From Glycocaulis sp. (GTDB lineage Bacteria; Pseudomonadota; Alphaproteobacteria; Caulobacterales; Maricaulaceae): DNA of 64,000 nucleotides. Every line of letters starts with the position of its first letter. Position 1 is the first letter of the stretch. The notes under the pieces were generated by a model that was given only the letters and a program-made list of their open reading frames with translations, searched no databases and was not told where the DNA came from. Below, piece after piece: positions 1 to 64,000 of this stretch. Position numbers and translations under genes: made by a program. The stretch lies in NCBI GenBank assembly GCA_022565665.1, contig JAIUMI010000001.1, positions 248,001-312,000 of the forward strand. The letters are read 5' to 3'.

Positions 1-71
1 GGCGGCCGTTCGGCCTAGTGCCCCCTGACGGGGGCGGAAGGGCTCCCCGGCGCGCAGTGCCGCAAGCGCGA

Positions 72-90
72 TCCCCGATCAAGTCGGGGA
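72..90. repeat. Intergenic inverted repeat
   Basis: Arms TCCCCGA and TCGGGGA surround a 5-base loop downstream of prfA. The 160 bases after the prfA stop hold no gene. A related CCCCGAC-GAAA-GTCGGGG hairpin occurs at 15028-15045, so this may belong to a dispersed intergenic repeat family. No T-run follows on either strand, so it is not a typical intrinsic terminator. Confidence 0.5.
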
Positions 91-160
91 CAGGCCTTTG
101 CGCCCGCAGCGTGAGCGAGGAGCGACGCACGGATGTGCGCAGCATCAAAGAAAACCACCC

Positions 161-1234
161 CTAACCGTCATCCATGGCGGCAAGGCGGGCGGCCTGATCC
201 TCGGCGAGTAGCGCGTCGATCACCTCGTGCAGCGCCTCGCCGGAGACGATCTCGGGCAGCTTGTAGAGGGTGAGATTGATGCGGTGATCGGTCACCCGCC
301 CCTGCGGGTAATTATAGGTACGGATACGCTCGGACCGGTCGCCGGAACCAACCTGGCCCTTGCGTTCAGCGGCACGCGCCGCCTCCTTTTCGCTGCGTTC
401 TTTCTCATAGAGCTTGGTCTTGAGCACCTGCATGGCGATGGCGCGGTTCTGGTGCTGGGATTTTTCCTGGCTGATCACCACGATGCCGGTGGGCAGGTGC
501 GTCATGCGCACGGCGCTGTCGGTCTTGTTGACGTGCTGACCGCCTGCGCCCGAGGCGCGCATGGTATCGATGCGGATATCCTCATCGCGGATCACGATGT
601 CGACATTCTCCGGGGCTGGCAGCACGGCCACGGTAGCCGCGCTAGTGTGGATGCGTCCGCCCGCTTCGGTTTCCGGCACGCGCTGCACACGGTGTACCCC
701 GGATTCAAATTTCAGCTTGCCGAACACGCCCGCGCCCGTGACCGAGGCGATGATCTCCTTGTATCCGCCGACCTCAGATTCGCTGGCGGAGATCACCTCC
801 ACCTTCCAGCCCTGCTTGGCGGCGTGGCGCTGATACATGTTGAAGAGATCGCCCGCGAACAGCGCAGCCTCGTCCCCGCCGGTGCCGGCGCGGATTTCCA
901 GCACGATATTGGCCTCGTCATCCTCGTCCTTCGGCAGGAGGAGAAGCTGCAGCTCGCGTTCCAGAAGCGGGATGCGTTCTTTGAGCTCCGCGCGCTCTTC
1001 CTGCGCCAGCTCGGCCATGTCCCTGTCACCGCCCTCGGCGATGATGGCCTCGGCCTCGGCCAGCCCGGCGCGTACCGATTTCAGCTCACGCGCCTTTTCG
1101 GTGACCTCTTTGAGCTCGGAGTGTTCGCGCGAGAGCTTTACGATCTCCTCGCCATCGCTGGCTGCGCCAAGGCGCGCCTCGATCTGGTCGAAGCGGTCGA
1201 GAATCTGGTCGAGTTTCTGGTCAGGTAATCGCAT
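161..1234 (-). CDS. prfA: Peptide chain release factor 1
   Basis: This 357-residue protein recognises UAA and UAG stop codons on the ribosome and triggers hydrolysis of peptidyl-tRNA. The decisive motif is [15 protein letters not shown], whose GGQ enters the peptidyl-transferase centre and is the methylation site of PrmC. An N-terminal helical region of about 100 residues precedes it, as in class I release factors, and the length is normal for RF1. The ATG at 1234 gives the expected N-terminus ([19 protein letters not shown]). It is the last gene seen of a minus-strand run that starts with lysC; prmC, its usual partner, would lie just left of the window if the common alphaproteobacterial order holds. 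Confidence 0.97.
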
Positions 1235-1251
1235 GGGGCAGCCGATACACC

Positions 1252-1833
1252 CTACATGCGCGCGCGTTCAAGCGAGGGAATCACGCCGGGATGGTGATAG
1301 ACGGCCATCCGGGCGAGCACATTGGCTGGATCGGAGCCGGAAATCAGCATGGCGCGGTGGCGGTCCTGAATGAAGCCATCGCCCTGCATCCGGTCCAGAA
1401 ACGCGAGCAGGCCATCATAATAGCCGGCCACATTGATGAGGCCGACGGGCTTCACATGGCGGCCAAGCTGGCTCCATGTCCAGATCTCGAACAATTCCTC
1501 CATCGTGCCAATGCCACCGGGCAAGGCGATGAAACCATCGGCCTCGTCGGCCATTACCTGCTTGCGCTCATGCATGGAGGCGACAACGCGCATGTCAGAG
1601 ACGCGCGGATGGGCAATCTCGCGGTGATGGAGAAAATCGGGAATGACGCCGGTCACCGCGCCGCCGGCTTCCACCGCCGCATCGGCGAGTATCCCCATCA
1701 GCCCCACCTGACCGCCGCCATAGACAAGGCGCAGACCCTCACGGGCGAGATGGGTGCCAAGCGCGGCCGCGGCTTTGGCGTATTCGGGGGCGGCACCGGG
1801 ATTGGACCCGCAGTAGACACAGACAGATTGCAT
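1252..1833 (-). CDS. LOG family protein (TIGR00730; cytokinin riboside 5'-monophosphate phosphoribohydrolase type)
   Basis: The 193-residue Rossmann-fold protein carries the family signature PGGIGTMEE at residues 105-113 and the upstream MHERKQ motif near 87-92. These residues build the nucleotide-monophosphate binding and phosphoribohydrolase site in LOG proteins. Family members split ribose 5-phosphate from cytokinin ribotides or AMP-like nucleotides; older annotations as lysine decarboxylase are wrong. The start at 1833 gives [13 protein letters not shown], typical for the family. It lies 17 bases upstream of prfA on the same strand and may share its transcript. The true bacterial substrate cannot be told from sequence. 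Confidence 0.92.
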
Positions 1834-1889
1834 TCAACGGGTGTAGCCGGACACACAGATTCGGCCAAGCGCGCAGATGCCGGAAGGGG

Positions 1890-2237
1890 CTAGCTTACAC
1901 CGAACCCGGACTTGACCGCCTTGTTCCAGCCTACGCTCACCGCACCGTTCGCCTCGATCAGGGGACGCTTGATGAGGGTGCGGTGCGTGTCCAGAAGACC
2001 GGCCAGCGCAGCTGCGTCGTCAGCCTTCGCCTGCTCCGCATCGGAGAGCTTGCGCCAGGTCATCGAGGCACGGTTGACGATCGTGTCCGCGCCCACCGCC
2101 TTGATCCAGCCGGGGATTTTCCCCGCGACTGAAGGCTCGGCACGCACATCGACAAATTCCGGCGCGTGACCCGCCGCATCCAGCGCAGCAAGCGCCTTGC
2201 GGCAGGTCTCGCACGTCTTCAGGCCGTAAACTTTCAT
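1890..2237 (-). CDS. ArsC/Spx family thioredoxin-fold protein
   Basis: The 115-residue protein has a CxxC motif at its N-terminus (MKVYGLKTCETCRKAL, Cys9 and Cys12) followed by the alpha/beta arrangement of the arsenate reductase/Spx family. A real arsenate reductase normally uses a single N-terminal Cys with a conserved arginine triad; the CxxC here is closer to the YffB/Spx-like group, so an arsenate role is not supported. The start was placed at the ATG at 2237 because it overlaps the stop of the MAPEG gene as ATGA (4 bases), which suggests translational coupling, and because residues before it do not fit the family. The partner or substrate is unknown. Confidence 0.85.
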   Translation of the reverse strand: MKVYGLKTCETCRKALAALDAAGHAPEFVDVRAEPSVAGKIPGWIKAVGADTIVNRASMTWRKLSDAEQAKADDAAALAGLLDTHRTLIKRPLIEANGAVSVGWNKAVKSGFGVS

Positions 2238-2653
2238 GCCAGAAGGGCTATCACATTGCGGATCACGATGACAAACAGGCACAGCGTCGCCAGCGTGTAG
2301 ATCAGGAAGCGCACCGGGATGAAGTTCACGGTCGCCTGGAAGAGCGAGTGGGCGATACGCAGGATCACATAGCTCCAGGCAAAGCCGATATTCACGGGAT
2401 CACCCACGCCGACGAGATGGCTGTACATGGCCAGCGCATAGAACAGGACAGGCTGTTCATGCAGATGGTTATGATTGTCGGCAATCTGGCGCACGCCGCG
2501 CGGCAGCACGTCCAGCTCGGACTTTTCCTTCAGCTTGGCTGGCTTCAGCCCCGCCTTCTGCATGGCCGGGATGCGCGTGGCATACATCCACGTCCACATC
2601 ACCAGCGTCCAGCACACCAGCGCCAGAACCGGCACCATCATGGAAGCGTACAT
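2234..2653 (-). CDS. MAPEG family membrane protein
   Basis: The protein has 139 residues and about four hydrophobic segments. The MAPEG hallmark region is present: an N-terminal helix, a basic loop, the segment ADNHNHLHEQPVLFYAL, then two C-terminal helices. MAPEG proteins are integral membrane glutathione-linked enzymes or their distant bacterial homologues; the substrate here is unknown. The ATG at 2653 is preferred over an upstream codon because GGAGGAG stands eight bases before it. The stop overlaps the next gene by four bases (ATGA), so this gene and the ArsC/Spx-like gene are probably co-translated. Confidence 0.88.
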   Translation of the reverse strand: MYASMMVPVLALVCWTLVMWTWMYATRIPAMQKAGLKPAKLKEKSELDVLPRGVRQIADNHNHLHEQPVLFYALAMYSHLVGVGDPVNIGFAWSYVILRIAHSLFQATVNFIPVRFLIYTLATLCLFVIVIRNVIALLA

Positions 2654-2762
2654 TGCTTTGTCTCCTCCCAACGGGCACGTTCTCGTGCCTCAGCAAAGGG
2701 AAGCAAAGCCTGACTCCGGCAAAAGGGGAAGCGTGTTCGTTACGATACGCCCCGAAGGCGTG

Positions 2763-3650
2763 TCAGCGTCCGGCGCTGGCGGTCACGGTGCCGGCGGCAG
2801 CCTCGGTCCGCTCGGCCTGCCAGTTGGCAACGAAGGCGCTCATATCGAGCGATTCAAGTATCTGGCCGCTCTGACCCAGAACACCGATATCGGACGCGCC
2901 GGAGCGCACCCGTACAGCGCCCGCATCGGTGGCCGACACCACAAGGCCCGGTTCATCAGGCGCACGCCAGGAGGCTCCGGCCTCCATCTCGCGGGCAAAG
3001 AGCACGCGGCCCGAACCGTCGCGCACTTCCAGTGTCACCGGTGAAATGGCAGTGAAGACAAGCGCTTCGGGCGTGTGAGCGGCCGGCAGGCCCGCCCAGA
3101 TACGGCCCGGATCAGCCGCCGGGGACGCTTCGACCATCGGACGGGGCGTCGCCAGCAGGGCTGCCGGATCGGGCGCGTCGGCAAAGGCGCCGGAGCGGGT
3201 GACGTGCACGCCATACCAGCTCGTCGCGCCCACCGCGCTGATCATGATGATCGCTGCGCCGATCAGGCCCTTGGGCAGTCTGAACTCGCGCTTCTTCTTC
3301 GGTGCGGTCGGCTGGGCGCGGCCGGTATCGCATTCCACTTCGGCCTTGAACTGCTCGACAACGCTCATGACGTCGAGCTCGAGAAAGCCGGCATAGCCCC
3401 TCAGATAGCCGATCGTGTAAGCGCGCGAGGGCAGGCCACGCGCGTCCATGGCTTCCAGAGCTTCAAGATAATCGCGTTTGATGCGGGTGCGGGCGGCAGC
3501 GGAATCCAGCGTCCAGCCGTGCTTGAGGCGCGCCTGACGCAGCCTCTCCCCGACATTGGCCGGGGGCGCGCTCGCTACCGGCGCATTAGCGAAGACGGCA
3601 TCCATTGGTACGTACTGACTTTCCGAAACCAGACTGACCGGTTTTTGCAT
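2763..3650 (-). CDS. RodZ-like helix-turn-helix membrane protein
   Basis: The 295-residue protein has a Cro/RodZ-type helix-turn-helix at about residues 34-95 (VGERLRQARLKHGWTLDSAA ...), a basic stretch KKKREFRLPK, one transmembrane segment at about 127-147, and an exported C-terminal half with a DUF4115-like beta domain (about residues 195-265). This layout is that of RodZ, which links MreB filaments to the cell-wall machinery. A Pro/Ala-rich linker joins the membrane segment to the C-terminal domain. It stands between ptsP and the MAPEG gene on the same strand. The extended N-terminus before the HTH (about 30 residues) is low-complexity, so the start could lie at the later Met16. Confidence 0.85.
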   Translation of the reverse strand: MQKPVSLVSESQYVPMDAVFANAPVASAPPANVGERLRQARLKHGWTLDSAAARTRIKRDYLEALEAMDARGLPSRAYTIGYLRGYAGFLELDVMSVVEQFKAEVECDTGRAQPTAPKKKREFRLPKGLIGAAIIMISAVGATSWYGVHVTRSGAFADAPDPAALLATPRPMVEASPAADPGRIWAGLPAAHTPEALVFTAISPVTLEVRDGSGRVLFAREMEAGASWRAPDEPGLVVSATDAGAVRVRSGASDIGVLGQSGQILESLDMSAFVANWQAERTEAAAGTVTASAGR

Positions 3651-3757
3651 CGCTTCAATGCTGCCGTTAGGCAGCTTCCCCTCACCACCTGCACCGATGC
3701 TCCTTTCGGAGAGTCACTTCCAGTGTGACTTTTTCACCGCATCGCAAGCGGATTAAA

Positions 3758-6085
3758 TCAAAATGAAGCACGCTTATCAACAAGTCGTGAAGATAATCCG
3801 GCTTCTTGCGCAGCTTCGATCATCCTGTCACGCAAGGGTTTTTCCGAATGCGGCGCATCAGACGCCATCTGCCGTGCAAGCCAGGTGCCAAGGCGGGCCG
3901 TGTCACATTCGGCCAGCGCCGCCTTCACCGGGCCGATACTGCCCGCCGCCATGGATAATTTCCGGTAACCTAAAGCCGAAAGAATACAAGCCTCTAGCGG
4001 CTGGCTGGCGATCTCGCCACATACCGATACCGGCTTGCCGGCCTGCTCGCACGCTTCGCGGACATGCTGCAACAGGCGCAGCGGCGCGGGGCTGATCACG
4101 TCATAGCGGCTGGCCACGTGAGGGTTCTGCCGGTCGGCCGCAAAAAAATACTGCATGAGATCATTTGCACCGACAGCCGCGAAATCGCACAGCGCCAGAT
4201 AGGGGCCGGGATCGAATGCAACCGCAGGCGTCTCGATCATCAGCCCGGTCTCGACCCGTTCGGGCAGGGCGTGGCCGTGCCTGCGCGCCAGCTGCATTTC
4301 CTGATGCAGGAGGTCACGCGCCGCCTCCAGCTCCTCCACCGCCGCCACCATGGGGAAGAGAACCTTGAGCGTACGCCCGGCAGCAGCCCGGACCAGCGCG
4401 CGCAGCTGGTAGCGGGTGAGCGCAGGCCGGTCGAGCCCCATGCGGAGCGCCCGCCAGCCCAGCGCCGGGTTCGGCTCGCGCACGGTGGGCGTGTAGGCGG
4501 TTACCTTGTCTCCGCCGAGATCCAGCGTACGGAACACGACCGGACGATCCCCCACCGCATCGAGCACCGCCCGGTAGAGCTCCGTCTGCGCCTCCAGACG
4601 CGGCAGGGTGGAGGAGACCATGAACTGGAACTCGGTACGGAACAGGCCCACCCCGCTGGCCCCGGTTTCGGCCACGCGCGGCAGCTCGACCAGCAGCCCG
4701 GCATTCATCTGCAGATCCATCAGCACGCCATCGGCCGTCAGCGCCGGCTCGTCACGCCGGGCGGCATAGCCGCGATTGGCTTCGGCAAGGCTTTCCAGAC
4801 GCTCGCTATAGGCGGTGAGCGCTTCCTCGCCGGGGCGGATGTGCAACAGGCCGAACTCGCCATCGACGATCAGCGTGTCGCCCTCCTCCACCCGGTCGAG
4901 CGCGCCTTCCACCTGCCCCACCATGGGTATGCCGAGCGCCTTGGCGACGATGGCCGCGTGGCTGGTGGCCGAGCCTTCTTCAAGGGCCAGGCCGATAAGG
5001 CGGGTGCGGTCCATCTCCATCAGCTCGGCAGGGCCGATCGAGCGGGCGATCAGAATGGCATTGTCCGGCAGATCACCGCCGGTGAAGGCCTGTCCGGGTT
5101 CCGAGAGATGGCGCAGCAGGCGGTTGGCGAGGTCTTCCAGATCGTGCAGGCGCTCGCGGAAATGCGCATCGCGCGCCTTCATGAGGCGGGCGCGGTGCTC
5201 GTTGCGCACCCGCTCCACGGCAGCCTCGGCGGTCAGGCCCGAGCGCACCGCCTCGCGCAGTTGCTCGATCCAGCCCCGGTCATGAGCGAACATGCGGTAG
5301 GCTTCCAGCACATCACGCGAGGGCGTGCCGATGGGCGCGCGCCCGGAATCAAGCAGTTCATCCACGCCCCGCCTGAGGTCGGAAATCGCCGCATCAAGGC
5401 GGCCCTCCTCGGCCTCGGCGTCTTCCGCGATCATGCGCGTGGATACAACGTGCGGCTCGTGCACCACGGCCACCCCGATAGCGATTCCCGAAGAGAGCGC
5501 CGCGCCGGAGAAGCGCTCCGGGCCGGTGGGGCGCAACTCCATCTGGGAGAAGGCCTCGGCGCGGATCAGCTCGCCTGACGCCACGATCTCGGCCAGCAGC
5601 ATGGCGACCGTCTGCAGCGTCTCGATTTCTTCCTCGGTGCTGGGGCGCACGGCGCGCGTCTGCGCGGTCAGCACCCCGACCAGCCGGCCGCCGCGCAGCA
5701 CGGGCACGCCGACAAAGCTCTTGAAGGGTTCCTCACCGGTTTCCGGCTTGTAGGCGAAGTTCGGGTGGGCGGGCGCGTTCTCCACCGCCAGCGGGCGGGC
5801 GCGCCGGGCGACGAGACCGACCAGACCCTCATCAGGGGCGAGACGCAGCGTGTGCACCGCCTCGGCCTTGAGCCCGTAAGTGGCCGACAGTTCCAGCGCG
5901 CCATTGGGCAGCACCAGATAGATCGAGCACACGTCCGACCCGGTTTCTTCGGCGATGATGCCGGTCAGCCGGTCCAGACGTGCCTGTGCCTGCTCCTGTA
6001 CCGCCATCAGGTCGCGTATGCGGCGCAGCAGCCGGCGTGGCCCGCGAAGGCCCGGCCCGTCCAGTATCGGCGAAACAGGGGTCAT
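3758..6085 (-). CDS. ptsP: Phosphoenolpyruvate-protein phosphotransferase PtsP (EI-Ntr)
   Basis: This 775-residue cytoplasmic enzyme takes phosphate from PEP and passes it to NPr in the nitrogen-type phosphotransferase system. Domains in order are an N-terminal GAF domain (about residues 20-165), the EI N-terminal HPr-binding region, the swivelling phosphohistidine domain with EEGSATSHAAIVAKALGIP (His is the phosphorylated residue) near 375-390, and the PEP-binding TIM barrel to the C-terminus with a catalytic-type Cys in VCGEIASQ. The GAF domain distinguishes EI-Ntr from sugar-PTS enzyme I and is thought to sense glutamine. It follows lysC on the same strand with about 60 bases between them, a common alphaproteobacterial order. 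Confidence 0.96.
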   Translation of the reverse strand: MTPVSPILDGPGLRGPRRLLRRIRDLMAVQEQAQARLDRLTGIIAEETGSDVCSIYLVLPNGALELSATYGLKAEAVHTLRLAPDEGLVGLVARRARPLAVENAPAHPNFAYKPETGEEPFKSFVGVPVLRGGRLVGVLTAQTRAVRPSTEEEIETLQTVAMLLAEIVASGELIRAEAFSQMELRPTGPERFSGAALSSGIAIGVAVVHEPHVVSTRMIAEDAEAEEGRLDAAISDLRRGVDELLDSGRAPIGTPSRDVLEAYRMFAHDRGWIEQLREAVRSGLTAEAAVERVRNEHRARLMKARDAHFRERLHDLEDLANRLLRHLSEPGQAFTGGDLPDNAILIARSIGPAELMEMDRTRLIGLALEEGSATSHAAIVAKALGIPMVGQVEGALDRVEEGDTLIVDGEFGLLHIRPGEEALTAYSERLESLAEANRGYAARRDEPALTADGVLMDLQMNAGLLVELPRVAETGASGVGLFRTEFQFMVSSTLPRLEAQTELYRAVLDAVGDRPVVFRTLDLGGDKVTAYTPTVREPNPALGWRALRMGLDRPALTRYQLRALVRAAAGRTLKVLFPMVAAVEELEAARDLLHQEMQLARRHGHALPERVETGLMIETPAVAFDPGPYLALCDFAAVGANDLMQYFFAADRQNPHVASRYDVISPAPLRLLQHVREACEQAGKPVSVCGEIASQPLEACILSALGYRKLSMAAGSIGPVKAALAECDTARLGTWLARQMASDAPHSEKPLRDRMIEAAQEAGLSSRLVDKRASF

Positions 6086-6145
6086 GACTGCCCTTTTCCT
6101 CTGCCCGGCCAGCGCGTGGCAAGAGCACGCAAAGGCCGGCGCCCG

Positions 6146-7351
6146 TCAAGCCTCGTCGAGCCTGTAAGCTGCATGAAGTGCGCGTACGGCCCGTTCCAGC
6201 CCATCTTCGTCCACGAGTGCTGAAATCTTGATCTCGGAGGTCGCTACCATGCGCACCGGGATCGCATGGCTTTCCAGCACGCCATAGAGCGTGCGGGCGA
6301 TATCGGCGCGTCCGCGCAGGCCCGTGCCGACCACCGACACCTTGGCCAGCCCCGTCTCGTGGGCCACCGCGCTGAACGGGCGCAGCGCGCCAAGCGCGGC
6401 CTTCAGGTCACGCCCATCGACCGAAAATTCCAGATTATGCCCGCCAGAGCGGGCCCGCCCCTGCACGATCATGTCCACATGCACGCCCGCCTCTGCCAGC
6501 GCCGCGAACACGCCTGCGGGGGCGGCATTGCTGTCCTCAAGGCCCGGCACCGCGATACGGGCCTGCGCGCGGGTATAGGCGATGCCGGAGACGACGCGCC
6601 GTTCGGCGAGCGCGCTTTCAGTCACCACTTCGGTGCCTGCACTCATGCCCGGCGGGGCAAAGCTGGACTTCACGCTGAGCGCCACGCCCTTGGCCTTGGC
6701 ATATTCCACCGAGCGGGTCTGCAGGACTTTCGCGCCCATGGCGGCCAGTTCCAGCATCTCGTCATGGGAGATGCGCGCGACGCGCCGTGCGGACGGCTCG
6801 ATCCTCGGATCGGTGGTGAAGACGCCGTCCACATCGGTGTAGATGTCGCAGTCCGCACCGATGGCCGCAGCAATGGCGGCGGCGGAGAGATCAGTGCCGC
6901 CCCGGCCAAGCGTGACCAGCCGCCCGTCAGGGCTGATGCCCTGAAAACCGGCCACGACCGGGATCACGCCCTCTTCGAGGCACGCTTCGAGCAGCGCCGG
7001 ATTGATGGCCGTGATGCGCGCGGTGCCAGCGGCGCCATCGGCTTCCATCGGCAATTGCCAGGCGAGGATGGAGCGCGCCTGCAGACCCCTCTCTTTAAGC
7101 GCCAGCGCCATCAGGGCGGAAGCGGCCTGCTCGCCGGCGGCGAGCGCGGTATCGGTTTCCACCTCGCCGAGCCCGCCGCCGAGTGCTTGCGCGCAGGACA
7201 GGTAGCGGTCGGTCTCGCCCGCCATGGCCGAGACCACGACGGCGATCTGATGGCCATTGCCCGCTTCGTGCGCGGCAATGGCCGCCGAGGCCGCGATCCG
7301 CTCAGGATCAGCCATCGAGGTGCCGCCAAATTTCAGGACCAGACGCGCCAT
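6146..7351 (-). CDS. lysC: Aspartate kinase
   Basis: This 401-residue enzyme phosphorylates aspartate, the first step toward lysine, threonine, methionine and diaminopimelate. The N-terminal amino-acid kinase domain shows KFGGTSMADPERI at residues 7-19 and the GRGGTDLSAAAIAAAIGAD nucleotide/substrate segment; two ACT domains fill the last 140 residues and normally carry allosteric feedback by lysine and threonine. Length is typical for monofunctional aspartokinase. It heads the run into ptsP. Its product supplies DapD, also encoded in this window at 50.1-50.9 kb. Confidence 0.97.
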   Translation of the reverse strand: MARLVLKFGGTSMADPERIAASAAIAAHEAGNGHQIAVVVSAMAGETDRYLSCAQALGGGLGEVETDTALAAGEQAASALMALALKERGLQARSILAWQLPMEADGAAGTARITAINPALLEACLEEGVIPVVAGFQGISPDGRLVTLGRGGTDLSAAAIAAAIGADCDIYTDVDGVFTTDPRIEPSARRVARISHDEMLELAAMGAKVLQTRSVEYAKAKGVALSVKSSFAPPGMSAGTEVVTESALAERRVVSGIAYTRAQARIAVPGLEDSNAAPAGVFAALAEAGVHVDMIVQGRARSGGHNLEFSVDGRDLKAALGALRPFSAVAHETGLAKVSVVGTGLRGRADIARTLYGVLESHAIPVRMVATSEIKISALVDEDGLERAVRALHAAYRLDEA

Positions 7352-7412
7352 GCCCCTCCTTTAGCAGGAATGCGCGCGCGCGGAAGTGCCCTGTCGGCAG
7401 CCGCGCCCATCG

Positions 7413-9266
7413 CTATTTCGCCGCGTCAATCCAGTTCGCATCCACATTGAGGAAGCCGCCGGACTGGCGCTTCCACAGACGGGCATAGACCCCGCCCTTG
7501 TCCAGCAGCTCCTCATGGCTGCCCTGCTCGATGATGCGGCCTGCCTCCATCACCACCAGCCGGTCCAGCATGGCGATGGTGGAAAGCCGATGCGCGATGG
7601 CGATGACGGTCTTGCCCTCCATCAGCTGGTAGAGCTGGTCCTGAATGGCGGCTTCCACTTCGGAATCCAGCGCGGACGTCGCTTCATCCAGCACCAGAAC
7701 GGGCGCGTCTTTCAGCAGGATACGGGCAATCGCGATGCGCTGGCGCCGGCCACCGGAAAGCTTCACGCCCCGCTCGCCGACCTTCGCGTCATAGCCGGTA
7801 CGGCCATCAGGGTCAGACAATAGCGGGATGAACTCGTCGGCCTGCGCGCGGCGCGCCGCCTCATATATCGCCGCCTCGTCATCGCCGTGCGTGCCGTAGG
7901 CGATATTGTCCCGGATCGAGCGGTGCAAAAGGGAGGTGTCCTGCGTGACCATGCCGATCTGACGGCGCAGGGAGTCTTGCGTGACCTGCGAGATATCCTG
8001 CCCGTCAATCGTGATGCGCCCGCCCTCAAGGTCGTAAAAGCGCAGGAGCAGATTGACGAGGGTGGATTTGCCGACGCCCGACCGGCCGACCAGCCCCACC
8101 TTCTCGCCCGGCGCGATATCAAGATTGAGCCCGTCAATCACGCCCGCCTCCTTGCCATAGTGGAAGGAGATGTTTTCAAACCGGATCGCGCCTTGCGTCA
8201 CCTCCAGCGGTTTCGCATCGGGCACATCCCGAATCGCCTGTTCCTGCGCGATGGTGTTGATGCCGTCCTGTATCGTGCCGATGGCTTCAAACAGGCCCGC
8301 CGTCTCCCAGAGGATCCAGTCCGACATGGCGCGGATGCGCATCACGATGGCGACCGCCACCGCGATCACGCCCAGCCCGATCAGCCCCATCTGCCAGGCG
8401 ATAATGGTGGCGCCGGTTATGGCGACCAGCAGGGCAGCATTGAGCGTCTGAAGCAGCGTGTAGAGCCCGGTGACGAGGCGCATCTGCTTGTGCACCGTGC
8501 CCATGAAGCCGCTCATCGCCTCGCGGGCATAGCCCTCCTCGCGCCGCGCATGGGCAAACAGCTTGATGGTCTGGATATTGGTGTAGCTGTCCACCACCCG
8601 GCCCGTCATTTCCGCGCGCGCATCGGCCTGCTTCATGGAGATATCGCGCAGGCGCGGAATGAAGTGGACCAGAAGCCAGATATAGCCGGCCAGCCACACC
8701 ACCAGCGGGATCATCAGGAAGGGCTCGGCACTGCCCACCAGCACCAGCGCGCCGATGAAATAGACCACCACATAGACGAAGATATCGAGCACCTTCATCA
8801 CCGTCTCGCGCACCGCCAGCGCGGTCTGCATCACTTTCTGGCTCACCCGGCCCGCGAACTCGTCCTGAAAGAAGGCCATGGACTGGCCGAGGATGTAGCG
8901 GTGGGTCAGCCAGCGCGCGAGCATCGGGAAATTCCCGAAAATCGTCTGGTGGGTGATGAGCGAGTTGAGGAAGATCAGCGCCGGATAGCCGAGCAGCACG
9001 AAGGCCGCCATGGCGAGAAGCCCCATTCCGTGCTCGGCGAACAGCGTCTCCCGGTCGGCGGCAGCCAGCCAGTCCACCAGCGCGCCGAGAAAGCCCAGGA
9101 AGATCACTTCGAAGATGGAGATGAGCGCGGTCAACGCCGACAGCGTCAACAGCCAGGGCAGGACGGGGCGCGTGTAATGGAGGATGAAGCCGTAAAGGCT
9201 TTTGGGCGGCGCGGAGGGCTCGGTCGCGGGAAAGGGATCAACCCGGCTTTCAAAGAAACGGAACAT
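7413..9266 (-). CDS. ABC transporter, fused permease and ATPase (exporter type)
   Basis: The 617-residue half-transporter has six predicted membrane helices in its first ~330 residues and a C-terminal nucleotide-binding domain with Walker [11 protein letters not shown], signature [13 protein letters not shown] and Walker [13 protein letters not shown]. It belongs to the MsbA/multidrug exporter class and would work as a dimer in the inner membrane; the cargo is not known. The ATG at 9266 gives [12 protein letters not shown]; an AAGG lies nine bases upstream. The gene is divergent from soxR, and a SoxR box lies inside its promoter spacer (9343-9360), so export of a redox-active or toxic compound is a reasonable inference. 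Confidence 0.93.
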
Positions 9267-9332
9267 GAAAAGACCTTGTGAGGGAGCCCGCATATGGGGG
9301 CCGTCTGAAGGGTTTGCCGCTTGGGCCGGATC

Positions 9333-9366
9333 TGGTCTAAAATCTCAACCTAAGTTGAGGTCAAAG
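9333..9366 (-). promoter_or_regulatory. SoxR box inside the promoter of the ABC exporter
   Basis: TCTCAACCTAAGTTGAGG at 9343-9360 matches the known SoxR operator pattern (CCTCAA ... TTGAGG) and contains the exact inverted repeat CTCAAC-N4-GTTGAG. Read on the minus strand, TTGACC precedes it and a TAGACC hexamer follows after 19 bases. An over-long 19-20 base spacer with the operator inside it is the hallmark of promoters activated by MerR-family proteins. The site lies between the divergent exporter and soxR starts, so it may serve both. Confidence 0.8.
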
Positions 9367-9375
9367 GCAAATGAC

Positions 9376-9834
9376 ATGTCATCCATGAAACCGGCAAGAC
9401 CGGTGCGGGGCTTGAGCGTCGGGGAGCTGGCTGCGCGCGCCGGGGTGAGCGTTTCCACCCTGCATTTCTACGAGAGAAAAGGCCTGATCGCCAGCAGCCG
9501 GACCGGGGGCAATCAGCGCCGCTATGGCCGCGACATGCTGCGCCGGGTGGCGGTGATCCGGGTCGCCCAGCGCGCCGGTGTGCCGCTCTCTGAAATCGCC
9601 GCCGCACTTGATGCCCTGCCCGCAAGGCGTACACCGGACGCAAAGGACTGGGCCAAGCTCTCGGCGGGCTGGAAAGCGGCGCTGGAGGCGCGCATCACGG
9701 CGCTGACGCAGCTTAAGGACGAGCTGGAGGGCTGTATTGGCTGCGGGTGCCTGTCCATGACGGACTGCCCCTTGCGCAATCCGGGCGACACGCTCAGCCG
9801 CGAAGGACCGGGCGCGAGACTGCTGGAGGGGTGA
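9376..9834 (+). CDS. soxR: Redox-sensitive transcriptional activator SoxR
   Basis: This 152-residue MerR-family regulator has the N-terminal winged helix ([21 protein letters not shown]), a dimerisation helix, and the SoxR cysteine cluster [12 protein letters not shown] that binds a [2Fe-2S] cluster. Oxidation of the cluster by redox-cycling compounds or superoxide switches the bound protein into an activator. The ATG at 9376 was chosen because upstream in-frame residues are not SoxR-like and would run through the operator. No soxS is seen next to it; the divergent ABC exporter with its SoxR box is the likely direct target, as in non-enteric bacteria. Confidence 0.95.
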
Positions 9835-9838
9835 GCGT

Positions 9839-10597
9839 CTACTTCACCGCCGCCATCAGGTAATTCACCCCGGCATCGGACGAGATGAAGAAGCTTTCCT
9901 TGAGCGGATTATAGCTGACCCCGGCCGGCGTCTCACAGGCAAGGCCCGCTGCGGTGAGCGCGCTTTCTACCTCCTCCGGCTTCACCAGCTTTCCAAACCG
10001 GTGCGTGCCGCGCGGCAGCCAGCCCAGCACGTACTCGGCCCCGAAAATCGCGGTGACGAAGGCGCGGCTGGTCCGGTTGATCGTGCCGACAATCATCAGC
10101 CCGCCGGGCTTTACCAGCGCCGCGCAGTCGGTGAGGAATTGCGCCGGATCGGCGACATGTTCCACCACTTCCAGATTGAGCACGATATCGAAGCGCTCCG
10201 CGCCTTCGGCGGCCAGCAATTGCTCGGCCGTGCCGTGGCGGTAATCGATTGTCAGCCCGCTATTTTGCGCATGAACCATGGCGGTTTTGATATTGGCCTC
10301 TGCCGCATCGACGCCCGTTACATCCGCGCCGAGGCGCGCCATCGGTTCGGAGACCAGCCCGCCTCCGCAGCCGATGTCGAGCAGTCTCAAGCCCTTTAGA
10401 GGCTCGCGCCCCTCGCGGCCGAAATGGGCGGCGGCCCGCTCGCGTATCCAGCCAAGGCGCGCGGGATTGAACTTGTGCAGCGGCGCGAACTTGGAGTGCG
10501 GATCCCACCACTCGCCGGCCATGCGGGAGAATTTCTCCACCTCATCAGGGTCGATGGAGGGGCTGGTCAGCGTCTCGGGCGCGGCAGATTGAGCCAT
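9839..10597 (-). CDS. ubiG: Ubiquinone biosynthesis O-methyltransferase
   Basis: The 252-residue enzyme performs the two O-methylations of ubiquinone biosynthesis with S-adenosylmethionine as donor. The SAM-binding motif I is [19 protein letters not shown] with the acidic VTGVDAAE after it, and [13 protein letters not shown] follows as motif II/post II. The segment [29 protein letters not shown] is diagnostic for UbiG. The ATG at 10597 has GCGAGG just upstream; an upstream TTG exists but lacks support. It ends four bases from the soxR stop, tail to tail. Confidence 0.96.
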
Positions 10598-10678
10598 GTA
10601 AACCTCGCTGGCGGCGTGTTGCGCCAAGATATGGGATGCGCGCGCCGCGATGGCGAGCCGCGTTTTGCCGCAGCCGGT

Positions 10679-11818
10679 TTACTCCGCAGCGGCGAGACCT
10701 TCACGCGCAGCGCGCATCCTGGCGGCCTTGTCCTCCACCGCTTCGACGATGCGCGCAATCATCTCCTCGTTGGAGACTTTCTCGGTCTGCTGGCCGGCAA
10801 AATAGAGCATGCCCGCCCCCTTGCCGCCGCCGGTGAACCCCAGATCGGTATAGGCCGCCTCGCCGGGGCCGTTGACCACGCAGCCAATAATGGAGAGCGA
10901 GATCGGCTCGGAGATGTGGGCAAGGCGTGCTTCGAGCGCCTCCACCGTGCGGATCACGTCAAAGCCCTGCCGGGCACACGAAGGACAGGCGATGATGTTC
11001 ACGCCGCGCGTGCGCAGGCCCAGCGCTTTCAGCATGTCGAACCCTGCGCGGATTTCCTCCACCGGTTCGGCGGAGAGCGAGACGCGGATCGTGTCGCCAA
11101 TCCCGGCCCAGAGGAGCGAGCCCATGCCGATGGCCGACTTGATGGTGCCCGAACGCAGGCCCCCGGCCTCGGTGACGCCCAGATGCAAGGGCGCGTCGGT
11201 CGCTTCTGCCAGCATCTGATAGGCAGCGACGGTGAGGAAGAGGTCAGAGGCCTTCACGGAGATCTTGTATTCGTGAAAGCCCAGATCATCGAGGATGCGG
11301 GCATGGTTCAGCGCGCTTTCCACCATCGCGTCGGGGCAGGGCTCGCCGTATTTTTCCAGGAGATCGCGTTCCAGCGAGCCGGCATTGACCCCGATGCGGA
11401 TGGAGCAGCCATTATTGCGCGCGGCCGACACCACATCGCGCACGCGGTCCACACTGCCGATATTGCCCGGATTGATGCGCAGGCACGCCGCGCCCGCCTC
11501 TGCCGCCTCGATGCCGCGCCTGTAGTGAAAATGGATATCGGCGACGAGCGGCACTTTCGCCTCGCGCGCTATTCTACGGAAGGCAGAGGTTGAGTCCTCA
11601 TCCGGGCAGGAGACGCGCACAATATCCGCGCCCGCCTCTTCCAGGCCGCGTATCTGGTCGAGCGTCGCGCGCGCGTCCGAGGTGGGGGTATTGGTCATGG
11701 ACTGCACCGAGATCGGCGCATCGCCGCCCACCTCGACAGACCCCACGCGGATCTTTCGCGAGACGCGCCGGTCAATCGCCCGCCAGGGCCTGACCTTGGT
11801 GTGATCCTCGACCGCCAT
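10679..11818 (-). CDS. ispG: 4-hydroxy-3-methylbut-2-enyl diphosphate synthase
   Basis: The 379-residue enzyme converts methylerythritol cyclodiphosphate to HMBPP in the non-mevalonate isoprenoid pathway. The C-terminal iron-sulfur domain shows the cluster ligands in [14 protein letters not shown] and [12 protein letters not shown]; the N-terminal TIM barrel begins with [20 protein letters not shown]. The start at 11818 ([10 protein letters not shown]) has AAGGAG nine bases upstream. Isoprenoids made here feed ubiquinone, whose UbiG step is encoded next door. A short spacer separates it from ubiG on the same strand. Confidence 0.97.
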
Positions 11819-11981
11819 GGTTGCACCGCTCCTTCGCCTCGCCCCCTTCATATAGGAGCTGTGTGACGGCGGGAAGGCGGGGCAGGTGTGACAACAGCGT
11901 CCACCGCATTTCGAGCCTTCTCCCCCGCGCTTCACCGGCCCCGGTTTTCACCGGGGTAAACTCCAGCCAGTGCCCGATCTG

Positions 11982-12015
11982 TTTCTGGATCCCGGCTCGG
12001 GGGCCGGGAAAACGC
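11982..12015 (+). repeat. Intergenic repeat, copy A
   Basis: TTTCTGGATCCCGGC, a short variable loop and GCCGGGAAAACGC form a hairpin-capable element. A second copy in the same orientation lies at 15056-15087. The pair brackets the remnant restriction gene and the inserted restriction-modification module. Elements of this type are scattered between genes in many alphaproteobacteria. Confidence 0.7.
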
Positions 12016-12025
12016 CAGAGAGGGA

Positions 12026-12238
12026 TCACCCCTCCACCGGCAATTTGATCTCGCCCATGATGCGGTGGGTTTCGGCGAGCACCTTGATGATGCGCTGATA
12101 GTGCTGGATGTCGGCAAACGACAGCGTGCGGCCCTTGCGGTCTTTCAGCCATTTCTGCGCGGGCTGGTAGCCGCCTATGTAGAAGTTCCACGCCATCTCC
12201 GGCACGCCTTCAAAGCGCTGGTCGGCGTTGATCCAGAC
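12026..12238 (-). pseudogene. C-terminal remnant of a type ISP restriction-modification enzyme
   Basis: An open stretch of 70 codons reads VWINADQRFEGVPEMAWNFY, then a segment with IGGYQPAQKWLKDRKGR and FADIQHYQRII, and ends in a normal stop at 12026. This closely resembles the conserved C-terminal end of single-chain type ISP (LlaGI-like) restriction-modification enzymes, which are normally more than 1,000 residues long. It has no start codon: an in-frame TAA directly precedes it at the junction with the inserted endonuclease gene. It is therefore a broken gene whose front was removed when the neighbouring module arrived. The family match is from memory of the C-terminal motif and needs a search to confirm. 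Confidence 0.78.
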
Positions 12239-12254
12239 TTACATGGTTTCGGAA

Positions 12255-13334
12255 TCAAATTCCCTCATCGTAGAATGCACTAACGGCAGTGGCGAACCAG
12301 AAGAGCTGATCATCGCTTACATATCTGTCCGCCCAATTAGGAAGCGAGTCCTTTGAAAACTTCATTCTCCTCAATGCGTTGGCCAATATATCCAAGCGCT
12401 CGTTTATACCTTCTTCAAGAGTAGAACCCTCTTTTAGAAGCTCTCCCAAAGCGATAGAAAGAGCTAGCAGTATCTCCAGAAAAACTTGGGGTTCGGAATC
12501 ACAATTCTCTGGGTTTCCAATCCAAGCCCAGAACGACTGGCCCACACGACGGTAAACACGTACCTTACCAGAAGCACTGTCAATCAAAACGCCTGGCTTC
12601 GTGTTTGAACACTCCTCCCGAAACCCTTTATCAAGCAATTTAGCTAATATTTGATTGTCTTTGTTATTAGTTGTGCGCTCAGTTCCGTATGTCAATCCGA
12701 TTACTATATCAAGGCCATCCAGTTCTTCGTTTGACTCTTGACTTTGCTCCCACCATCGAGCATGCTTCTGAGATATTGCATCCACCATCCCCTGAACCTG
12801 TGTGTCATTAATGGTGTTTGGCCCGCTTTTTATAGATGTTAAGTACCGTCGCTTATTGAAAACAACGCTCTTATCTATCTCCCGCCAAATCGATCCATTT
12901 CTAATGGCGGCCTTCGCCGCCCTCCCCTCAGCGGCCTTCTCCGCCGCAAACTCGGCAAGTTTCTCTGGGGGATCGGACCACGTCACGGCGGCCCCACAGG
13001 GGTAGCCGCCCACGAACGCGCGCTCCACAAGTTTGCCGAAGGAAGTCTCCAAACCCATCGCCAGCTTGGAGTTAAACAAGAAATTGGCAAAACGCTCTGG
13101 ATCGCCAAGCTCCATAACATGAGCTGTTGCAAGCAATACGTAAGGGTTTGCTCGATAATCTGGGAGCGCTTTTCGTCTACCGTAAACTTTGGGCAAATTC
13201 TCCCGGATATCCTCCCTGATCATTTCCGAAAGCCCCCGCACCCTCCTCTCATCTACTTTATTAAAGAGGTTGCCAACCTCCTTTGCACTAAAACGATGCC
13301 GTGGACTTTTTAATATTGAATAAATATCTGACAT
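12255..13334 (-). CDS. Type II restriction endonuclease (possibly PmeII-like)
   Basis: The 359-residue protein follows the cytosine methyltransferase with a one-base stop/start overlap (TAATG), the classic layout of a type II system. The central segment around REIDKSVVFNKRRYLTSIKSG (residues 151-171) looks like a PD-(D/E)xK core, with Asp154 and Lys169 as candidate metal and catalytic residues; SGPNTINDTQVQGM follows. I recall this segment from PmeII-type endonucleases, but I am not certain of that family name. Codon use is visibly more AT-rich than neighbours, especially in the N- and C-terminal thirds, pointing to transfer. It would cut DNA lacking the partner's methylation; the recognition site cannot be read from sequence. 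Confidence 0.82.
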   Translation of the reverse strand: MSDIYSILKSPRHRFSAKEVGNLFNKVDERRVRGLSEMIREDIRENLPKVYGRRKALPDYRANPYVLLATAHVMELGDPERFANFLFNSKLAMGLETSFGKLVERAFVGGYPCGAAVTWSDPPEKLAEFAAEKAAEGRAAKAAIRNGSIWREIDKSVVFNKRRYLTSIKSGPNTINDTQVQGMVDAISQKHARWWEQSQESNEELDGLDIVIGLTYGTERTTNNKDNQILAKLLDKGFREECSNTKPGVLIDSASGKVRVYRRVGQSFWAWIGNPENCDSEPQVFLEILLALSIALGELLKEGSTLEEGINERLDILANALRRMKFSKDSLPNWADRYVSDDQLFWFATAVSAFYDEGI

Positions 13335-14689
13335 TATACTCCTCGAACCACTCTTTCCCGCCGAACCGTCTTTGGGGCGCTGTAATGTATATTACTAACT
13401 TCTTTTTCTTCAGACCATACAAGCGCTTCACCATTTTTATACCAATTTCTCGTGCGGACGTGAGCTTGGATATAAACGCTGCGATAACCGTTTTTACAGC
13501 CGTTCCTCAATTGCCAATTATTATCAGATAGTTGGTCTAAAGTGTCAGAAATCACTGTTCCGGCTACTTCGCCTAGCCTCACTGGGACCGCGTTCCCGAT
13601 CTGCGCATACTTTTGGGAAAGGGTTCCTCGGAACTCCCAGGCGTCAGGAAATTCTTGAATACGAGCGTATTCTTTTACCGTCAGCGCGCGCGTCTCCGAG
13701 GGGTGACAGAGCGACGTACTCGCGTGGCTTGGGATCGTGACGAGTGTTGGGCAAGGAAGATCAAAGGTCAGCCGTCGCCACCAACCGGATCGCCCTCCCT
13801 TTGCAAACCAGGCCCGCCCCATGGACTCCTTCTGGATGTCCTCAGGAAGAGACCGCCAGTTCGAGCCTTCTGGAACCAGACTTAAGAAACGCTTCTTCCT
13901 TGGACTAAAGTCCATTATCTCCTCACCGGGATCTTTGAGATCCCTGAGAGCATCGCGCAGGGTATTCCAAGGCCTGAGGGATGAAGGAAACAAGTCCGGT
14001 TCTGCAATCGGATTTGACACTGGCCCATGCGTTGGAGAAGGAAATTCTACTTCTACATTAAACCTATTACCAATAAAAAGAGCTCGCTCTCGTAGTTGAG
14101 GGGCCCCATAGTTAACTGCATTAACTTCAAAGCAATCTAAATGATATCCTGGATTGTCCAATTCGCCTAGATCAGCAGCAAAGCGCGCAACAACCGAGCC
14201 CGGCAGCTCATCAGGGTGAAGAGGAGGGCCGCCATTTTCTGGGCGCTCCGCGATAGGGCGATGCTTCAACGCCGCCGAAAGCAACCCACGCACGTTCTCC
14301 ATCAAGAACATTTTTGGTCGCAAACCATCAATAAAGCGAAGGTAATGCCAGAGCAAAGTTCCTCTGGGATCGCTTACAGTTCTACGCCGACCTGCTGTGC
14401 TGAAAGCTTGGCAGGGCGGGCCTCCTATCACGAGGTCGACATCATTTCGATCAATTCCAGTTCGGCCTAGAAACTCCTCAACCGAAAGCTGGCTGATATC
14501 AGCTTCAACTACCTTAACGCGATCACTTAAGGTTCCGCTTTTGATATTAGCGCGAATGGTCTCGCAGAAGGCAGGCTCCACCTCAACACAAGCCAAAAGC
14601 TCAAATCGGCCCGTTCGTTCAAGGCCGAGATCAAGGCCCATTGCACCGGAGAACAATGACACCACCTTATATTTTCGTGAGTTACGCAC
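13334..14689 (-). CDS. DNA (cytosine-5) methyltransferase
   Basis: The 451-residue protein shows the ordered motifs of C5 methyltransferases: motif I VSLFSGAMGLDLGLE (residues 10-24), motif IV GGPPCQAFSTAG with catalytic Cys93, motif VI ENVRGLL (131-137), motif VIII QLRERALF (198-205), and motifs IX-X near RALTVKEYARIQEFPDAW and QIGNAVPVRL. The target-recognition region lies between motifs VIII and IX. It starts at GTG 14689 with GGAG six bases upstream. It protects host DNA from the coupled endonuclease gene that follows. Composition is more AT-rich than the surrounding chromosome, so this pair is probably acquired. Confidence 0.95.
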   Translation of the reverse strand: MRNSRKYKVVSLFSGAMGLDLGLERTGRFELLACVEVEPAFCETIRANIKSGTLSDRVKVVEADISQLSVEEFLGRTGIDRNDVDLVIGGPPCQAFSTAGRRRTVSDPRGTLLWHYLRFIDGLRPKMFLMENVRGLLSAALKHRPIAERPENGGPPLHPDELPGSVVARFAADLGELDNPGYHLDCFEVNAVNYGAPQLRERALFIGNRFNVEVEFPSPTHGPVSNPIAEPDLFPSSLRPWNTLRDALRDLKDPGEEIMDFSPRKKRFLSLVPEGSNWRSLPEDIQKESMGRAWFAKGGRSGWWRRLTFDLPCPTLVTIPSHASTSLCHPSETRALTVKEYARIQEFPDAWEFRGTLSQKYAQIGNAVPVRLGEVAGTVISDTLDQLSDNNWQLRNGCKNGYRSVYIQAHVRTRNWYKNGEALVWSEEKEVSNIHYSAPKTVRRERVVRGV

Positions 14690-14727
14690 TCGGCTCTCCA
14701 GACTCGCGACGCTTTAGACTCGCACTT

Positions 14728-14844
14728 TCAACTGCAACCTACTAGCCGCGGGACACAGCCGCAGCGAGAAAGGCCCAGCAACAGAAACTGCCCGCCTTTG
14801 TACGTGGCGGCGATCTTCTCAAAATAGCTGGCAATCACACTCAT
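14728..14844 (-). pseudogene. Possible N-terminal remnant of the disrupted type ISP enzyme
   Basis: From an ATG at 14844 the sequence reads MSVIASYFEKIAATYKGGQ, then runs into unrelated residues and a stop at 14728. The first ~19 residues look like the opening helix of long single-chain restriction-modification enzymes (many begin with a similar SYxxxIxxxYxxG pattern). The strand and order are right for it to be the front end of the gene whose tail is at 12026-12238. The match is short, so this is inference from context more than from sequence. Confidence 0.45.
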
Positions 14845-15055
14845 GGTCCGCGCGCGTCTCCCCGTTGCCCACACGCTAGCCGTGTTGGGGCGGGAGGGGC
14901 AATTGCGAAGGCGCGTTGAAACCCCGCAAGCCCGGAGGGCTGTCCGGGGCCTCGGGCCAGGTCTGCACCAGCTCCCGGCTCTGCGCTACGCTTGGCCGGG
15001 ATTTCAGATGAGTCTCAACACGCGTTTCCCCGACGAAAGTCGGGGCCCAGTCTTT

Positions 15056-15087
15056 TTTCTGGATCCCGGCGTCCGCCGGGAAAACGC
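15056..15087 (+). repeat. Intergenic repeat, copy B
   Basis: TTTCTGGATCCCGGC and CGCCGGGAAAACGC repeat the arms of copy A at 11982-12015 in direct orientation, with a different central loop. It lies upstream of the old restriction gene, while copy A lies just past its stop. Confidence 0.7.
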
Positions 15088-15131
15088 AAGGATGGGTCCC
15101 GGTGGAGAGCCCCGAAAACCCCCAAAACCAT

Positions 15132-15149
15132 GGATAAGGAAACTTATCC
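15132..15149. repeat. Short hairpin GGATAAG-GAAA-CTTATCC
   Basis: A perfect seven-base inverted repeat encloses the tetraloop GAAA. The same two arms occur in swapped order at 15323-15340. No T-run follows it. Confidence 0.55.
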
Positions 15150-15322
15150 CCCTCCCCCGAAACCCGTGACATTCCGGCCACATGAGAAAATCGGGGCCGA
15201 ACAGCGAAAAACCCGAGGGTTCGCGGCCAATCCGTACTGTTTTTGACGGGGGTGAAACATAGAAATCGCCCCTTCAAAACATATCGCTCTCGCCAAGGCC
15301 GAATAACGATGTTATCCGCCCC

Positions 15323-15340
15323 CTTATCCACGAGGATAAG
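15323..15340. repeat. Short hairpin CTTATCC-ACGA-GGATAAG
   Basis: This is the mirror arrangement of the hairpin at 15132-15149 and sits 29 bases before the marC start codon. It includes TTATCCACG, one base off a DnaA box, but a single such match is weak. It could act as a 5' UTR structure or binding site for marC. Confidence 0.5.
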
Positions 15341-15368
15341 TCTCCCGCCCTGCAAGAATGAGGGGCTC

Positions 15369-16016
15369 ATGCCCGCGATCGATCTCGCCCTCCTGTCTGC
15401 CGTGTTCGTGACCTTTTTCGTGGTCATCGACCCGATCGGCGTGACCCCGATTTTCGCCGGACTGACGCAAGGCACCAGCGCCGCGCACCGGCGCAAGATG
15501 GCCATCAAATCGGTTCTCATCGCCACGATCATATTGCTGGGCTTTGCTTATGGCGGGGAATGGCTGCTCTCCGCGCTGGGGGTGAGCCTGGATGCCTTCC
15601 GCGCAGCCGGCGGCGTGCTGCTCTTCCTGCTCGCGCTCGACATGATCTTCGAAAAGCGCACCGAACGGCGCGAGGAGCGGGCCGGAAAACTCTCCTCCGA
15701 GGCCGAGGCCAAGGGGGAGGATATCTCGGTTTTCCCCATGGCTATCCCCATGGTGGCCGGGCCCGGCGCCATCGCCTCGGCCATGCTGTTCATGTCAGGG
15801 GCTTCAGGCGATGTGGTGGCGCAGGGCGTGATCCTCGCCGCGATGGGGGCTAACCTTCTGGTTTGTCTGGTGCTTTTCCTTCTCGCGGGGCCGCTCATGC
15901 GGCTGATGGGCGATACGATTGCGGCCATGATCACGCGGATTCTGGGCGTGATTCTCGCTGCCCTCGCCGCCCAGTTCATCTTTGACGGGATTTCCGGCGC
16001 GCTGCTGGGCGGTTAA
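15369..16016 (+). CDS. MarC family inner-membrane protein
   Basis: The 215-residue protein has six hydrophobic segments and the family's opening FVTFFVVIDPIGVTPIFAGL, with a second conserved region FPMAIPMVAGPGAIASAML. The charged loop between helices 3 and 4 (EKRTERREERAGKLSSEAEA) separates the two halves of an internal repeat. MarC proteins were once linked to multiple antibiotic resistance but their role is unproven. The ATG at 15369 has GAGGGG a few bases before it; the in-frame upstream extension is not family-like. Its stop overlaps the stop of the convergent retropepsin gene by four bases. Confidence 0.92.
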   Translation: MPAIDLALLSAVFVTFFVVIDPIGVTPIFAGLTQGTSAAHRRKMAIKSVLIATIILLGFAYGGEWLLSALGVSLDAFRAAGGVLLFLLALDMIFEKRTERREERAGKLSSEAEAKGEDISVFPMAIPMVAGPGAIASAMLFMSGASGDVVAQGVILAAMGANLLVCLVLFLLAGPLMRLMGDTIAAMITRILGVILAALAAQFIFDGISGALLGG

Positions 16017-17266
16017 CCGTCCAGAAGTTCAAGGCGCATCGTCTTGAAATCCAAGGTGAAACCGCCCCTCGCGGACAGTACGTCCTGCCCGAGCAGGCCA
16101 TCGCGGCGCCCCGCCGCTCCTTGCGAAATCCCGGCCGATATTCCGGTGATCGTGACCGCCTCCCCGCCTATCTCCACGGTCAGCTCAGGCAAGGTTACGG
16201 CCCCGCCATCCCACACCACCCCACCAGCCCCGCCGACGCGTGCGCCGCGGGCTTGCGCGCCTTGTGCGAGGGCCGGAAAAAGGCTTATGGGACGGGCAGA
16301 TAGCGTGGTGGCCTGGGCGCCCGTATCGATCAGCAGATGCAGCGGTGCGCCGGCGTTTTCGACATCCGCCTCCACTATCGCGGACAGGCCTTCCAGATAG
16401 ATATTGCTCCCGCCCGCCTCATCTTCAGAGCGTTGAAAGCAAAAGCTTTCCGTCCCATTGGCCTGCGCGAATGACAGGCGCTCAAGCCTCAAGAAAACCG
16501 GCATGCCGAGGATCGCCTCGATCGTGTAGCGCCCACCCGCAAAGCTCAGCGCCTCGTCCGGCAGCACGATGAACACCACGTTGGAAAAGCGGACCGGTCC
16601 GATCTCCAGATTGTCAGCTATGGCAAAGCTGGACGACACGTCATCGGCCCCTGCAGCGCCCACACTCACCTCGCCACTGATCGGGCGCAGGCCCATCCGC
16701 TCGGCCACGCTTTGCGTGATGGTGGAGAAGGCCGCGCCCGTGTCGAGGACGGCCTCCTGAACACCACCATTGATCGCGATATCGCCGCGCGGCAGGCCTG
16801 CAGGATCCCGCGCTATGTCGAGGCAGCCGGGCACAAACCCTTCCATCACAATCCCTGGCTGGCCGCGCAAGGGCTCTACAAAGGCGCGCGCTTGTGCGAC
16901 GTCGGGAACAAGCGGCGTAATTTGATCAGCAACATCAAAGGCCTGCGCGGCACCGTCAAAATCCTCCGCCCGCAGACGCACACCCGCCAGGAAGCTTGCC
17001 GCATGGCGGCGCAGATCAGGCGTCAGGGCCGAATCCTCCATCGCGGCAGCAAGCTCTGCCTCTGCCACCCCGTCCTGCCCGGCAAAGGCGGCCAGCGCAC
17101 CATCCACCAGCCGGCGCTCGCTCGCCCCCAGACCGGCAGGGGCAAGTGCTTGCAGTGCGCGCGGCCCGTCCGCTTCCAGCGCCTCTTCCAGCGCCAGCGG
17201 CTGATCGGCTGGTGACAGCACCAGCAGGCCCACGGCCAGAAGACTGCTAAGGAGCATATTCATCAT
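16013..17266 (-). CDS. Double-domain retropepsin-like aspartic protease, exported
   Basis: The 417-residue protein starts with a signal peptide (MMNMLLSSLLAVGLLVLS), followed by an alpha-helical, TPR-like region to about residue 130. Two retropepsin-type domains come next, each with an active-site signature: AVLDTGAAFSTIT near residue 168 and LLIDTGAQATTLS near 313. Each has the later hydrophobic-hydrophobic-Gly segment (AILGMPVF; LLGQDVL). Retropepsins act as dimers, and two domains in one chain could form a self-contained active site, as in pepsin. The protein should act in the periplasm. It is divergent from padR, and a palindrome overlaps its ribosome-binding region. Confidence 0.88.
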   Translation of the reverse strand: MMNMLLSSLLAVGLLVLSPADQPLALEEALEADGPRALQALAPAGLGASERRLVDGALAAFAGQDGVAEAELAAAMEDSALTPDLRRHAASFLAGVRLRAEDFDGAAQAFDVADQITPLVPDVAQARAFVEPLRGQPGIVMEGFVPGCLDIARDPAGLPRGDIAINGGVQEAVLDTGAAFSTITQSVAERMGLRPISGEVSVGAAGADDVSSSFAIADNLEIGPVRFSNVVFIVLPDEALSFAGGRYTIEAILGMPVFLRLERLSFAQANGTESFCFQRSEDEAGGSNIYLEGLSAIVEADVENAGAPLHLLIDTGAQATTLSARPISLFPALAQGAQARGARVGGAGGVVWDGGAVTLPELTVEIGGEAVTITGISAGISQGAAGRRDGLLGQDVLSARGGFTLDFKTMRLELLDG

Positions 17267-17270
17267 TCCC

Positions 17271-17294
17271 TCACATGTGATCGATCACCTGTGA
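17271..17294. promoter_or_regulatory. 24-base palindrome, likely PadR operator
   Basis: TCACATGTGA and TCACCTGTGA flank a central TCGA, giving a palindrome with one mismatched position per arm. Each 10-base arm is itself nearly palindromic. It sits five bases upstream of the retropepsin start, overlapping its Shine-Dalgarno region, and 68 bases upstream of padR. PadR proteins bind such sequences (ATGT ... ACAT cores), so it is likely the operator for this divergent pair. Confidence 0.7.
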
Positions 17295-17362
17295 TACGGT
17301 AGTGCCGAACGTGGAATTCCGCAAGATTGGCGACCGGCCTCTTCCATGAAAGATTCGTCATA

Positions 17363-17878
17363 ATGACCTTACGCCATGCCATTCTGGGCATTATCGCACA
17401 GAAGCCCTCCACCGGGTTTGACCTGCTACGCGAGTTTGACGCCAGCCAGTCAGTGATCTGGCCCGCGCCGCAGAACGAGGTTTACCGGGTGCTGCGCCAG
17501 CTGAAAGAGGAGGGGCTGGCCGAGATCGTGGCGACCGGCGCGCGCGGCAGCCGCACCTATGCCGCAACAGATGCCGGACTGGCCGAGCTGGCCGCCTGGC
17601 TAAGCGCGCCGAGCGATTACACCTTGCGCTATGAGCCCGTTTTGAAAGCCTGCTTTCTGGACCAGACTGATCCGAGCTCACGGATTGAGCGCGCGCGTGA
17701 CGACCTTGCCTTCTTTGAAGAGCAGTTGCGCATTATCGAGCGCACCGCCCGGGAAAAGGCCGGTCAGCCCGGCCCGGTGCGCGAGGATGCACGCGCCATG
17801 GCGGTAGCGCTCTACACCGCCCTTGCCGGCTGGGCGCGAACGATTGTGGAGGAGGAGAAGGCGGCGGGCGCGGACTGA
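17363..17878 (+). CDS. PadR family transcriptional regulator
   Basis: The 171-residue protein begins MTLRHAILGIIAQKPSTGFD, the typical PadR winged-helix start, with DNA-recognition segment PAPQNEVYRVLRQLKEEGLA. A C-terminal helical dimerisation domain (Vir_act_alpha_C type, about residues 90-170) follows. PadR proteins are usually repressors that respond to small phenolic or drug-like ligands. The ATG at 17363 fits the family; the upstream extension does not. It is divergent from the retropepsin gene with a palindrome between them, so autoregulation and control of the protease are likely. Confidence 0.92.
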   Translation: MTLRHAILGIIAQKPSTGFDLLREFDASQSVIWPAPQNEVYRVLRQLKEEGLAEIVATGARGSRTYAATDAGLAELAAWLSAPSDYTLRYEPVLKACFLDQTDPSSRIERARDDLAFFEEQLRIIERTAREKAGQPGPVREDARAMAVALYTALAGWARTIVEEEKAAGAD

Positions 17879-17976
17879 CCGGACAAACAGAGTCAATTGT
17901 GCGTTAAGATCGCGCCAACCGAATTTTAGCCAGCTTCTGCCATGATCCTGCCGTGAGGGTGCGGGAGAAAGGCTCG

Positions 17977-18156
17977 ATGACACGGTTTCGCATCATCTTG
18001 TGGCTTGTTCTTGCGGGGCTTGTCGTACTCGGCCTCGCGGCCGGAGGTGTATCGCTGAGCCTTGGCATGATTGATCAGGCCATCGCCTTTGCCTGGCCGA
18101 GCCTTGGCGCGGCACTGGCCGTCGCCCTGCTGATCCCGGCAGCGAAAAGCGAATAA
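17977..18156 (+). CDS. Small two-helix membrane protein, unknown function
   Basis: This 59-residue candidate gene encodes MTRFRIILWLVLAGLVVLGL followed by a short turn and a second hydrophobic segment ending LLIPAAKSE, so two membrane helices are likely. AAAGG lies five bases before the ATG at 17977; a GTG at 17953 is an alternative start. It is in the same direction as padR, about 100 bases downstream, and converges on the GNAT-nitrilase gene. I do not recognise a family. The clear SD and hydrophobic pattern support it as real. Confidence 0.55.
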   Translation: MTRFRIILWLVLAGLVVLGLAAGGVSLSLGMIDQAIAFAWPSLGAALAVALLIPAAKSE

Positions 18157-18166
18157 AACCCGCTTT

Positions 18167-19726
18167 CTAGCTGCGGAACTGGCCCGGACCGTCATTCCAG
18201 ACAATGCGGTAGAGATCAAAGCGCCGGTCGCGCAAGTTCCGTACCGTGCCGGAGCGCCGGCTCTCGGTCAGATCATCGAGGCGCAGATCAGCGACCGCGA
18301 TTGTCTCCACATTTTCAGAGGTTTCCGCCGCAATGCCGTCACGCGCGAAGGGAAAATCGCACGGCGTCAGGATGGCGCTCTGGGCGTAGTTGACGTCCAT
18401 ATTCTCGACATCGGGCAGATTGCCGACATTGCCCGCCGTCACGACATAGAACTGGTTCTCGATGGCACGGGCATGGGCGCAATAGCGCACGCGCAGATGG
18501 CCCGGCCGGTCATCGGTGGCATAGGGCACGAAGAGGATCTTCGCCCCTTCATCCGCCAGCCGCCGGGCGAGCTCCGGAAATTCGCTGTCATAACAGATGA
18601 GTACGCCAATCGGCCCGCAATCGGTGGGGATGGCGTGGACGAAATCCCCGCCCTTGATATTCCACCAGAACCGCTCATTGGGCGTGGGGTGTATCTTCTC
18701 CTGGGCATGCACCGAGCCGTCGCGCAGGAAGACATAGGCGACGTTCTGAATCTCCTCGTCTTCGGTTTCGGTCGGGTGCGATCCGCCCACGATATTGATG
18801 TTGTAGCGCACGGCCAGCTGGCTCATGAACTCCAGGAACCGGGGCGTGTGGCGCGACAGGGCCGCGATGGATTCAGAAGGCGAAAGCCGTTTCTTTTCAA
18901 GCTGAAGCAGGGCAACCGTGAACATTTCGGGGAAGACGCAGAAATCGGCCCGGTAGTCCGAACACACATTCACGAAATACTCTACGTTCCGCTCGAACTC
19001 CTTCACGCTTTCCACCGCGCGCGCCATGAACTGGATGGCGGCGACCCGCACGGTCTGCTGGTCGGGCCTGCGCCCGGCAGAGGGCATCTCCACATATTTG
19101 GGATTGCGCCAGACCATCAGCGCGGCATGACCAGCTGAGTCCGTGTCGTCGGGATAATAGTTGCGCAGCACGCCAGCGGGTTCGAACCCCATGCGCATCT
19201 GGAAGTTGGAAACCGCGTCCTTGATCTCGCGCGCCTCGATGGCGGCGAGATATTCTTCCGGCGTCGGGTATTGCTTGCGGCGGCGCTTGTAGCCGGGCAG
19301 GCGTCCGCCAAACACGACGCCCTTCAGCCCCCATGCCTGGCAGAGCTGCTTTCTGGCATTGTAGAGCCGCTGACCAATGCGCAAACGCCGGCGCGTCGGA
19401 TCAACCGCCACCTCCATACCATAGAGCCAGTCGCCCTCCTCGTCATGACGCGCGGCATAGCCATTGCCGGTGATTTCCGCCCAGCTGTGCGGGCGCATGG
19501 CCAGCTCTTCAGTGGTGATGAAGGTCGCGCACCAGCCGACCACATCACCTTCATATTCAACGAGAAACTGGCCTTCCGGGAAGGCTTGGATCTGACCGCG
19601 TATCATGCCGGGAAGATCAGGCGGCAGCGCCGGATAGGCCCTGTCCTGCAAGGCCAGAATGGCCGGCACGTCCTCTACCGTGGCGTTGCGGACATTCAGC
19701 GTGGCACTGCGGCGGTGTTCGGTCAT
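18167..19726 (-). CDS. Bifunctional GNAT acetyltransferase / carbon-nitrogen hydrolase
   Basis: The 519-residue protein joins a GNAT domain (about residues 10-190, acetyl-CoA segment VAVDPTRRRLRIGQRLYNA) to a nitrilase-superfamily hydrolase (about 225-505). The hydrolase keeps the Glu-Lys-Cys triad in FCVFPEMFT, QEKIHPTPNE and IGVLICYDSEFPE. This fusion is known as a conserved bacterial protein, but its substrates are not established. Its start overlaps the stop of aguB by four bases (ATGA), so the two are co-translated; this suggests a role in polyamine or N-carbamoyl/acyl-amine metabolism. Confidence 0.93.
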   Translation of the reverse strand: MTEHRRSATLNVRNATVEDVPAILALQDRAYPALPPDLPGMIRGQIQAFPEGQFLVEYEGDVVGWCATFITTEELAMRPHSWAEITGNGYAARHDEEGDWLYGMEVAVDPTRRRLRIGQRLYNARKQLCQAWGLKGVVFGGRLPGYKRRRKQYPTPEEYLAAIEAREIKDAVSNFQMRMGFEPAGVLRNYYPDDTDSAGHAALMVWRNPKYVEMPSAGRRPDQQTVRVAAIQFMARAVESVKEFERNVEYFVNVCSDYRADFCVFPEMFTVALLQLEKKRLSPSESIAALSRHTPRFLEFMSQLAVRYNINIVGGSHPTETEDEEIQNVAYVFLRDGSVHAQEKIHPTPNERFWWNIKGGDFVHAIPTDCGPIGVLICYDSEFPELARRLADEGAKILFVPYATDDRPGHLRVRYCAHARAIENQFYVVTAGNVGNLPDVENMDVNYAQSAILTPCDFPFARDGIAAETSENVETIAVADLRLDDLTESRRSGTVRNLRDRRFDLYRIVWNDGPGQFRS

Positions 19727-20568
19727 GAAAAATGCGGTCCGTATAGATCTGTGCGGCGGTCCCGGAAGAAGCCCCAGGCGGCGCGGTGACGGTCAAGGAA
19801 TGAACGGTCAAAACGCGAAACCGCCACGCCATGTTCCGTCCGGTCGAGCTCTGACACCACTTCGCCGGTATGGTCGCAGATGAAGCTGGTGCCGTAGAAG
19901 ACCTGCCCGTTTTCATTGCCCACGCGGTTGGATGCACCGATCGGCATCACGTTGGAAACGGCATGGCCCTGCATGGCCCGGCGCCAGCGCACCTCCGTAT
20001 CAAGGCTGTCATCATGGGGTTCAGAGCCAATGGCCGTCGGGTAGAGCAGGACTTCAGCGCCCATAAGCGCCATCGCGCGCGCGGTCTCCGGGAACCACTG
20101 GTCCCAGCAAATGCCGACGCCCACCCGCCCATGCTTCGTGTTCCACACCTTGAAGCCGGTATCACCGGGACGGAAGTAATACTTCTCCTGATAGCCCGGC
20201 CCGTCAGGGATATGGCTCTTGCGGTAGAGACCCAGCACCTTCCCGTCTGCATCCAGCATCACCAGCGAGTTGTAATAGCGCGGGCCCTCACGCTCGAAGA
20301 TGGAGACGGGGATCGCCACGCCCAGCTCTGCGGCCAGCGGCTGCAGCGCCGTCACACACGGATGCTCCATCGCCGGATAGGCGGTGGCAAACCAGTGCTC
20401 TTCCTGGCTGGTGCAGAAATACGGACCCTGGAACAGTTCCGGCGGCAGGATCACTTGCGCGCCCTTGGCCGCAGCCTCGCGTACCAGTTCCTTAACCGTG
20501 TTGATATTCGCGGTCATGTCTTCGCCAAACGCGCCTTGCAGCACGCCCAGCGTGATCGTCCCTTGCAT
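19723..20568 (-). CDS. aguB: N-carbamoylputrescine amidase
   Basis: The 281-residue nitrilase-family enzyme hydrolyses N-carbamoylputrescine to putrescine, CO2 and ammonia. The catalytic Glu is in PPELFQGPYF, Lys in YRKSHIPDGPGYQEKYYF, and Cys in VGICWDQWFPE; the GPGYQEKYYFRPGD segment is diagnostic for AguB. The ATG at 20568 begins MQGTITLGVLQ, the family start. It works after agmatine deiminase (aguA), encoded at 22276-23277 on the same strand, with a serine hydrolase gene between them. It overlaps the downstream GNAT-nitrilase gene by ATGA. Confidence 0.95.
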   Translation of the reverse strand: MQGTITLGVLQGAFGEDMTANINTVKELVREAAAKGAQVILPPELFQGPYFCTSQEEHWFATAYPAMEHPCVTALQPLAAELGVAIPVSIFEREGPRYYNSLVMLDADGKVLGLYRKSHIPDGPGYQEKYYFRPGDTGFKVWNTKHGRVGVGICWDQWFPETARAMALMGAEVLLYPTAIGSEPHDDSLDTEVRWRRAMQGHAVSNVMPIGASNRVGNENGQVFYGTSFICDHTGEVVSELDRTEHGVAVSRFDRSFLDRHRAAWGFFRDRRTDLYGPHFS

Positions 20569-20573
20569 GGGGC

Positions 20574-22271
20574 CTAATCCTCGTTGAGCTCGTCCAGCCA
20601 GTCGCCTGGCCCGTCTCCGGTGCGAAGATCCATGACCGTTGGCCATAGCCGCCATGGAGCGCTCGCATCGGCATTCCACAGGGCTATGTAGGCAAAACCG
20701 GTGGCCGGTTCCATCACGATCTGCGCCCCGTAACCCGACAGATAGCCCGAATGCGCGATAAGTGTACGCTCGCCCCAGCGATAAATGCGCCAGCCAAGCC
20801 CGTAATGGGTTTCCTGCACGCGGCCGGGGAAGCGGCGGTTCAGCGAGTTCGTTTCGCGCGGGGTCGCTACATAGGGTGTGAAGATGCGTTCGCGGATTTC
20901 CTGTGGGATGCCGCCGGTTTCCGAGATATGCGCCTGCACCCAGGCAATCAGGTCTTCCAGCGAGACCACGGCTGCCGCTGCCGGGGCGACCGCATCGTAA
21001 TTGCTCGCCGGACTGCCGGGCGTGCTGACGGTGCGTTGCCAGCCGCGGTGCGGGCGCGCCCAGCTGGCTGCGCTGGTCAGGTCGCGCTCGCCAAACCCGG
21101 CCAGATTCATGCCATAGCGCTGATACAGGCGCCGGCGCACATTGCGCTCATAGCCTGTTCCGGTGGACCGGCGCACCACCTCGGCAGCGCCGGAGAAAAC
21201 GATGTTCTGATAGGTGTAGCATTCACCCACCGCGCAAACCGGGTTCAGTTCGGCAGTATCGTTGAGAATGAGGTCGATCGCGCGGCCCTCTTCCAGCCGG
21301 TTGTCATAGGCATTGCGCGGCAGGCCGGTGCGGTGGGCCACCAGGTCCAGCACGGTGGGCTGGCGGGGACTGCGCACCCTTATGGTCTCAGGCGCCGGAT
21401 CATCCAGCCGGATGCGCCCCTCATGCTCGAGATGGGCCAGAAGAACCCCGGTAATGCTCTTGGTCAGCGAAGCCGCGCGGAACACGGTGCGCGGCGTGAT
21501 GGGATCGCCGGAGCCAGCCGCTGTCTCTCCGGACGTGTAGATCAGAGCCGGCTGGCCGGCCTCCAGAATGGCTACCGCCAGCCCGACCGTACGGCGCATT
21601 CCAGCTGCCTGATTGAGCCGCTCGATCACAGGATCGAGATAGGGCAGATCGGAAAACCGCGATATGCGTGGCTGGCGGGCATCACCCAGCTGGGCCAGCG
21701 TTTCCGCTTCATCGATCAGGCCGGGCAGGAAACGCTCCGGCGCAATACGCCAGACGAAATCATCACTGTCCCCGCTCACCGGTTCCGGTGCGATGACCCC
21801 TTCCGCGACATAGGCCACATCGAGGAACTCAGCGATGGCGGCGGCCTCGGCCAGCTGGATTTCAGGATCGGTCTCAGGCGCATCGGCGAACATGTCAGCC
21901 GTTTCATCGCCGGCCGGCGGGCCGATCACATAGACCGGTTCGCCGTCATCGTCTGAAACGGCCTCATCCTCGTCGGTCCGCCTGTAGGGCTGGCCGGGCA
22001 GGACGCTTTCAGGACGCACGGGCGCGGCTTCCGCTTCCAGGGCCATTTCGGCCCCGGCATCGGCAGACGCGTCGCTATCGGCTTCCCAGCCGGCATCAAG
22101 GCTCGCCAGCAGGGCATCGGCCTCGGCCATGGACAGTGTGGTCGTGACGTTGGGGTCGTCATAGGCCGCAGCCGCACTCGCGGTCAGTGCGCGCAGGTGC
22201 GGATTTGGCGGCACGGCGCTGGACGCCGCAGCCAGTGTCAACGCTGCACAGGCAAAAACCGTATGTCGCAT
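20574..22271 (-). CDS. Exported serine hydrolase (beta-lactamase/class C family)
   Basis: The 565-residue protein has a signal peptide (MRHTVFACAALTLAAASSAV), then an unusually long acidic region of about 160 residues rich in Asp, Glu and Ala. The serine beta-lactamase fold follows, with the SxxK motif in RAASLTKSITGVLL, the YxN motif in CYTYQNIVFSG, and HSGYLSGYG as the third motif. Such proteins are periplasmic peptidases, esterases or D-Ala-peptidases; true beta-lactamase activity is not implied. It lies between aguA and aguB with only a few bases on each side, so it is probably co-transcribed with the putrescine genes. Confidence 0.87.
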   Translation of the reverse strand: MRHTVFACAALTLAAASSAVPPNPHLRALTASAAAAYDDPNVTTTLSMAEADALLASLDAGWEADSDASADAGAEMALEAEAAPVRPESVLPGQPYRRTDEDEAVSDDDGEPVYVIGPPAGDETADMFADAPETDPEIQLAEAAAIAEFLDVAYVAEGVIAPEPVSGDSDDFVWRIAPERFLPGLIDEAETLAQLGDARQPRISRFSDLPYLDPVIERLNQAAGMRRTVGLAVAILEAGQPALIYTSGETAAGSGDPITPRTVFRAASLTKSITGVLLAHLEHEGRIRLDDPAPETIRVRSPRQPTVLDLVAHRTGLPRNAYDNRLEEGRAIDLILNDTAELNPVCAVGECYTYQNIVFSGAAEVVRRSTGTGYERNVRRRLYQRYGMNLAGFGERDLTSAASWARPHRGWQRTVSTPGSPASNYDAVAPAAAAVVSLEDLIAWVQAHISETGGIPQEIRERIFTPYVATPRETNSLNRRFPGRVQETHYGLGWRIYRWGERTLIAHSGYLSGYGAQIVMEPATGFAYIALWNADASAPWRLWPTVMDLRTGDGPGDWLDELNED

Positions 22272-22275
22272 GGCC

Positions 22276-23277
22276 TCACACCAGCGGCTGATTACAGGTC
22301 ACACAATGAAATGCGCCCCCGCCTGACAGGATATGCGAAGCGGGGCTGGCTGCAAGAGCCCTTCCTTCGAAGTAAGGTTTCAGGGCGGTTAAAACGCCGT
22401 CAACGCGCCCATTATAGGCCGGTACGACAACGTTCCTTGGGCCGATGACCCAGTTCATGTGGGAGGCGGCCTGCGGCTCGCCCTCCTCGTCTGCCACAAG
22501 GCCGGGCGAGGGAATGCGCACGAGCTTCAGGCTGCGTCCCTTCGCATCGCGCGCGCTTTCCAGCTGGCGGGCAATGGCCTCATAGATCGCGGCATTGGGA
22601 TCGTCGCTACCGCTCGCCACCTGACAGGCCACGATGCCCGGCGCGATGAAGCGGGCGATATTGTCCACATGGCCGTCGGTGTGATCACCGATCAGGCCTT
22701 CATCCAGCCAGATGACCTTCTCCAGCCCCAACGCCTCTTCCAGCCGGTCCTCCACCCGGCTTTCCGAAAGACCCGGATTGCGGTTGGCATTGAGCAGGCA
22801 CTGGCGCGTGGTGATGACCGTGCCCTCGCCATCAAACTCCAGCGCCCCGCCCTCGCAGACCAGATCAATCTCGCGCAGCTGCGCGCCGGCCTTCGCCGCG
22901 ATGGCAAGGCCGATCTGCTGGTCACCATCCAGCGCATATTTGCCGCCCCAGCCGTTGAAACGGAAGCGCACGGCGATGAGCTGGGCCTTTTCAAGCGCGA
23001 AGACCGGCCCGGTATCGCGCGCCCAGACATCGCCATAAGGATTGCGCAGCACGGTGACGCCCGCGCCCATCGCGGCCTTTGCGCTCGCCTCTGCCTCGGC
23101 GCTGGCGGCATGAATGACAAGCTTTTGCCCGCCCTCGCCCAGCAGTTTCAGGAAGGCGGCAAACTCGGCGCGCGCCGGGTCGAGATTTTCTTCCCAAAGA
23201 TCAGCCGCTGCCGGCCAGCAGGTATGGATGGCGGCCTGTGCAGCGGTTTCATGGGGGACAAGACGGGTATCGGACAT
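22276..23277 (-). CDS. aguA: Agmatine deiminase
   Basis: The 333-residue enzyme of the guanidino-modifying family converts agmatine to N-carbamoylputrescine and ammonia. The C-terminal GGGAFHCVTCNQP holds the catalytic Cys; GDVWARDTGPVFAL and DEGLIGDHTDGHVDNIARF carry the Asp and His residues of the active site. The ATG at 23277 (MSDTRLVPHE) fits the family start; an ATG at 23328 would add 17 residues and has a purine-rich run very close to it. With aguB it forms the agmatine-to-putrescine route. Confidence 0.93.
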   Translation of the reverse strand: MSDTRLVPHETAAQAAIHTCWPAAADLWEENLDPARAEFAAFLKLLGEGGQKLVIHAASAEAEASAKAAMGAGVTVLRNPYGDVWARDTGPVFALEKAQLIAVRFRFNGWGGKYALDGDQQIGLAIAAKAGAQLREIDLVCEGGALEFDGEGTVITTRQCLLNANRNPGLSESRVEDRLEEALGLEKVIWLDEGLIGDHTDGHVDNIARFIAPGIVACQVASGSDDPNAAIYEAIARQLESARDAKGRSLKLVRIPSPGLVADEEGEPQAASHMNWVIGPRNVVVPAYNGRVDGVLTALKPYFEGRALAASPASHILSGGGAFHCVTCNQPLV

Positions 23278-23371
23278 GGGGCTGACGACCTGCGCAAGGG
23301 CTGGAGCAAGAGGGCTGGTCTTTACCATGCCCCTTTAACCGTAGCGACGGCGTTAAGCGCCTGCCGTAGGC

Positions 23372-23409
23372 AAAAAAGGAAGGGGCGGCCCTCTCGCAAG
23401 GACCGCCCC
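23372..23409 (-). terminator. Intrinsic terminator of the Oar-like receptor gene
   Basis: On the minus strand GGGGCGG and CCGCCCC form a GC-rich stem and are followed by TTCC and a run of six T. It lies about 35 bases past the receptor stop at 23442. Confidence 0.8.
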
Positions 23410-23441
23410 CTCTTGGTCACTAAGCCGTAAAGGCGTGGCTA

Positions 23442-26400
23442 CTAGAACTCGTAGCGCAGGCCGATGCGGGCATACCAGACCGAGCCCGGGTTGGACCGGA
23501 AGCCGGTGACCGCAGCGTTCTCGATGAACGTGTTGTAGCGGTACACACAGTCCGAAGCCGCCAGACAGGTGGTGCGCGGCGCATCACCGGTCAGGGCCGT
23601 AGCGCCATCAATGCCATTGGCTGCGACGTCAGCAGCGCTGACGAGGTCAGCCGCTACGATCGGGCGCTGCCCGTTGCGCGGCGCATTCACGCGGGTGCCC
23701 CAGCTACTGTTGAGCATGTTCAGGACGTTCTCGATGTCCAGAACGAGCTTGAAGCGGTTATCACCCACAAGACGGTCCATGCCCGGAATGCCCGGCAGGT
23801 CCTGCTGGACCCGGAGGTCCCAGCGCTGCTGCCACGGAGCAGTCGCCGAGTTCACTTCATGGATGGCCCCGCGGGTGATGCCCTGGGAGTCGACGAAGTT
23901 GTTGAACCCGGTCAGGTTGAACCCGGACGCGTACACCACGGCGCTGTCAGTTTGCGACGGGATGTAGAGCGGGCGGTTGGGGAACGGATTTTCACCGCCG
24001 CCGGGACGGCCGAACAGCGCATTCGTGTTGGACGTGCTGAAGGTGTAGGTGAAGGGCGAACCGGAGTTGATCTGACCGAACAGATCGAACCGGGTTGCCA
24101 GATCACCAATGAAGTCCCGCTCATAGGACAGGCCGAGCTTGAACGCGTGCTCGACCTGATAGATCGAGGTGCGCGGATCGGGGAAGTTGATGTCCGAGGC
24201 AACCTGGCCACGCAGAGACGAGATACCGCGCGAGGACGAACCCTCGGTGATCATCTGGACGTCCTGGTTGGCGTAGGCGGCAAAGAAGCCGAAACCGTTT
24301 TCGAATTCGTTGGCCAGCGACAGGGTAAAGGTGGTGCTTTCATCGCCCGAATCGTTGGTGAGGATCGTGCGGTTGGACACACCGAGAGCCTGCAGGTCGG
24401 CATAGATCGGACGGCCATCCGGCGCTACGCCAGTCTGCGCGAAGGGCTGCTGGTTGGTCTGGGCCGCCTCACGCCACAGGAAGCTGTCACGGCTGCGCGA
24501 ATGAATGACTTGCGCGGTCGCAACATAATTGCGGCCGAGATCCAGCCCGCCAAACACCATGTCGAACTCCTGCTCGACACGCACCGAAGCTTTCCAGTCC
24601 GACGGAATGCGGAAGCTCGGATCGATAGCGTCGATGGCCAGCGGCGTGCCGCCAGCAACTGCGGCCAGCAGCGAGGCCGGGATCGAGTTTCCGGTCACGT
24701 CGGCGCCGGTGAAGTTCCCCGAAGCAAACACGGCGGGCACCTGGAAGGCGTTGGAGGTCCACACACCCGGATCACCACCCGCGAACAGGCCGATACCGCC
24801 CGTAACCGTAGTGCGGTCAAGAGCGTCCCAGCGGAAGCTGACGCGCGGCATCCACAGGTCCAGACCATCCGTCGTGGTGGTGTTGTCAAAGCCAACCGCC
24901 GACTCGAAGGTCGGGTCAAAGGTCGGCTGGTCGTCGGTGGAGATACGCTCATAGCGCAGGCCACCAGTCAGCTCCAGCGTGGGCAGGGCCTGCCAGCGCA
25001 CCTGACCGAAACCGACCCAACGCGAATAACCCCACTCCGCTGCACCGTCACGAGCGACGTTCGACGGGACGTTGCGGTACTGGATGTTCGCCACACGATC
25101 GAGAATGTTCTGACCGCCCGTGAAGATGAACGAACCGCTCGAACGCTCGACGAACATGTTGTAGAGGTCGAGGTTCTCGTACTCACCGCCCACCGTGAAG
25201 ATGAAGTCGTTCCACGTGTAGTCGGCGCGGGCGAAAAGCTGCAGGCGCTGGTCTTCATACTCGTTGGCGTGCCGGAAACGGTCACAGCCACCGATGAAGG
25301 TGAGCGGGTTGCCCGTGTGGCTGATCAGGCCTTCGAGAGGCGTTCCGACGACGTTGGCCGCATTGAGGCGGAACTCAAGCTGACCGATATCGGTGCCCGC
25401 GCGGCAGTTCTGGCCACGGACAAAGTCGATATAGCTGGCGCGCAGCTCGGTGGAGAGCTCCGGGGTCCAGTCCGAGAAAAGCTGGACGGTGTAGTTTTCC
25501 AGCGTTGTGGGCGTGTCGTACCAGGCCGACTGGAAGTTGCCGGAACGCACATTGGAAACGCCGCTGTCTTCGGTCTTCTGGTAGTTCACCTGGAGACGGT
25601 GATTATCGTTGATGTTCCAGTCCAGACGCAGGAACCAGCGCTCGGTCTCTTCCGGATTGGCACCCTGCTGCGGACGTCCCTGCATGTCGATGCCGTAGGT
25701 GTCCTGCACCATCTGGTTCAGCGTGGAGAAGAAGTTCGGCGAGAGGCTGTTGGAAGCGTCAGACGCGGTGAAGTCGACCTGTCTGGCCGTTTCAAACCGG
25801 TCATAGGAGAAGGAGAAGAACAGGCGGTCGCGGATGATCGGACCGCGGATCGAGATACCGTATTCTTTCTCCTCGAACTCACCCGGATTGAAGCTGCCTT
25901 CACCGCCGAAGGTGGAAGAACCAACCCAGTCCTGATCGCGGTAGTAATAGAAGGCCGCACCTTCGATCTCATTGGTACCGCCACGGGTCGTGACGTTCAC
26001 CAGACCGCCGGTGAAGCCCGACGAGGTCACGGAGTAGTCAGATGCCACCAGCGAGACAGACTCGATGATGTCGATATTGATCGGCGAGCGGGCCGTGGCG
26101 AAGGTGTTGGAACCCAGGCCGAAATTGTCCTGCTGGCGGGCGCCGTCAATGGTCACGCCGTTGAAGCGCGGGTTCACACCGGCAACAGACAGGTTGTTCG
26201 GGCCGCCGGAAATGGCCAGCGGATCGCGGTTCAGGGTCGAGATGACATCACGCGAGAGCGAGGGCTGGTTGGCCACGTCGCGCGCGGTGAAGTTCGAGCC
26301 GACACCGGCATTCAGGTCCTGACGGCTGATCGCCTGACCGGTCACGGTGATGACATCGGCAGCGGTCGGAGCCAGCGTGATGCGCAGCGGAGCCTGACCA

Positions 26401-26714
26401 CCGGGAGCCAGCCGCAGGCCGTCCAGCGCTTCACCTTCAAAGCCCGGCGCGCTCACGATGATGGTGTAAGGACCACCAACGCGCAGACCGGTTTGCAGGA
26501 ACGCGCCCGAACCACCGGTCGTGGCGACGTTGGTGGAGCTGGTAGGCACGTGAATGATCGTCACCTGTGCGCCAGCAACCGGCTGACCGTTCACGTCAAC
26601 GACAGAGCCGCGCAGTTCCGACGAGGTCTGCTGGGCGTGTACGGCGGCTACCGGAGCCATCGCGGCGAGCGCGGCTACAGAAGCGCCATAAGCGAGCTTC
26701 TTCACGAATTTCAT
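23442..26714 (-). CDS. Oar-like TonB-dependent outer-membrane receptor
   Basis: The 1,090-residue protein has a signal peptide ending VHAQQ, a carboxypeptidase-regulatory-like beta domain (about residues 30-115), a plug domain starting near ADVITVTGQAISRQDLN, and a long barrel that ends in the outer-membrane signature YARIGLRYEF with terminal Phe. This is the Oar/CarboxypepD_reg class, often used for peptide or polymer uptake or surface roles. The ATG at 26714 gives the signal peptide MKFVKKLAYGASVAALAA; upstream in-frame residues do not. It is monocistronic, with its own terminator. The substrate is unknown. Confidence 0.94.
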   Translation of the reverse strand: MKFVKKLAYGASVAALAAMAPVAAVHAQQTSSELRGSVVDVNGQPVAGAQVTIIHVPTSSTNVATTGGSGAFLQTGLRVGGPYTIIVSAPGFEGEALDGLRLAPGGQAPLRITLAPTAADVITVTGQAISRQDLNAGVGSNFTARDVANQPSLSRDVISTLNRDPLAISGGPNNLSVAGVNPRFNGVTIDGARQQDNFGLGSNTFATARSPINIDIIESVSLVASDYSVTSSGFTGGLVNVTTRGGTNEIEGAAFYYYRDQDWVGSSTFGGEGSFNPGEFEEKEYGISIRGPIIRDRLFFSFSYDRFETARQVDFTASDASNSLSPNFFSTLNQMVQDTYGIDMQGRPQQGANPEETERWFLRLDWNINDNHRLQVNYQKTEDSGVSNVRSGNFQSAWYDTPTTLENYTVQLFSDWTPELSTELRASYIDFVRGQNCRAGTDIGQLEFRLNAANVVGTPLEGLISHTGNPLTFIGGCDRFRHANEYEDQRLQLFARADYTWNDFIFTVGGEYENLDLYNMFVERSSGSFIFTGGQNILDRVANIQYRNVPSNVARDGAAEWGYSRWVGFGQVRWQALPTLELTGGLRYERISTDDQPTFDPTFESAVGFDNTTTTDGLDLWMPRVSFRWDALDRTTVTGGIGLFAGGDPGVWTSNAFQVPAVFASGNFTGADVTGNSIPASLLAAVAGGTPLAIDAIDPSFRIPSDWKASVRVEQEFDMVFGGLDLGRNYVATAQVIHSRSRDSFLWREAAQTNQQPFAQTGVAPDGRPIYADLQALGVSNRTILTNDSGDESTTFTLSLANEFENGFGFFAAYANQDVQMITEGSSSRGISSLRGQVASDINFPDPRTSIYQVEHAFKLGLSYERDFIGDLATRFDLFGQINSGSPFTYTFSTSNTNALFGRPGGGENPFPNRPLYIPSQTDSAVVYASGFNLTGFNNFVDSQGITRGAIHEVNSATAPWQQRWDLRVQQDLPGIPGMDRLVGDNRFKLVLDIENVLNMLNSSWGTRVNAPRNGQRPIVAADLVSAADVAANGIDGATALTGDAPRTTCLAASDCVYRYNTFIENAAVTGFRSNPGSVWYARIGLRYEF

Positions 26715-27147
26715 GGATGAGGTCCCCCTGGATCGACCAAAATGAAACACGAAGCCCGATGGATTTCGGGCGTTCGGGGGATCGATTACGGACGCTGAGA
26801 GTCGGTTCAGTGACACAGGTGTGAAGCTTTTGTTACAAGCCGAGCGACTTGTTAACAGGCGACTATCCGGACACGGTAGAACTGAGGGATCATTTTCCCG
26901 GTATGTCAGGCAGATAGCCCGTTCATGCTTGCAAAAAGCCGTCCCTTCCGGCCCGCCGGGCCAACCGCGGCGATCACGCCCGCGGACGCACGCAGGCGCG
27001 CCGCGTGACTTTCTGGCAACGCATTCTTACGCCGGATCCGGGCCGCCGCCAGCAAGTTACCTACATTCAGCGGATGCATGGCGGGGCGTATCAGATAGAA
27101 TACCTGCTTCAATCCCGGCACCGACCACAGTCCCACGGCCCGACTCA
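26715..27147. other. Gene-free stretch between divergent genes
   Basis: These 433 bases separate the minus-strand receptor start from the glycosyltransferase start. They must carry both promoters. I see no clear -35/-10 pair, operator palindrome or RNA gene. Open frames running through it have no family resemblance and poor start signals. Confidence 0.5.
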
Positions 27148-28704
27148 ATGTCTGAACTGCATTCCCCGGCCCTGCCCGCCAGGACCGCCCCCGACCGGAG
27201 CGTGCTTCTGGCCGTGAGCCTTTGCATGGCCCTGCTGGGCCTGCGCATAGCCGGGCTGGTTGCCAATCCGTCAAGCCTCTATGCCGACGAGACTCAATAT
27301 TGGGTATGGTCGCAATCGCTGGACTGGGGCTATTTCTCCAAGCCGCCCCTGATTGCCTGGATCATCGCGGGCACAACCGGCCTGTTCGGTGATTCGGACT
27401 GGGCGGTGCGGCTTGCCGCACCCTTCCTGCATACCGCCACGGCAGCCCTTCTGGCGCTGAGCGCGCACCGCCTGTTCGGCCGCGAGGCGGCCCTGTGGAC
27501 CGCCATTGTATGGCTGACCCTGCCCTCGGTCTGGCTCTCGGCCGCCATCATGTCCACTGACGCGGTGCTGCTGACGTGCTGGTCCCTGGCCCTCTATGCC
27601 TTCATCCGGCTGCGTGATGGTGGAGGCTGGGGCTGGGCGCTTGTCATGGGTATCGGCCTCGGGCTCGGGATGCTCGCCAAATATGCGATGGGCTATTTCC
27701 TCGGCGGGCTGGTCCTCGCCGCCCTGCTGGACGCGCCCTCGCGCCGCGCGCTTTTGCATCCGCGCCTGCTGGTCAGCGCACTCACCGCCCTGCTCATCCT
27801 CGCGCCCAATCTCATCTGGAACTGGCGCAATGACTTCGCCACCGTCTCGCACACGGCCGCCAACGCCAACTGGGGCGCGGACATGTTCAATCCGGGCGAG
27901 GCGGCAAGCTTCGTGATTGACCAGCTGGCGGTGTTCGGCCCGGCCCTGTTCATTGCCCTGCTCGCTGTGCTCTTCATCACCCTGCGCCACTGGCGCGACG
28001 GCAAGGCGGAACCCGTATTTGTGCTGCTCGCCTGTTTCTGTGTGCCGGCCCTGCTGGTTGTGACCGGCCAGGCCTTCTTGAGCCGCGCGCACGCCAACTG
28101 GGCGGCCTCCGCCTACGCCGCTGCGACCGTGTTTACGGTCGCCTTCCTGCTGCAAGGGCCGGTCTGGCGGCGCTACGTCCTGATCGGATCGGTGGCGCTG
28201 CACACGGCCGCGGGCGCGGGCTTTGCCGTGTTTGCCGTGAGCCCGCAGCTCGCCGAGGCTGCCGGTCTTGCCAACGCCTACAAGCGGGTGCGCGGCTGGC
28301 CGGACACGGCGCGGGAACTGACGCTGGCTGTGGAGCGCGCGGGCGTGGACACGCTGGTTTTCGATAACCGCAATGATTTCCACCAGATGCAACGCTATGG
28401 CGGCGCGATTCAGGCCGATCTCTATATGTGGATGCGCTATGCCGGGCCGACCAATCATGCCGAGCTTGGCTGGCCGCTTCCGGCCGGATTTTCAGGGCCT
28501 GTCCTGATCGCCTCCGAGCGGCCCATCGAAGTGCCCGTAATGGCCCGTGATTTCGGCCGGATGGATTATACCGGCGATGTCGTTATCGATCTCGGCGGCG
28601 GGCGCGAGCGCGTCTACTCGCTCTTCATCGCGGAAGACTACCGGCCCGTCCCGCGCACGGACGCATTCGAAGCGCAAATCGAGGCCGAACGGCGCGCACG
28701 TTAG
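27148..28704 (+). CDS. Glycosyltransferase family 39 (ArnT/PMT-like) membrane protein
   Basis: The 518-residue protein has about ten membrane helices and the GT39 signature in its first periplasmic loop, ADETQYWVWSQSLDWGYFSK, where Asp-Glu is the catalytic acidic pair, followed by PPLIAWII. Family members move sugars from polyprenyl-phosphate carriers to lipid A, lipids or proteins in the periplasm. The ATG at 27148 (MSELHSPALPARTAP) was chosen because the first helix begins soon after; a frame open far upstream is not membrane-like. No good Shine-Dalgarno is visible, so the start is uncertain. It converges on msrA with a four-base tail overlap. Confidence 0.88.
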   Translation: MSELHSPALPARTAPDRSVLLAVSLCMALLGLRIAGLVANPSSLYADETQYWVWSQSLDWGYFSKPPLIAWIIAGTTGLFGDSDWAVRLAAPFLHTATAALLALSAHRLFGREAALWTAIVWLTLPSVWLSAAIMSTDAVLLTCWSLALYAFIRLRDGGGWGWALVMGIGLGLGMLAKYAMGYFLGGLVLAALLDAPSRRALLHPRLLVSALTALLILAPNLIWNWRNDFATVSHTAANANWGADMFNPGEAASFVIDQLAVFGPALFIALLAVLFITLRHWRDGKAEPVFVLLACFCVPALLVVTGQAFLSRAHANWAASAYAAATVFTVAFLLQGPVWRRYVLIGSVALHTAAGAGFAVFAVSPQLAEAAGLANAYKRVRGWPDTARELTLAVERAGVDTLVFDNRNDFHQMQRYGGAIQADLYMWMRYAGPTNHAELGWPLPAGFSGPVLIASERPIEVPVMARDFGRMDYTGDVVIDLGGGRERVYSLFIAEDYRPVPRTDAFEAQIEAERRAR

Positions 28705-29327
28705 CCGCCCGCTTCCTCGCCCCATATCTGGCGCAGGCGTTCATCGCGGCGGCAGCCCAGCCGGTAGCGCTGATAGGCGACCGGGTTCTCGCTGGCATAA
28801 TCCTGGTGGTAGTCCTCGGCGGGCCAGAAGCGTTCGGCGTCGCGTATTCCCACTGCAACTTCCCGTCCGAAGCGCTCCTCCACCTCGCGCGCGCTGCGCT
28901 GTGCCGCTTCACGCTCCGCCTCATTGCCGGTGAAGATGAAGGGCGCATACATCGGGCCGCGGTCACAGAACTGGCCGCGCCCATCGAACGGATCGACATT
29001 GCGCCAGTAGAAGTGCAGCAACTGGTCATAGCTGATCGCGGCGGGATCGTAGATCACCTCCACCGCCTCGACATGGCCGGTATTGCCGTTCACCACCTGA
29101 CGGTATTCAGGATAGTCCACATGCCCGCCGGTATAGCCGGAGACGGTCTCGATCACCCCTTCCAGCCGCGCGAAATCGGAATCCCCGCACCAGAAACACC
29201 CGGCAGCGAACACGGCGCGCTCCGCGCCGTCAGGCAGGGCGCGTTCACCAGCCTGCTGCGCAGACCCGGCAGGGGCCTCGCTGCATGCGGCGAGGATGAG
29301 GGCCGCAAGGCTCGCGATCAGACGCAT
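28701..29327 (-). CDS. msrA: Peptide-methionine (S)-S-oxide reductase, lipoprotein form
   Basis: The 208-residue enzyme reduces methionine-S-sulfoxide in proteins. The catalytic motif is AAGCFWCGD; GYTGGHVDYPEYRQVVNGNT and HAEAV-like GHVEAVEV are family regions, and the C-terminal RLGCRRD may supply a resolving Cys. The N-terminus is a lipoprotein signal: MRLIASLAALILAAC with the lipobox Cys at 15, so the enzyme is predicted to be membrane-anchored and exported, a less common variant. It probably repairs envelope proteins. No msrB is seen nearby. Confidence 0.93.
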   Translation of the reverse strand: MRLIASLAALILAACSEAPAGSAQQAGERALPDGAERAVFAAGCFWCGDSDFARLEGVIETVSGYTGGHVDYPEYRQVVNGNTGHVEAVEVIYDPAAISYDQLLHFYWRNVDPFDGRGQFCDRGPMYAPFIFTGNEAEREAAQRSAREVEERFGREVAVGIRDAERFWPAEDYHQDYASENPVAYQRYRLGCRRDERLRQIWGEEAGG

Positions 29328-29391
29328 GGATATCTCCCGTATGGCATCTGAAGGGAGAATGTGGCCTGGCGGGCAGTTTTGCCAAGGGACG

Positions 29392-30336
29392 TCAGTTCAC
29401 AATCCCGGCAAGCTCATCGAGCCCTGACGCCAATGCGAGGTTCTGCACTGCCTGCACAGCCGCGCCTTTGAGCAAGTTATCGAGCGCACAGACTACCACT
29501 GCATGGCGTCCGTCTTCGGCAATCGACCAGCCGCCCACAACCGCGCCGGGAATCTCCTGACCATCGCGGATCTCGGGGATGGAATCGCTCAAGGCAATCA
29601 GAGGCTCGCCGCCATAGGCTGCCTCATAGCGGCTTTTGAACGCCGCAAGTGTCACCGGCTCGGCGAAGGAGAGCTGAGCGGTCAGCGTGATGCCCCGGAA
29701 GAAGGCAGCAACATGGGGGCTGAAACGCACTTCATGGCCCAGATGACGGCTCATCTCGCGCTCATGCAGATGCCCGGTCAGTGCGTAGGGCATGAGATTG
29801 TCGCGCAGGGCGGCCAGATCATTCTTGCGGCTGGGCGTCGTGCCCGCGCCGGAATAGCCCGACACGCCGAACAGATGGGCCGCACCGGCCAGAAGATCAC
29901 GCACCGGATGCATGCATAGCTGGCCTGCCGTGGCATAGCAGCCGGGATTGGAGATGCGCGTCGCGCCCTTCAGCCGCTCCCGCCCGCAAAGCTCGGGCAG
30001 GCCGTAAATCCACGCGTCGTCAAAGCGGTAATCCGCCGACAGGTCGACGATAATGGTCTGCGGTGCGGCGGCTTCAATTGCGGCGACATAAGGCGCGGCC
30101 TCGCCATTGGGCAGGGCGAGTATCACCGCATCAGCGCCGCGCGTTGCCACGTCCTGCGGTCCGAGCGCCTCAAAGAGCAGGCCTTCGGGAGCTTCCGGCG
30201 CAAGCTTCTTTACCGGTTCGCCTGCCATCGCCCGCGAGGAGGCAAAGGCAAGCACCATGTCGGACCGGCGCGAAAGGATCGCGACCAGCTCCCGCCCTGT
30301 ATGTCCGCGTGCGCCGACAAGGCCGACTTTCAGCAT
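29392..30336 (-). CDS. argC: N-acetyl-gamma-glutamyl-phosphate reductase
   Basis: The 314-residue NADPH enzyme reduces N-acetylglutamyl phosphate in arginine synthesis. The dinucleotide motif is VGLVGARGHTGREL, and the catalytic Cys is in ISNPGCYATAGQL. The ATG at 30336 has AAGGA nine bases upstream; a GTG at 30342 overlaps the argAB stop as GTGA and is an alternative start. It is the third gene of argF'-argAB-argC, so translation is probably coupled to the kinase gene. Confidence 0.95.
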   Translation of the reverse strand: MLKVGLVGARGHTGRELVAILSRRSDMVLAFASSRAMAGEPVKKLAPEAPEGLLFEALGPQDVATRGADAVILALPNGEAAPYVAAIEAAAPQTIIVDLSADYRFDDAWIYGLPELCGRERLKGATRISNPGCYATAGQLCMHPVRDLLAGAAHLFGVSGYSGAGTTPSRKNDLAALRDNLMPYALTGHLHEREMSRHLGHEVRFSPHVAAFFRGITLTAQLSFAEPVTLAAFKSRYEAAYGGEPLIALSDSIPEIRDGQEIPGAVVGGWSIAEDGRHAVVVCALDNLLKGAAVQAVQNLALASGLDELAGIVN

Positions 30337-30338
30337 GA

Positions 30339-31697
30339 TCACACGTCCTTCAGGGTCGGCGGCAGGGCGGCGATGCGCTCCACCATGGCCGGGATACGCG
30401 ACAGATCATCCTCGCCCCGCCAGAACACCGTCCAGCGGCCGGACTTCACCGCGCCATGGCAGGTGGCGAAGTAGAACTCGTTGACCGGATTATCGGTGCG
30501 CGAGCGCCAGTAGAGCTTCGGCGCATAGGCGATCAGCCTGCGCCACACCGCGCCGCCAAGACCTTCGCCGCGCGCATCATCCAGCACGGCGAACTTGTCA
30601 AGATAGATCACATCATCCAGCCGCGAGGTAATGGCGGCTGCCCGGTAGCTTTCGGTGACGAACGCATAATCAAACTCCAGCCGGTCAAAATACCCGTCCA
30701 CCAGAGGCCGCCCGAAGGCCTGCTCGATCAGCGGCGTGGCGCGCGCGGCATCGAGACCGGCCTTGTCGGTGATCTCCAGCATGCGTTCACCCCGGCGCAC
30801 CAGCGTGCCCGAACCGGCATGGGTGAAGAGCTCCTTGGCGAGCTCGCCCGGACGCGTGATGGACACCGAGCTGGAGAGCGGCAGATCATCAAGCAGGCGC
30901 TTGATCTCCTCCATCTTCAGGCGCATCCCGCCTGACACCCAGTCCGAGCCCATCAGCTCGTCATAATCGGTGGCAAGGTTGATGGCGGAAATGGCCCCGC
31001 CCTTCTCGTCCAGAAGGGCGCCGGTCCCGGTCAGGAACACGATCTTGTAGGGCTGGAGCGCATGCACCAGCGCGCGCACAGCGGCATCGGCATTGATGTT
31101 GACCAGCCGCCCGTCTGCCGTATCGCCCATGCAGGCCAGGATCGGGGCCTGTCCTGCGCGCGCGGCGGCAGCGACCAGTTCAAGGCGTACGCCCGTGGGT
31201 TCACCCACCCGGCCCAGCTCCGCCTCGTCCATCAACTCGGCTTCAAAGACGCCGGTCGGAATCGCCGCTGCCCGCCCCCCGCAATCGCGGATCGCCTGCA
31301 CCAGCTCCAGATTCACGCGCGTCAGCGTATCGCGGATCACAGGGATGGCCTCGGGCGGGGTGACGCGAAGCCCCTGCTTCCTCACCGTCTCTATGCCCGC
31401 TTCCGCGAGCGCCTTGTCGAGCTGTGGTCCGCCGCCATGGACCACGATGGGCGCCAGCCCCACTGTCTGCAGGAAGGCGAGCGAGGCCGAGAGCGCCTCC
31501 ATCTCTTCTTCCATCACCGCGCCACCGACCTTGATGACGGCGAAGCGTTCCTGATCGAGGCGCGAGAAGCGGGTCAGATACTCGCGTATCTCCTTGCCAT
31601 CGCGCATCTGGGAGAGAAGCTGGACGATGGCCGAGCGCACCGGCACAGCCGCGCCGCCGCGTTCGCTGGCGTGATGATCTGCGGGTTTCCCGATCAC
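30339..31697 (-). CDS. argB: Bifunctional acetylglutamate kinase / N-acetylglutamate synthase
   Basis: The 452-residue protein joins an amino-acid kinase domain (about residues 30-290; IKVGGAVMEEE, VHGGGPQLDKAL) to a C-terminal GNAT-type acetyltransferase domain (about 300-452; LDDVIYLDKFAVLDDARGEG). This is the vertebrate-like NAGS/K type known from Maricaulis maris and Xanthomonas, which makes and phosphorylates N-acetylglutamate in one chain. The GTG start at 31697 overlaps the stop of argF' as GTGA. A fused enzyme removes the need for separate argA and argB genes. Confidence 0.93.
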   Translation of the reverse strand: MIGKPADHHASERGGAAVPVRSAIVQLLSQMRDGKEIREYLTRFSRLDQERFAVIKVGGAVMEEEMEALSASLAFLQTVGLAPIVVHGGGPQLDKALAEAGIETVRKQGLRVTPPEAIPVIRDTLTRVNLELVQAIRDCGGRAAAIPTGVFEAELMDEAELGRVGEPTGVRLELVAAAARAGQAPILACMGDTADGRLVNINADAAVRALVHALQPYKIVFLTGTGALLDEKGGAISAINLATDYDELMGSDWVSGGMRLKMEEIKRLLDDLPLSSSVSITRPGELAKELFTHAGSGTLVRRGERMLEITDKAGLDAARATPLIEQAFGRPLVDGYFDRLEFDYAFVTESYRAAAITSRLDDVIYLDKFAVLDDARGEGLGGAVWRRLIAYAPKLYWRSRTDNPVNEFYFATCHGAVKSGRWTVFWRGEDDLSRIPAMVERIAALPPTLKDV

Positions 31698-32701
31698 GGC
31701 TCCGCTCCATTGGCGAGAGTTTCCATGATCGCCTTTTGCACGTGCAGGCGGTTTTCCGCCTCTGCCATGCCGATAAAGGCAGGCGAGTCCACCACCGCGT
31801 CGGCAATCTTCACATTGCGGCGCATGGGAAGGCAGTGGCTGACAACCGCGTTGTCGGTCATCGCCATCTTGGCCTCGTCAATCATGAAGCCTGCACCCTT
31901 GGCGCGGTAGGGCGTTTCATCGTCCCACTGGCCGAAGAAGGGCAGCGCGCCCCAGCTCTTGGCATAGACCGCGTGGGCACCCGTGTAGGCCGCATTCACA
32001 TCCGTGGTGACGGTCAGCGAGCTGCCGGCCTGCGCGCAGAAGCGTTCCGCCGCGCCCATATAGCGCTGGTCAAGGCGGTAAACCTCGTCCGGGATCAGAA
32101 GGCGCACATTCATGCCGAACTTCGACGCGATCAGCAGGGCGGAATTGGCGACCGCCGTGTTGAGCGGTTTGGGGTGAGGCACCCAGGTGAGGAGAAACTC
32201 TTTCCCGCGCACATCGCCGATGGCGTCCTGCAGGGCCATCATGTGGGCCAGCTCCTGACAGGGATGGACGATCGTCTCCATGTTGATCACCGGCACGGTC
32301 GCGTATTTGGCATAGGCCGTGATCAGCGGATCCTCGCGCTCTGCCGTCCAGTTCTCGAATTTCGGGAAACAGCGGATCGCGATCAGGTCCACGTAGGAGG
32401 AGAGCACGCGGGCGGCCTCCTTCACGTGCTCTTCGGCCGTGCCGTCCATGACGGCTCCGTCCTCGAACTCGACCGGCCAGGTGCCGCCGCGCGCATCGAG
32501 CACGATGGCATGACCGCCGAGCTGATGGGCGCCGAGGTCGAACGAGGTGCGGGTGCGCAAGGAAGGATTGAAGAAGACCAGCGCGATGGACTTGCCTTTG
32601 AGCGCATCGCCTTGCGGGCTTTCCCGGTATCGGCGCGCACGCTCTATCAGGGCCTGAAGCTCATCCCTTGACCAGTCTTCGGTCGACAGAAAATGCCGCA
32701 T
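31694..32701 (-). CDS. argF': N-acetylornithine carbamoyltransferase
   Basis: The 335-residue protein carries the carbamoyl-phosphate motif NPSLRTRTSFDLGAHQLGGH and HPCQELAHM, but its other signatures (WPVEFEDGAVMDGTAEEHVK; VVSHCLPMRRNVKIADAVVD; AENRLHVQKAIM) match the Xanthomonas-type acetylornithine transcarbamylase rather than ornithine transcarbamylase. It would make N-acetylcitrulline from N-acetylornithine and carbamoyl phosphate. The ATG at 32701 has AAGGGAGG upstream. It leads the argF'-argAB-argC operon. An acetylcitrulline deacetylase is expected elsewhere in the genome. Confidence 0.92.
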   Translation of the reverse strand: MRHFLSTEDWSRDELQALIERARRYRESPQGDALKGKSIALVFFNPSLRTRTSFDLGAHQLGGHAIVLDARGGTWPVEFEDGAVMDGTAEEHVKEAARVLSSYVDLIAIRCFPKFENWTAEREDPLITAYAKYATVPVINMETIVHPCQELAHMMALQDAIGDVRGKEFLLTWVPHPKPLNTAVANSALLIASKFGMNVRLLIPDEVYRLDQRYMGAAERFCAQAGSSLTVTTDVNAAYTGAHAVYAKSWGALPFFGQWDDETPYRAKGAGFMIDEAKMAMTDNAVVSHCLPMRRNVKIADAVVDSPAFIGMAEAENRLHVQKAIMETLANGAEP

Positions 32702-32787
32702 GGTTCGCGCGCCTCCCTTGGGCGTTGGAAAGCCCACGCGTTTAGCGCTCCTTGCGGCGCTGCGCAAACAGGTGTGTGAGCGGGAGG

Positions 32788-34221
32788 CTAGCTCGGCTCG
32801 CCGCCCCTGCCATCCAGTGCGGCGATCAGCGCCGCGTCACGCCGGTAGACATCGTGCAGATAGCGCACATGGCCGAACCGGTTGGAGACGGCGGTGAAGT
32901 AGAGAATGTGCACCGGGATGGTGTGGCGCAGCCATATCCGCCGCGTGCGGCCATTGTCGAAGGCCTCTTCCATTGTTTCGCGCGTCCAGCCCTCCTCGCG
33001 CGAGATCACCCACCAGGCCAGATCGCGCGGATCTTCCACCCGCACACAGCCCGAGGAGGCATTGCGCTGGACCTGATCGAACAGGGCACGTTCGGGCGTG
33101 TCGTGGATGTAGATATTATGGATGTTGGGGAACATGAATTTCACCTCCCCCATCGAATTGCCCGCACCGGGCAGCTGGATCACCCGGTAGCGCCGGTTCG
33201 CCCAGTCGGCATCCGACGGGTTCACGACACCGCCCGTGGCCATGTCCACCAACCGGAAACCCGATGCCAGGGCATAGGCCGGATTGGTCCGGAAACGGCG
33301 CAGCCACGGCTCGCCCAGGCTCATCGGCGTGTACCAGACCGGGTTGATCTCGATGAAGGTCATCACCTCGGAGAAGACTGGCGTGCGGTTGAAGCCCCGC
33401 CCGATCATGGAGCGGTGCACGCGGGCTATCTCACCGCCTTCCCACGCCTCCAGCCGGTAATCGGCAAGATTGACGCGGATATGGCGCTCGCCCAGATCAC
33501 GCGGCACCCAGCGCCAGCGCTCCAGATTGGCCCGCACCTGATCAAGGCGCTGCTGCGAATTCTTGTTCAGCTCACGGATCGTGTCTGGTCCGGCCCGGCC
33601 GTCAGCGGCCAGATTGTGACGCGCCTGGTAACGCACCAGTGCAGTGCGCAGCCGGGTGTCAAAGACAGCGCCAGGCGCGGTTGCGCCGGTGAAAAGTCCC
33701 TCCTCGGCGAGGCGGGTACGCAGCGCATCCACGCGCTCGCCTTCATCGCCTTCCTCCAGAATCGGGCCCGTCGGGACCAGTGTATACTCACGGCGCACGG
33801 CGTTCAGCCGGACAAGCTCCCGGCGCAGGGCCAGATAATCGGGATGGGCCGGGCTCAGACCTTCCAGCACCGCGAACACATCTGCGTTTTCCAGCGCGCG
33901 GGCCAGATCGGCTTCGAGATCCCGGTCACGCACCGGCGCTGTCCAGTCCGGTTCCAGATCGCGCGGATCAACCCGCCCGAAGGCGAGATCGGCCGCATAA
34001 TTGAGGAAGGCTTCACGGGCGGCAGCATCACGCGCCTCGCTGGCGGCAAGGCTCAGAAGGGTTTCGGGATCGGCATAGTGATCCGGGTCCAGCCCGTGCG
34101 TCCAGGCCTCGGCCAGCGCATCGGCCAACTCCTCCACATGCGCATCGCTCCAGACCTGATGCGCATGGGACGGTGCTGCAATGAGCGCAAGCGCTGCAAC
34201 AAGAATGGTAATGAAACGCAT
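32788..34221 (-). CDS. L,D-transpeptidase, YcbB type
   Basis: The 477-residue exported protein has a signal peptide (MRFITILVAALALIAAPSHA), a scaffold region, a peptidoglycan-binding-like segment near EEGDEGERVDALRTRLAEEG, and a YkuD domain with the catalytic motif HDTPERALFDQ ... NASSGCVRVEDP. The Cys in SSGCVRV is the active site. These enzymes form 3-3 crosslinks in peptidoglycan or attach proteins to it. The ATG at 34221 is preceded by GTGAGG. It is a normal length for the YcbB group. Confidence 0.94.
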   Translation of the reverse strand: MRFITILVAALALIAAPSHAHQVWSDAHVEELADALAEAWTHGLDPDHYADPETLLSLAASEARDAAAREAFLNYAADLAFGRVDPRDLEPDWTAPVRDRDLEADLARALENADVFAVLEGLSPAHPDYLALRRELVRLNAVRREYTLVPTGPILEEGDEGERVDALRTRLAEEGLFTGATAPGAVFDTRLRTALVRYQARHNLAADGRAGPDTIRELNKNSQQRLDQVRANLERWRWVPRDLGERHIRVNLADYRLEAWEGGEIARVHRSMIGRGFNRTPVFSEVMTFIEINPVWYTPMSLGEPWLRRFRTNPAYALASGFRLVDMATGGVVNPSDADWANRRYRVIQLPGAGNSMGEVKFMFPNIHNIYIHDTPERALFDQVQRNASSGCVRVEDPRDLAWWVISREEGWTRETMEEAFDNGRTRRIWLRHTIPVHILYFTAVSNRFGHVRYLHDVYRRDAALIAALDGRGGEPS

Positions 34222-34296
34222 GCACCTCACCCCTGAAGGGAAGAAGTCTAGCAAGGGAGCAGCGGCGTTGAAACAACCCGTGAAGGCCATGTCAGC

Positions 34297-34881
34297 CTAG
34301 CGGTAAAGGGTCGCGCGGATTTCCGGTAACAGCCCTTCAATAAGGCGTTGACTGAAAATCATCGACTCCTGCTCGATATCAGCCTGCAAGTCCGGCTGGA
34401 TAGCGTTCCAGCGGTCCGCCGCCGGGCTGTTGAACAGGGCCTGTGAAAGCGCCTCATCCTCAGGCGAGAGGCTCGCCATTATCGTATCCTCGTCTGCCGC
34501 AGTGATGGCCTGCCCGCGGGCGACGCGGGCGGCAATCTGCCGGCCCATCGGCGAGAGAAACATGGCGTTGAGACTCTCCAGGTCGGCAACCGACAGATGA
34601 TCGGCGTGGACACGGGCCATCACCACCCGCAGGCCCTCGTGTTGCTCCTCAAAGGCAGTATTGACCAGATCGCGGATATCGCGGGACTGGTCAGGCGCAA
34701 GCCCATCGAACTCGGCGGCCACCAATGCGCCCAGATCGCCAACGCTCAGAAGCGTGGCCTCCCACATGCCGCTATTGTCGATGAATTCGAGTGCCGCGTG
34801 GATGCGGGCATGGCGGTCATCGGCGTGGGCGCCCAGAGGCGCAGCCAAAATCAGGAGCAGGGAAAGGAAAAGGGCGCGCAC
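34297..34881 (-). CDS. Exported DUF2059-like protein
   Basis: The 194-residue protein has a signal peptide (MRALFLSLLLILAAPLGAHA) followed by an all-helical domain. The pattern LNAMFLSPMGRQIAARV resembles the conserved FYxTPxGxKl segment of DUF2059 proteins. The GTG at 34881 was selected because GAGG stands six bases before it and the signal peptide begins there; a TTG at 34902 adds seven residues. It lies 75 bases upstream of the L,D-transpeptidase gene on the same strand and may share its promoter, which hints at an envelope role. Function is unknown. Confidence 0.75.
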   Translation of the reverse strand: MRALFLSLLLILAAPLGAHADDRHARIHAALEFIDNSGMWEATLLSVGDLGALVAAEFDGLAPDQSRDIRDLVNTAFEEQHEGLRVVMARVHADHLSVADLESLNAMFLSPMGRQIAARVARGQAITAADEDTIMASLSPEDEALSQALFNSPAADRWNAIQPDLQADIEQESMIFSQRLIEGLLPEIRATLYR

Positions 34882-34958
34882 AGGACACCTCACAGGAGCC
34901 AATCGGAGACATGCGCAAGGTTATTTGCCGCAGAACGCCCGGCAAAGCCGTGATTTTC

Positions 34959-35666
34959 TTACAATTCCAGTATCTTCACCCCGTCATCCTCGCCCACGAT
35001 CACCACACGGGCCTGATCCAGGAACAGGCCGTGATCGACCACGCCCGGCACGATGGAAAGCGCAATGCCGGCCGCATCCGCGTCGGGTATCTCGCCGCAG
35101 GCGCAGTCGAGAATGTAATGCCCGCCATCAGTGATGAAGGGATCGAGGCTGTCACGCTGCTTGCGGCGGATATCCACGACAGGCCGGGCGATCCCCACTG
35201 CGCGCAGCGCGTCAAACACCTTCTTCGCCGTGATCGTCCAGCCGAACGGGTCCACTTCCACGGGCAAGGGGAACGCACCGAGGCGGGCAACCAGCTTGGT
35301 CTCGTCCACCAGCACGATCATCCGGTCAGCGGCATCGGCGATGATCTTCTCGCGCAGCAGGCACCCGCCTCCGCCCTTGATCAGGCGGAAACGGCCATCC
35401 ACCTCGTCCGCGCCGTCAATCGCGATGTCGATACGGTCGGCCTGTTCTATCGGGATGAGCGGCACGCCGGACTCGCGAGCGACTTCCTCGGTTTCGCGTG
35501 AGGTGGGAATGCCCTTGATCGAGAGATCACCCGCCGCGATACGCTGACCCAGCGCCTTCACGAACAGGGCGGCGGTGGAGCCGGAGCCGAGGCCGACAAT
35601 CATGCCGTCCTCGACATATTCCAGCGCCGCTTCCGCCGCGAGCTGCTTCTGGCTGACGGCACTCAT
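34959..35666 (-). CDS. rpiA: Ribose-5-phosphate isomerase A
   Basis: The 235-residue enzyme interconverts ribose 5-phosphate and ribulose 5-phosphate in the pentose phosphate pathway. Family motifs visible are GLGSGSTA, the IDGADEVD segment with catalytic acidic residues, and KGGGGCLLREKI. Length is standard for RpiA. Its ATG overlaps the gabD stop by four bases (ATGA), so it is probably translated from the same message. The C-terminus ends VVIVGEDDGVKILEL. Confidence 0.97.
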   Translation of the reverse strand: MSAVSQKQLAAEAALEYVEDGMIVGLGSGSTAALFVKALGQRIAAGDLSIKGIPTSRETEEVARESGVPLIPIEQADRIDIAIDGADEVDGRFRLIKGGGGCLLREKIIADAADRMIVLVDETKLVARLGAFPLPVEVDPFGWTITAKKVFDALRAVGIARPVVDIRRKQRDSLDPFITDGGHYILDCACGEIPDADAAGIALSIVPGVVDHGLFLDQARVVIVGEDDGVKILEL

Positions 35667-37135
35667 TCGTCAATTCCTGACAGGAGCACGAATTTCAGCT
35701 CGGTGAACTCCTCGGCCGCCCATTTGCCGCCCTCTCGGCCAATGCCGGACTGCTTCATGCCGCCAAAGGGCGTGGCAGGCGAGCCGACCATGGGTGCATT
35801 GACGCCGATCATGCCAAAATCGATGCCCTCGGTGATGCGGTGCACCCGCCCCGCATCACGGGTGTAGAGATAGGCTGCAAGACCATAGGGCGTGGCGTTG
35901 GCCAGCTTGATGATCTCGGCCTCGTCCTTGACCGGGTAGAGCGAGGCGACGGGCCCGAAAATTTCATTGACTGCAAGGCTGGAGGCCATGTCGGCACCGG
36001 TGATCAGCGTCGGGGCGTAGAAGCTGCCACCCATCTCCTTCATCAGTGACTTGCCGCCGGCCACGATTTTCGCGCCCTTCGATACGGCGCCCGAGACCAG
36101 CTCGCTCACGCGCTCCACCGCCTTGTCATGAATGAGGGGGCCGACCTGCACGCCCTCCTCGAACGGATCGCCGACCTTCACCTTTTTCACCCGCTCTGCC
36201 AGTGCCTCGGTGAGGTCGCCCATGATGGCCTCCTGCACGAAGACGCGGTTGGGCGAAACGCAGGTCTGCCCGCCTGCGCGGAACTTGCCCTGGATGAGGC
36301 CGTCAGCGGCCTTCTCCACATCGGCATCGTCCATGACGATAAAGGGCGCATTGCCACCCAGCTCCAGCGCGACGCGCTTGATACCCTTGGCGGCTTGCTC
36401 CATCAGCAGCGCGCCAACCTGGGTCGAGCCGGTAAAGCCGATCATGGCGACTTCGTCGGACTGGGTCAGGACCGGGCCGATATGCTTTGCTTCACCCGTC
36501 ACGACGTTGAACACGCCCTTGGGGAAGCCAGCGCGCGCGGCAAGCTCAGCCAGCGCCAGTGCAGAGAGCGGGGTTTCGGCCGCCGGCTTGATCACGATAG
36601 GGCAACCGACCGCCAGGGCAGGCGAGCATTTGCGCGTGATCATGGCGGAGGGAAAATTCCAGGGCGTGATGCAGGACACCACCCCCACCGGCTGGCGGAT
36701 CGTCCAGCCACGCGCGCCGGGGGTGGGCACCGCGATGGTTTCGCCATGCACACGCTTGGCTTCTTCGGCAGCCCATTCCACGAAGCCTGCGCCATAGGCG
36801 ATCTCGCCCTTGGCCTCGGCCAGCGGCTTGCCCATCTCCATGGCCAGAATGACGCCCAGATCGTCCTGGTTCTCCATGATCAGGTCATGCCAGCGCTTCA
36901 CGATGCGCGCCCGCTCGAACGGAGAGGTACGCCGCCATTCCAGATTGGCCGCTGCCGCCGCCTTCACCGCCTGTTTCGCGCCTGCCGCACCGACATCGGC
37001 CACATCGGCGACCTTGGAGCGATTGGCCGGATTGTTCACGTCAAACCGGCTGTCTCCCTTCACCCACTCGCCATTGATGAAGCTGTCGGTGCGGAAAAGA
37101 TTCTGGTCCTTAAGGCGGGATCTGAGATCGCTCAT
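35663..37135 (-). CDS. gabD: NAD(P)-dependent succinate-semialdehyde dehydrogenase
   Basis: The 490-residue aldehyde dehydrogenase has the general-base Glu in RVALELGGNAPFIV, the catalytic Cys in GGQTCVSPNRVFV, and the family segment TPWNFPSAMITRKC. Its overall sequence is closest to GabD, which oxidises succinate semialdehyde to succinate at the end of the GABA shunt. Putrescine made by the aguAB route can also end here. The ATG at 37135 gives MSDLRSRLKDQNLFR; the upstream extension is not family-like. The stop overlaps rpiA by four bases. Confidence 0.92.
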   Translation of the reverse strand: MSDLRSRLKDQNLFRTDSFINGEWVKGDSRFDVNNPANRSKVADVADVGAAGAKQAVKAAAAANLEWRRTSPFERARIVKRWHDLIMENQDDLGVILAMEMGKPLAEAKGEIAYGAGFVEWAAEEAKRVHGETIAVPTPGARGWTIRQPVGVVSCITPWNFPSAMITRKCSPALAVGCPIVIKPAAETPLSALALAELAARAGFPKGVFNVVTGEAKHIGPVLTQSDEVAMIGFTGSTQVGALLMEQAAKGIKRVALELGGNAPFIVMDDADVEKAADGLIQGKFRAGGQTCVSPNRVFVQEAIMGDLTEALAERVKKVKVGDPFEEGVQVGPLIHDKAVERVSELVSGAVSKGAKIVAGGKSLMKEMGGSFYAPTLITGADMASSLAVNEIFGPVASLYPVKDEAEIIKLANATPYGLAAYLYTRDAGRVHRITEGIDFGMIGVNAPMVGSPATPFGGMKQSGIGREGGKWAAEEFTELKFVLLSGIDE

Positions 37136-37163
37136 GATGGGGGAGTCCTTGTTGGCTCGTGTG

Positions 37164-38519
37164 TCAGCTTTTCGTCGACTTGTCCTTGCGGGCCTGCATG
37201 GCCTTGCGGAAACGGGCAGCCCAGCCCTCCTTGTTCTCCTGACGCCCTCTTGAGAGGGCGAGGGCATCGTCAGGCACGTCGCTGGTGACCACGCTGCCAG
37301 AGCCGGTGAACGCGCCCTTGCCGATGGTCACAGGGGCCACCAGCGCGCTGTTCGAACCGATGAAGGCCCCTTCTCCCACAATCGTGCGGTGCTTGAAGAA
37401 GCCGTCATAATTGCAGGTGATCGTGCCTGCGCCGATATTGGCCTTTGGGCCGATATCGGCATCCCCGATATAGGAAAGGTGGTTGGCCTTCGCACCCTCA
37501 CCGAGGACCGCGTTTTTCACTTCCACGAAATTGCCAACGCGTGAACCCTTTGAAAGTTGCGCGCCCGGGCGCAGCCGCGCATACGGCCCGATCGACACGC
37601 CTTCGCCCACGGCTGCGCCTTCGAGATGGCTGAAGGCGTGGATCACGGCGCCGGTTTCAATGCGCACGCCGGGCCCGAACACAACATGGGGCTCGATCAC
37701 CACGTCATTGGCGATATGTGTGTCATGGCTGAAGAAGACCGTCTCCGGCGCGATGAGGGTAACACCCGCCTCCATTGCGGCACGGCGGGCGCGGGTCTGG
37801 AAGGCGGCTTCGGCGGCCGCCAGATCAACACGCGAATTGACGCCCAGCACCTCGCTGGCATCGGCCCTCACCGCGCGGGCGGAATGGCCTGCCTTGCGGG
37901 CCAGCGCCACGATGTCGGTGAGGTAATACTCGCCCTTGGCATTGTCGTTGGTGACCTGCGACAGGAGCTCGAACATCAGGCTGGCGGGCGCGGCGAGAAC
38001 GCCGGAATTGCACAGCCGGATCGCCTTCTGCTCCGCGCTTGCCTCCTTCTCCTCCACGATGGCCTCCAGAGCCCCGTCACGGCCCTCTACAAGCCGTCCG
38101 TAGCCGGTGGGTTGTGCGGGTTCAAAACCGAGCACGGCGAGCTTCACGGGGCCTTCCAGAGCCGAAAACACGGCTTCCAGCGTTTCGGGGCGGATAAGCG
38201 GCGTATCAGCGAAGAGCACGGCCACATCGCCGTCAAAACCAGCCAGCGCCTGCTTCGCGCACAGCACGGCATGGCCGGTGCCCATGGGCGGATCCTGCAG
38301 GGCGGTCAGCGCACCTGCCGTCTCAGCGCGTTCGCGTACCTGCGGTCCGTGTGCGCCCCACACCACCATTTTCACCGAAGCGCCACAGCTGTCTGCCAGC
38401 GTCAGCCCCCAGTCGAGCATGGAGCGGCCACCGACGCCGTGAAGCGGCTTGGGCAGGGCAGATTTCATCCGGGTTCCATGACCGGCCGCCAGAAGAATCA
38501 CCGCGCGTGCCCGTGCCAT
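37164..38519 (-). CDS. glmU: Bifunctional N-acetylglucosamine-1-phosphate uridyltransferase / glucosamine-1-phosphate acetyltransferase
   Basis: The 451-residue enzyme makes UDP-GlcNAc for peptidoglycan and lipid A. The N-terminal nucleotidyltransferase has the LLAAGHGTRMKSALPKPLH motif; the C-terminal half is a left-handed beta helix of hexapeptide repeats with HLSYIGDADIGPKANIGAGT and the CoA-site segment FIGSNSALVAPVTIG. The ATG at 38519 has GGGAG six bases before it. It is divergent from gph with about 100 bases between. It has the usual GlmU length. Confidence 0.97.
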   Translation of the reverse strand: MARARAVILLAAGHGTRMKSALPKPLHGVGGRSMLDWGLTLADSCGASVKMVVWGAHGPQVRERAETAGALTALQDPPMGTGHAVLCAKQALAGFDGDVAVLFADTPLIRPETLEAVFSALEGPVKLAVLGFEPAQPTGYGRLVEGRDGALEAIVEEKEASAEQKAIRLCNSGVLAAPASLMFELLSQVTNDNAKGEYYLTDIVALARKAGHSARAVRADASEVLGVNSRVDLAAAEAAFQTRARRAAMEAGVTLIAPETVFFSHDTHIANDVVIEPHVVFGPGVRIETGAVIHAFSHLEGAAVGEGVSIGPYARLRPGAQLSKGSRVGNFVEVKNAVLGEGAKANHLSYIGDADIGPKANIGAGTITCNYDGFFKHRTIVGEGAFIGSNSALVAPVTIGKGAFTGSGSVVTSDVPDDALALSRGRQENKEGWAARFRKAMQARKDKSTKS

Positions 38520-38625
38520 AGCCAACTCCCTGCCCTGATGCGGGACGCTGTTCGCTGCGCCCTGCCCGCGCTATAGCCCATACCGGCACCGGCTGCGAAG
38601 GGCAAAGCAGGAAGGATTTCAATTC

Positions 38626-39327
38626 GTGACACTTGAACGTCTCAAGGGCGCGGCGATTGCGTTCGATCTTGATGGCACGCTGGTCGATACCGCGCCTGAT
38701 CTGGTGCGGGCGCTCAATATCTCGATTGCTCCTTACGGCCTTGCGCCAGTGCCGGTTACGGATGTGCGCGCGATGGTGGGACGCGGGGCGCGCGCGCTGA
38801 TTGCCCGCGCGTTTGAACGCGAAAACCGGGCGCTGGAAGCCGTCCTGCACGAGGAAGCCCTGCACCGCTTTCTGGAAGCCTATGGCGCGGAGATCGCCGC
38901 CGACAGCCGGGTATTTGACGGGGTGGAGGATGCGCTGGACACGCTGGCAGAGGCCGGCGCGCGTTTGAGCGTGTGCACCAACAAGCCTGGCGCGCTTGCC
39001 CGGCAACTACTGGACGCGCTGGCATTGTCACAGCGGTTTGAGAGAATCGCCGGGCCGGAGGATGCCCCGGCCAAGAAGCCGGACGCCGCCCATCTCTTCG
39101 CGGCCATTGGCGGGCCGGGCGAAGGACGCTTCGTGGCGCTGGTGGGCGATTCTGAGCCCGATGCGCTGGCGGCGCGGGCAGCGGGCGCTGCCGGAGTGCT
39201 CTACACGAAGGGCTATAGCGAAAAGCCGGTCAGCACGCTGGGTGCCGACCGGCTTTTTGACGACTTCGCTATCCTGCCCGGACTGCTGGCAGAACTGGCT
39301 GCCAGCCGGGCCGATGCGAAGAATTAG
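38626..39327 (+). CDS. gph: Phosphoglycolate phosphatase-like HAD hydrolase
   Basis: The 233-residue HAD phosphatase has motif I AFDLDGTLVDTAPDL, motif II VCTNKP, and motif IV FVALVGDSEPDALAARAAG. Gph removes 2-phosphoglycolate, formed in DNA repair and by oxygenase reactions. Sequence-level similarity to Gph is good, though substrate assignment inside HAD phosphatases is always less sure. It starts with GTG at 38626 after AGGAAGGA about ten bases upstream. Its tail overlaps the 72-residue gene on the other strand by four bases. Confidence 0.88.
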   Translation: MTLERLKGAAIAFDLDGTLVDTAPDLVRALNISIAPYGLAPVPVTDVRAMVGRGARALIARAFERENRALEAVLHEEALHRFLEAYGAEIAADSRVFDGVEDALDTLAEAGARLSVCTNKPGALARQLLDALALSQRFERIAGPEDAPAKKPDAAHLFAAIGGPGEGRFVALVGDSEPDALAARAAGAAGVLYTKGYSEKPVSTLGADRLFDDFAILPGLLAELAASRADAKN

Positions 39328-39542
39328 GCAGACCGGCGCTGTTCGCCGCGATCATTGGCCGGACGGGGCATCCCGTTGACCAGATTGGAACGCACATCGG
39401 TGCGGGCCGAGCGCATGGCAGGCATGAAGCCGGCATCGACCAGATCGACGGTCACATCGTAACCGCGCTCTTTCCAGTAGGCTTCGATACGCTCTTTCAG
39501 GCGGCGCGCGCCTTCCGGCGTGCAGAGGTCATTACTGGCCAT
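39324..39542 (-). CDS. Conserved small protein, unknown function
   Basis: The 72-residue protein is charged and soluble: helix-rich start TPEGARRLKERIEAYWKERG, then YDVTVDLVDAGFMPAMRSAR and a polar tail RSNLVNGMPRPANDRGEQRR. GGAGATT precedes the ATG at 39542. The strong start signal, clean coding bias and a resemblance I recall to small alphaproteobacterial conserved proteins support it. I do not know a function. No partner gene is obvious. Confidence 0.72.
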   Translation of the reverse strand: MASNDLCTPEGARRLKERIEAYWKERGYDVTVDLVDAGFMPAMRSARTDVRSNLVNGMPRPANDRGEQRRSA

Positions 39543-39768
39543 AAATCAATCTCCATCGGGCGCGCTTGGGGCCAAAGCGTCCCGGCTTTCGTGAGTGTCG
39601 GGTATCATACCGGGGCGGGTTTTCCTGCCCGGTCGGTATGGGGATATAACTGCTTCCTCATCTTGACGGAAGTGTGACGTTAGCTCTCCTCGCGAATTTG
39701 TTATCTGCACAGTGAACGCGTCTATCGAAACAAGTGGGCCGGTCTATGGTCCGGTTGCGTCAGCCGTC

Positions 39769-39797
39769 TTGACCGCTGCCCTGCATCCCTCTATAGC
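39769..39797 (+). promoter_or_regulatory. Sigma-70 type promoter of tRNA-Val
   Basis: TTGACC at 39769-39774 and TATAGC at 39792-39797 are separated by 17 bases. The tRNA begins 11 bases after the -10 element, so transcription starts within a few bases of the mature 5' end. Confidence 0.8.
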
Positions 39798-39807
39798 CGC
39801 GCCCTCC

Positions 39808-39882
39808 GGGCGGTTAGCTCAGCGGTAGAGCACTTCGTTCACACCGAAGGGGTCACTAGTTCGATCCTAGTACCGCCCACCA
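39808..39882 (+). tRNA. tRNA-Val (anticodon CAC)
   Basis: The 75-base gene folds as a standard cloverleaf: acceptor GGGCGGT paired with ACCGCCC, D arm GCTC/GAGC, anticodon stem CTTCG/CGAAG with loop TTCACAC (anticodon CAC, codon GUG), T arm ACTAG/CTAGT with TTCGATC. The 3' CCA is encoded. A trailing hairpin TTTGCGA/TCGCAAA lies at 39909-39927. I see no repeat of the tRNA 3' end nearby, so there is no sign of an integrated element. Confidence 0.97.
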
Positions 39883-40066
39883 TTTTCCCGCGTTAAATCT
39901 TCGTCACTTTTGCGACAGGATCGCAAAGACCCGGCGCCCCGGCGCGGCAATACGCCGCGATGGGTGCGCGCCCCCGAATCCATGCGCGCCCGGGCGGAAA
40001 GAACATAATTCCTGAGTGGAAAAGGTTTCGAGGCGCGCCTGCGGCGGATTGCAACACACATCTGCT

Positions 40067-40085
40067 ATTGCGAAGCGTTCTCAAA
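40067..40085. promoter_or_regulatory. Candidate Fur box of the iron ABC operon
   Basis: ATTGCGAA-GCG-TTCTCAAA is a 19-base imperfect inverted repeat (six of eight positions match between arms) and resembles alphaproteobacterial Fur operators of the TGCGAA...TTCGCA kind. It lies 76 bases upstream of the substrate-binding protein start. This is inference from pattern and position. Confidence 0.5.
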
Positions 40086-40160
40086 AATGGCATCAGAGCG
40101 CCCGAACCTATTCAGACGGAGGCGAGCTCGCCTTCGTTTTGTCCAGCGGAGACCGGATTG

Positions 40161-41195
40161 ATGATGTTGCGCCTCCCCCTTATCGCGGCCCTGACGGCCG
40201 GGCTCGGCCTTGCCGCCTGCTCGCCTGCCGAGCCGGACGCCGTAGTCAACGTGTTCTCCGCGCGGCACTACGCTTCTGACCAGGAGGTTTTCCGCGCCTT
40301 CACCGAAGAGACCGGCATCCGCATCAATCTGGTGGAAGCTGGCGGCGATCTCCTGATCGAGCGTGTCCGTGCCGATGGCGAACGTTCGCCTGCTGACGTC
40401 ATCATCACGGTCGATGCCGGCCGGTTGCACCGCGCGGCAGACGCCGGTCTGTTCCAGCCCCTCACCAGGCTTGATGATGTGCTGGCGCGCGTGCCCGACA
40501 TTCTGGAGCACCCGCAGGGCCTGTGGTTCGGCTTTTCCACCCGCGCACGCGTCATCGTCTACGCCCGCGACCGGGTCGATCCGTCCGAGATACAGAGCTA
40601 TTACGATGTCGCCTCACCCGCCTTTGAAGGCCGCGTGTGCGTGCGCTCTTCCTCCAACGTCTACAACCAGTCTCTGGTGGCCGGCATGATCGCGGAAGAC
40701 GGTGCGGAAGCCGCCGAAGCCTTCTCTGCCGGCATTGCCCGCAACATGGCCCGCGCGCCGCAGGGCGGGGATACCGACCAGATCCGCGCGGTGGCCGCTG
40801 GCGAGTGCGATGTCGCCATCGTGAACCATTACTATCTCGCCCGCCTGATGAATGCGCAGGACAGCGCTGACCGCACCGTCGGCGAAGCGGTGGGCATAGT
40901 CTTCCCCGATCAGGGCCAGGGCGGCACCTATGTGAACATTTCCGGTGCCGGTATCGCCGCCAATGCGCCGAACCCGGAAGCAGCGCGCGCGCTGCTGCGT
41001 TTCCTCATGTCCGAGCGCGCCCAGCGGGCCTTTGCCGAGCTGACCAACGAGTTCCCGGCCGATCCGTCCGTGACCTATGACAATGCCGTTCTCGACGGCT
41101 TTGCCGGGTTCGAGGCGCGCGAACTGAATGTCTCGGCGCTGGGCGACAATGCCGCCGAAGCCCAGCGCATTTTCGACCGGACCGGATGGCAGTAA
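40161..41195 (+). CDS. Ferric-iron ABC transporter substrate-binding protein (FbpA/FutA type)
   Basis: The 344-residue protein has a lipoprotein signal (MMLRLPLIAALTAGLGLAAC) and begins its mature fold with VVNVFSARHYASDQEVFRAF, the typical opening of FbpA-like iron binders. Two Tyr-rich stretches, NHYYLARL and SYYDVAS-like QSYYDV, could supply iron-binding tyrosines. It delivers Fe3+ to the permease whose gene overlaps it by 10 bases. The ATG at 40161 was chosen for the signal peptide; the frame is open further upstream but not signal-like. A candidate Fur box precedes it. Confidence 0.93.
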   Translation: MMLRLPLIAALTAGLGLAACSPAEPDAVVNVFSARHYASDQEVFRAFTEETGIRINLVEAGGDLLIERVRADGERSPADVIITVDAGRLHRAADAGLFQPLTRLDDVLARVPDILEHPQGLWFGFSTRARVIVYARDRVDPSEIQSYYDVASPAFEGRVCVRSSSNVYNQSLVAGMIAEDGAEAAEAFSAGIARNMARAPQGGDTDQIRAVAAGECDVAIVNHYYLARLMNAQDSADRTVGEAVGIVFPDQGQGGTYVNISGAGIAANAPNPEAARALLRFLMSERAQRAFAELTNEFPADPSVTYDNAVLDGFAGFEARELNVSALGDNAAEAQRIFDRTGWQ

Positions 41196-42853
41196 CCGGC
41201 CCCGTCACCCAGCCGCTTCGCAGGCGCATTGGCCAGACCGGATTTCGTCCGGTCTGGCTTGCTGCTTTGGCGGGGCTGTTGTGCGCCGGGCCGCTGATCG
41301 CTGTGGCGTGGCTCGCCATTACCGGCACGTGGACCGATTATCTCGGCCATATCTATCAGACCCGCCTTGCCGGCTATCTCTGGAATACCGTCATTGTCGG
41401 GCTCGTGGCAGCGTGCCTTTCCGGCGTGATCGGTACCGGCACGGCCTGGCTGGTCACCCGCCATGTCTTTCCCGGCCGCACCGTCTTCCAGTGGATGCTG
41501 GCCCTGCCGCTCGCCATGCCCGCCTATGCCGCGGCCTATGGCTGGTATGATCTCACACAGGCCGCTGGCCCGCTCTCCATGCTGCCTACCGTGCGCGGAC
41601 CGCTGGGCGCCGGGCTGATCTTCGGCCTCGTCTTCTATCCTTATGTCTACCTGCTCGCCCGCGAAGCCTTCGCTGCCCAGTCCGCCGATGCCTATGACGC
41701 GGCGCGCACGCTGGGATGTTCGCCCTTTCAGGCCTTCACCCGTACCGCCCTTCCCATGGTACGCCCCGCGGTGGCGGCCGGTCTTGCACTCGTTGTCATG
41801 GAGGCGCTGGCTGATTACGGCACCGTCTCCCATCTTGGCGCATCGACCCTGACCGTCGGCGTCATACGCGCCTGGGCCGGTGAGGGCTCCACGCCCGATG
41901 CCGCACGCATCGCCATGGTGCTGGTCACGATCACCTTTCTCATCTTCATGGGCGAACGCGCCCTGCGCCGCCGTGCGCGCCAGACCAGCGCGTCCGGTCA
42001 TCGCCGCCCCTTCCAGCGCCAGCGCCTTGCCCCGCTGGCCGGTATCGCGGCGGCCCTGATCTGCGCAGCGCCCGTGCTGATAGGGCTGGTCATTCCCGCT
42101 GCAAGGCTGGGCTGGCGCGCCCTCTCCACGCCTGCCGCAACCGGGCTCTGGCAGGCGGCAGGCCATTCCATCCTTCTGGCGGGCCTTTCCGGCCTGATGG
42201 CCGCCTTTGTCGGCCTGGCACTGGCCTATGCCATCCGCACCAAAACCCTCACGGGCCGTGCCTCGGCCCGCATCGCCTCTATGGGCTATGGCGTACCCGG
42301 CGCGGTAGCAGCCCTCGGCGTGCTGATCATTCTCGGCGGGTTTCAGGGCTGGCTTGACGGGGCGTGGCGCGCCATGACCGGGTCGCCTTTCCCGCTATTG
42401 CTGACAGGCAGCGTGATCGCGCTCCTCTTTGCCTATCAGGCCCGCTTCATCGCCGCCGCCATCGGGCCCAGCGAAAGCGCGCTGTCGCGCGTGACGCCCT
42501 CCCTCGACGCAGCCGCCCGTACGCTGGGCGCCCGCCCGCTCACGCTGGCCCTGCGCGTCCATTGGCCGCTGGTCTCGTCGGGCGTGGCACTGGCCGGACT
42601 GCTTGTGTTTGTGGAGGTTCTGAAAGAACTTCCCGCCACCATGATCCTGCGCCCCTTCAACATGGATACGCTGGCCGTGACCGCGCACAATTTCGCTGCC
42701 GACGAACGGCTGGGTCAGGCCGCCCTGCCCGCCGTGCTGCTGGTGCTGGTCGCGCTTCCGCCCATGGTGTGGATCGCGCGCCAGATCACGGCCAGCGAGC
42801 GCCAGCGTGACGCCATTGCGCCCTCTGACGCCTTTCCGGGGCTGGCCGAATGA
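41186..42853 (+). CDS. Ferric-iron ABC transporter permease (FbpB type)
   Basis: The 555-residue inner-membrane protein has about twelve hydrophobic segments arranged as two fused BinD-type permease halves. The EAA-like ATPase contact loops are visible as AYDAARTLGCSPFQAFTRTA in the first half and LDAAARTLGARPLTLALRVH in the second. It forms the channel for Fe3+ delivered by the upstream lipoprotein. It overlaps that gene by 10 bases and the ATPase gene by four (ATGA), so the three are tightly coupled. Confidence 0.95.
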   Translation: MAVTGPVTQPLRRRIGQTGFRPVWLAALAGLLCAGPLIAVAWLAITGTWTDYLGHIYQTRLAGYLWNTVIVGLVAACLSGVIGTGTAWLVTRHVFPGRTVFQWMLALPLAMPAYAAAYGWYDLTQAAGPLSMLPTVRGPLGAGLIFGLVFYPYVYLLAREAFAAQSADAYDAARTLGCSPFQAFTRTALPMVRPAVAAGLALVVMEALADYGTVSHLGASTLTVGVIRAWAGEGSTPDAARIAMVLVTITFLIFMGERALRRRARQTSASGHRRPFQRQRLAPLAGIAAALICAAPVLIGLVIPAARLGWRALSTPAATGLWQAAGHSILLAGLSGLMAAFVGLALAYAIRTKTLTGRASARIASMGYGVPGAVAALGVLIILGGFQGWLDGAWRAMTGSPFPLLLTGSVIALLFAYQARFIAAAIGPSESALSRVTPSLDAAARTLGARPLTLALRVHWPLVSSGVALAGLLVFVEVLKELPATMILRPFNMDTLAVTAHNFAADERLGQAALPAVLLVLVALPPMVWIARQITASERQRDAIAPSDAFPGLAE

Positions 42854-43908
42854 GGGATGAGCGCCAAACCCTGCCCCGTATCGTGATCGAGGGCGCCGAA
42901 GTGCGCCTTCAGCGCGGCGCGGGCGCCGCTGTGCTCGGCACCAGCCTCGCCTTGCATGCCGGCAGGGTCACCGCCCTTCTCGGCCCGTCCGGCGCAGGCA
43001 AGTCGACGCTCCTGCGCGCCATTGCGGGCCTTGAGCGCCTGCATACCGGCACGATCCGCTCTGACGGCACGGTGTGGAGCGGGCCGGGCGTGCATCTGCC
43101 GCCCGAGGCCCGGCGCTGCGGCGTGGTATTTCAGGATTTCGCCCTCTTCCCCCATCTCAATGCCCGGCAGAATGTCGGCTTCGGCCTGCGTCACCTACCC
43201 GGTGAAGAACGCAAGGCCCGCATCGCCGAGGCCCTGCGCTCGGTGGAGCTGACCCATCGCGCCCATGCCTATCCCCATGAGCTCTCCGGCGGAGAGCAGC
43301 AGCGCGTGGCGCTCGCCCGCGCGCTCGCCCCTTCCCCGTCCGTCATGCTGCTCGATGAACCTTTCAGCGGGCTCGACCGGCGCTTGCGGGCCGATCTGTC
43401 CGCCATGACGCTGGAGGTCTTGCGTGCATCCGGCACCGCGGCCCTCATCATCACCCACGACGCCGAAGACGCGCTGGCAAGCGCGGACGAGATCGCACTG
43501 ATGGAAGCCGGCTCCATCATCCAGTCCGGCGCGCCGGACGCGCTCTATCTTGCACCGGTATCGGAGAATGCCGCACGCATGCTGGGCGAGGTGGAAGTGT
43601 TTGAGGCCACCGTCTCTGGCGGCAAGGCCGAGACCCCGCTGGGGGCCGTACCGGCCCGTCAGGATGAGGCCAGCGCGGTGAAAGTGCTGATCCGGCCTGA
43701 AGGCATCGCGGTCAGCCCCGGCGGCACGCCCGGCACACCGGCCGCCCTCACCGAACGGCGCGCAGCGGGGCCAGCGGTGCAGTTCACCGCCATGCTGGAA
43801 GATGGCCGCGCCGTCATCGCCCGCGCGCCGGTCAGCCACCGCGCCCAGCCCGGCGAGCAAGTGAGCCTGCAGCTCGACCTCACCTTTGTGAGCGTGGTGG
43901 CCGGATAA
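42850..43908 (+). CDS. Ferric-iron ABC transporter ATP-binding protein (FbpC type)
   Basis: The 352-residue ATPase has Walker A GPSGAGKSTLLRAIAG, signature LSGGEQQRVALARAL, Walker B VMLLDEPFSGLD and switch His in ITHDAEDA. A C-terminal TOBE-like regulatory domain covers about residues 240-352. It powers the FbpAB iron importer encoded just upstream, with an ATGA overlap to the permease gene. It ends four bases from the convergent gamma-glutamyltransferase gene. Confidence 0.95.
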   Translation: MRDERQTLPRIVIEGAEVRLQRGAGAAVLGTSLALHAGRVTALLGPSGAGKSTLLRAIAGLERLHTGTIRSDGTVWSGPGVHLPPEARRCGVVFQDFALFPHLNARQNVGFGLRHLPGEERKARIAEALRSVELTHRAHAYPHELSGGEQQRVALARALAPSPSVMLLDEPFSGLDRRLRADLSAMTLEVLRASGTAALIITHDAEDALASADEIALMEAGSIIQSGAPDALYLAPVSENAARMLGEVEVFEATVSGGKAETPLGAVPARQDEASAVKVLIRPEGIAVSPGGTPGTPAALTERRAAGPAVQFTAMLEDGRAVIARAPVSHRAQPGEQVSLQLDLTFVSVVAG

Positions 43909-43911
43909 GTC

Positions 43912-45642
43912 CTAGGGCTGGAGCGCCACGCCCTCCCGGCGCGGATCCGCGCCGCCATCCAGGGAGCCGTCGTCCAGAACGCGGATGATGTGGATACCGG
44001 AGTTTTCGCCCTGCTCGCCGCGTATCTGGTGACCGAGCGCACGCAGCCCCTCCAGCGTTTCGGCGTCAAACCCGGTTTCAATGCTCACCACATCGCCGCG
44101 CGCGACCACATTGGGCAGGGCCGCCGCGTCCTGCGCGCTCATATCCCAGTCCAGCATCGCAACCAACGTTTTGGCCGTGTAGGCGATGATGGAATTGCCG
44201 CCCGGCGATCCCGTGGCCAGCACGAAATCCCCGTCCGCATCGAGCACGATAGTCGGCGACATGGACGAGCGCGGACGCTTGCCGGCCCGAACGGCATTGG
44301 GGTGCGGGCGCCCCGCCTCATCCACCGGCACGAAGGCAAAATCGGTCAGCTGGTTGTTGAGCAGGAAGCCGCCCTCGGTCATGCGGTTATTGCCAAAACC
44401 CGCCTCCACCGTGGTCGTCATGGAGACGACATTGCCGAACGTGTCACGGATGGTGAAATGCGTCGTGCCCGGATTATCGGGCGTGGTGTCCGCCGCAAAC
44501 TCAGGCGCGCCGGGCGGTGTGCCATGGCTGATCGCGGGGATGGCCCGGTCAGCAGCGATGAGTTCGCGGCGCGCGGCGAGATAGTCGCGGTCCAGAAGCC
44601 CGGCGACCGGCACGTCCACAAAATCAGCGTCACCCACATACTGGTCACGGTCGGCATAGGCGAGACGGCTTGCCTCGATGAAGAGGTGCCAGCCCTCCAC
44701 GCCCGGCCCCTCAGCGGCCATGTCATAGCCTTCCAGCAGGGTCATGATCGCCCCGACCGCGATACCGCCCGATGAAGGCGGCGGGGCGGAGCAGACCTGC
44801 CAGAGCCGGTAGGGCACACAGATCGCCTCGCGGCGCACCGGCGTGTAGTTCGCCATATCCTCAAGCGTCAGCGTGCCGCCCAGCGGCTCCTCGCGCGACA
44901 GGGAGACAATCTGTTCGGCGATCTCGCCCGTGTAGAAATTGCGCCAGTCAGCCGCGACCGCCCGCAAGGTTTCGGCATAGGCCGGATTGGTCAGGACATG
45001 ACCTTCCGGCCAGGCATTGCCGTCGGGATCATAGAAGTAGGAGCGTGCAGGCTCGCGCCGCGAAAGCTGGGAGATCGGGCGCACCCGCTCGGCCAGTGCA
45101 GACAGGCGCGGCGAGACCGGAAAGCCTTCCTCGGCAATGTCGATGCCCGCTTCAAACCCTTCCGCCCAGCCCAGGCGGCCATGATCCTCATGGGCCATGG
45201 CCAGCATGGCGATGACGCCGGGCACGCCCGTGGACTGCCCGCTCTGCCAGGCATCGAGGAAGCCAAGTGGCTCGCCATTTTCATCCAGCCACATATCCGG
45301 GCTGGCACCGGCAGGCGCGGTCTCGCGCCCGTCATAGACGGTCAGAGCGCCGCTCTGCGCATCATAGCGGACGAGGAAGGCCCCGCCCGCAATGCCGGAG
45401 CTTTGCGGCTCGACCAGCCCCAGCACCGTTTGCACGGCGATGGCGGCATCCACCGCATCCCCGCCCCGGCGCAGCGCCTCAAGCCCCGCCTCAACCGCCA
45501 GCGGATGAGCCGCACTCACCATTGCTTCTACCGGCTCGGCCCGAACCTGTTCGGCAGGCGCAGCCTGCTCCGCCGGTTGTCCGCAGGCGGCAAGCAGGCC
45601 TGCAAACAGCAGGGCGGAAAGGCGGTGCGCGGATATCATCAT
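43912..45642 (-). CDS. ggt: Gamma-glutamyltransferase, lipoprotein form
   Basis: The 576-residue enzyme cleaves glutathione and transfers or hydrolyses its gamma-glutamyl group in the periplasm. The self-processing site and nucleophile Thr are in NPGTTHFTIRDTFGNVVSMT; RPRSSMSPTIV and TGSPGGNSII are substrate-binding segments. The N-terminus MMISAHRLSALLFAGLLAAC is a lipoprotein signal. The start at 45642 was set by that signal. Two-chain maturation at Gly-Thr is expected. It is not obviously linked to other genes here. Confidence 0.94.
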   Translation of the reverse strand: MMISAHRLSALLFAGLLAACGQPAEQAAPAEQVRAEPVEAMVSAAHPLAVEAGLEALRRGGDAVDAAIAVQTVLGLVEPQSSGIAGGAFLVRYDAQSGALTVYDGRETAPAGASPDMWLDENGEPLGFLDAWQSGQSTGVPGVIAMLAMAHEDHGRLGWAEGFEAGIDIAEEGFPVSPRLSALAERVRPISQLSRREPARSYFYDPDGNAWPEGHVLTNPAYAETLRAVAADWRNFYTGEIAEQIVSLSREEPLGGTLTLEDMANYTPVRREAICVPYRLWQVCSAPPPSSGGIAVGAIMTLLEGYDMAAEGPGVEGWHLFIEASRLAYADRDQYVGDADFVDVPVAGLLDRDYLAARRELIAADRAIPAISHGTPPGAPEFAADTTPDNPGTTHFTIRDTFGNVVSMTTTVEAGFGNNRMTEGGFLLNNQLTDFAFVPVDEAGRPHPNAVRAGKRPRSSMSPTIVLDADGDFVLATGSPGGNSIIAYTAKTLVAMLDWDMSAQDAAALPNVVARGDVVSIETGFDAETLEGLRALGHQIRGEQGENSGIHIIRVLDDGSLDGGADPRREGVALQP

Positions 45643-45994
45643 GAAGGAGTCCCCAGAGTTTTCGTTCGATAAGACTATAGTGACCGATCCCGGCATTTCC
45701 ATGCCCGCCACAGCACGCGCGTCAGCATCACCGGCCGGCAATCTCCGATGCTGCAACTGCGTACCAATCGCGCATGGTCAAGGCATACTTGGATATTCAC
45801 CCGCCCCTTAACCATGGTTGCAGTTCTGCAACACCTGTCATGCGTTCGTCATGAATGCCAGCCGGTTTCACTGGAAACCCGCGCGCTCCATCACAATGTT
45901 CGGACATCTTGAACTAAGTTTTATCCACGCTCCCGAGGCGCTCTGACCGATGGGCGGTCGGTCCAAGGGGCGTCCAAATAGGGGACTACCAACC
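45643..45994. other. Gene-free stretch between divergent ggt and TonB receptor
   Basis: These 352 bases hold the two divergent promoters. GTTGCA-GTTC-TGCAAC at 45817-45832 is a perfect six-base inverted repeat and could be a binding site for either gene. No RNA gene or ORF with family resemblance was found. Confidence 0.5.
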
Positions 45995-48406
45995 ATGAAA
46001 ACCCTCCTCACCAGCACGGCGCTGGCGCTTGTAGCTGTCGCTGCAAGTCACGCACAGCAGACGCCCCGGCCGGGCGACGACATTATCGTCGTGACCGGTA
46101 CACGCGCTGAAGGCCGCACTGCGCTGCAGACCCTCGCGCCGGTGGATGTGATTTCCAGCGCCGATCTGGACGCGCACGGCACGACCGAGCTCAATCAGGC
46201 GCTCTCCTACTCGCTGCCATCCTTCAACTTCCCCCTGCCTGCCATCTCCGACGGTACAGACTCCATCCGTCCTGCCCAGCTGCGTGGCCTGGCGCCTGAC
46301 CAGACCCTGATGCTCGTCAATGGCAAGCGCCGCCATGTCAGCGCACTTCTCAACCTCAACACGGTGGGCCGCGGCGCGGCTGCGGTGGACCTCAACACCA
46401 TCCCCACCTCCGCCATCGGTGCGGTCGAAGTGCTGCGCGACGGCGCATCGGCACAATACGGTTCGGACGCCATCGCCGGCGTGATCAATGTGCGCCTGCG
46501 TGAAGCGCGCGAAGGCGGCGCGGTAACGGCCACCTACGGCGCGCACGTCACCGATGTGGACCTGCCGCGCTCCAGCCGCTCGGTGCGCGATGGTGAAACC
46601 TTCACCATCGCTGGCTGGGCCGGTTTCCCGCTTGCCGAGGAAGGCTTCCTGACCGTGTCGGCCGAGTTCCGTGACCGGTCCCTCACAGACCGTTCCGATA
46701 TCGACACCCGCCAGCAATACCCGCTGGTTGGCGGTGCGCCCGATCCGCGCGAACAGACGATTGACCGTTCTGTCTGGCGGCACGGCAACCCGGAAGCGCG
46801 TGATATCTCGTTCATGGCCAATGCCGGCATCCCGCTTCAGAACGGTGCCGAACTCTATGGCTTTGCCAGCTATCAGGACCGGGAGACGACCTCGTTCGGT
46901 TTCTTCCGCCGTCCGCTACAGGTGGCCCAGATCGTTCCGGAAATCTATCCGGACGGCTTCCTGCCGCAGATCAGCCCGGAAATCACTGACTGGTCCATCG
47001 GCGGCGGTGTCCGTGGTGAAGCGGCTGGCTGGGATCTCGATTTCAGCCTCGTGCACGGCCGCAACGAGGTGGATTACACCATCACCAATACGCTGAACGC
47101 GACGCTTGGCCCGGCAAGCCCGACCGAGTTTGACGCAGGCGCGCTGGAATTCCGCCAGACCGTAGTCAACGCCGACGCGGTACGTCAGGTGCCGTTTGAC
47201 GGACTTGCCGGTCCGCTGAACGTGGCCATTGGTGCCGAATATCGCCACGAAAACTACCGCATCAGCGCGGGCGAGCCCGGCTCGTATATCGATGGCGGCA
47301 TGGGCGCTGTACCCAACACCGCCCTTGGCAGCCAGGTCTTCCCCGGCTTCCGTCCGGAGAACGCGACCAACCGTTCCCGCGACTCTTGGGGCGCCTATAT
47401 CGACCTTGAAGCGGATGTAACCGACCGGCTCACAGTCTCCGGCGCGCTGCGCTATGAGAACTATTCCGACTTCGGTGACACGCTGAATGCCAAGGTCGCC
47501 GGGCGCTTCGAATTCACCGGTGCGTTCGCTGTGCGTGGCTCGGTCAGCAGCGGCTTCCGTGCGCCGTCCCTGCACCAGAGCTTCTACACGGCTACTTCCA
47601 CGGTGTTCATCAACAACGTGCCCAACGAAGTACGCACGCTCGCAGTTGATGATCCCATCGCGATCACGCTGGGCTCCCAGCCGCTCGATCCGGAAACCTC
47701 CATCAACTACTCGGCCGGTTTCGTGTTTGCTCAAGGCGGTTTCGTCCTGACGGTGGACGCCTACCGGATCGAGATCGATGACCGCATCCTGCTGTCTGAG
47801 AACCTCAACCAGGCCAATGTGCAGGCTATCCTGCCAGCCGGTGTGAGCGGGGCGCGTTTCTTCCTGAACGCGGCTGACTCGGTAACCGAAGGCGTCGATA
47901 TCGTATCGAGCTACAGCTTCGATGCAGGCGATATCGGCGAGTTCCGTCTGACGGCTTCGGCCAACTTCACCGACACCTCGCTGTCCAACATCCAGTCGAC
48001 CAATGTCCTGTCCACGCTGGACCCGGCTCCCACCCTGTTCAGCCGGATCAATATCGGCCGTCAGGAACGTGGCGCACCGCGTAACAAGTACATTCTCGGT
48101 GTGGACTGGAACCGCAACAACCTGGCCGGCTTTGTCCGCGCCACGCGTTTTGGCGAGGTTGAGGTGCGCAACAACAACCCGGCCTTGGACTGGGATATCG
48201 CGTCGCAATGGGTCGTGGACGTGGAAGGCTCGGTTGACCTTCTGGAGAATGTCCGCTTCTCGCTGGGCGCGAACAATGTGTTCGACACCTATCCGACGCA
48301 GAACCCGAATTTCGGGCCGGCGTCCAGTCCGCTGGTGTTCAACGCCTTCTCACCGGCAGGCTTCAATGGCCGCTATGTCTATGGCCGCCTGCGCTTCAGC
48401 TGGTAA
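45995..48406 (+). CDS. TonB-dependent outer-membrane receptor
   Basis: The 803-residue protein has a signal peptide (MKTLLTSTALALVAVAASHAQ), a TonB-box-like stretch DDIIVVTGTRAEG, a plug domain (about residues 35-165, with VEVLRDGASAQYGSDAIAGV) and a 22-strand-type barrel that ends YVYGRLRFSW, a typical outer-membrane C-terminus with an aromatic last residue. It imports a siderophore or another large nutrient with TonB energy. The start at 45995 is fixed by the signal peptide. A strong terminator follows. The substrate cannot be read from sequence. Confidence 0.94.
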   Translation: MKTLLTSTALALVAVAASHAQQTPRPGDDIIVVTGTRAEGRTALQTLAPVDVISSADLDAHGTTELNQALSYSLPSFNFPLPAISDGTDSIRPAQLRGLAPDQTLMLVNGKRRHVSALLNLNTVGRGAAAVDLNTIPTSAIGAVEVLRDGASAQYGSDAIAGVINVRLREAREGGAVTATYGAHVTDVDLPRSSRSVRDGETFTIAGWAGFPLAEEGFLTVSAEFRDRSLTDRSDIDTRQQYPLVGGAPDPREQTIDRSVWRHGNPEARDISFMANAGIPLQNGAELYGFASYQDRETTSFGFFRRPLQVAQIVPEIYPDGFLPQISPEITDWSIGGGVRGEAAGWDLDFSLVHGRNEVDYTITNTLNATLGPASPTEFDAGALEFRQTVVNADAVRQVPFDGLAGPLNVAIGAEYRHENYRISAGEPGSYIDGGMGAVPNTALGSQVFPGFRPENATNRSRDSWGAYIDLEADVTDRLTVSGALRYENYSDFGDTLNAKVAGRFEFTGAFAVRGSVSSGFRAPSLHQSFYTATSTVFINNVPNEVRTLAVDDPIAITLGSQPLDPETSINYSAGFVFAQGGFVLTVDAYRIEIDDRILLSENLNQANVQAILPAGVSGARFFLNAADSVTEGVDIVSSYSFDAGDIGEFRLTASANFTDTSLSNIQSTNVLSTLDPAPTLFSRINIGRQERGAPRNKYILGVDWNRNNLAGFVRATRFGEVEVRNNNPALDWDIASQWVVDVEGSVDLLENVRFSLGANNVFDTYPTQNPNFGPASSPLVFNAFSPAGFNGRYVYGRLRFSW

Positions 48407-48433
48407 GGCCTGACGCCATACCGGCAGCGATCA

Positions 48434-48469
48434 CCCCCGCAAGGCACCTGCCTTGCGGGGGTTTTCTTT
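48434..48469 (+). terminator. Intrinsic terminator after the TonB receptor
   Basis: CCCCCGCAAGG and CCTTGCGGGGG form a perfect 11-base stem around CACCTG, followed by TTTTCTTT. It begins 28 bases after the receptor stop. Confidence 0.92.
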
Positions 48470-48525
48470 GCGTATCGCGTGGGCGGCTATAGCGTGAACG
48501 CTCAAGCAGAAGGCCGGAGCCTCCG

Positions 48526-49494
48526 ATGCAAAACGACATCACCGATATTGCAGGCCTCGGCGTGGGTCAGGCACATGAAGCGGCAGCGCGCACAGGCGTG
48601 ACCGTCTGCCTGTTCGACGCTCCGGCCATCGCGGCCATCGATGTGCGCGGGGGCGGGCCGGGCACGCGCGAAAGCGATGTACTGCGTCCCGGTGGCCTTG
48701 TGGACGCGGTCGACGCGATCGTGCTGTCCGGTGGCTCGGTCTACGGGCTTGGCGCGGCGGACGCGGTGTGTGCCGCGCTAGGCGCGGAAGGGCGTGGCTA
48801 TGCCTTGATGCCGCGCGCGGGCGTGCCCCCCTCCCCCATCGTGCCTGCCGCCATCCTGTATGATCTTGCCAATGGCGGTGCAAAGAACTGGGGGCAGACC
48901 CCGCCCTATGCCGCCCTGGGCCGCGCCGCGCTGGAGGACGCCAAGACCGGCAAACCCGTTACCCTCGGCAAGGCGGGTGCGGGCTTTGGCGCCATGGCGG
49001 GCAGTCTGCCCGGCGGCACCGGTTCGGCGAGTGCCGTGACGGCCGACGGCATCCGTGTGGCCGCCCTTGCCTGCGTGAACAGTTTCGGCTCGGTGCGCGT
49101 GCCCGGCTCCAACGCCTATTGGGCAGCGCCTTTTGAACGCGATGGCGAGTTTGGCGGACACCGCCTGCCTGACTACCCGCTGGAGGAGCTGGAAGACTGG
49201 GGCGCGGCCAAGTTCAACCCGGCTGCACGGGAAAACACCACGCTGGCCATTGTCGTCACCGATGCCGCACTGACACCCGATCAGGCCCGCCGCGTGGCCG
49301 TGATGGCGCAGGACGGCATGGCGCGCGCCATACGCCCGGTCCACACGCCTTTCGACGGGGATGTGGTGTTTGCCGCCTCCACCGCGCGCCGCGCCCTGCC
49401 CGGCCCTTCGGCTTTCAGCACCGCCCGGATCGGCGCGCTGGCGGCAGACTGCCTTGCCCGCGCCATCGCACGCGGCGTCCACGCGGCTTCATGA
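48526..49494 (+). CDS. P1 family N-terminal-nucleophile peptidase (DmpA/NylC type)
   Basis: The 322-residue protein begins ITDIAGLGVGQAHEAAARTG, typical of the family, and has the conserved VLSGGSVYGLGAADAV segment. The expected autocleavage site is in ARENTTLAIVVTDAAL, where a Thr after Asn would become the nucleophile, as in NylC; DmpA has Ser at that place. Members are L-aminopeptidases/D-amidases or oligoamide hydrolases in the cytoplasm or periplasm. No signal peptide is seen. The gene stands alone between two terminators or gaps. Confidence 0.9.
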   Translation: MQNDITDIAGLGVGQAHEAAARTGVTVCLFDAPAIAAIDVRGGGPGTRESDVLRPGGLVDAVDAIVLSGGSVYGLGAADAVCAALGAEGRGYALMPRAGVPPSPIVPAAILYDLANGGAKNWGQTPPYAALGRAALEDAKTGKPVTLGKAGAGFGAMAGSLPGGTGSASAVTADGIRVAALACVNSFGSVRVPGSNAYWAAPFERDGEFGGHRLPDYPLEELEDWGAAKFNPAARENTTLAIVVTDAALTPDQARRVAVMAQDGMARAIRPVHTPFDGDVVFAASTARRALPGPSAFSTARIGALAADCLARAIARGVHAAS

Positions 49495-49737
49495 CAAGGT
49501 TGTAAGATTGCATCCTGCAGTCGCGGCGAAGTGGATCGGGAACCGGAAAACCGGGCACGGCGTTTAATAATTGCGCGCGCGCAAGCGTTTATGGGCCGTT
49601 CGGGCCTGTTCTTGCTTGACGCGGAGTAAATTAACTGTTCGCCTTCTTGCGCGGGTGAGTCCGCGGGGCTGTGAACATTGGGCAGGATACGCGCTGCCGG
49701 CCTCTCCATGGACAGGTCACAGAGGGAGTTGTTGACG

Positions 49738-50016
49738 ATGAAGAAGTTTGTACTGGCCGCCTTTGCTGCAAGCGCCATCATTGCTGCTTGCGAGGAGCAA
49801 GGCCCCTTCGAGGAAGCCGGCGAAGAAATCGATGATGCGGTAGAAGAAGTTCAGGACGAAGCGGAAGGCAATGACAACACCTTCATGGACGACGTCCAGG
49901 AAGGCGCACAAGACGCTTGGGAAGCCGTTGAAGAGGCCGCCGAAGACGCTGCTGACGCCGTTGAGGAATGGGCCGAAGAGGCCGAAGAGGAAGGCGAGGA
50001 CAGCACGCCCGAATAA
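49738..50016 (+). CDS. Small highly acidic lipoprotein
   Basis: The 92-residue protein has a lipoprotein signal MKKFVLAAFAASAIIAAC, so the mature part begins at Cys18. The mature part is dominated by Glu, Asp and Ala in a heptad-like pattern (EEAGEEIDDAVEEVQDEAEG; then AWEAVEEAAEDAADAVEEW), probably one long amphipathic helix. The ATG at 49738 is preceded by GAGGGAG. A terminator follows directly, so it is a complete one-gene unit. I do not recognise a family; low-complexity acidity makes homology searches unreliable. Confidence 0.78.
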   Translation: MKKFVLAAFAASAIIAACEEQGPFEEAGEEIDDAVEEVQDEAEGNDNTFMDDVQEGAQDAWEAVEEAAEDAADAVEEWAEEAEEEGEDSTPE

Positions 50017-50050
50017 GGCGCTGTTCCTTTAAAAGACATTTCAGGGAAAG

Positions 50051-50077
50051 CCCCGGACAGCGATGTCCGGGGTTTTT
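50051..50077 (+). terminator. Intrinsic terminator after the acidic lipoprotein
   Basis: CCCCGGACA and TGTCCGGGG form a perfect nine-base stem around GCGA, followed by TTTTT. It lies between the lipoprotein and the convergent dapD end and could stop transcription from the left; on the other strand there is no long T-run. Confidence 0.92.
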
Positions 50078-50097
50078 CCTGTCAGGGCAAGGCTAGC

Positions 50098-50937
50098 CTA
50101 GTCCCTCAGAAGCGCGTTGATGCCGGTCTTGGCGCGGGTCTGCGCGTCCACGCGTTTGACGATGACCGCGCAGGCGAGCGATGGCCCGCCCTTCGGATCC
50201 GGCAGGGTGCCGGGCACGACCACGGCATAGGAAGGCACTTCGCCGCGCGTGATCTCTCCGGTCGCCCGGTCCACGATCTTGGTGGACGCTCCAAGGAACA
50301 CGCCCATCGAGATCACGGCGCCCTCGCGCACGATCACACCTTCCGCGACCTCGGAGCGAGCGCCGATAAAGACATTGTCCTCGATGATCACCGGCGCAGC
50401 CTGAAGCGGCTCCAGCACGCCGCCAATGCCTACCCCGCCGGACACGTGCACATTCGCGCCGATCTGCGCGCACGATCCGATTGTGGACCAGGTATCCACC
50501 ATCGTGCCTTCACCGACATAGGCGCCGATATTGACGAAGGAGGGCATCAGCACTGCGCCCTTTGCGATGAAACTGCCCCGGCGCACGACCGAGCCCGGCA
50601 CGGCGCGAAAGCCCGCGCGCTCGAAATCGGGGCCGGTCCAGCCATCCCATTTGACCGCCACCTTGTCCCACCATGGGCCCGGCACCGGCGCACCGGGCAG
50701 GCCCATACGGCGGTTGGGCTCAAGCCGGAAGGAGAGCAGGACAGCCTTTTTCAGCCATTCATGGACCACCCAGTCGCTATTGGCCTCGCGCGAGGCAACG
50801 CGCAGACGGCCCGCATCCAGTTCGCTTAGCGCGGCCTCCACCGCATCGCGCAGCTCGCCCTTGGTGGCGGCCGTTACGCCGTCGCGCGCCTCCCAGCCGG
50901 CCTCTATTGCGGATTTCAGGGCGGGGATATCGCTCAT
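50098..50937 (-). CDS. dapD: Tetrahydrodipicolinate N-succinyltransferase
   Basis: The 279-residue enzyme succinylates tetrahydrodipicolinate in the diaminopimelate/lysine pathway. The C-terminal part is a left-handed hexapeptide-repeat helix ([39 protein letters not shown]), and [19 protein letters not shown] is a DapD signature. Its ATG overlaps the stop of the HAD gene by four bases. It is the last gene of the overlapping chain that starts at rnpA. Aspartokinase at 6.1-7.4 kb feeds the same pathway. Confidence 0.97.
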
Positions 50938-51629
50938 GCGGGAGTCTCCTTGAAGGTTTCGACCACTTCGCCAAGGAAGGTGTCGAGGCAGTCAACGGCA
51001 TAGTCTACGAATTCAGGGTGCTCGCCCGGACCGGCCGTGTGGCCGTTGTTTATATCCTCACGCGCGCGCACCAGAACGGTCGCAAAACCGATCCCAGCCG
51101 CCGTTTCCAGATTGCGCGCACTGTCTTCAAACATCACGGCGCGCGCAGGGCTTACCCCATGGCGCTTGATGAAGCGGTCAAAGCTCTCGCGCTGCGGCTT
51201 GGGTGTGTAACCCGCCGCAGCGATGTCAAATATGCCGTCAAACAGGTGATCAAGCCCCAGCCGCGCCAGCACGTTCTCCGCATGGCGCACCGATCCATTC
51301 GTGTAGATGATGCGCGCGCCGTCCAGCGCCGCGATATGGTCCGCCAGCACCGGGTTGGGCTGCAGCACCGAATGGTCGATATCGTGAACGAAATCGAGGA
51401 AGTCACTGACCGCAATCCCGTGATTGACCATCAGCCCGTTCAGCGTCGTGCCATAGTCATGCCAGTAACCGTGCTGCACCTTGAAGGCCGCCTCACGGTC
51501 GAGGTTCAGCGTGCGCATGACGAACTCGGTCATGCGTTGCTCGACCTGGCTCATCACGGCGGTGTGCGCAGGATAAAGCGTATTGTCGAGATCAAAGACC
51601 CAGATATCGCGGTTTGCCAGCGCGTTCAC
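50934..51629 (-). CDS. HAD pyrimidine 5'-nucleotidase family protein
   Basis: The 231-residue HAD protein has motif [17 protein letters not shown], the motif II Thr in [15 protein letters not shown], and the acidic motif [27 protein letters not shown] is typical of the SDT1-like pyrimidine 5'-nucleotidase group found next to dapD in many alphaproteobacteria. The GTG at 51629 overlaps the stop of the DUF1036 gene as GTGA, and its own stop overlaps dapD by four bases. Substrate is inferred only from the group. Confidence 0.9.
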
Positions 51630-52612
51630 AGCAGCGGATCCTCGAAATCCTCATCGGTCAGCGTCAATTCGGCGCGCCCCTCCACCGGTACGGGACTGGG
51701 CCGGAAGCGTACGCTGGAATAGCCACGCTCGGCACACCCCGAACGCCCTTCGGCAAGGAAGCGGCCCGGCGCCACGCAGAAGGCTTCCACCCCGCCGCGC
51801 ATCGGCTCGGGGCGGCTGGCGTCAACACGCTGGGCGAACACGAACGCATCACCCGCCGCAAGCCTGCGCGCCAGCACCCGCAGGCAGCCGCCTTCCTCGA
51901 TGTGCCACCAGCCCCGGCTGTCCCAGCGCTCATTGGTCTGCGCGGCCACGGCCACACCGACGGGGCCGCTAGATTCATTGCACACATGCAGGCCAAGGCG
52001 GGTATTGCGCTCCAGCGCGGTGGCGTGAAGCGTCTCGATCAGGGCTTCGTAACTATCGCCATAGGACGTGCCGTGATCGCGTTCAAACTGGCTTATCTGG
52101 GCGCGTGAGCGCCGCCCGGCGAAACCGTCAATCCCGCGCACATCATAGCCTAGAGACTGCAACAGGCGTTGGACGCCCGCCTCCAGCGCGCGTGTGCCAA
52201 AGTCCGCCGGTTCCACCAGCACGGCCCGCGAGCGCTCCGAGGCCGACAATTGCCGGAACTCGCGCGTCTCCAGCCCGATCGCGGCGCAATCGGCCACGCC
52301 TTCCAGCTGGAAATCATCGGTATCGACACAGGCCGGTGTACGGCCCAGCCATTCGCGCACCCCGCCCAGATAGGCGTCAGTGGTGCGCGCATATAGAAAC
52401 TGGTTCACCCCGCCGGGAATGCCGGTAAAGCGCGCGCAAGCGCCCGGCGCGATACGTTTCCAGCCCCGCACGGCAAGCCCCGACGATGTCGTCCAGGCCT
52501 TGGCCGCTTCCACATAGAAACTCGTCTCGTTGCACACCTCGCCCGCGCGCGCCGAAGGCGCAGCCAGCGTGGTCACCACAAGAACGGCAAGCAGGGCGGC
52601 AAATGACTTCAT
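51626..52612 (-). CDS. Exported protein with two DUF1036 domains
   Basis: The 328-residue protein has a signal peptide (MKSFAALLAVLVVTTLAAPSARA) and two DUF1036-like domains: about residues 24-110 (VCNETSFYVEAAKAWTTSSG, RGWKRIAPGACARF) and about 205-305 (HVCNESSGPVGVAVAAQTNE, RGWWHIEEGGCLRV). Between them is a helical stretch (TRALEAGVQRLLQSLGYDVR, FAGRRSRAQISQF) that looks like a peptidoglycan-binding domain. Cys residues pair well across the two halves. It is locked between engB and the HAD gene by four-base overlaps on both sides. Function is unknown; a periplasmic wall-associated role is inferred. Confidence 0.85.
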   Translation of the reverse strand: MKSFAALLAVLVVTTLAAPSARAGEVCNETSFYVEAAKAWTTSSGLAVRGWKRIAPGACARFTGIPGGVNQFLYARTTDAYLGGVREWLGRTPACVDTDDFQLEGVADCAAIGLETREFRQLSASERSRAVLVEPADFGTRALEAGVQRLLQSLGYDVRGIDGFAGRRSRAQISQFERDHGTSYGDSYEALIETLHATALERNTRLGLHVCNESSGPVGVAVAAQTNERWDSRGWWHIEEGGCLRVLARRLAAGDAFVFAQRVDASRPEPMRGGVEAFCVAPGRFLAEGRSGCAERGYSSVRFRPSPVPVEGRAELTLTDEDFEDPLL

Positions 52613-53274
52613 GACGCGTTTTCCGGCAGGGCCAGTTCGGCAATATCGGCGCGCAATGCGTCAAGGCCAAGGCGCTTGGCAGACGATGTTGCAGCGATTT
52701 GCGGATAGACGGCCACCTTCTTGGCGATCTGGCCCTGTGTTGTCTCGATCATCGCCTGCTGCTCGGCAGGTTTCAGCTTGTCCAGCTTGGTCAGCGTGAT
52801 CTGGTGAACCACCGCTGCCTCGGCCAGCACCTTCATGATCGCCTCATCGGCCGGCTTGATGCCATGGCGAGCATCGATCAGCAGGATGACCCGCTTCAGA
52901 TTGACCCGGCCGCGCAAGTAATCGCGTGTCAGCGCCATCCAGCGCGCGGCAACATCCTTGGGGGCCTTGGCAAAGCCATAGCCAGGCAGGTCCACCAGCC
53001 GGATACGGCCCGCCAGATCAAAGAAATTGAGCTCGCGTGTGCGGCCCGGATCGCCTGATGCCCGCGCCAGATTATTCCGTCCGGTCAGCGCATTGATCAG
53101 CGAAGACTTGCCGACATTGGACCGCCCGGCAAACGCCACTTCCGGCATGTCAGGCTCCGGCAGGGCGTTCATCGACACCCCGCCCATGATGAATGTGGCA
53201 GGCTGGGCAAAGAGGCGCCGTCCGGCCTCCAGCCGGGCCGCCTCCCTTTCCTCGTCCGGTGTCAGGCCGGTCAG
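52609..53274 (-). CDS. engB: Ribosome biogenesis GTPase EngB/YihA/YsxC, probable CTG start
   Basis: This small GTPase assists assembly of the large ribosomal subunit. G1 is AGRSNVGKSSL, G2 includes PGRTRELNFF, G3 is VDLPGYGFAKA, and G4 is TLTKLDKL. The first ATG (53187) would cut off a conserved N-terminal stretch: codons upstream read EEREAARLEAGRRLFAQPAT and FIMGGVSMNALPEPD, which match the usual EngB start. No ATG, GTG or TTG lies in frame there. A CTG at 53274 forms a CTGA overlap with the yidC stop, and GGAGG stands seven bases before it. I therefore place the start there, giving 221 residues. Confidence 0.85.
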   Translation of the reverse strand: MTGLTPDEEREAARLEAGRRLFAQPATFIMGGVSMNALPEPDMPEVAFAGRSNVGKSSLINALTGRNNLARASGDPGRTRELNFFDLAGRIRLVDLPGYGFAKAPKDVAARWMALTRDYLRGRVNLKRVILLIDARHGIKPADEAIMKVLAEAAVVHQITLTKLDKLKPAEQQAMIETTQGQIAKKVAVYPQIAATSSAKRLGLDALRADIAELALPENAS

Positions 53275-55373
53275 CTGCCCCCCTCCGGCTTGGGCGGGGT
53301 GCGGCGCGTGCCGGGCCGCTTCGCCGCCGGCTTCTTCGCAGGGCCCTTGCGGGTGCCTTTGGGCTTTTTTGCCGCCGGGTTGGACGTGGTGCGGCGCGAT
53401 GGGCGCGGAGCGGGCGCGGACTTTTCAGCCAGTGTGTCCTCAGCCTCATCGCCATCATCGCCATTGCCGTTATCGCTTGTGATATCGGCCTTCACCTCGT
53501 CCTTCTTGCCGGTCTTGGCGTCATTGGCCGGTTTGGGCGCGGAAAGCCCCGGCGTGGCACCAGGCACCGCAAAGGCGGGCACAGGCTTGTTCGCGGCGCG
53601 CGCATAGAGCCGGGCGGCAATCTTGTCGACTTCGGTGTAGGTGCCGTGACGGCGCATGATCACGTATTGCTGCAGGATGGTGAGGAAGTTGTTCCACGTC
53701 CAGTAGATCACCAGCGCGGCAGCGAACGGCGACAGGATGAAGGTGAAGACGATCGGCAGAAGCGCAAAGATGCGCCGCTGCATGGGGTCCGGCGGAGGCG
53801 GGTTCAGCGATTGCTGCGCCCACATGGTCAGGCCCATCAGGATCGGCCAGACGCCCAGCGTGTAATCGCCCAGAAGCCACCAGCCCTCGACCGAGAAGGG
53901 CAGGAGGCCAAACAGGTTCCACAAGGCCGTCGGGTCCGGCGCGGAGAGATCCTGAATCCAGCCGAAGAAGGGCGCGTGGCGCGCCTCCAGCGAGACGAAG
54001 ACTGTCTTGTAGAGCGCGAAGAAGATCGGGATTTGCGGCAGGATCGGCAGACAGCCCGCGAGCGGATTGATCTTCTCGCGTTTGTAGAGCTCCATCATCT
54101 CCTGGCTCTGACGCTGCTTGTCAGCGGCAAAGCGCTCGCGGATCTCCGTCATTTTCGGCGCAACGGCGCGCATCTTGGCCATGGAGGCAAAGGCGCGATT
54201 ATTGAGCGGGAAGAGCGGGATCTTGATGAGGACGGTCAGAAGCAGGATCGCCACACCGAAATTGCCCGTCCACTGGGTGAAGGTGTTCAGAAGCCAGAAG
54301 AAGGGCCGGGTGAAGAACCAGAAATTGCCCCAGTCCACCGCCATGTCGAGCCGGGCAATACCCGCCTCTTCCTGATAGCGCTGCAGGAGCGGGACCGACT
54401 TGGAACCGGCGAACACGCGCGAGGTGCTGGTTAGCGTCGCGCCCGGCTCGATCGTGTCGGCGGTACGCACAAAACTGGATTCAAACAGGGTGATGCCGCC
54501 GCTTTCGCGCGCCTCGAAGCGCACGCGGATATCTTCTTCGCCTTCCGGCGCAACTGCCGTCAGCCAGTATTTCGAGGTAATGCCCATCCAGCCGCCAGCG
54601 CCGGTACGCTCCATCGAGCCGTCCCGGGCGAGCGGATTGAACTTGCGGTCCATCAGCGAATTGCCAACCACCGCAATCGGGCCTTCATGCAGGATGAAGA
54701 AATTGGTCGCGTCTTCAGGAATGCCTTCCTGACGAACAAGCCCGAAGCGCGAGAGCGAGACGGGAGTGGACCCGGCATTGGTCACTGCATCGGTGACGGT
54801 AAAGAGATAATCCTCATCCACGGAGATGGTGCGCCGGAAGGTAAGATCACCTGTGGTGTATTCCAGGGTCACCGGGCTGGCGGGGGTGAGCGTGCGATTG
54901 CCCGTCACTTCCCAGCGCGTGGAGGGGCCGGGAAGGCCCGAGGGCACACCAGACGCGCCTGTCCAGCCATCGACCGCATAATGTCCGCCGCGCGTGCCCT
55001 GCGGGGAGAGGAGCGTGACCGGCTCGTCCACGCCCACGGCCACATCATAGCGCAAGAGGCGCAGGTCATCGAAGCGCGCGCCATTGAGCGAGATGGAGCC
55101 TTCCAGCGCCGGCGTGCGGATCTCGATCCGCTCTGACCGGGCCAGCGCCACATCGCGCTCGACAAAACCTGCAAGCCCTGTGGGGCGCTCATCGGCCCCG
55201 AAGGCGTCTGGCGTCTCGTCACCGGGCGCGGTCTGCTCGGTGCGCGCAGCCTCCGCGGCCTCGCGCTCGGCTCGCTGTTCGGCCGTCATCGGTTCGACAA
55301 CGAACATCTGATACAGGGTGAGGATGATGATCGCGATCACGATCGCGATAAGCATATTGCGGGTTTCACCCAT
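53271..55373 (-). CDS. yidC: Membrane protein insertase YidC
   Basis: The 700-residue insertase has an N-terminal membrane anchor (MLIAIVIAIIILTLYQMFVV), a large periplasmic beta domain (about residues 70-370), and the five-helix OxaA core with PLFPLNNRAFASMAKMRAVA and NPLAGCLPILPQIPIFFALY. It inserts proteins alone or with SecYEG. An unusual C-terminal tail of about 90 residues is first acidic and then strongly basic (Lys, Arg, Pro, Ala), which could bind ribosomes. It overlaps rnpA by eight bases and engB by four. No yidD lies between rnpA and yidC. Confidence 0.97.
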   Translation of the reverse strand: MGETRNMLIAIVIAIIILTLYQMFVVEPMTAEQRAEREAAEAARTEQTAPGDETPDAFGADERPTGLAGFVERDVALARSERIEIRTPALEGSISLNGARFDDLRLLRYDVAVGVDEPVTLLSPQGTRGGHYAVDGWTGASGVPSGLPGPSTRWEVTGNRTLTPASPVTLEYTTGDLTFRRTISVDEDYLFTVTDAVTNAGSTPVSLSRFGLVRQEGIPEDATNFFILHEGPIAVVGNSLMDRKFNPLARDGSMERTGAGGWMGITSKYWLTAVAPEGEEDIRVRFEARESGGITLFESSFVRTADTIEPGATLTSTSRVFAGSKSVPLLQRYQEEAGIARLDMAVDWGNFWFFTRPFFWLLNTFTQWTGNFGVAILLLTVLIKIPLFPLNNRAFASMAKMRAVAPKMTEIRERFAADKQRQSQEMMELYKREKINPLAGCLPILPQIPIFFALYKTVFVSLEARHAPFFGWIQDLSAPDPTALWNLFGLLPFSVEGWWLLGDYTLGVWPILMGLTMWAQQSLNPPPPDPMQRRIFALLPIVFTFILSPFAAALVIYWTWNNFLTILQQYVIMRRHGTYTEVDKIAARLYARAANKPVPAFAVPGATPGLSAPKPANDAKTGKKDEVKADITSDNGNGDDGDEAEDTLAEKSAPAPRPSRRTTSNPAAKKPKGTRKGPAKKPAAKRPGTRRTPPKPEGGS

Positions 55374-55758
55374 GATCTTGGATGTCCTTCACGGTCTTGC
55401 GGGGCCTGTCTGGCGCGGCGAGGCTTAGCAACGCGCTTTTCATATCGTCAAGCAAAGCCGTCCAGGGCCGTGCAGCCGTACCAGCGCGCGCAATGAACAC
55501 ATAGTCGGTTCCAGCCGCGCCATGAAGGGGCAGGATCAGCCGGGCCGCCTCTTTCAACCGCCGCCGCGCGCGGTTGCGCCGGACAGCGTTTCCCACCTTC
55601 TTCGAGGCGGTAAAGCCTGCGCGGGGCGGGCCATCGGGCGGATCACGCAGCACGGCCTGCACCACCATGCCGGGGCGCGCGGTGGAACGCCCGCCATCAC
55701 GCGCACGCAAAAAATCGCGCCGCACGCGGATGCGCGCAGCGCGATTCGGGTAATTCAC
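55366..55758 (-). CDS. rnpA: Ribonuclease P protein component
   Basis: The 130-residue basic protein helps the RNase P RNA trim tRNA 5' ends. The hallmark helix is GFTASKKVGNAVRRNRARRR. The GTG at 55758 (MNYPNRAARIRVRRDFLRAR) was chosen because the upstream frame reads through rpmH on the same strand and has no ATG; no strong SD is visible, so the start may be coupled to the rpmH stop 20 bases upstream. It overlaps the yidC start by eight bases. It is slightly long at the C-terminus. Confidence 0.92.
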   Translation of the reverse strand: MNYPNRAARIRVRRDFLRARDGGRSTARPGMVVQAVLRDPPDGPPRAGFTASKKVGNAVRRNRARRRLKEAARLILPLHGAAGTDYVFIARAGTAARPWTALLDDMKSALLSLAAPDRPRKTVKDIQDHG

Positions 55759-55778
55759 TGACTTTGGACTAAGGCCGC

Positions 55779-55913
55779 TCAGGCCGAGAGCCGCTTGCGG
55801 CCACGCGCACGGCGGCGCGCGATCACCTGACGGCCAGCCTTGGTGGCCATGCGGGCGCGGAAACCGTGACGCCGGGCGCGGACGAGTTTGGACGGCTGGA
55901 ATGTACGTTTCAC
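55779..55913 (-). CDS. rpmH: Large ribosomal subunit protein bL34
   Basis: The 44-residue protein is almost all basic: [20 protein letters not shown] then [20 protein letters not shown], the standard L34 sequence. It starts with GTG at 55913, with AGGAG eight bases upstream. It heads the rpmH-rnpA-yidC-engB run, the order known from most bacteria. A strong promoter lies about 110 bases upstream. Confidence 0.98.
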
Positions 55914-56021
55914 GGCACTGGCTCCTGAAAGCGGGCTTGTTTCCGGGCCATCTTCCCTTTTCGCGCCGGTTCGCACCCACAGGAAAAGGGACGGGCAGGC
56001 CCGTCAAAAATCGAGGCGCGG

Positions 56022-56050
56022 TAACTACCTGTGCAGCCGCATGGTGTCAA
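56022..56050 (-). promoter_or_regulatory. Sigma-70 type promoter of rpmH
   Basis: On the minus strand TTGACA (56045-56050) and TAGTTA (56022-56027) are 17 bases apart, close to the consensus. This leaves a leader of about 100 bases before the rpmH GTG. Confidence 0.75.
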
Positions 56051-56183
56051 GCCGGGGCCGGTAGGCGGGTATCCCGGCAGACAGTTGCAATTGGCGCTTT
56101 GCCACGGCGCGCGCATGGTTATTGTCCCGCGCTTGTGGATTTGCTTTGCGATACGGGCTCCGGCCCGGCAGGCTGGGCGGGCT

Positions 56184-57623
56184 ATGGCAGATGATCACGG
56201 CAAGGAGCAGGCAGGGGCCGCGCCGCACGGCGCCGGTGCAGGATTGCTGTCCTCTCTGCGCGGGCGGCTGCTCCTGCTGACGATAGCATTCGTGCTGGGC
56301 GCGCAGATACTGATCTACTTCCCGTCTGCCGCCAATTTCCGCAATACGTGGCTGATGGACCGGGCCAATGCGGCCCACCTGGCCGCCATTGCTGCGGAGC
56401 TGGCAGAGGAGAATCTCTCCGAGGACGCCGTGCGCGAGCTGCTGGACGGAGCCGACGCGATCGGCGTGGCCCGCGTTTTCGGCGGCACGACCGAGCTGGT
56501 GCTGGGCGGGGATACCGGCGGTGCCCCGCTCTATAATGAGGACCGCACCCGGCCCGCTCCCTTGCGCGACATGCTGGCCGTGCCTTGGACGTTCGCCGGA
56601 CCGGCAGACCGGCTGATCGTGCTGACCGCCATTCCCGAGACGCGCCCCGACGAGCGCATCCTTGTCATCCTGCCAGAAGCGCCCTTGCGCGTGGCGCTGG
56701 GCGAGTTCACGGCCCGGCTCATCTGGATTTTCCTGTTCATCGCACTGCTCACCGGCGCGCTTCTCTACATGGTGCTGCTCTTCCTCTTCGTGCGGCCTAT
56801 GCGGCGGCTGTCGCTGGCCATGACCGCCTTTCAGGAGGACCCCTCGGACGCCACCCGCATCCTGGCCGCCAGCGCGCGGCGTGACGAGATAGGCGAAGCC
56901 GAACGCGCCCTGTCGGCGATGCAGGCCGATGTGCTGGCCGCCATGCGCCAGCGTGAACGGCTGGCAAGCCTTGGCCTGGCCGTGGCCAAGATCAATCATG
57001 ATCTTCGAAACGTGCTCGCATCGGCCCAGCTGGTCTCTGACCGGCTTGCCACCAGCGAGGATGCGCGCACTGCAGCCATGGGACAAAGACTGGTCCGGGC
57101 CGTGGACCGGGGCATACGCCTGTGCAGCGAGGTGCTGGAATACGGGCGCACCCGCGAAAGCGCGCCGAAACTGGAACCGGTCGTGCTGGCCTCCCTGCTC
57201 GACGAGGTGGCGCAGGAAGCCCTGGCGGACCTGCCCGGCGCACAATGGGTCAATCAGACCGCCAAAGCGCTGGCCGTGCGAGGTGAGCGCGACGTGCTGC
57301 ACCGCCTGTTCGGCAATCTGTTCCGCAATGCGGCGCAAGCCATGACACCGCAGGGCGGCACGCTGCGCGTGGAGGCGAAAACAACCGGCGACCGGATCTT
57401 AGTCGAAGTGTCGGACACCGGCGCCGGCATTCCTGCCGCTGTGCTGGAAACATTGTTCACGCCGTTCTCGGGCAGTGGCGCCAAGGGCGGAACCGGTCTT
57501 GGCCTGAGTATCGCGCGTGAGCTTACCGAACTCATGGGCGGCACTCTCACGCTGGGCCATACCGGCCCCGATGGCACCGTCTTCATCGTTGAGTTGAAAA
57601 GTGCCGCCGGGGCTGCATCCTAG
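56184..57623 (+). CDS. HAMP-domain sensor histidine kinase, orphan
   Basis: The 479-residue inner-membrane kinase has two membrane helices (about residues 28-48 and 178-205) around a periplasmic sensor region, a HAMP linker after VRPMRRLSLAMTAFQEDP, a dimerisation domain with the phospho-acceptor His in VAKINHDLRNVLASAQLV, and a HATPase domain with N box NLFRNAAQAM, G1 DTGAGIP and G2 GTGLGLSIAREL. No response regulator is adjacent, so the partner is elsewhere. The ATG at 56184 precedes the first helix; its SD is weak. It is divergent from rpmH. The stimulus is unknown. Confidence 0.92.
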   Translation: MADDHGKEQAGAAPHGAGAGLLSSLRGRLLLLTIAFVLGAQILIYFPSAANFRNTWLMDRANAAHLAAIAAELAEENLSEDAVRELLDGADAIGVARVFGGTTELVLGGDTGGAPLYNEDRTRPAPLRDMLAVPWTFAGPADRLIVLTAIPETRPDERILVILPEAPLRVALGEFTARLIWIFLFIALLTGALLYMVLLFLFVRPMRRLSLAMTAFQEDPSDATRILAASARRDEIGEAERALSAMQADVLAAMRQRERLASLGLAVAKINHDLRNVLASAQLVSDRLATSEDARTAAMGQRLVRAVDRGIRLCSEVLEYGRTRESAPKLEPVVLASLLDEVAQEALADLPGAQWVNQTAKALAVRGERDVLHRLFGNLFRNAAQAMTPQGGTLRVEAKTTGDRILVEVSDTGAGIPAAVLETLFTPFSGSGAKGGTGLGLSIARELTELMGGTLTLGHTGPDGTVFIVELKSAAGAAS

Positions 57624-57937
57624 GCAAGGAAAGTCGGCGCGGCCACTTCATCAAACCGGTTGCGGTGAACAAAGCGCGCCACCGAACACTCCAGAAAGAC
57701 CGAAAGCGCGTCGCCTTCGGGCAGGCTGGCCATGCCTTCAAGACGCATATTGACCTTGCGGCAGTGATCGCCCGGCGTACCGCCATGGCTCCGCCAGCCC
57801 TGCACGGCAGTGTCCAGGGCCGTACTGTCCGGACTTGTGAGATGACGCACCGATGCATTCACGGACAGATCGGACAGCGCCCGTAGATCGGCCACGGCCT
57901 GTATCCGCATCGTGTCCGCCAGCGTCCACAGCCGCAT
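57620..57937 (-). CDS. Unknown small protein, second gene of a two-gene unit
   Basis: The 105-residue product (starting MRLWTLADTMRIQAVADLRA) is soluble and mixed alpha/beta by eye, with Cys in GDHCRKV and FLECSVARFV. I do not recognise a family. It starts three bases after the stop of the 73-residue gene on the same strand, so the two are almost certainly co-transcribed. It overlaps the histidine kinase tail by four bases. The tight spacing and steady codon bias support it as real. Confidence 0.6.
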   Translation of the reverse strand: MRLWTLADTMRIQAVADLRALSDLSVNASVRHLTSPDSTALDTAVQGWRSHGGTPGDHCRKVNMRLEGMASLPEGDALSVFLECSVARFVHRNRFDEVAAPTFLA

Positions 57938-57940
57938 CCG

Positions 57941-58162
57941 TCAGCCATGCTTGCGCACGCCGTGCAAGGGCCGGATAAAGCCGAGCCGGTGAAGCGGGCG
58001 GATCAGGCTCGCCGTCTCGCCTTCCACAGCACCGGGCCGGGATGTTTCTCCCAGGAGCTCACCATCGGTGAGCACTTCGCGCAGCCGCCAGTCATAGGTC
58101 AGCAGCGCGGAAAGCGCGGATGGATCCTTCAAGGCAAACTCGGCACGTGATGTGTTCAGCAT
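57941..58162 (-). CDS. Unknown small protein, first gene of a two-gene unit
   Basis: The 73-residue product (MLNTSRAEFALKDPSALSAL ...) has a helical start with the pattern LLTYDWRLREVLTDGEL and a basic C-terminus HRLGFIRPLHGVRKHG. No family is recognised. A long inverted repeat lies 31-68 bases upstream of its start, between it and the divergent lipocalin gene. It is followed after three bases by the 105-residue gene. It might be a small regulator of that promoter, but this is a guess. Confidence 0.55.
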   Translation of the reverse strand: MLNTSRAEFALKDPSALSALLTYDWRLREVLTDGELLGETSRPGAVEGETASLIRPLHRLGFIRPLHGVRKHG

Positions 58163-58193
58163 GGCTCGTCCCCGCCGCTATTCTCCCCTCGCC

Positions 58194-58230
58194 ACAAGCT
58201 CAGTTCACTTATCAAGTTAACTGAGCTTGT
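58194..58230. promoter_or_regulatory. Perfect 12-base inverted repeat between divergent genes
   Basis: ACAAGCTCAGTT and AACTGAGCTTGT are exact complements with 13 bases between them, in an AT-richer island. Length and spacing suit a dimeric regulator site. It lies just upstream of the two-gene unit and about 110 bases before the lipocalin start. No T-run follows, so a terminator is unlikely. Confidence 0.65.
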
Positions 58231-58336
58231 TTAATGAATGAATATCAAGGCGGGGTTGCCAAAAGGTAAACAGCCTCTTGCGCAGCAGGGTCACCCGGTT
58301 TCTGATGACGCAAAGCCCTAGAGAGAAAATGCCGCC

Positions 58337-58894
58337 ATGCGTCTTGTTGTGTGTCTGTGCCTTCTGGCCGGGATTGCCCTTGCAGCCTGCCAGCCCTCCG
58401 GACGGGAGAGCGGCGAGCCCTTGCAGACGGTCGATTCGGTAGATCTCGACCGGTATCTGGGACGCTGGTTCGAAATCGCGCGCTATGAGAACCGGTTCGA
58501 GCGCGGCTGCGCAGGCGTGACGGCGGACTATGCCCGCCGGGAGGACGGCCTGATCTCGGTCACCAACACCTGCTATCAGGACAGTCTGGAGGGTGAGATA
58601 CGCACCGCCGAGGGGCGTGCGCGGGTCGTCGACGGGTCAGGCAATGCGAAGCTGGAAGTATCCTTCTTCGGCCCGTTCTGGAGCGATTACTGGATCATCG
58701 AGCTGGACGAGAACTATCGCTGGGCGGTAGTAAGCGAGCCGGGTGGACGCTTCTTGTGGATCCTTGCCCGGGAGCCCCGGATGGACGCCGATACGCTGGA
58801 AGCCCGCCTGGCATTCCTGCAAGACGCCGGCTTCGACACATCCATGCTGCTCTTCCCCGAACAGTGGGAACGGGCAGAGGATGCACGCCATTGA
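58337..58894 (+). CDS. Outer-membrane lipoprotein lipocalin (Blc type)
   Basis: The 185-residue protein has a lipoprotein signal (MRLVVCLCLLAGIALAAC) and the lipocalin signature YLGRWFEIARYENRFERGC, where GRW is the conserved GxW. Later motifs TYSL-like YWIIELDENYRWAVVSEP and LWILAREPRM match bacterial lipocalin Blc. Such proteins bind fatty acids or lysophospholipids in the periplasm under envelope stress. It runs in the same direction as the TetR gene 57 bases downstream. Confidence 0.93.
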   Translation: MRLVVCLCLLAGIALAACQPSGRESGEPLQTVDSVDLDRYLGRWFEIARYENRFERGCAGVTADYARREDGLISVTNTCYQDSLEGEIRTAEGRARVVDGSGNAKLEVSFFGPFWSDYWIIELDENYRWAVVSEPGGRFLWILAREPRMDADTLEARLAFLQDAGFDTSMLLFPEQWERAEDARH

Positions 58895-58951
58895 GTCCGG
58901 AGGCGGTGGCGCTATCGACCTTGCCGCCAAAACCCTCTAATCCTTGGCATC

Positions 58952-59599
58952 ATGGACATGAAGACACACACCCGTCTGCCCCGCATCAACGAACGGGCAG
59001 CCCAGCGCGAAGCGACGCAGGGGCGCATACTTGATGCCGCCATCACCCTGTTTGCCCAGCGCGGTTTTGCCGGGGCATCGGTCAGCGATGTGGCACGCGC
59101 CTGCGGCTCGCCGGTGCCTCTGATCATGTATCATTTCAAGTCCAAGCAGGGACTGTGGGAAGCGGCTATCGGCCTGCTCTTCACGCGCGTGGAAAAGCGC
59201 CTGAACGAAGAAATGAAGGCGGTGAACGGACTCGCCGGACTGGCTTTCTACAAGGCTGCCATCCGCGCCCATATCCGCACGCTCGCCGCCTATCCCGAGC
59301 ACATGCATGTGCTGGTGCAGGAAGGCGCGGAGCGCACCGAACGGCTGGAATGGCTGATCGAGCATCACCAGAAGAATTTCAATGACCAGATCGTCGCCCT
59401 GATCGAAGCGGCCCAGAATGACGGACTGATCGCCAAGGCTGATCCCCAGCACCTGAAATTCGTGCTGTCCGGGGCCTTCTCCCTGCCCATCATACTGGCA
59501 CCGGAATACGCCATCATGACCGGGCGCGATGCGCTCGATGACCGGCAGATCGAAGCCCATATCGATACCTGCCTGGAACTGATCCTGAAACCGGCCTGA
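58952..59599 (+). CDS. TetR family transcriptional regulator
   Basis: The 215-residue protein has the TetR helix-turn-helix at about residues 20-68 (RILDAAITLFAQRGFAGASV then ARACGSPVPLIMYHFKSKQG) and a helical ligand-binding C-terminal domain. The target and ligand are unknown. It lies just downstream of the lipocalin gene and could regulate it; the inverted repeat at 58194-58230 is a candidate site. The start may be ATG 58952 or 58958. No strong SD is visible. Confidence 0.9.
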   Translation: MDMKTHTRLPRINERAAQREATQGRILDAAITLFAQRGFAGASVSDVARACGSPVPLIMYHFKSKQGLWEAAIGLLFTRVEKRLNEEMKAVNGLAGLAFYKAAIRAHIRTLAAYPEHMHVLVQEGAERTERLEWLIEHHQKNFNDQIVALIEAAQNDGLIAKADPQHLKFVLSGAFSLPIILAPEYAIMTGRDALDDRQIEAHIDTCLELILKPA

Positions 59600-59626
59600 T
59601 TTCACCAACTTGCATCACACAAGGGC

Positions 59627-59655
59627 TTGACGCGGTGCAGGACGCGGGGCTATCC
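59627..59655 (+). promoter_or_regulatory. Candidate promoter of the mgtE leader
   Basis: TTGACG (59627-59632) and CTATCC (59650-59655) are 17 bases apart. The -10 is weak, as is common in GC-rich alphaproteobacteria. If used, the mgtE transcript would carry a leader of about 500 bases. Confidence 0.5.
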
Positions 59656-59979
59656 CCCGCCCGCCTGCTGATGGCAGGCGCTGGTCAAGGACATCTTGAT
59701 GGACGGCAGTTCCAGTAGCCTGCGGCGGTCGCGGGCTGAAACCAACTCAACGCCCTCCGGCCTTTAGACGCCGGGTGATCCGGCAGCGGCTCCTTCTCGA
59801 GACCCGCGCTTTCGTCTGATCCGCCCGCGTTTGATGGCCTTAGAGGGCCAGACATTCGCGCGGGTGTGAGGACTTGCCTCACTTCGCTTCATCAGTTCGC
59901 GTGCCGGGACATGACACATGTTCCAGCACGCCGCCACGCATACCCCCGTGCGGGATGCTGGCAGGCAAGGAGGCTGATC

Positions 59980-60087
59980 ATGGACGAACCGTCGAGTAGG
60001 CGGGCCGTGATGCGTTCCACAGGACGTGGCGGCCTGCGCGATAAATCCATCTCAAACGCCCGTGGCAGGATGTCCGGCGCGCACTGA
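59980..60087 (+). CDS. 35-codon leader ORF upstream of mgtE
   Basis: AAGGAGG stands six bases before the ATG, an ideal initiation signal. The product starts MDEPSSRRAVMRSTGRGG and ends RMSGAH; it is basic after an acidic-proline opening. Asp-Glu-Pro directly after the start resembles the acidic/proline openings that destabilise ribosomes at low Mg2+ in MgtL-type leader peptides. Codons 4-7 (59989-60000) can pair with the left arm of the SD-sequestering hairpin of mgtE. No domain is recognised. It could also be a chance ORF, but the SD argues against that. Confidence 0.6.
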   Translation: MDEPSSRRAVMRSTGRGGLRDKSISNARGRMSGAH

Positions 60088-60124
60088 CCTTTTCATGTCG
60101 AGGAGGCCGGTGCGCCTCTGACAG

Positions 60125-60161
60125 CCTTCTGACGGGCCAATCGAAACGCCCTGTCAGGAGG
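60125..60161 (+). promoter_or_regulatory. Hairpin sequestering the mgtE Shine-Dalgarno
   Basis: CCTTCTGACGGG (60125-60136) pairs along its full 12 bases, with two G-U pairs, to CCTGTCAGGAGG (60150-60161) around a 13-base loop. The right arm contains the AGGAGG that serves the mgtE ATG at 60169. In this fold mgtE translation should be off. Confidence 0.8.
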
Positions 60162-60168
60162 ATCTGAC

Positions 60169-61566
60169 ATGACGAATAATCACATCGCGGCTGCGATCCG
60201 CGACTTTCTGAACAATAACGACACCGCGTCCATCAAGACGGCGCTGGCCAGCCTCCACCCGGCTGATATCGCCAATGCCATCGGCACGCTGAGCCCCGAC
60301 GAAGTGGCCCGCGTGCTGGTGGCGCTCGGCGTGGAAACGGCAGCCGAAGTCTTCGGCTATCTGCCCGCCGACATGCAGGCCGAAACGGCGCTCGCCATGG
60401 AACGGGATGCACTGGCCGCGCTGATAACCGCCATGTCACCCGACGAGCGGGCCGACCTCTTCAACGCCTTGCCCAAGGAGCTGCAGGACCGGCTCCTGCC
60501 CGTTCTGGCACGGGCAGACCGTGAGGATATCCGCAAGCTGTCCGCCTACCCGGAGGGCAGTGCCGGCGCGATCATGACGTCGGATTACGCGACGCTGAAA
60601 CCGGACCTCACCACAGTGGAGGCGATCGCCAAGCTGCGCCGTGAGGCTCCGAACAAGGAGACGATCTACGATTCCTACGTGGTCGATGAGGACCGCCGCC
60701 TGATCGGTGTGGTTTCCTTGCGTGATCTGCTGACCGAGCCGGACGAGGCGCTGGTCGGCGACATCATGGTGCGCGAGGTTATCGTCGTGCGTGCCGGGGA
60801 TTCCCAGGAAGAGGCCGCCCGCAAGATCGCTCAGTATGACCTTCTGGCCATCCCGGTGATCAATGGCGGGGACGCGCTGGTCGGCATCATCACCGCCGAT
60901 GACGCGATGGACGTGCAGGCGGCCGAAGCCACAGAGGACTTCTACCGCGCAGGTGGCGTGCAGGACGTGGGCAGCGACCAGAAGGGCTATCTGCCCGGCA
61001 TGAAGCGCATCACCAATGTGCGCACCGCCTCGACCTTCGTGCTTTACCGGATGCGGATCGTCTGGCTGGTGCTGCTGGTGTTCGGCAACATCTTCTCTGG
61101 TGAGGGCATCGCCTATTTCGAAGACACGATCATGGCTTATGTGGCGCTCGTCTTCTTCCTGCCCTTGCTGATCGACTCCGGCGGCAATGCAGGCTCACAG
61201 GCCGCCACGCTGATGGTGCGTGGCCTCGCAGTCGGCGATGTGAAGCTTTCCGACTGGGGCCGCATGATCGGGCGGGAAAGCTTTGTTGCGCTCCTGCTCG
61301 GCATCACCATGGCCGCTGCCGTATCGATCATTGGCATTTTCCGTGGGGGGCCGGAAATCGCGCTCGTGGTGTCCCTCTCCATGGTCGTGATCGTGCTGGT
61401 CGGTTCGATCATCGGGATGAGCCTGCCCTTCATCCTGTCCCGGTTCAAACTTGATCCGGCAGCCGCCAGTGCCCCGCTCATCACCTCCATCGCCGATGCC
61501 GCCGGCGTAGTGATCTATTTCTCGATTGCCACCGCGCTTCTCGACATCAACGCCGCGGCGGCATGA
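60169..61566 (+). CDS. mgtE: Magnesium transporter MgtE
   Basis: The 465-residue inner-membrane Mg2+ channel has the cytoplasmic N domain (about residues 20-125, helical repeats LHPADIANAIGTLSPDEVAR), two CBS domains (about 130-255) and a five-helix pore domain. The pore signature IDSGGNAGSQAATLMVRGLA is intact, and acidic residues in N and CBS domains normally bind Mg2+ to gate the channel. AGGAGG precedes the ATG but is locked in a hairpin. It leads the cluster mgtE, barrel protein, mgtC. Length is normal. Confidence 0.97.
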   Translation: MTNNHIAAAIRDFLNNNDTASIKTALASLHPADIANAIGTLSPDEVARVLVALGVETAAEVFGYLPADMQAETALAMERDALAALITAMSPDERADLFNALPKELQDRLLPVLARADREDIRKLSAYPEGSAGAIMTSDYATLKPDLTTVEAIAKLRREAPNKETIYDSYVVDEDRRLIGVVSLRDLLTEPDEALVGDIMVREVIVVRAGDSQEEAARKIAQYDLLAIPVINGGDALVGIITADDAMDVQAAEATEDFYRAGGVQDVGSDQKGYLPGMKRITNVRTASTFVLYRMRIVWLVLLVFGNIFSGEGIAYFEDTIMAYVALVFFLPLLIDSGGNAGSQAATLMVRGLAVGDVKLSDWGRMIGRESFVALLLGITMAAAVSIIGIFRGGPEIALVVSLSMVVIVLVGSIIGMSLPFILSRFKLDPAAASAPLITSIADAAGVVIYFSIATALLDINAAAA

Positions 61567-61594
61567 CCGGTCCCAATCAACAGGAGCAAGACCG

Positions 61595-62281
61595 ATGAAA
61601 AAATTTCTCTTTGCTTTCAGCGCTCTGGCGCTGAGCCTTTCCGCCATACCGACAGCCTTTGCCAATGGCGGCCCTTACGCGGTGGACGATGCCGGCATTG
61701 CCACGCCTGGCAAGTTCAAGCTCGAAGCCTGGAGCTCGTTTGCCAATAATGGCGACCGGGTCTACCTCGTCTCCCCGGGCTTCACGCTCGAAGCCCTGCC
61801 CTTTATCGAGTTCGAACTGACAGCTGAAAGCCGCCGTGCGGACGGAGAGTGGGCCACCACTTTCGCGCCCGCGGCCAAGATCGCCCTGCGCGATATTGAC
61901 GAGCACGGCTACGGCCTCGCTCTTTCCATCGGCAGCGGCCATGCCGGCGTGATCCGCAATGCCGATACGCTCTATGCCGTCGTCCCGCTGTCCGTGCCGG
62001 TGAATGACCGTCTCAACCTGCATTTCAATGCGGGCGTGGAACGCGACCTTACCGAAAACGAGACCGTGGGTGTGTGGGGCATGGCCGCCCAGGTGATGGC
62101 CACCGACCGGCTGGAACTGATCGGCGAGGTGTTCGGCGCGGAGAATGATCGCCCCGGCTGGCAGGCCGGTATCCGCCCCTACGTGTTCGACGGCAATGTG
62201 GCGCTCGAGATCGTCTATGGACGCAATCTCGATGGCGAACGGGCCGACTGGCTGACCTTGGGCCTCTCGTTCGAGTTCTAG
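61595..62281 (+). CDS. Predicted outer-membrane beta-barrel protein
   Basis: The 228-residue protein has a signal peptide (MKKFLFAFSALALSLSAIPTAFA) and a mature part of alternating hydrophobic strands (FKLEAWSSFA, VYLVSPGFTLEALP, AALKIALRD-like AAKIALRDIDEHGYGLALSI, LNLHFNAGVERDL). It ends DWLTLGLSFEF with terminal Phe, as outer-membrane barrels do. AGGAG precedes the ATG. It lies 28 bases after mgtE, so it is probably in the same transcript and may serve Mg2+ entry or envelope adjustment at low Mg2+. No family name is certain. Confidence 0.8.
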   Translation: MKKFLFAFSALALSLSAIPTAFANGGPYAVDDAGIATPGKFKLEAWSSFANNGDRVYLVSPGFTLEALPFIEFELTAESRRADGEWATTFAPAAKIALRDIDEHGYGLALSIGSGHAGVIRNADTLYAVVPLSVPVNDRLNLHFNAGVERDLTENETVGVWGMAAQVMATDRLELIGEVFGAENDRPGWQAGIRPYVFDGNVALEIVYGRNLDGERADWLTLGLSFEF

Positions 62282-62355
62282 CCATCAATGGGTTGAAGGG
62301 CAGGCCGGGCGTGCTATCGCTTGGGCCTGCCCTTTCTCCTGTATGGTGCCTCGTC

Positions 62356-63063
62356 ATGCTCGATCCGCTGATCATCCAGTCCGCCATCAATCTGGTCGCT
62401 GCCGTCCTGCTTGGCAGCCTGATCGGGTTTGAACGCCAGTGGCGCCAGCGCCTTGCGGGCCTGCGTACCAACACGCTGGTGGCGCTGGGCTCTGCCAGTT
62501 TCGTGGTCTTCTCCACCCTTTATGGCGGGGACGAGGTGAGCCCTACCCGTGTGGCCGCGCAGGTCGTATCCGGGGTCGGCTTTATCGGGGCCGGGATCAT
62601 TTTCCGCGAAGGCTTCAATGTGCGCGGGCTCAACACGGCCGCCACGCTCTGGTGCGCCGCAGCCGTGGGTGTGCTCGCCGGTGCGGGCGCGATCGAGTAC
62701 GCCTTCCTCGTGGCGGTTCTGGTTGTGCTGGTGAACCTTCTGCTGCGCCCGCTGGCCGCGAAGATCAACCGCCAGCCCATGGACAGTGCCGAACTGCCCG
62801 CAGGCTATGCCGTCACCATTGTCTGCCGGGGCGAACAGGAAGCCCATATCCGCGCACTTCTGCTGCAGGGCGTGGCCTCGGGCGGCCTGCATCTGAAATC
62901 CCTCGACAGCGAGAATATCGAGGAGAGTGAACGGGTTGAAGTCAGTGCCGAGCTCTCCGCCGACAGCCGCGCGGACAAGACGCTGGAGCAGATTGTTGGA
63001 CGGCTGAGTCTTGAGCCGGCGGTTACGGCCGCGCGCTGGCGCATTTCCGATATGGAGCGCTAA
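62356..63063 (+). CDS. MgtC/SapB family membrane protein
   Basis: The 235-residue protein has four to five membrane helices with the family motifs LLGSLIGFERQWRQRLAGLR, TNTLVALGSASFVV and SGVGFIGAGIIFREG followed by VRGLNTAATLW. A soluble C-terminal ACT-like domain covers about residues 150-235. MgtC proteins are linked to growth at low Mg2+ and, in pathogens, to control of the F-type ATPase. It is the third gene after mgtE, which supports a magnesium role here. The ATG at 62356 precedes the first helix. Confidence 0.92.
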   Translation: MLDPLIIQSAINLVAAVLLGSLIGFERQWRQRLAGLRTNTLVALGSASFVVFSTLYGGDEVSPTRVAAQVVSGVGFIGAGIIFREGFNVRGLNTAATLWCAAAVGVLAGAGAIEYAFLVAVLVVLVNLLLRPLAAKINRQPMDSAELPAGYAVTIVCRGEQEAHIRALLLQGVASGGLHLKSLDSENIEESERVEVSAELSADSRADKTLEQIVGRLSLEPAVTAARWRISDMER

Positions 63064-63128
63064 GCCGCTTGGCCGCTCACTCTCCCCGTTCTAGGGTGCT
63101 GGCAGGACAGACTAGGGGGAGATCAATC

Positions 63129-63605
63129 ATGTTCCGCGCAATGATGGCCGCCATTCTGCTGGCAGGGCTTGCCTGTTCGGGCGCTCTGGCCAATGAGACG
63201 ATCCGCCATGTCGATGCTGGCACGCTGCGCGCAGTGGTCGAACGGCTGGGCCACGAAAACCTTGGCGAAGCCGTGCTGGAGAACGGCGCTCCGGCCATCG
63301 AGGCGCGCCAGCCAGACGGTTTCAGCTATGCGCTGGTTGGCGTGGTGTGCGAGGACGGGCGATGCCTTGGCATGATGAGCCAGGTCGAGTTCGACAATGA
63401 TATCGGCCTGACCGCCAACCACACTAATGAGATCAATGTACGCTGGGCTGCGGTGAAGGCCGTGCTTTTCGGACAGTCGGTCCAGTTTTCCCGCTACGAC
63501 ATCGCCGATGGCGGCACCAGCGCCGAAGCGCTCGCCGCCTCGGTGGACGTGCTGCTCAGCGTGACTGCGGTCATCATCGCTGCCTTCCAGCAGGCGGACG
63601 ATTAA
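63129..63605 (+). CDS. Exported YbjN-like protein
   Basis: The 158-residue protein has a signal peptide (MFRAMMAAILLAGLACSGAL) and a domain with the YbjN-type pattern: helix-strand repeats, LRAVVERLGHENLGEAVLEN, and NHTNEINVRWAAVKAVLFGQ. YbjN proteins are tetramer-forming helper-like folds of uncertain role. GGGGGAG precedes the ATG at 63129. It lies 65 bases after mgtC and has its own leader, so co-transcription is possible but not certain. Family match is moderate. Confidence 0.7.
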   Translation: MFRAMMAAILLAGLACSGALANETIRHVDAGTLRAVVERLGHENLGEAVLENGAPAIEARQPDGFSYALVGVVCEDGRCLGMMSQVEFDNDIGLTANHTNEINVRWAAVKAVLFGQSVQFSRYDIADGGTSAEALAASVDVLLSVTAVIIAAFQQADD

Positions 63606-63613
63606 GCCCTGCC

Positions 63614-64000
63614 CTAACCCGCTTTCAGCGTCAGGATCGCCCAGCCATCGATGAGATCGGTATGGGCGGTGACGAGCCCGGCGTCCCGGTAGGCCGCTTC
63701 CACGCCCGCAATCTGCTCTTCCAGCAGGCCGGAGAGGATCGCTCGGCCATCCGGCGCCAGCCGCTCAGCCAGCGCGCGGGCGAGTTCCTGTAGAGGACCT
63801 GCCAGGATATTGGCAAAGATCAGGTCAAAGGCCGCGCCCTCAAAGGCCGGATGATCAAACCCGTCCGCCACGATGGCCTCAATGCGGTCTGACACACCAT
63901 TCTTCGCGGTATTGATATCGGTCTCGGTGACGGCTTCAGGGTCGATATCGCTCGCCAGCACATCGGCATTCGGCCAGACCAGCGCCGCCGCGATGGCCAG
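63614..64000 (-). CDS. prmA: Ribosomal protein L11 methyltransferase, cut by window edge
   Basis: Only the C-terminal 129 codons are in the window; the front lies beyond 64000. The visible part has the SAM-dependent core: VLASDIDPEAVTETDINTAK, then FDLIFANILAGPLQELARAL with the NIL(A)xPL motif typical of PrmA, and LSGLLEEQIAGVEAAYRDAG. PrmA trimethylates ribosomal protein L11. It converges on the YbjN-like gene. The end at 63614 is a normal stop, so the gene is intact on this side. Confidence 0.93.
   Translation of the reverse strand: MAIAAALVWPNADVLASDIDPEAVTETDINTAKNGVSDRIEAIVADGFDHPAFEGAAFDLIFANILAGPLQELARALAERLAPDGRAILSGLLEEQIAGVEAAYRDAGLVTAHTDLIDGWAILTLKAG

Follow-up and report, generated by a model that had tools for sequence, protein, structure and literature searches.

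The mgtE-mgtC operon in the 64,000-nucleotide stretch of Glycocaulis DNA analysed here (the window) is preceded by a conserved leader that carries two upstream open reading frames (uORFs). The same layout was found in all six orthologous leaders and consists of a TTGAC promoter-like element, uORF1, uORF2 and a hairpin over the Shine-Dalgarno sequence (SD) of mgtE. This anatomy, its conservation and its place in front of the operon are real features of these genomes. The function that we favour, and to which we give roughly even chances, is that of a tandem-uORF attenuator in which uORF2 at least controls the translation of mgtE, such that completion of uORF2 would lower it and early loss or arrest of the ribosome would raise it, the likely signal being low Mg2+.

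In the window mgtE stands at the head of the operon; next come an outer-membrane-type protein gene and mgtC, the latter overlooked in the earlier note (Table 1). When 137 family genomes were searched at the protein level, 15 proved to have an mgtE at E <= 1e-50, and an orthologue of the window gene (70-100% identity) was present in six, the remaining copies showing 64% identity or less. The six leaders compared are those of the window (G000), G213, Glycocaulis profundi (G183), Alkalicaulis satelles (G173) and the Oceanicaulis MAGs O421 (G421) and O138 (G138); the window and G213 are closely related, so that the six sequences are not independent. The outer-membrane-type protein gene and mgtC are also found downstream of mgtE in all five of the other orthologous loci. 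Among 27 loci examined, mgtC was seen near mgtE in those five and in one further locus (L022) and in no others, a count for which the loci taken from whole genomes extend only 1500 bases past the gene and from which L027-L040 and L055 were left out.

Table 1. Features of the mgtE leader and operon, in window coordinates.
Feature	Position	Strand	Remarks
Promoter-like element TTGACG-N17-CTATCC	59627..59655	+	TTGAC conserved in 6/6 leaders
uORF1, 22 codons, MDGSSSSLRRSRAETNSTPSGL	59699..59767	+	Start and length conserved in 6/6
Hairpin right after uORF1 codon 6	59716..59738	+	Predicted at the same place in all six leaders
CCGGC / GCCGG / CCGGC arms flanking the uORF1 stop codon	59757..59784	+	By eye; two mutually exclusive hairpins possible
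SD of uORF2, AAGGAGG	59967..59973	+	GGAGG in 6/6
uORF2, 35 codons, MDEPSSRRAVMRSTGRGGLRDKSISNARGRMSGAH	59980..60087	+	Start conserved in 6/6; length 35-38 codons
Hairpin after uORF2 codon 6-7	60000..60037	+	9 pairs, conserved
Competing arm in uORF2 (GCCCGTGGCAGG)	60058..60069	+	Predicted partner 60125-60137; SD-open fold from codon 13 on
Hairpin over mgtE SD (SD AGGAGG, 60156-60161)	60125..60161	+	Fold prediction, shuffles
mgtE	60169..61566	+	Pfam: MgtE_N, CBS pair, MgtE
Outer-membrane-type protein gene	61595..62281	+	Judged by eye; no Pfam match
mgtC	62356..63063	+	Pfam: MgtC and MgtC_SapB_C; start picked by eye

The leader as a whole (59600-60190, 591 nt) is predicted to fold at -274 kcal/mol, with z = -4.9 against 100 shuffles. 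A search of the whole window against Rfam at gathering score returned a tRNA (39808-39879) alone, with no M-box or other Mg2+-sensing RNA, and a search of 59550-60250 at E values up to 10 gave three unrelated matches and no leader family. A known riboswitch was rejected as an explanation of the mgtE leader for want of any Rfam match. No intrinsic-terminator-like site was found on the + strand of 59560-60200. The TTGAC element sits 70-76 nt upstream of the uORF1 start in all six leaders and is followed about 17 nt later by CTAT in four, CTAT being absent from G213 and Alkalicaulis; a promoter scan with the E. coli consensus did not call this element.

The first of the two reading frames, uORF1, was absent from the earlier reading of this DNA and was found by side-by-side comparison of the six leaders. 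Its lengths are 22, 22, 21, 22, 22 and 22 codons and it begins with MDG[GS]SS in every case (MDGSSS in two leaders and MDGGSS in four). A covariance search with a uORF1 model gave the leaders 37.2-41.4 bits, with the next match in 136 genomes at 21.7. The arms around its stop codon are, by eye, clear in the window, G213 and G. profundi and looser in the other leaders. No EPDP-like motif is present in uORF1 and there is only one acidic residue near its start, so ribosome drop-off fails to explain it. It may act as a first attenuation step, possibly a transcriptional one, although this is a guess.

The existence of uORF2 at 59980-60087 had been claimed in the earlier note together with its Met-Asp-Glu-Pro start and the AAGGAGG before it, and all of this was borne out. 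The ATG is at 59980, the stop at 60085-60087 and the product begins MDEPSSRRA; the acidic/proline start is conserved. In the order window, G213, G. profundi, Alkalicaulis, O421 and O138, the frame is 35, 35, 37, 38, 35 and 35 codons long and starts MDEPSS, MDDPSS, MDESSS, MDDPSS, MTEPSS and MDDPSS, which gives the consensus M[DT][DE][PS]SS with Pro4 in five of the six and two adjacent acidic residues likewise in five. Codons 3-5 differ between leaders at their third positions yet mostly encode the same class of amino acid, and codon 7 alternates between Arg and Trp with GG retained. The hairpin that follows has 96.3% of its 54 cells paired over the six sequences and two pairs changed on both sides. 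The covariation backing for this hairpin is moderate, because its covariation score was reached in 21 of 500 shuffles and its two-sided changes in 32 of 500. All six leaders have a predicted hairpin behind codon 6 of each uORF, and codon 6 itself is the serine codon AGT in all 12 uORF copies. This is a rare codon, accounting for 16 of the 298 serine codons in 14 window genes, and no explanation of its invariance by pairing was found.

The hairpin over the mgtE SD is present at the position at which it had been claimed. The predicted cost of opening the SD in the window (11.7 kcal/mol) matches the top value among 14 computed for those window genes that have a clear SD, in a list that carries no gene names. 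When the stretch before the SD was shuffled, 0 of 200 shuffles were at least as costly in the window, 9 in G213, 1 in G. profundi and 9 in Alkalicaulis; the same test fails for O421 and O138, with 186 and 154 of 200 at least as high, and in this first form of the test the footprint deletes the left arm in the Oceanicaulis leaders. With the RNA free from stop+3 to stop+9 onwards the cost is 11.8-16.0 kcal/mol in O421 and 5.9-10.0 in O138. In a second form of the test 0, 81, 6, 94, 64 and 31 of 200 shuffles were at or below the observed value in the six leaders, and this result has been counted against our preferred explanation. With uORF2 free or not, the equilibrium probability that the SD is paired lies at 0.94-1.00 (window), 0.95-0.96 (G213), 0.89-0.95 (Alkalicaulis) and 0.70-0.84 (O138), and lower, at 0.39-0.40 (G. 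profundi) and 0.47-0.72 (O421), in the other two leaders.

The effect of translation was modelled by computing the SD opening cost with a ribosome placed at each codon of uORF2 and only the RNA downstream of it folding, in fold models that leave out Mg2+, Rho and kinetics. Between early codons and those past codon 23-26 or so the cost would rise from 5.7-7.5 to 8.3-13.5 kcal/mol in the window and from 4.2-6.5 to 8.0-8.3 in G. profundi. From early to late codons the corresponding values are 5.7-8.6 and 9.7-11.1 in Alkalicaulis, 2.6-5.4 and 6.5-16.8 in O421, 2.6-4.6 and 4.8-10.0 in O138 (falling back to 2.6 at codon 29) and 8.1-9.4 and 8.5-10.2 in G213. Compared with shuffled uORF2 sequences the change gave p = 0.010 for the window, 0.045 for G. 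profundi, 0.035 for Alkalicaulis and 0.005 for O421, with a weak effect in O138 (p = 0.229) and no switch in G213 (p = 0.547); the combined Fisher value over the six is 2.3e-4, of which the window and G213 are too close to be independent. Another form of the test, in the order of leaders given above for uORF2, gave 0.015, 0.317, 0.050, 0.067, 0.027 and 0.162 (Fisher 9.9e-4). In four of the six leaders modelling supports a dependence of SD cost on the position of the ribosome. Since four leaders (the window, G213, Alkalicaulis and O138) are predicted to keep the SD largely paired whichever state they are in, this dependence would amount to a shift rather than a full flip.

In the window the predicted cost jumps once the ribosome covers 60058-60069, a segment whose partner in the SD-open fold is the left strand of the hairpin over the SD. 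If the SD is open and a ribosome covers codons 1-12 of uORF2, its last 12 codons are expected to make between 9.5 and 24.8 pairs with the 40 nt ahead of the SD, depending on the leader (the stretches overlap slightly in some), and in each of the six SD-open folds the uORF2 stop codon lies, by eye, inside a predicted hairpin. This pairing suggests that the competing arm is the end, or last third, of uORF2, which would mean that the ribosome must pass codon 23-26 or thereabouts to raise the SD cost. In the earlier note the arm had been placed at codons 4-7, whose CCGTC was proposed to pair with GACGG in the left arm. Only two of the six leaders, those of the window and G213, have both pieces. 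The expected number of pairs between codons 4-7 and the 40 nt ahead of the SD, when the SD is open, is just 0.21 in the window and 0.48 in G213, and it is 0.00 in every other leader, so that codons 4-7 were rejected as the alternative arm and appear nearly uninvolved. The idea that a ribosome which does not get far turns mgtE on survives, with reservations, once the arm is moved to the last third of uORF2; a switch worked by codons 4-7 does not.

The behaviour of the RNA without any ribosome bears on the same idea. If folding may start 20 nt ahead of uORF2, the SD costs are 5.1, 5.7, 8.3, 7.1, 3.0 and 2.9 kcal/mol (same order of leaders), and if it may start at the uORF1 stop they are 6.9, 8.0, 7.6, 5.0, 4.1 and 4.5. 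In G. profundi the SD of the naked RNA is no easier to open than with a late ribosome, and loss of the ribosome alone would therefore not be expected to open it. In the naked RNA of the window and of G213 the left strand has a different partner, namely the SD region of uORF2. On account of these results in G. profundi, the window and G213, a ribosome held early on uORF2 fits the model better than a bare leader does.

The mechanism that we propose can be put together from these predictions. The SD of mgtE would be kept in its hairpin. A ribosome in the last third of uORF2 would cover 60058-60069, leaving the left strand to the SD hairpin and mgtE translation low. A ribosome held or lost within the first 20 codons or so would leave 60058-60069 to pair with that left strand, making the SD cheaper to open and raising mgtE translation. 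The loss or arrest of the ribosome on uORF2, which we infer, would probably take place at the conserved acidic/Pro start (MDEP in the window) with the hairpin just past it. The operon content and the acidic start of uORF2 point to Mg2+ as the signal, and low Mg2+ would probably act by intrinsic destabilisation of the ribosome, as has been described for MgtL. Our estimate for the attenuator is held no higher than even because in four of the six leaders the SD is mostly paired in either state and because the naked G. profundi RNA is not open.

Positive translational coupling would give uORF2 the opposite role. A ribosome arriving at the uORF2 stop codon would break the SD hairpin or re-initiate and so switch mgtE on, making uORF2 an activator. 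In the two Oceanicaulis leaders the SD does reopen near the stop, its cost being 6.5 (O421) and 7.0 kcal/mol (O138) with the last codon in the P site and 1.8 and 2.8 three bases further on, and the distance from the uORF2 stop to the mgtE ATG is as short as 40-49 nt in four leaders. We nevertheless think coupling unlikely, as that distance is 81 nt in the window and G213 and the cost with the last codon in the P site stays high in the window (10.7), G213 (8.5), G. profundi (8.3) and Alkalicaulis (9.7). It would be quite improbable, in our judgement, for the conserved element to be an RNA motif (ATGGAC......TCYAGT plus hairpin) bound by a ligand, a protein or a small RNA, with the reading frames secondary to it. 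Such a motif would account for the invariance of AGT in the face of its rarity and for the retention of GG through the Arg/Trp swap at codon 7, but not for the variable third positions of uORF2 codons 3-5 with their amino-acid class mostly kept, the GGAGG upstream of uORF2 in every leader or the conserved lengths of the uORFs, and it has no match in Rfam.

The same AGT codon lends itself to a reading as an attenuator that responds to an amino acid or its charged tRNA, for example serine, in which the rare codon of a Ser-Ser pair would be the sensor. Both uORFs have Ser-Ser at codons 5-6, and there is a precedent in the proline-sensing mgtP of Salmonella (PMC3641672). Against this stand the conservation of just two serine codons, the conserved acidic/Pro residues of uORF2 and an operon that serves Mg2+ and not serine, which leave such an attenuator very unlikely. 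Finally, a 35-codon ORF is by our own estimate not rare at this G+C content, and the uORFs could be chance frames in a GC-rich intergenic stretch with no regulatory function; the conservation across six leaders, the z score of the leader and model scores far above background make this scarcely credible.

Among published systems the nearest mechanism is that of mgtQ, which acts on translation, rather than that of MgtL, which acts through Rho. The account of mgtQ describes an 8-codon ORF between mgtC and mgtB in the Salmonella mgtCBRU operon with Asp2, Glu5 and the SD AGGAGG; it promotes translation of mgtB, whose SD is released from a stem-loop, and must itself be translated, inefficiently, for mgtB to be expressed, the translation efficiencies of the two being inverse (PMC8092293). 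The present leader resembles it in having a short ORF, with an AGGAGG SD and with Asp2 or other acidic residues close to Met, before an Mg2+ transporter gene with its SD in a stem-loop, in the presence of mgtC in the operon and in a translation-level switch by alternative pairing, which here is predicted and significant in four of the six leaders. It differs in that the ORF lies in the 5' leader, runs to 35-38 codons and has the competing arm at its end, and in serving MgtE where the mgtQ system serves a P-type ATPase; no homology is claimed. For MgtL, ribosomes are described that drop off at EPDP at low Mg2+ with an effect through Rho (PMC11282234), and translation of corL is given as inverse to expression of corA (PMC11552253). 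Acidic/proline residues directly after Met, as in these leader peptides of mgtA and corA, are found in uORF2 and not in uORF1. The inverse relation between uORF translation and transporter expression has been demonstrated for MgtL and CorL, whereas here it is only expected, and their outcome is Rho-dependent transcription termination, whereas here a shift at the SD is predicted.

Other leaders share some of these parts. The Salmonella mgtCBR leader has two short ORFs, mgtM and mgtP, that answer to ATP and to proline (PMC3641672). The likeness is that an Mg2+ operon with mgtC has a long leader carrying a pair of short ORFs, those of the present leader being known as conserved reading frames; unlike mgtM and mgtP, both uORFs here share the MDxxSS start and a hairpin after codon 6. 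The Thioalkalivibrio mgtE motif, a strong riboswitch candidate reported only in Thioalkalivibrio (PMC11109978), is likewise a structured leader holding the SD of an mgtE gene, compared here by description only. The M-box (ykoK) riboswitch, which includes an M. tuberculosis case with a uORF (PMC12810186), also provides leader control of Mg2+-related genes, and differs in that the present leader matches neither it nor any other Rfam family. A uORF leader in front of mgtE in an alphaproteobacterium did not turn up among the matches listed by a literature search, which misses most subscription papers.

The logic of the leader is most likely that of mgtQ and MgtL carried out with other parts. Leader peptides whose ribosomes fall off at low Mg2+ have already been worked out in enterobacteria, and the same logic with other parts, before another transporter family and in another class, would, if true, suggest that such sensing evolves repeatedly. 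A stronger claim can be made which we regard as possible but doubtful, namely that Alphaproteobacteria have, in this leader, independently evolved a new class of Mg2+ sensor that works through the ribosome, with two like modules in series in which codon and hairpin geometry, besides the acidic peptide, set the survival of the ribosome at low Mg2+. Each module would comprise a start codon, MDxxSS with the invariant AGT and a hairpin just beyond the initiating ribosome. With its two modules and invariant rare codon the leader lends itself to asking which features, other than acidic residues, cause a ribosome to fail. Some of the bacteria with this mgtE-mgtC leader presumably come from alkaline waters. 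Soda lakes reportedly lack major divalent cations (PMC4766312).

Within the samples searched and the filters applied to them, no full leader came to light anywhere but in front of this operon. A covariance model of the uORF2 module scored the six leaders at 75.7-87.2 bits, against 29.1 for the next best match in 136 family genomes and 28.8 for the best in 372 genomes of the class. Matches of any kind were obtained in 37 of the 136 family genomes at E <= 0.1 and in 24 of the 372 class genomes at E <= 0.01; at most 12 first-look candidates per genome were scored in the class scan, so divergent copies of the module may have escaped it. Two of 37 loci with weaker matches (L076-L112; L113, in the window genome, and weak matches lacking a locus were left out) have uORF-like frames, L080 and L087, and judging by the ORF lists neither precedes a recognisable metal transporter gene. 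An exact pattern gave six matches in four of 398 genomes of the order, five of them in these leaders and one in G239. Plasmids yielded one MgtE match, in Acinetobacter, and the nearest plasmid MgtC (Aureimonas, 61.8%) had no mgtE within the 7.7 kb examined; two exact DNA patterns found no match in viral contigs.

A pattern made up of a start codon, GA, an in-frame AGTNGG and SD-like bases has 10 matches, where shuffles predict 0.055, and these fall in seven of the 41 regions upstream of mgtE genes that were scanned; without GA there are 11 matches in the same seven regions against 0.965 expected. The other 34 regions lack the pattern, and other short ORFs precede some of these genes. The seven are the six leaders and L022, from a MAG labelled Rhodobacteraceae. 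As the pattern was picked after the cases were known, L022 is at most suggestive as a further case. No second case like it was found in 34 further genomes of its family, and its SD opening cost is flat (7.1) with no switch seen, so that the simple switch model does not extend to it. On the doubtful reading of the leader as a new sensor class, this locus may hold a single-module version in front of its own mgtE-mgtC operon. In L022 mgtE is followed by mgtC, and the leader contains one ORF of 28 codons with a TTG start ([M]EDGSRCMVARRFAVARPSHPIQERLHG), a GGAGG upstream, a hairpin downstream and TTGACA 80 nt upstream.

In the fold model of naked RNA, the left strand of the hairpin over the mgtE Shine-Dalgarno sequence (SD) is paired with the SD region of uORF2 in both the window and its close relative G213, so that the two SDs are predicted to compete for one strand. 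The arms seen around the uORF1 stop codon are a possible second three-arm switch. Both uORFs carry the rare serine codon AGT at codon 6 in all 12 copies from the six orthologous leaders, and this constancy was not accounted for by pairing.

Features of the leader and operon
Feature	Locus	Position	Remark
uORF2 SD region with left strand of mgtE hairpin	window	59967-59975 with 60125-60133	predicted pairing in naked RNA
AGT codon 6	window	59714-59716 (uORF1), 59995-59997 (uORF2)	
CCGGC/GCCGG/CCGGC arms flanking uORF1 stop codon	window	59757-59784	by eye
Outer-membrane-type protein	window	61595-62281	without Pfam match
Putative one-uORF leader	L022	2077-2163	

The outer-membrane-type protein, whose gene is placed between mgtE and mgtC in 6/6 orthologous loci, might be a porin-like partner in Mg2+ uptake. 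A putative one-uORF form of the leader lies 5' of an mgtE-mgtC operon in L022, a locus from a MAG labelled Rhodobacteraceae. This uORF starts with TTG (peptide [M]EDGSRCMV...) and its operon has no intervening outer-membrane protein gene.

The gene 5' of the leader in the Alkalicaulis and Oceanicaulis loci (L018, L020 and L032) resembles, by its motif ELGDKTQL, a small cation transporter of the UPF0016/Gdt1 type. This position is occupied in the window and G213 by a TetR-type regulator gene.
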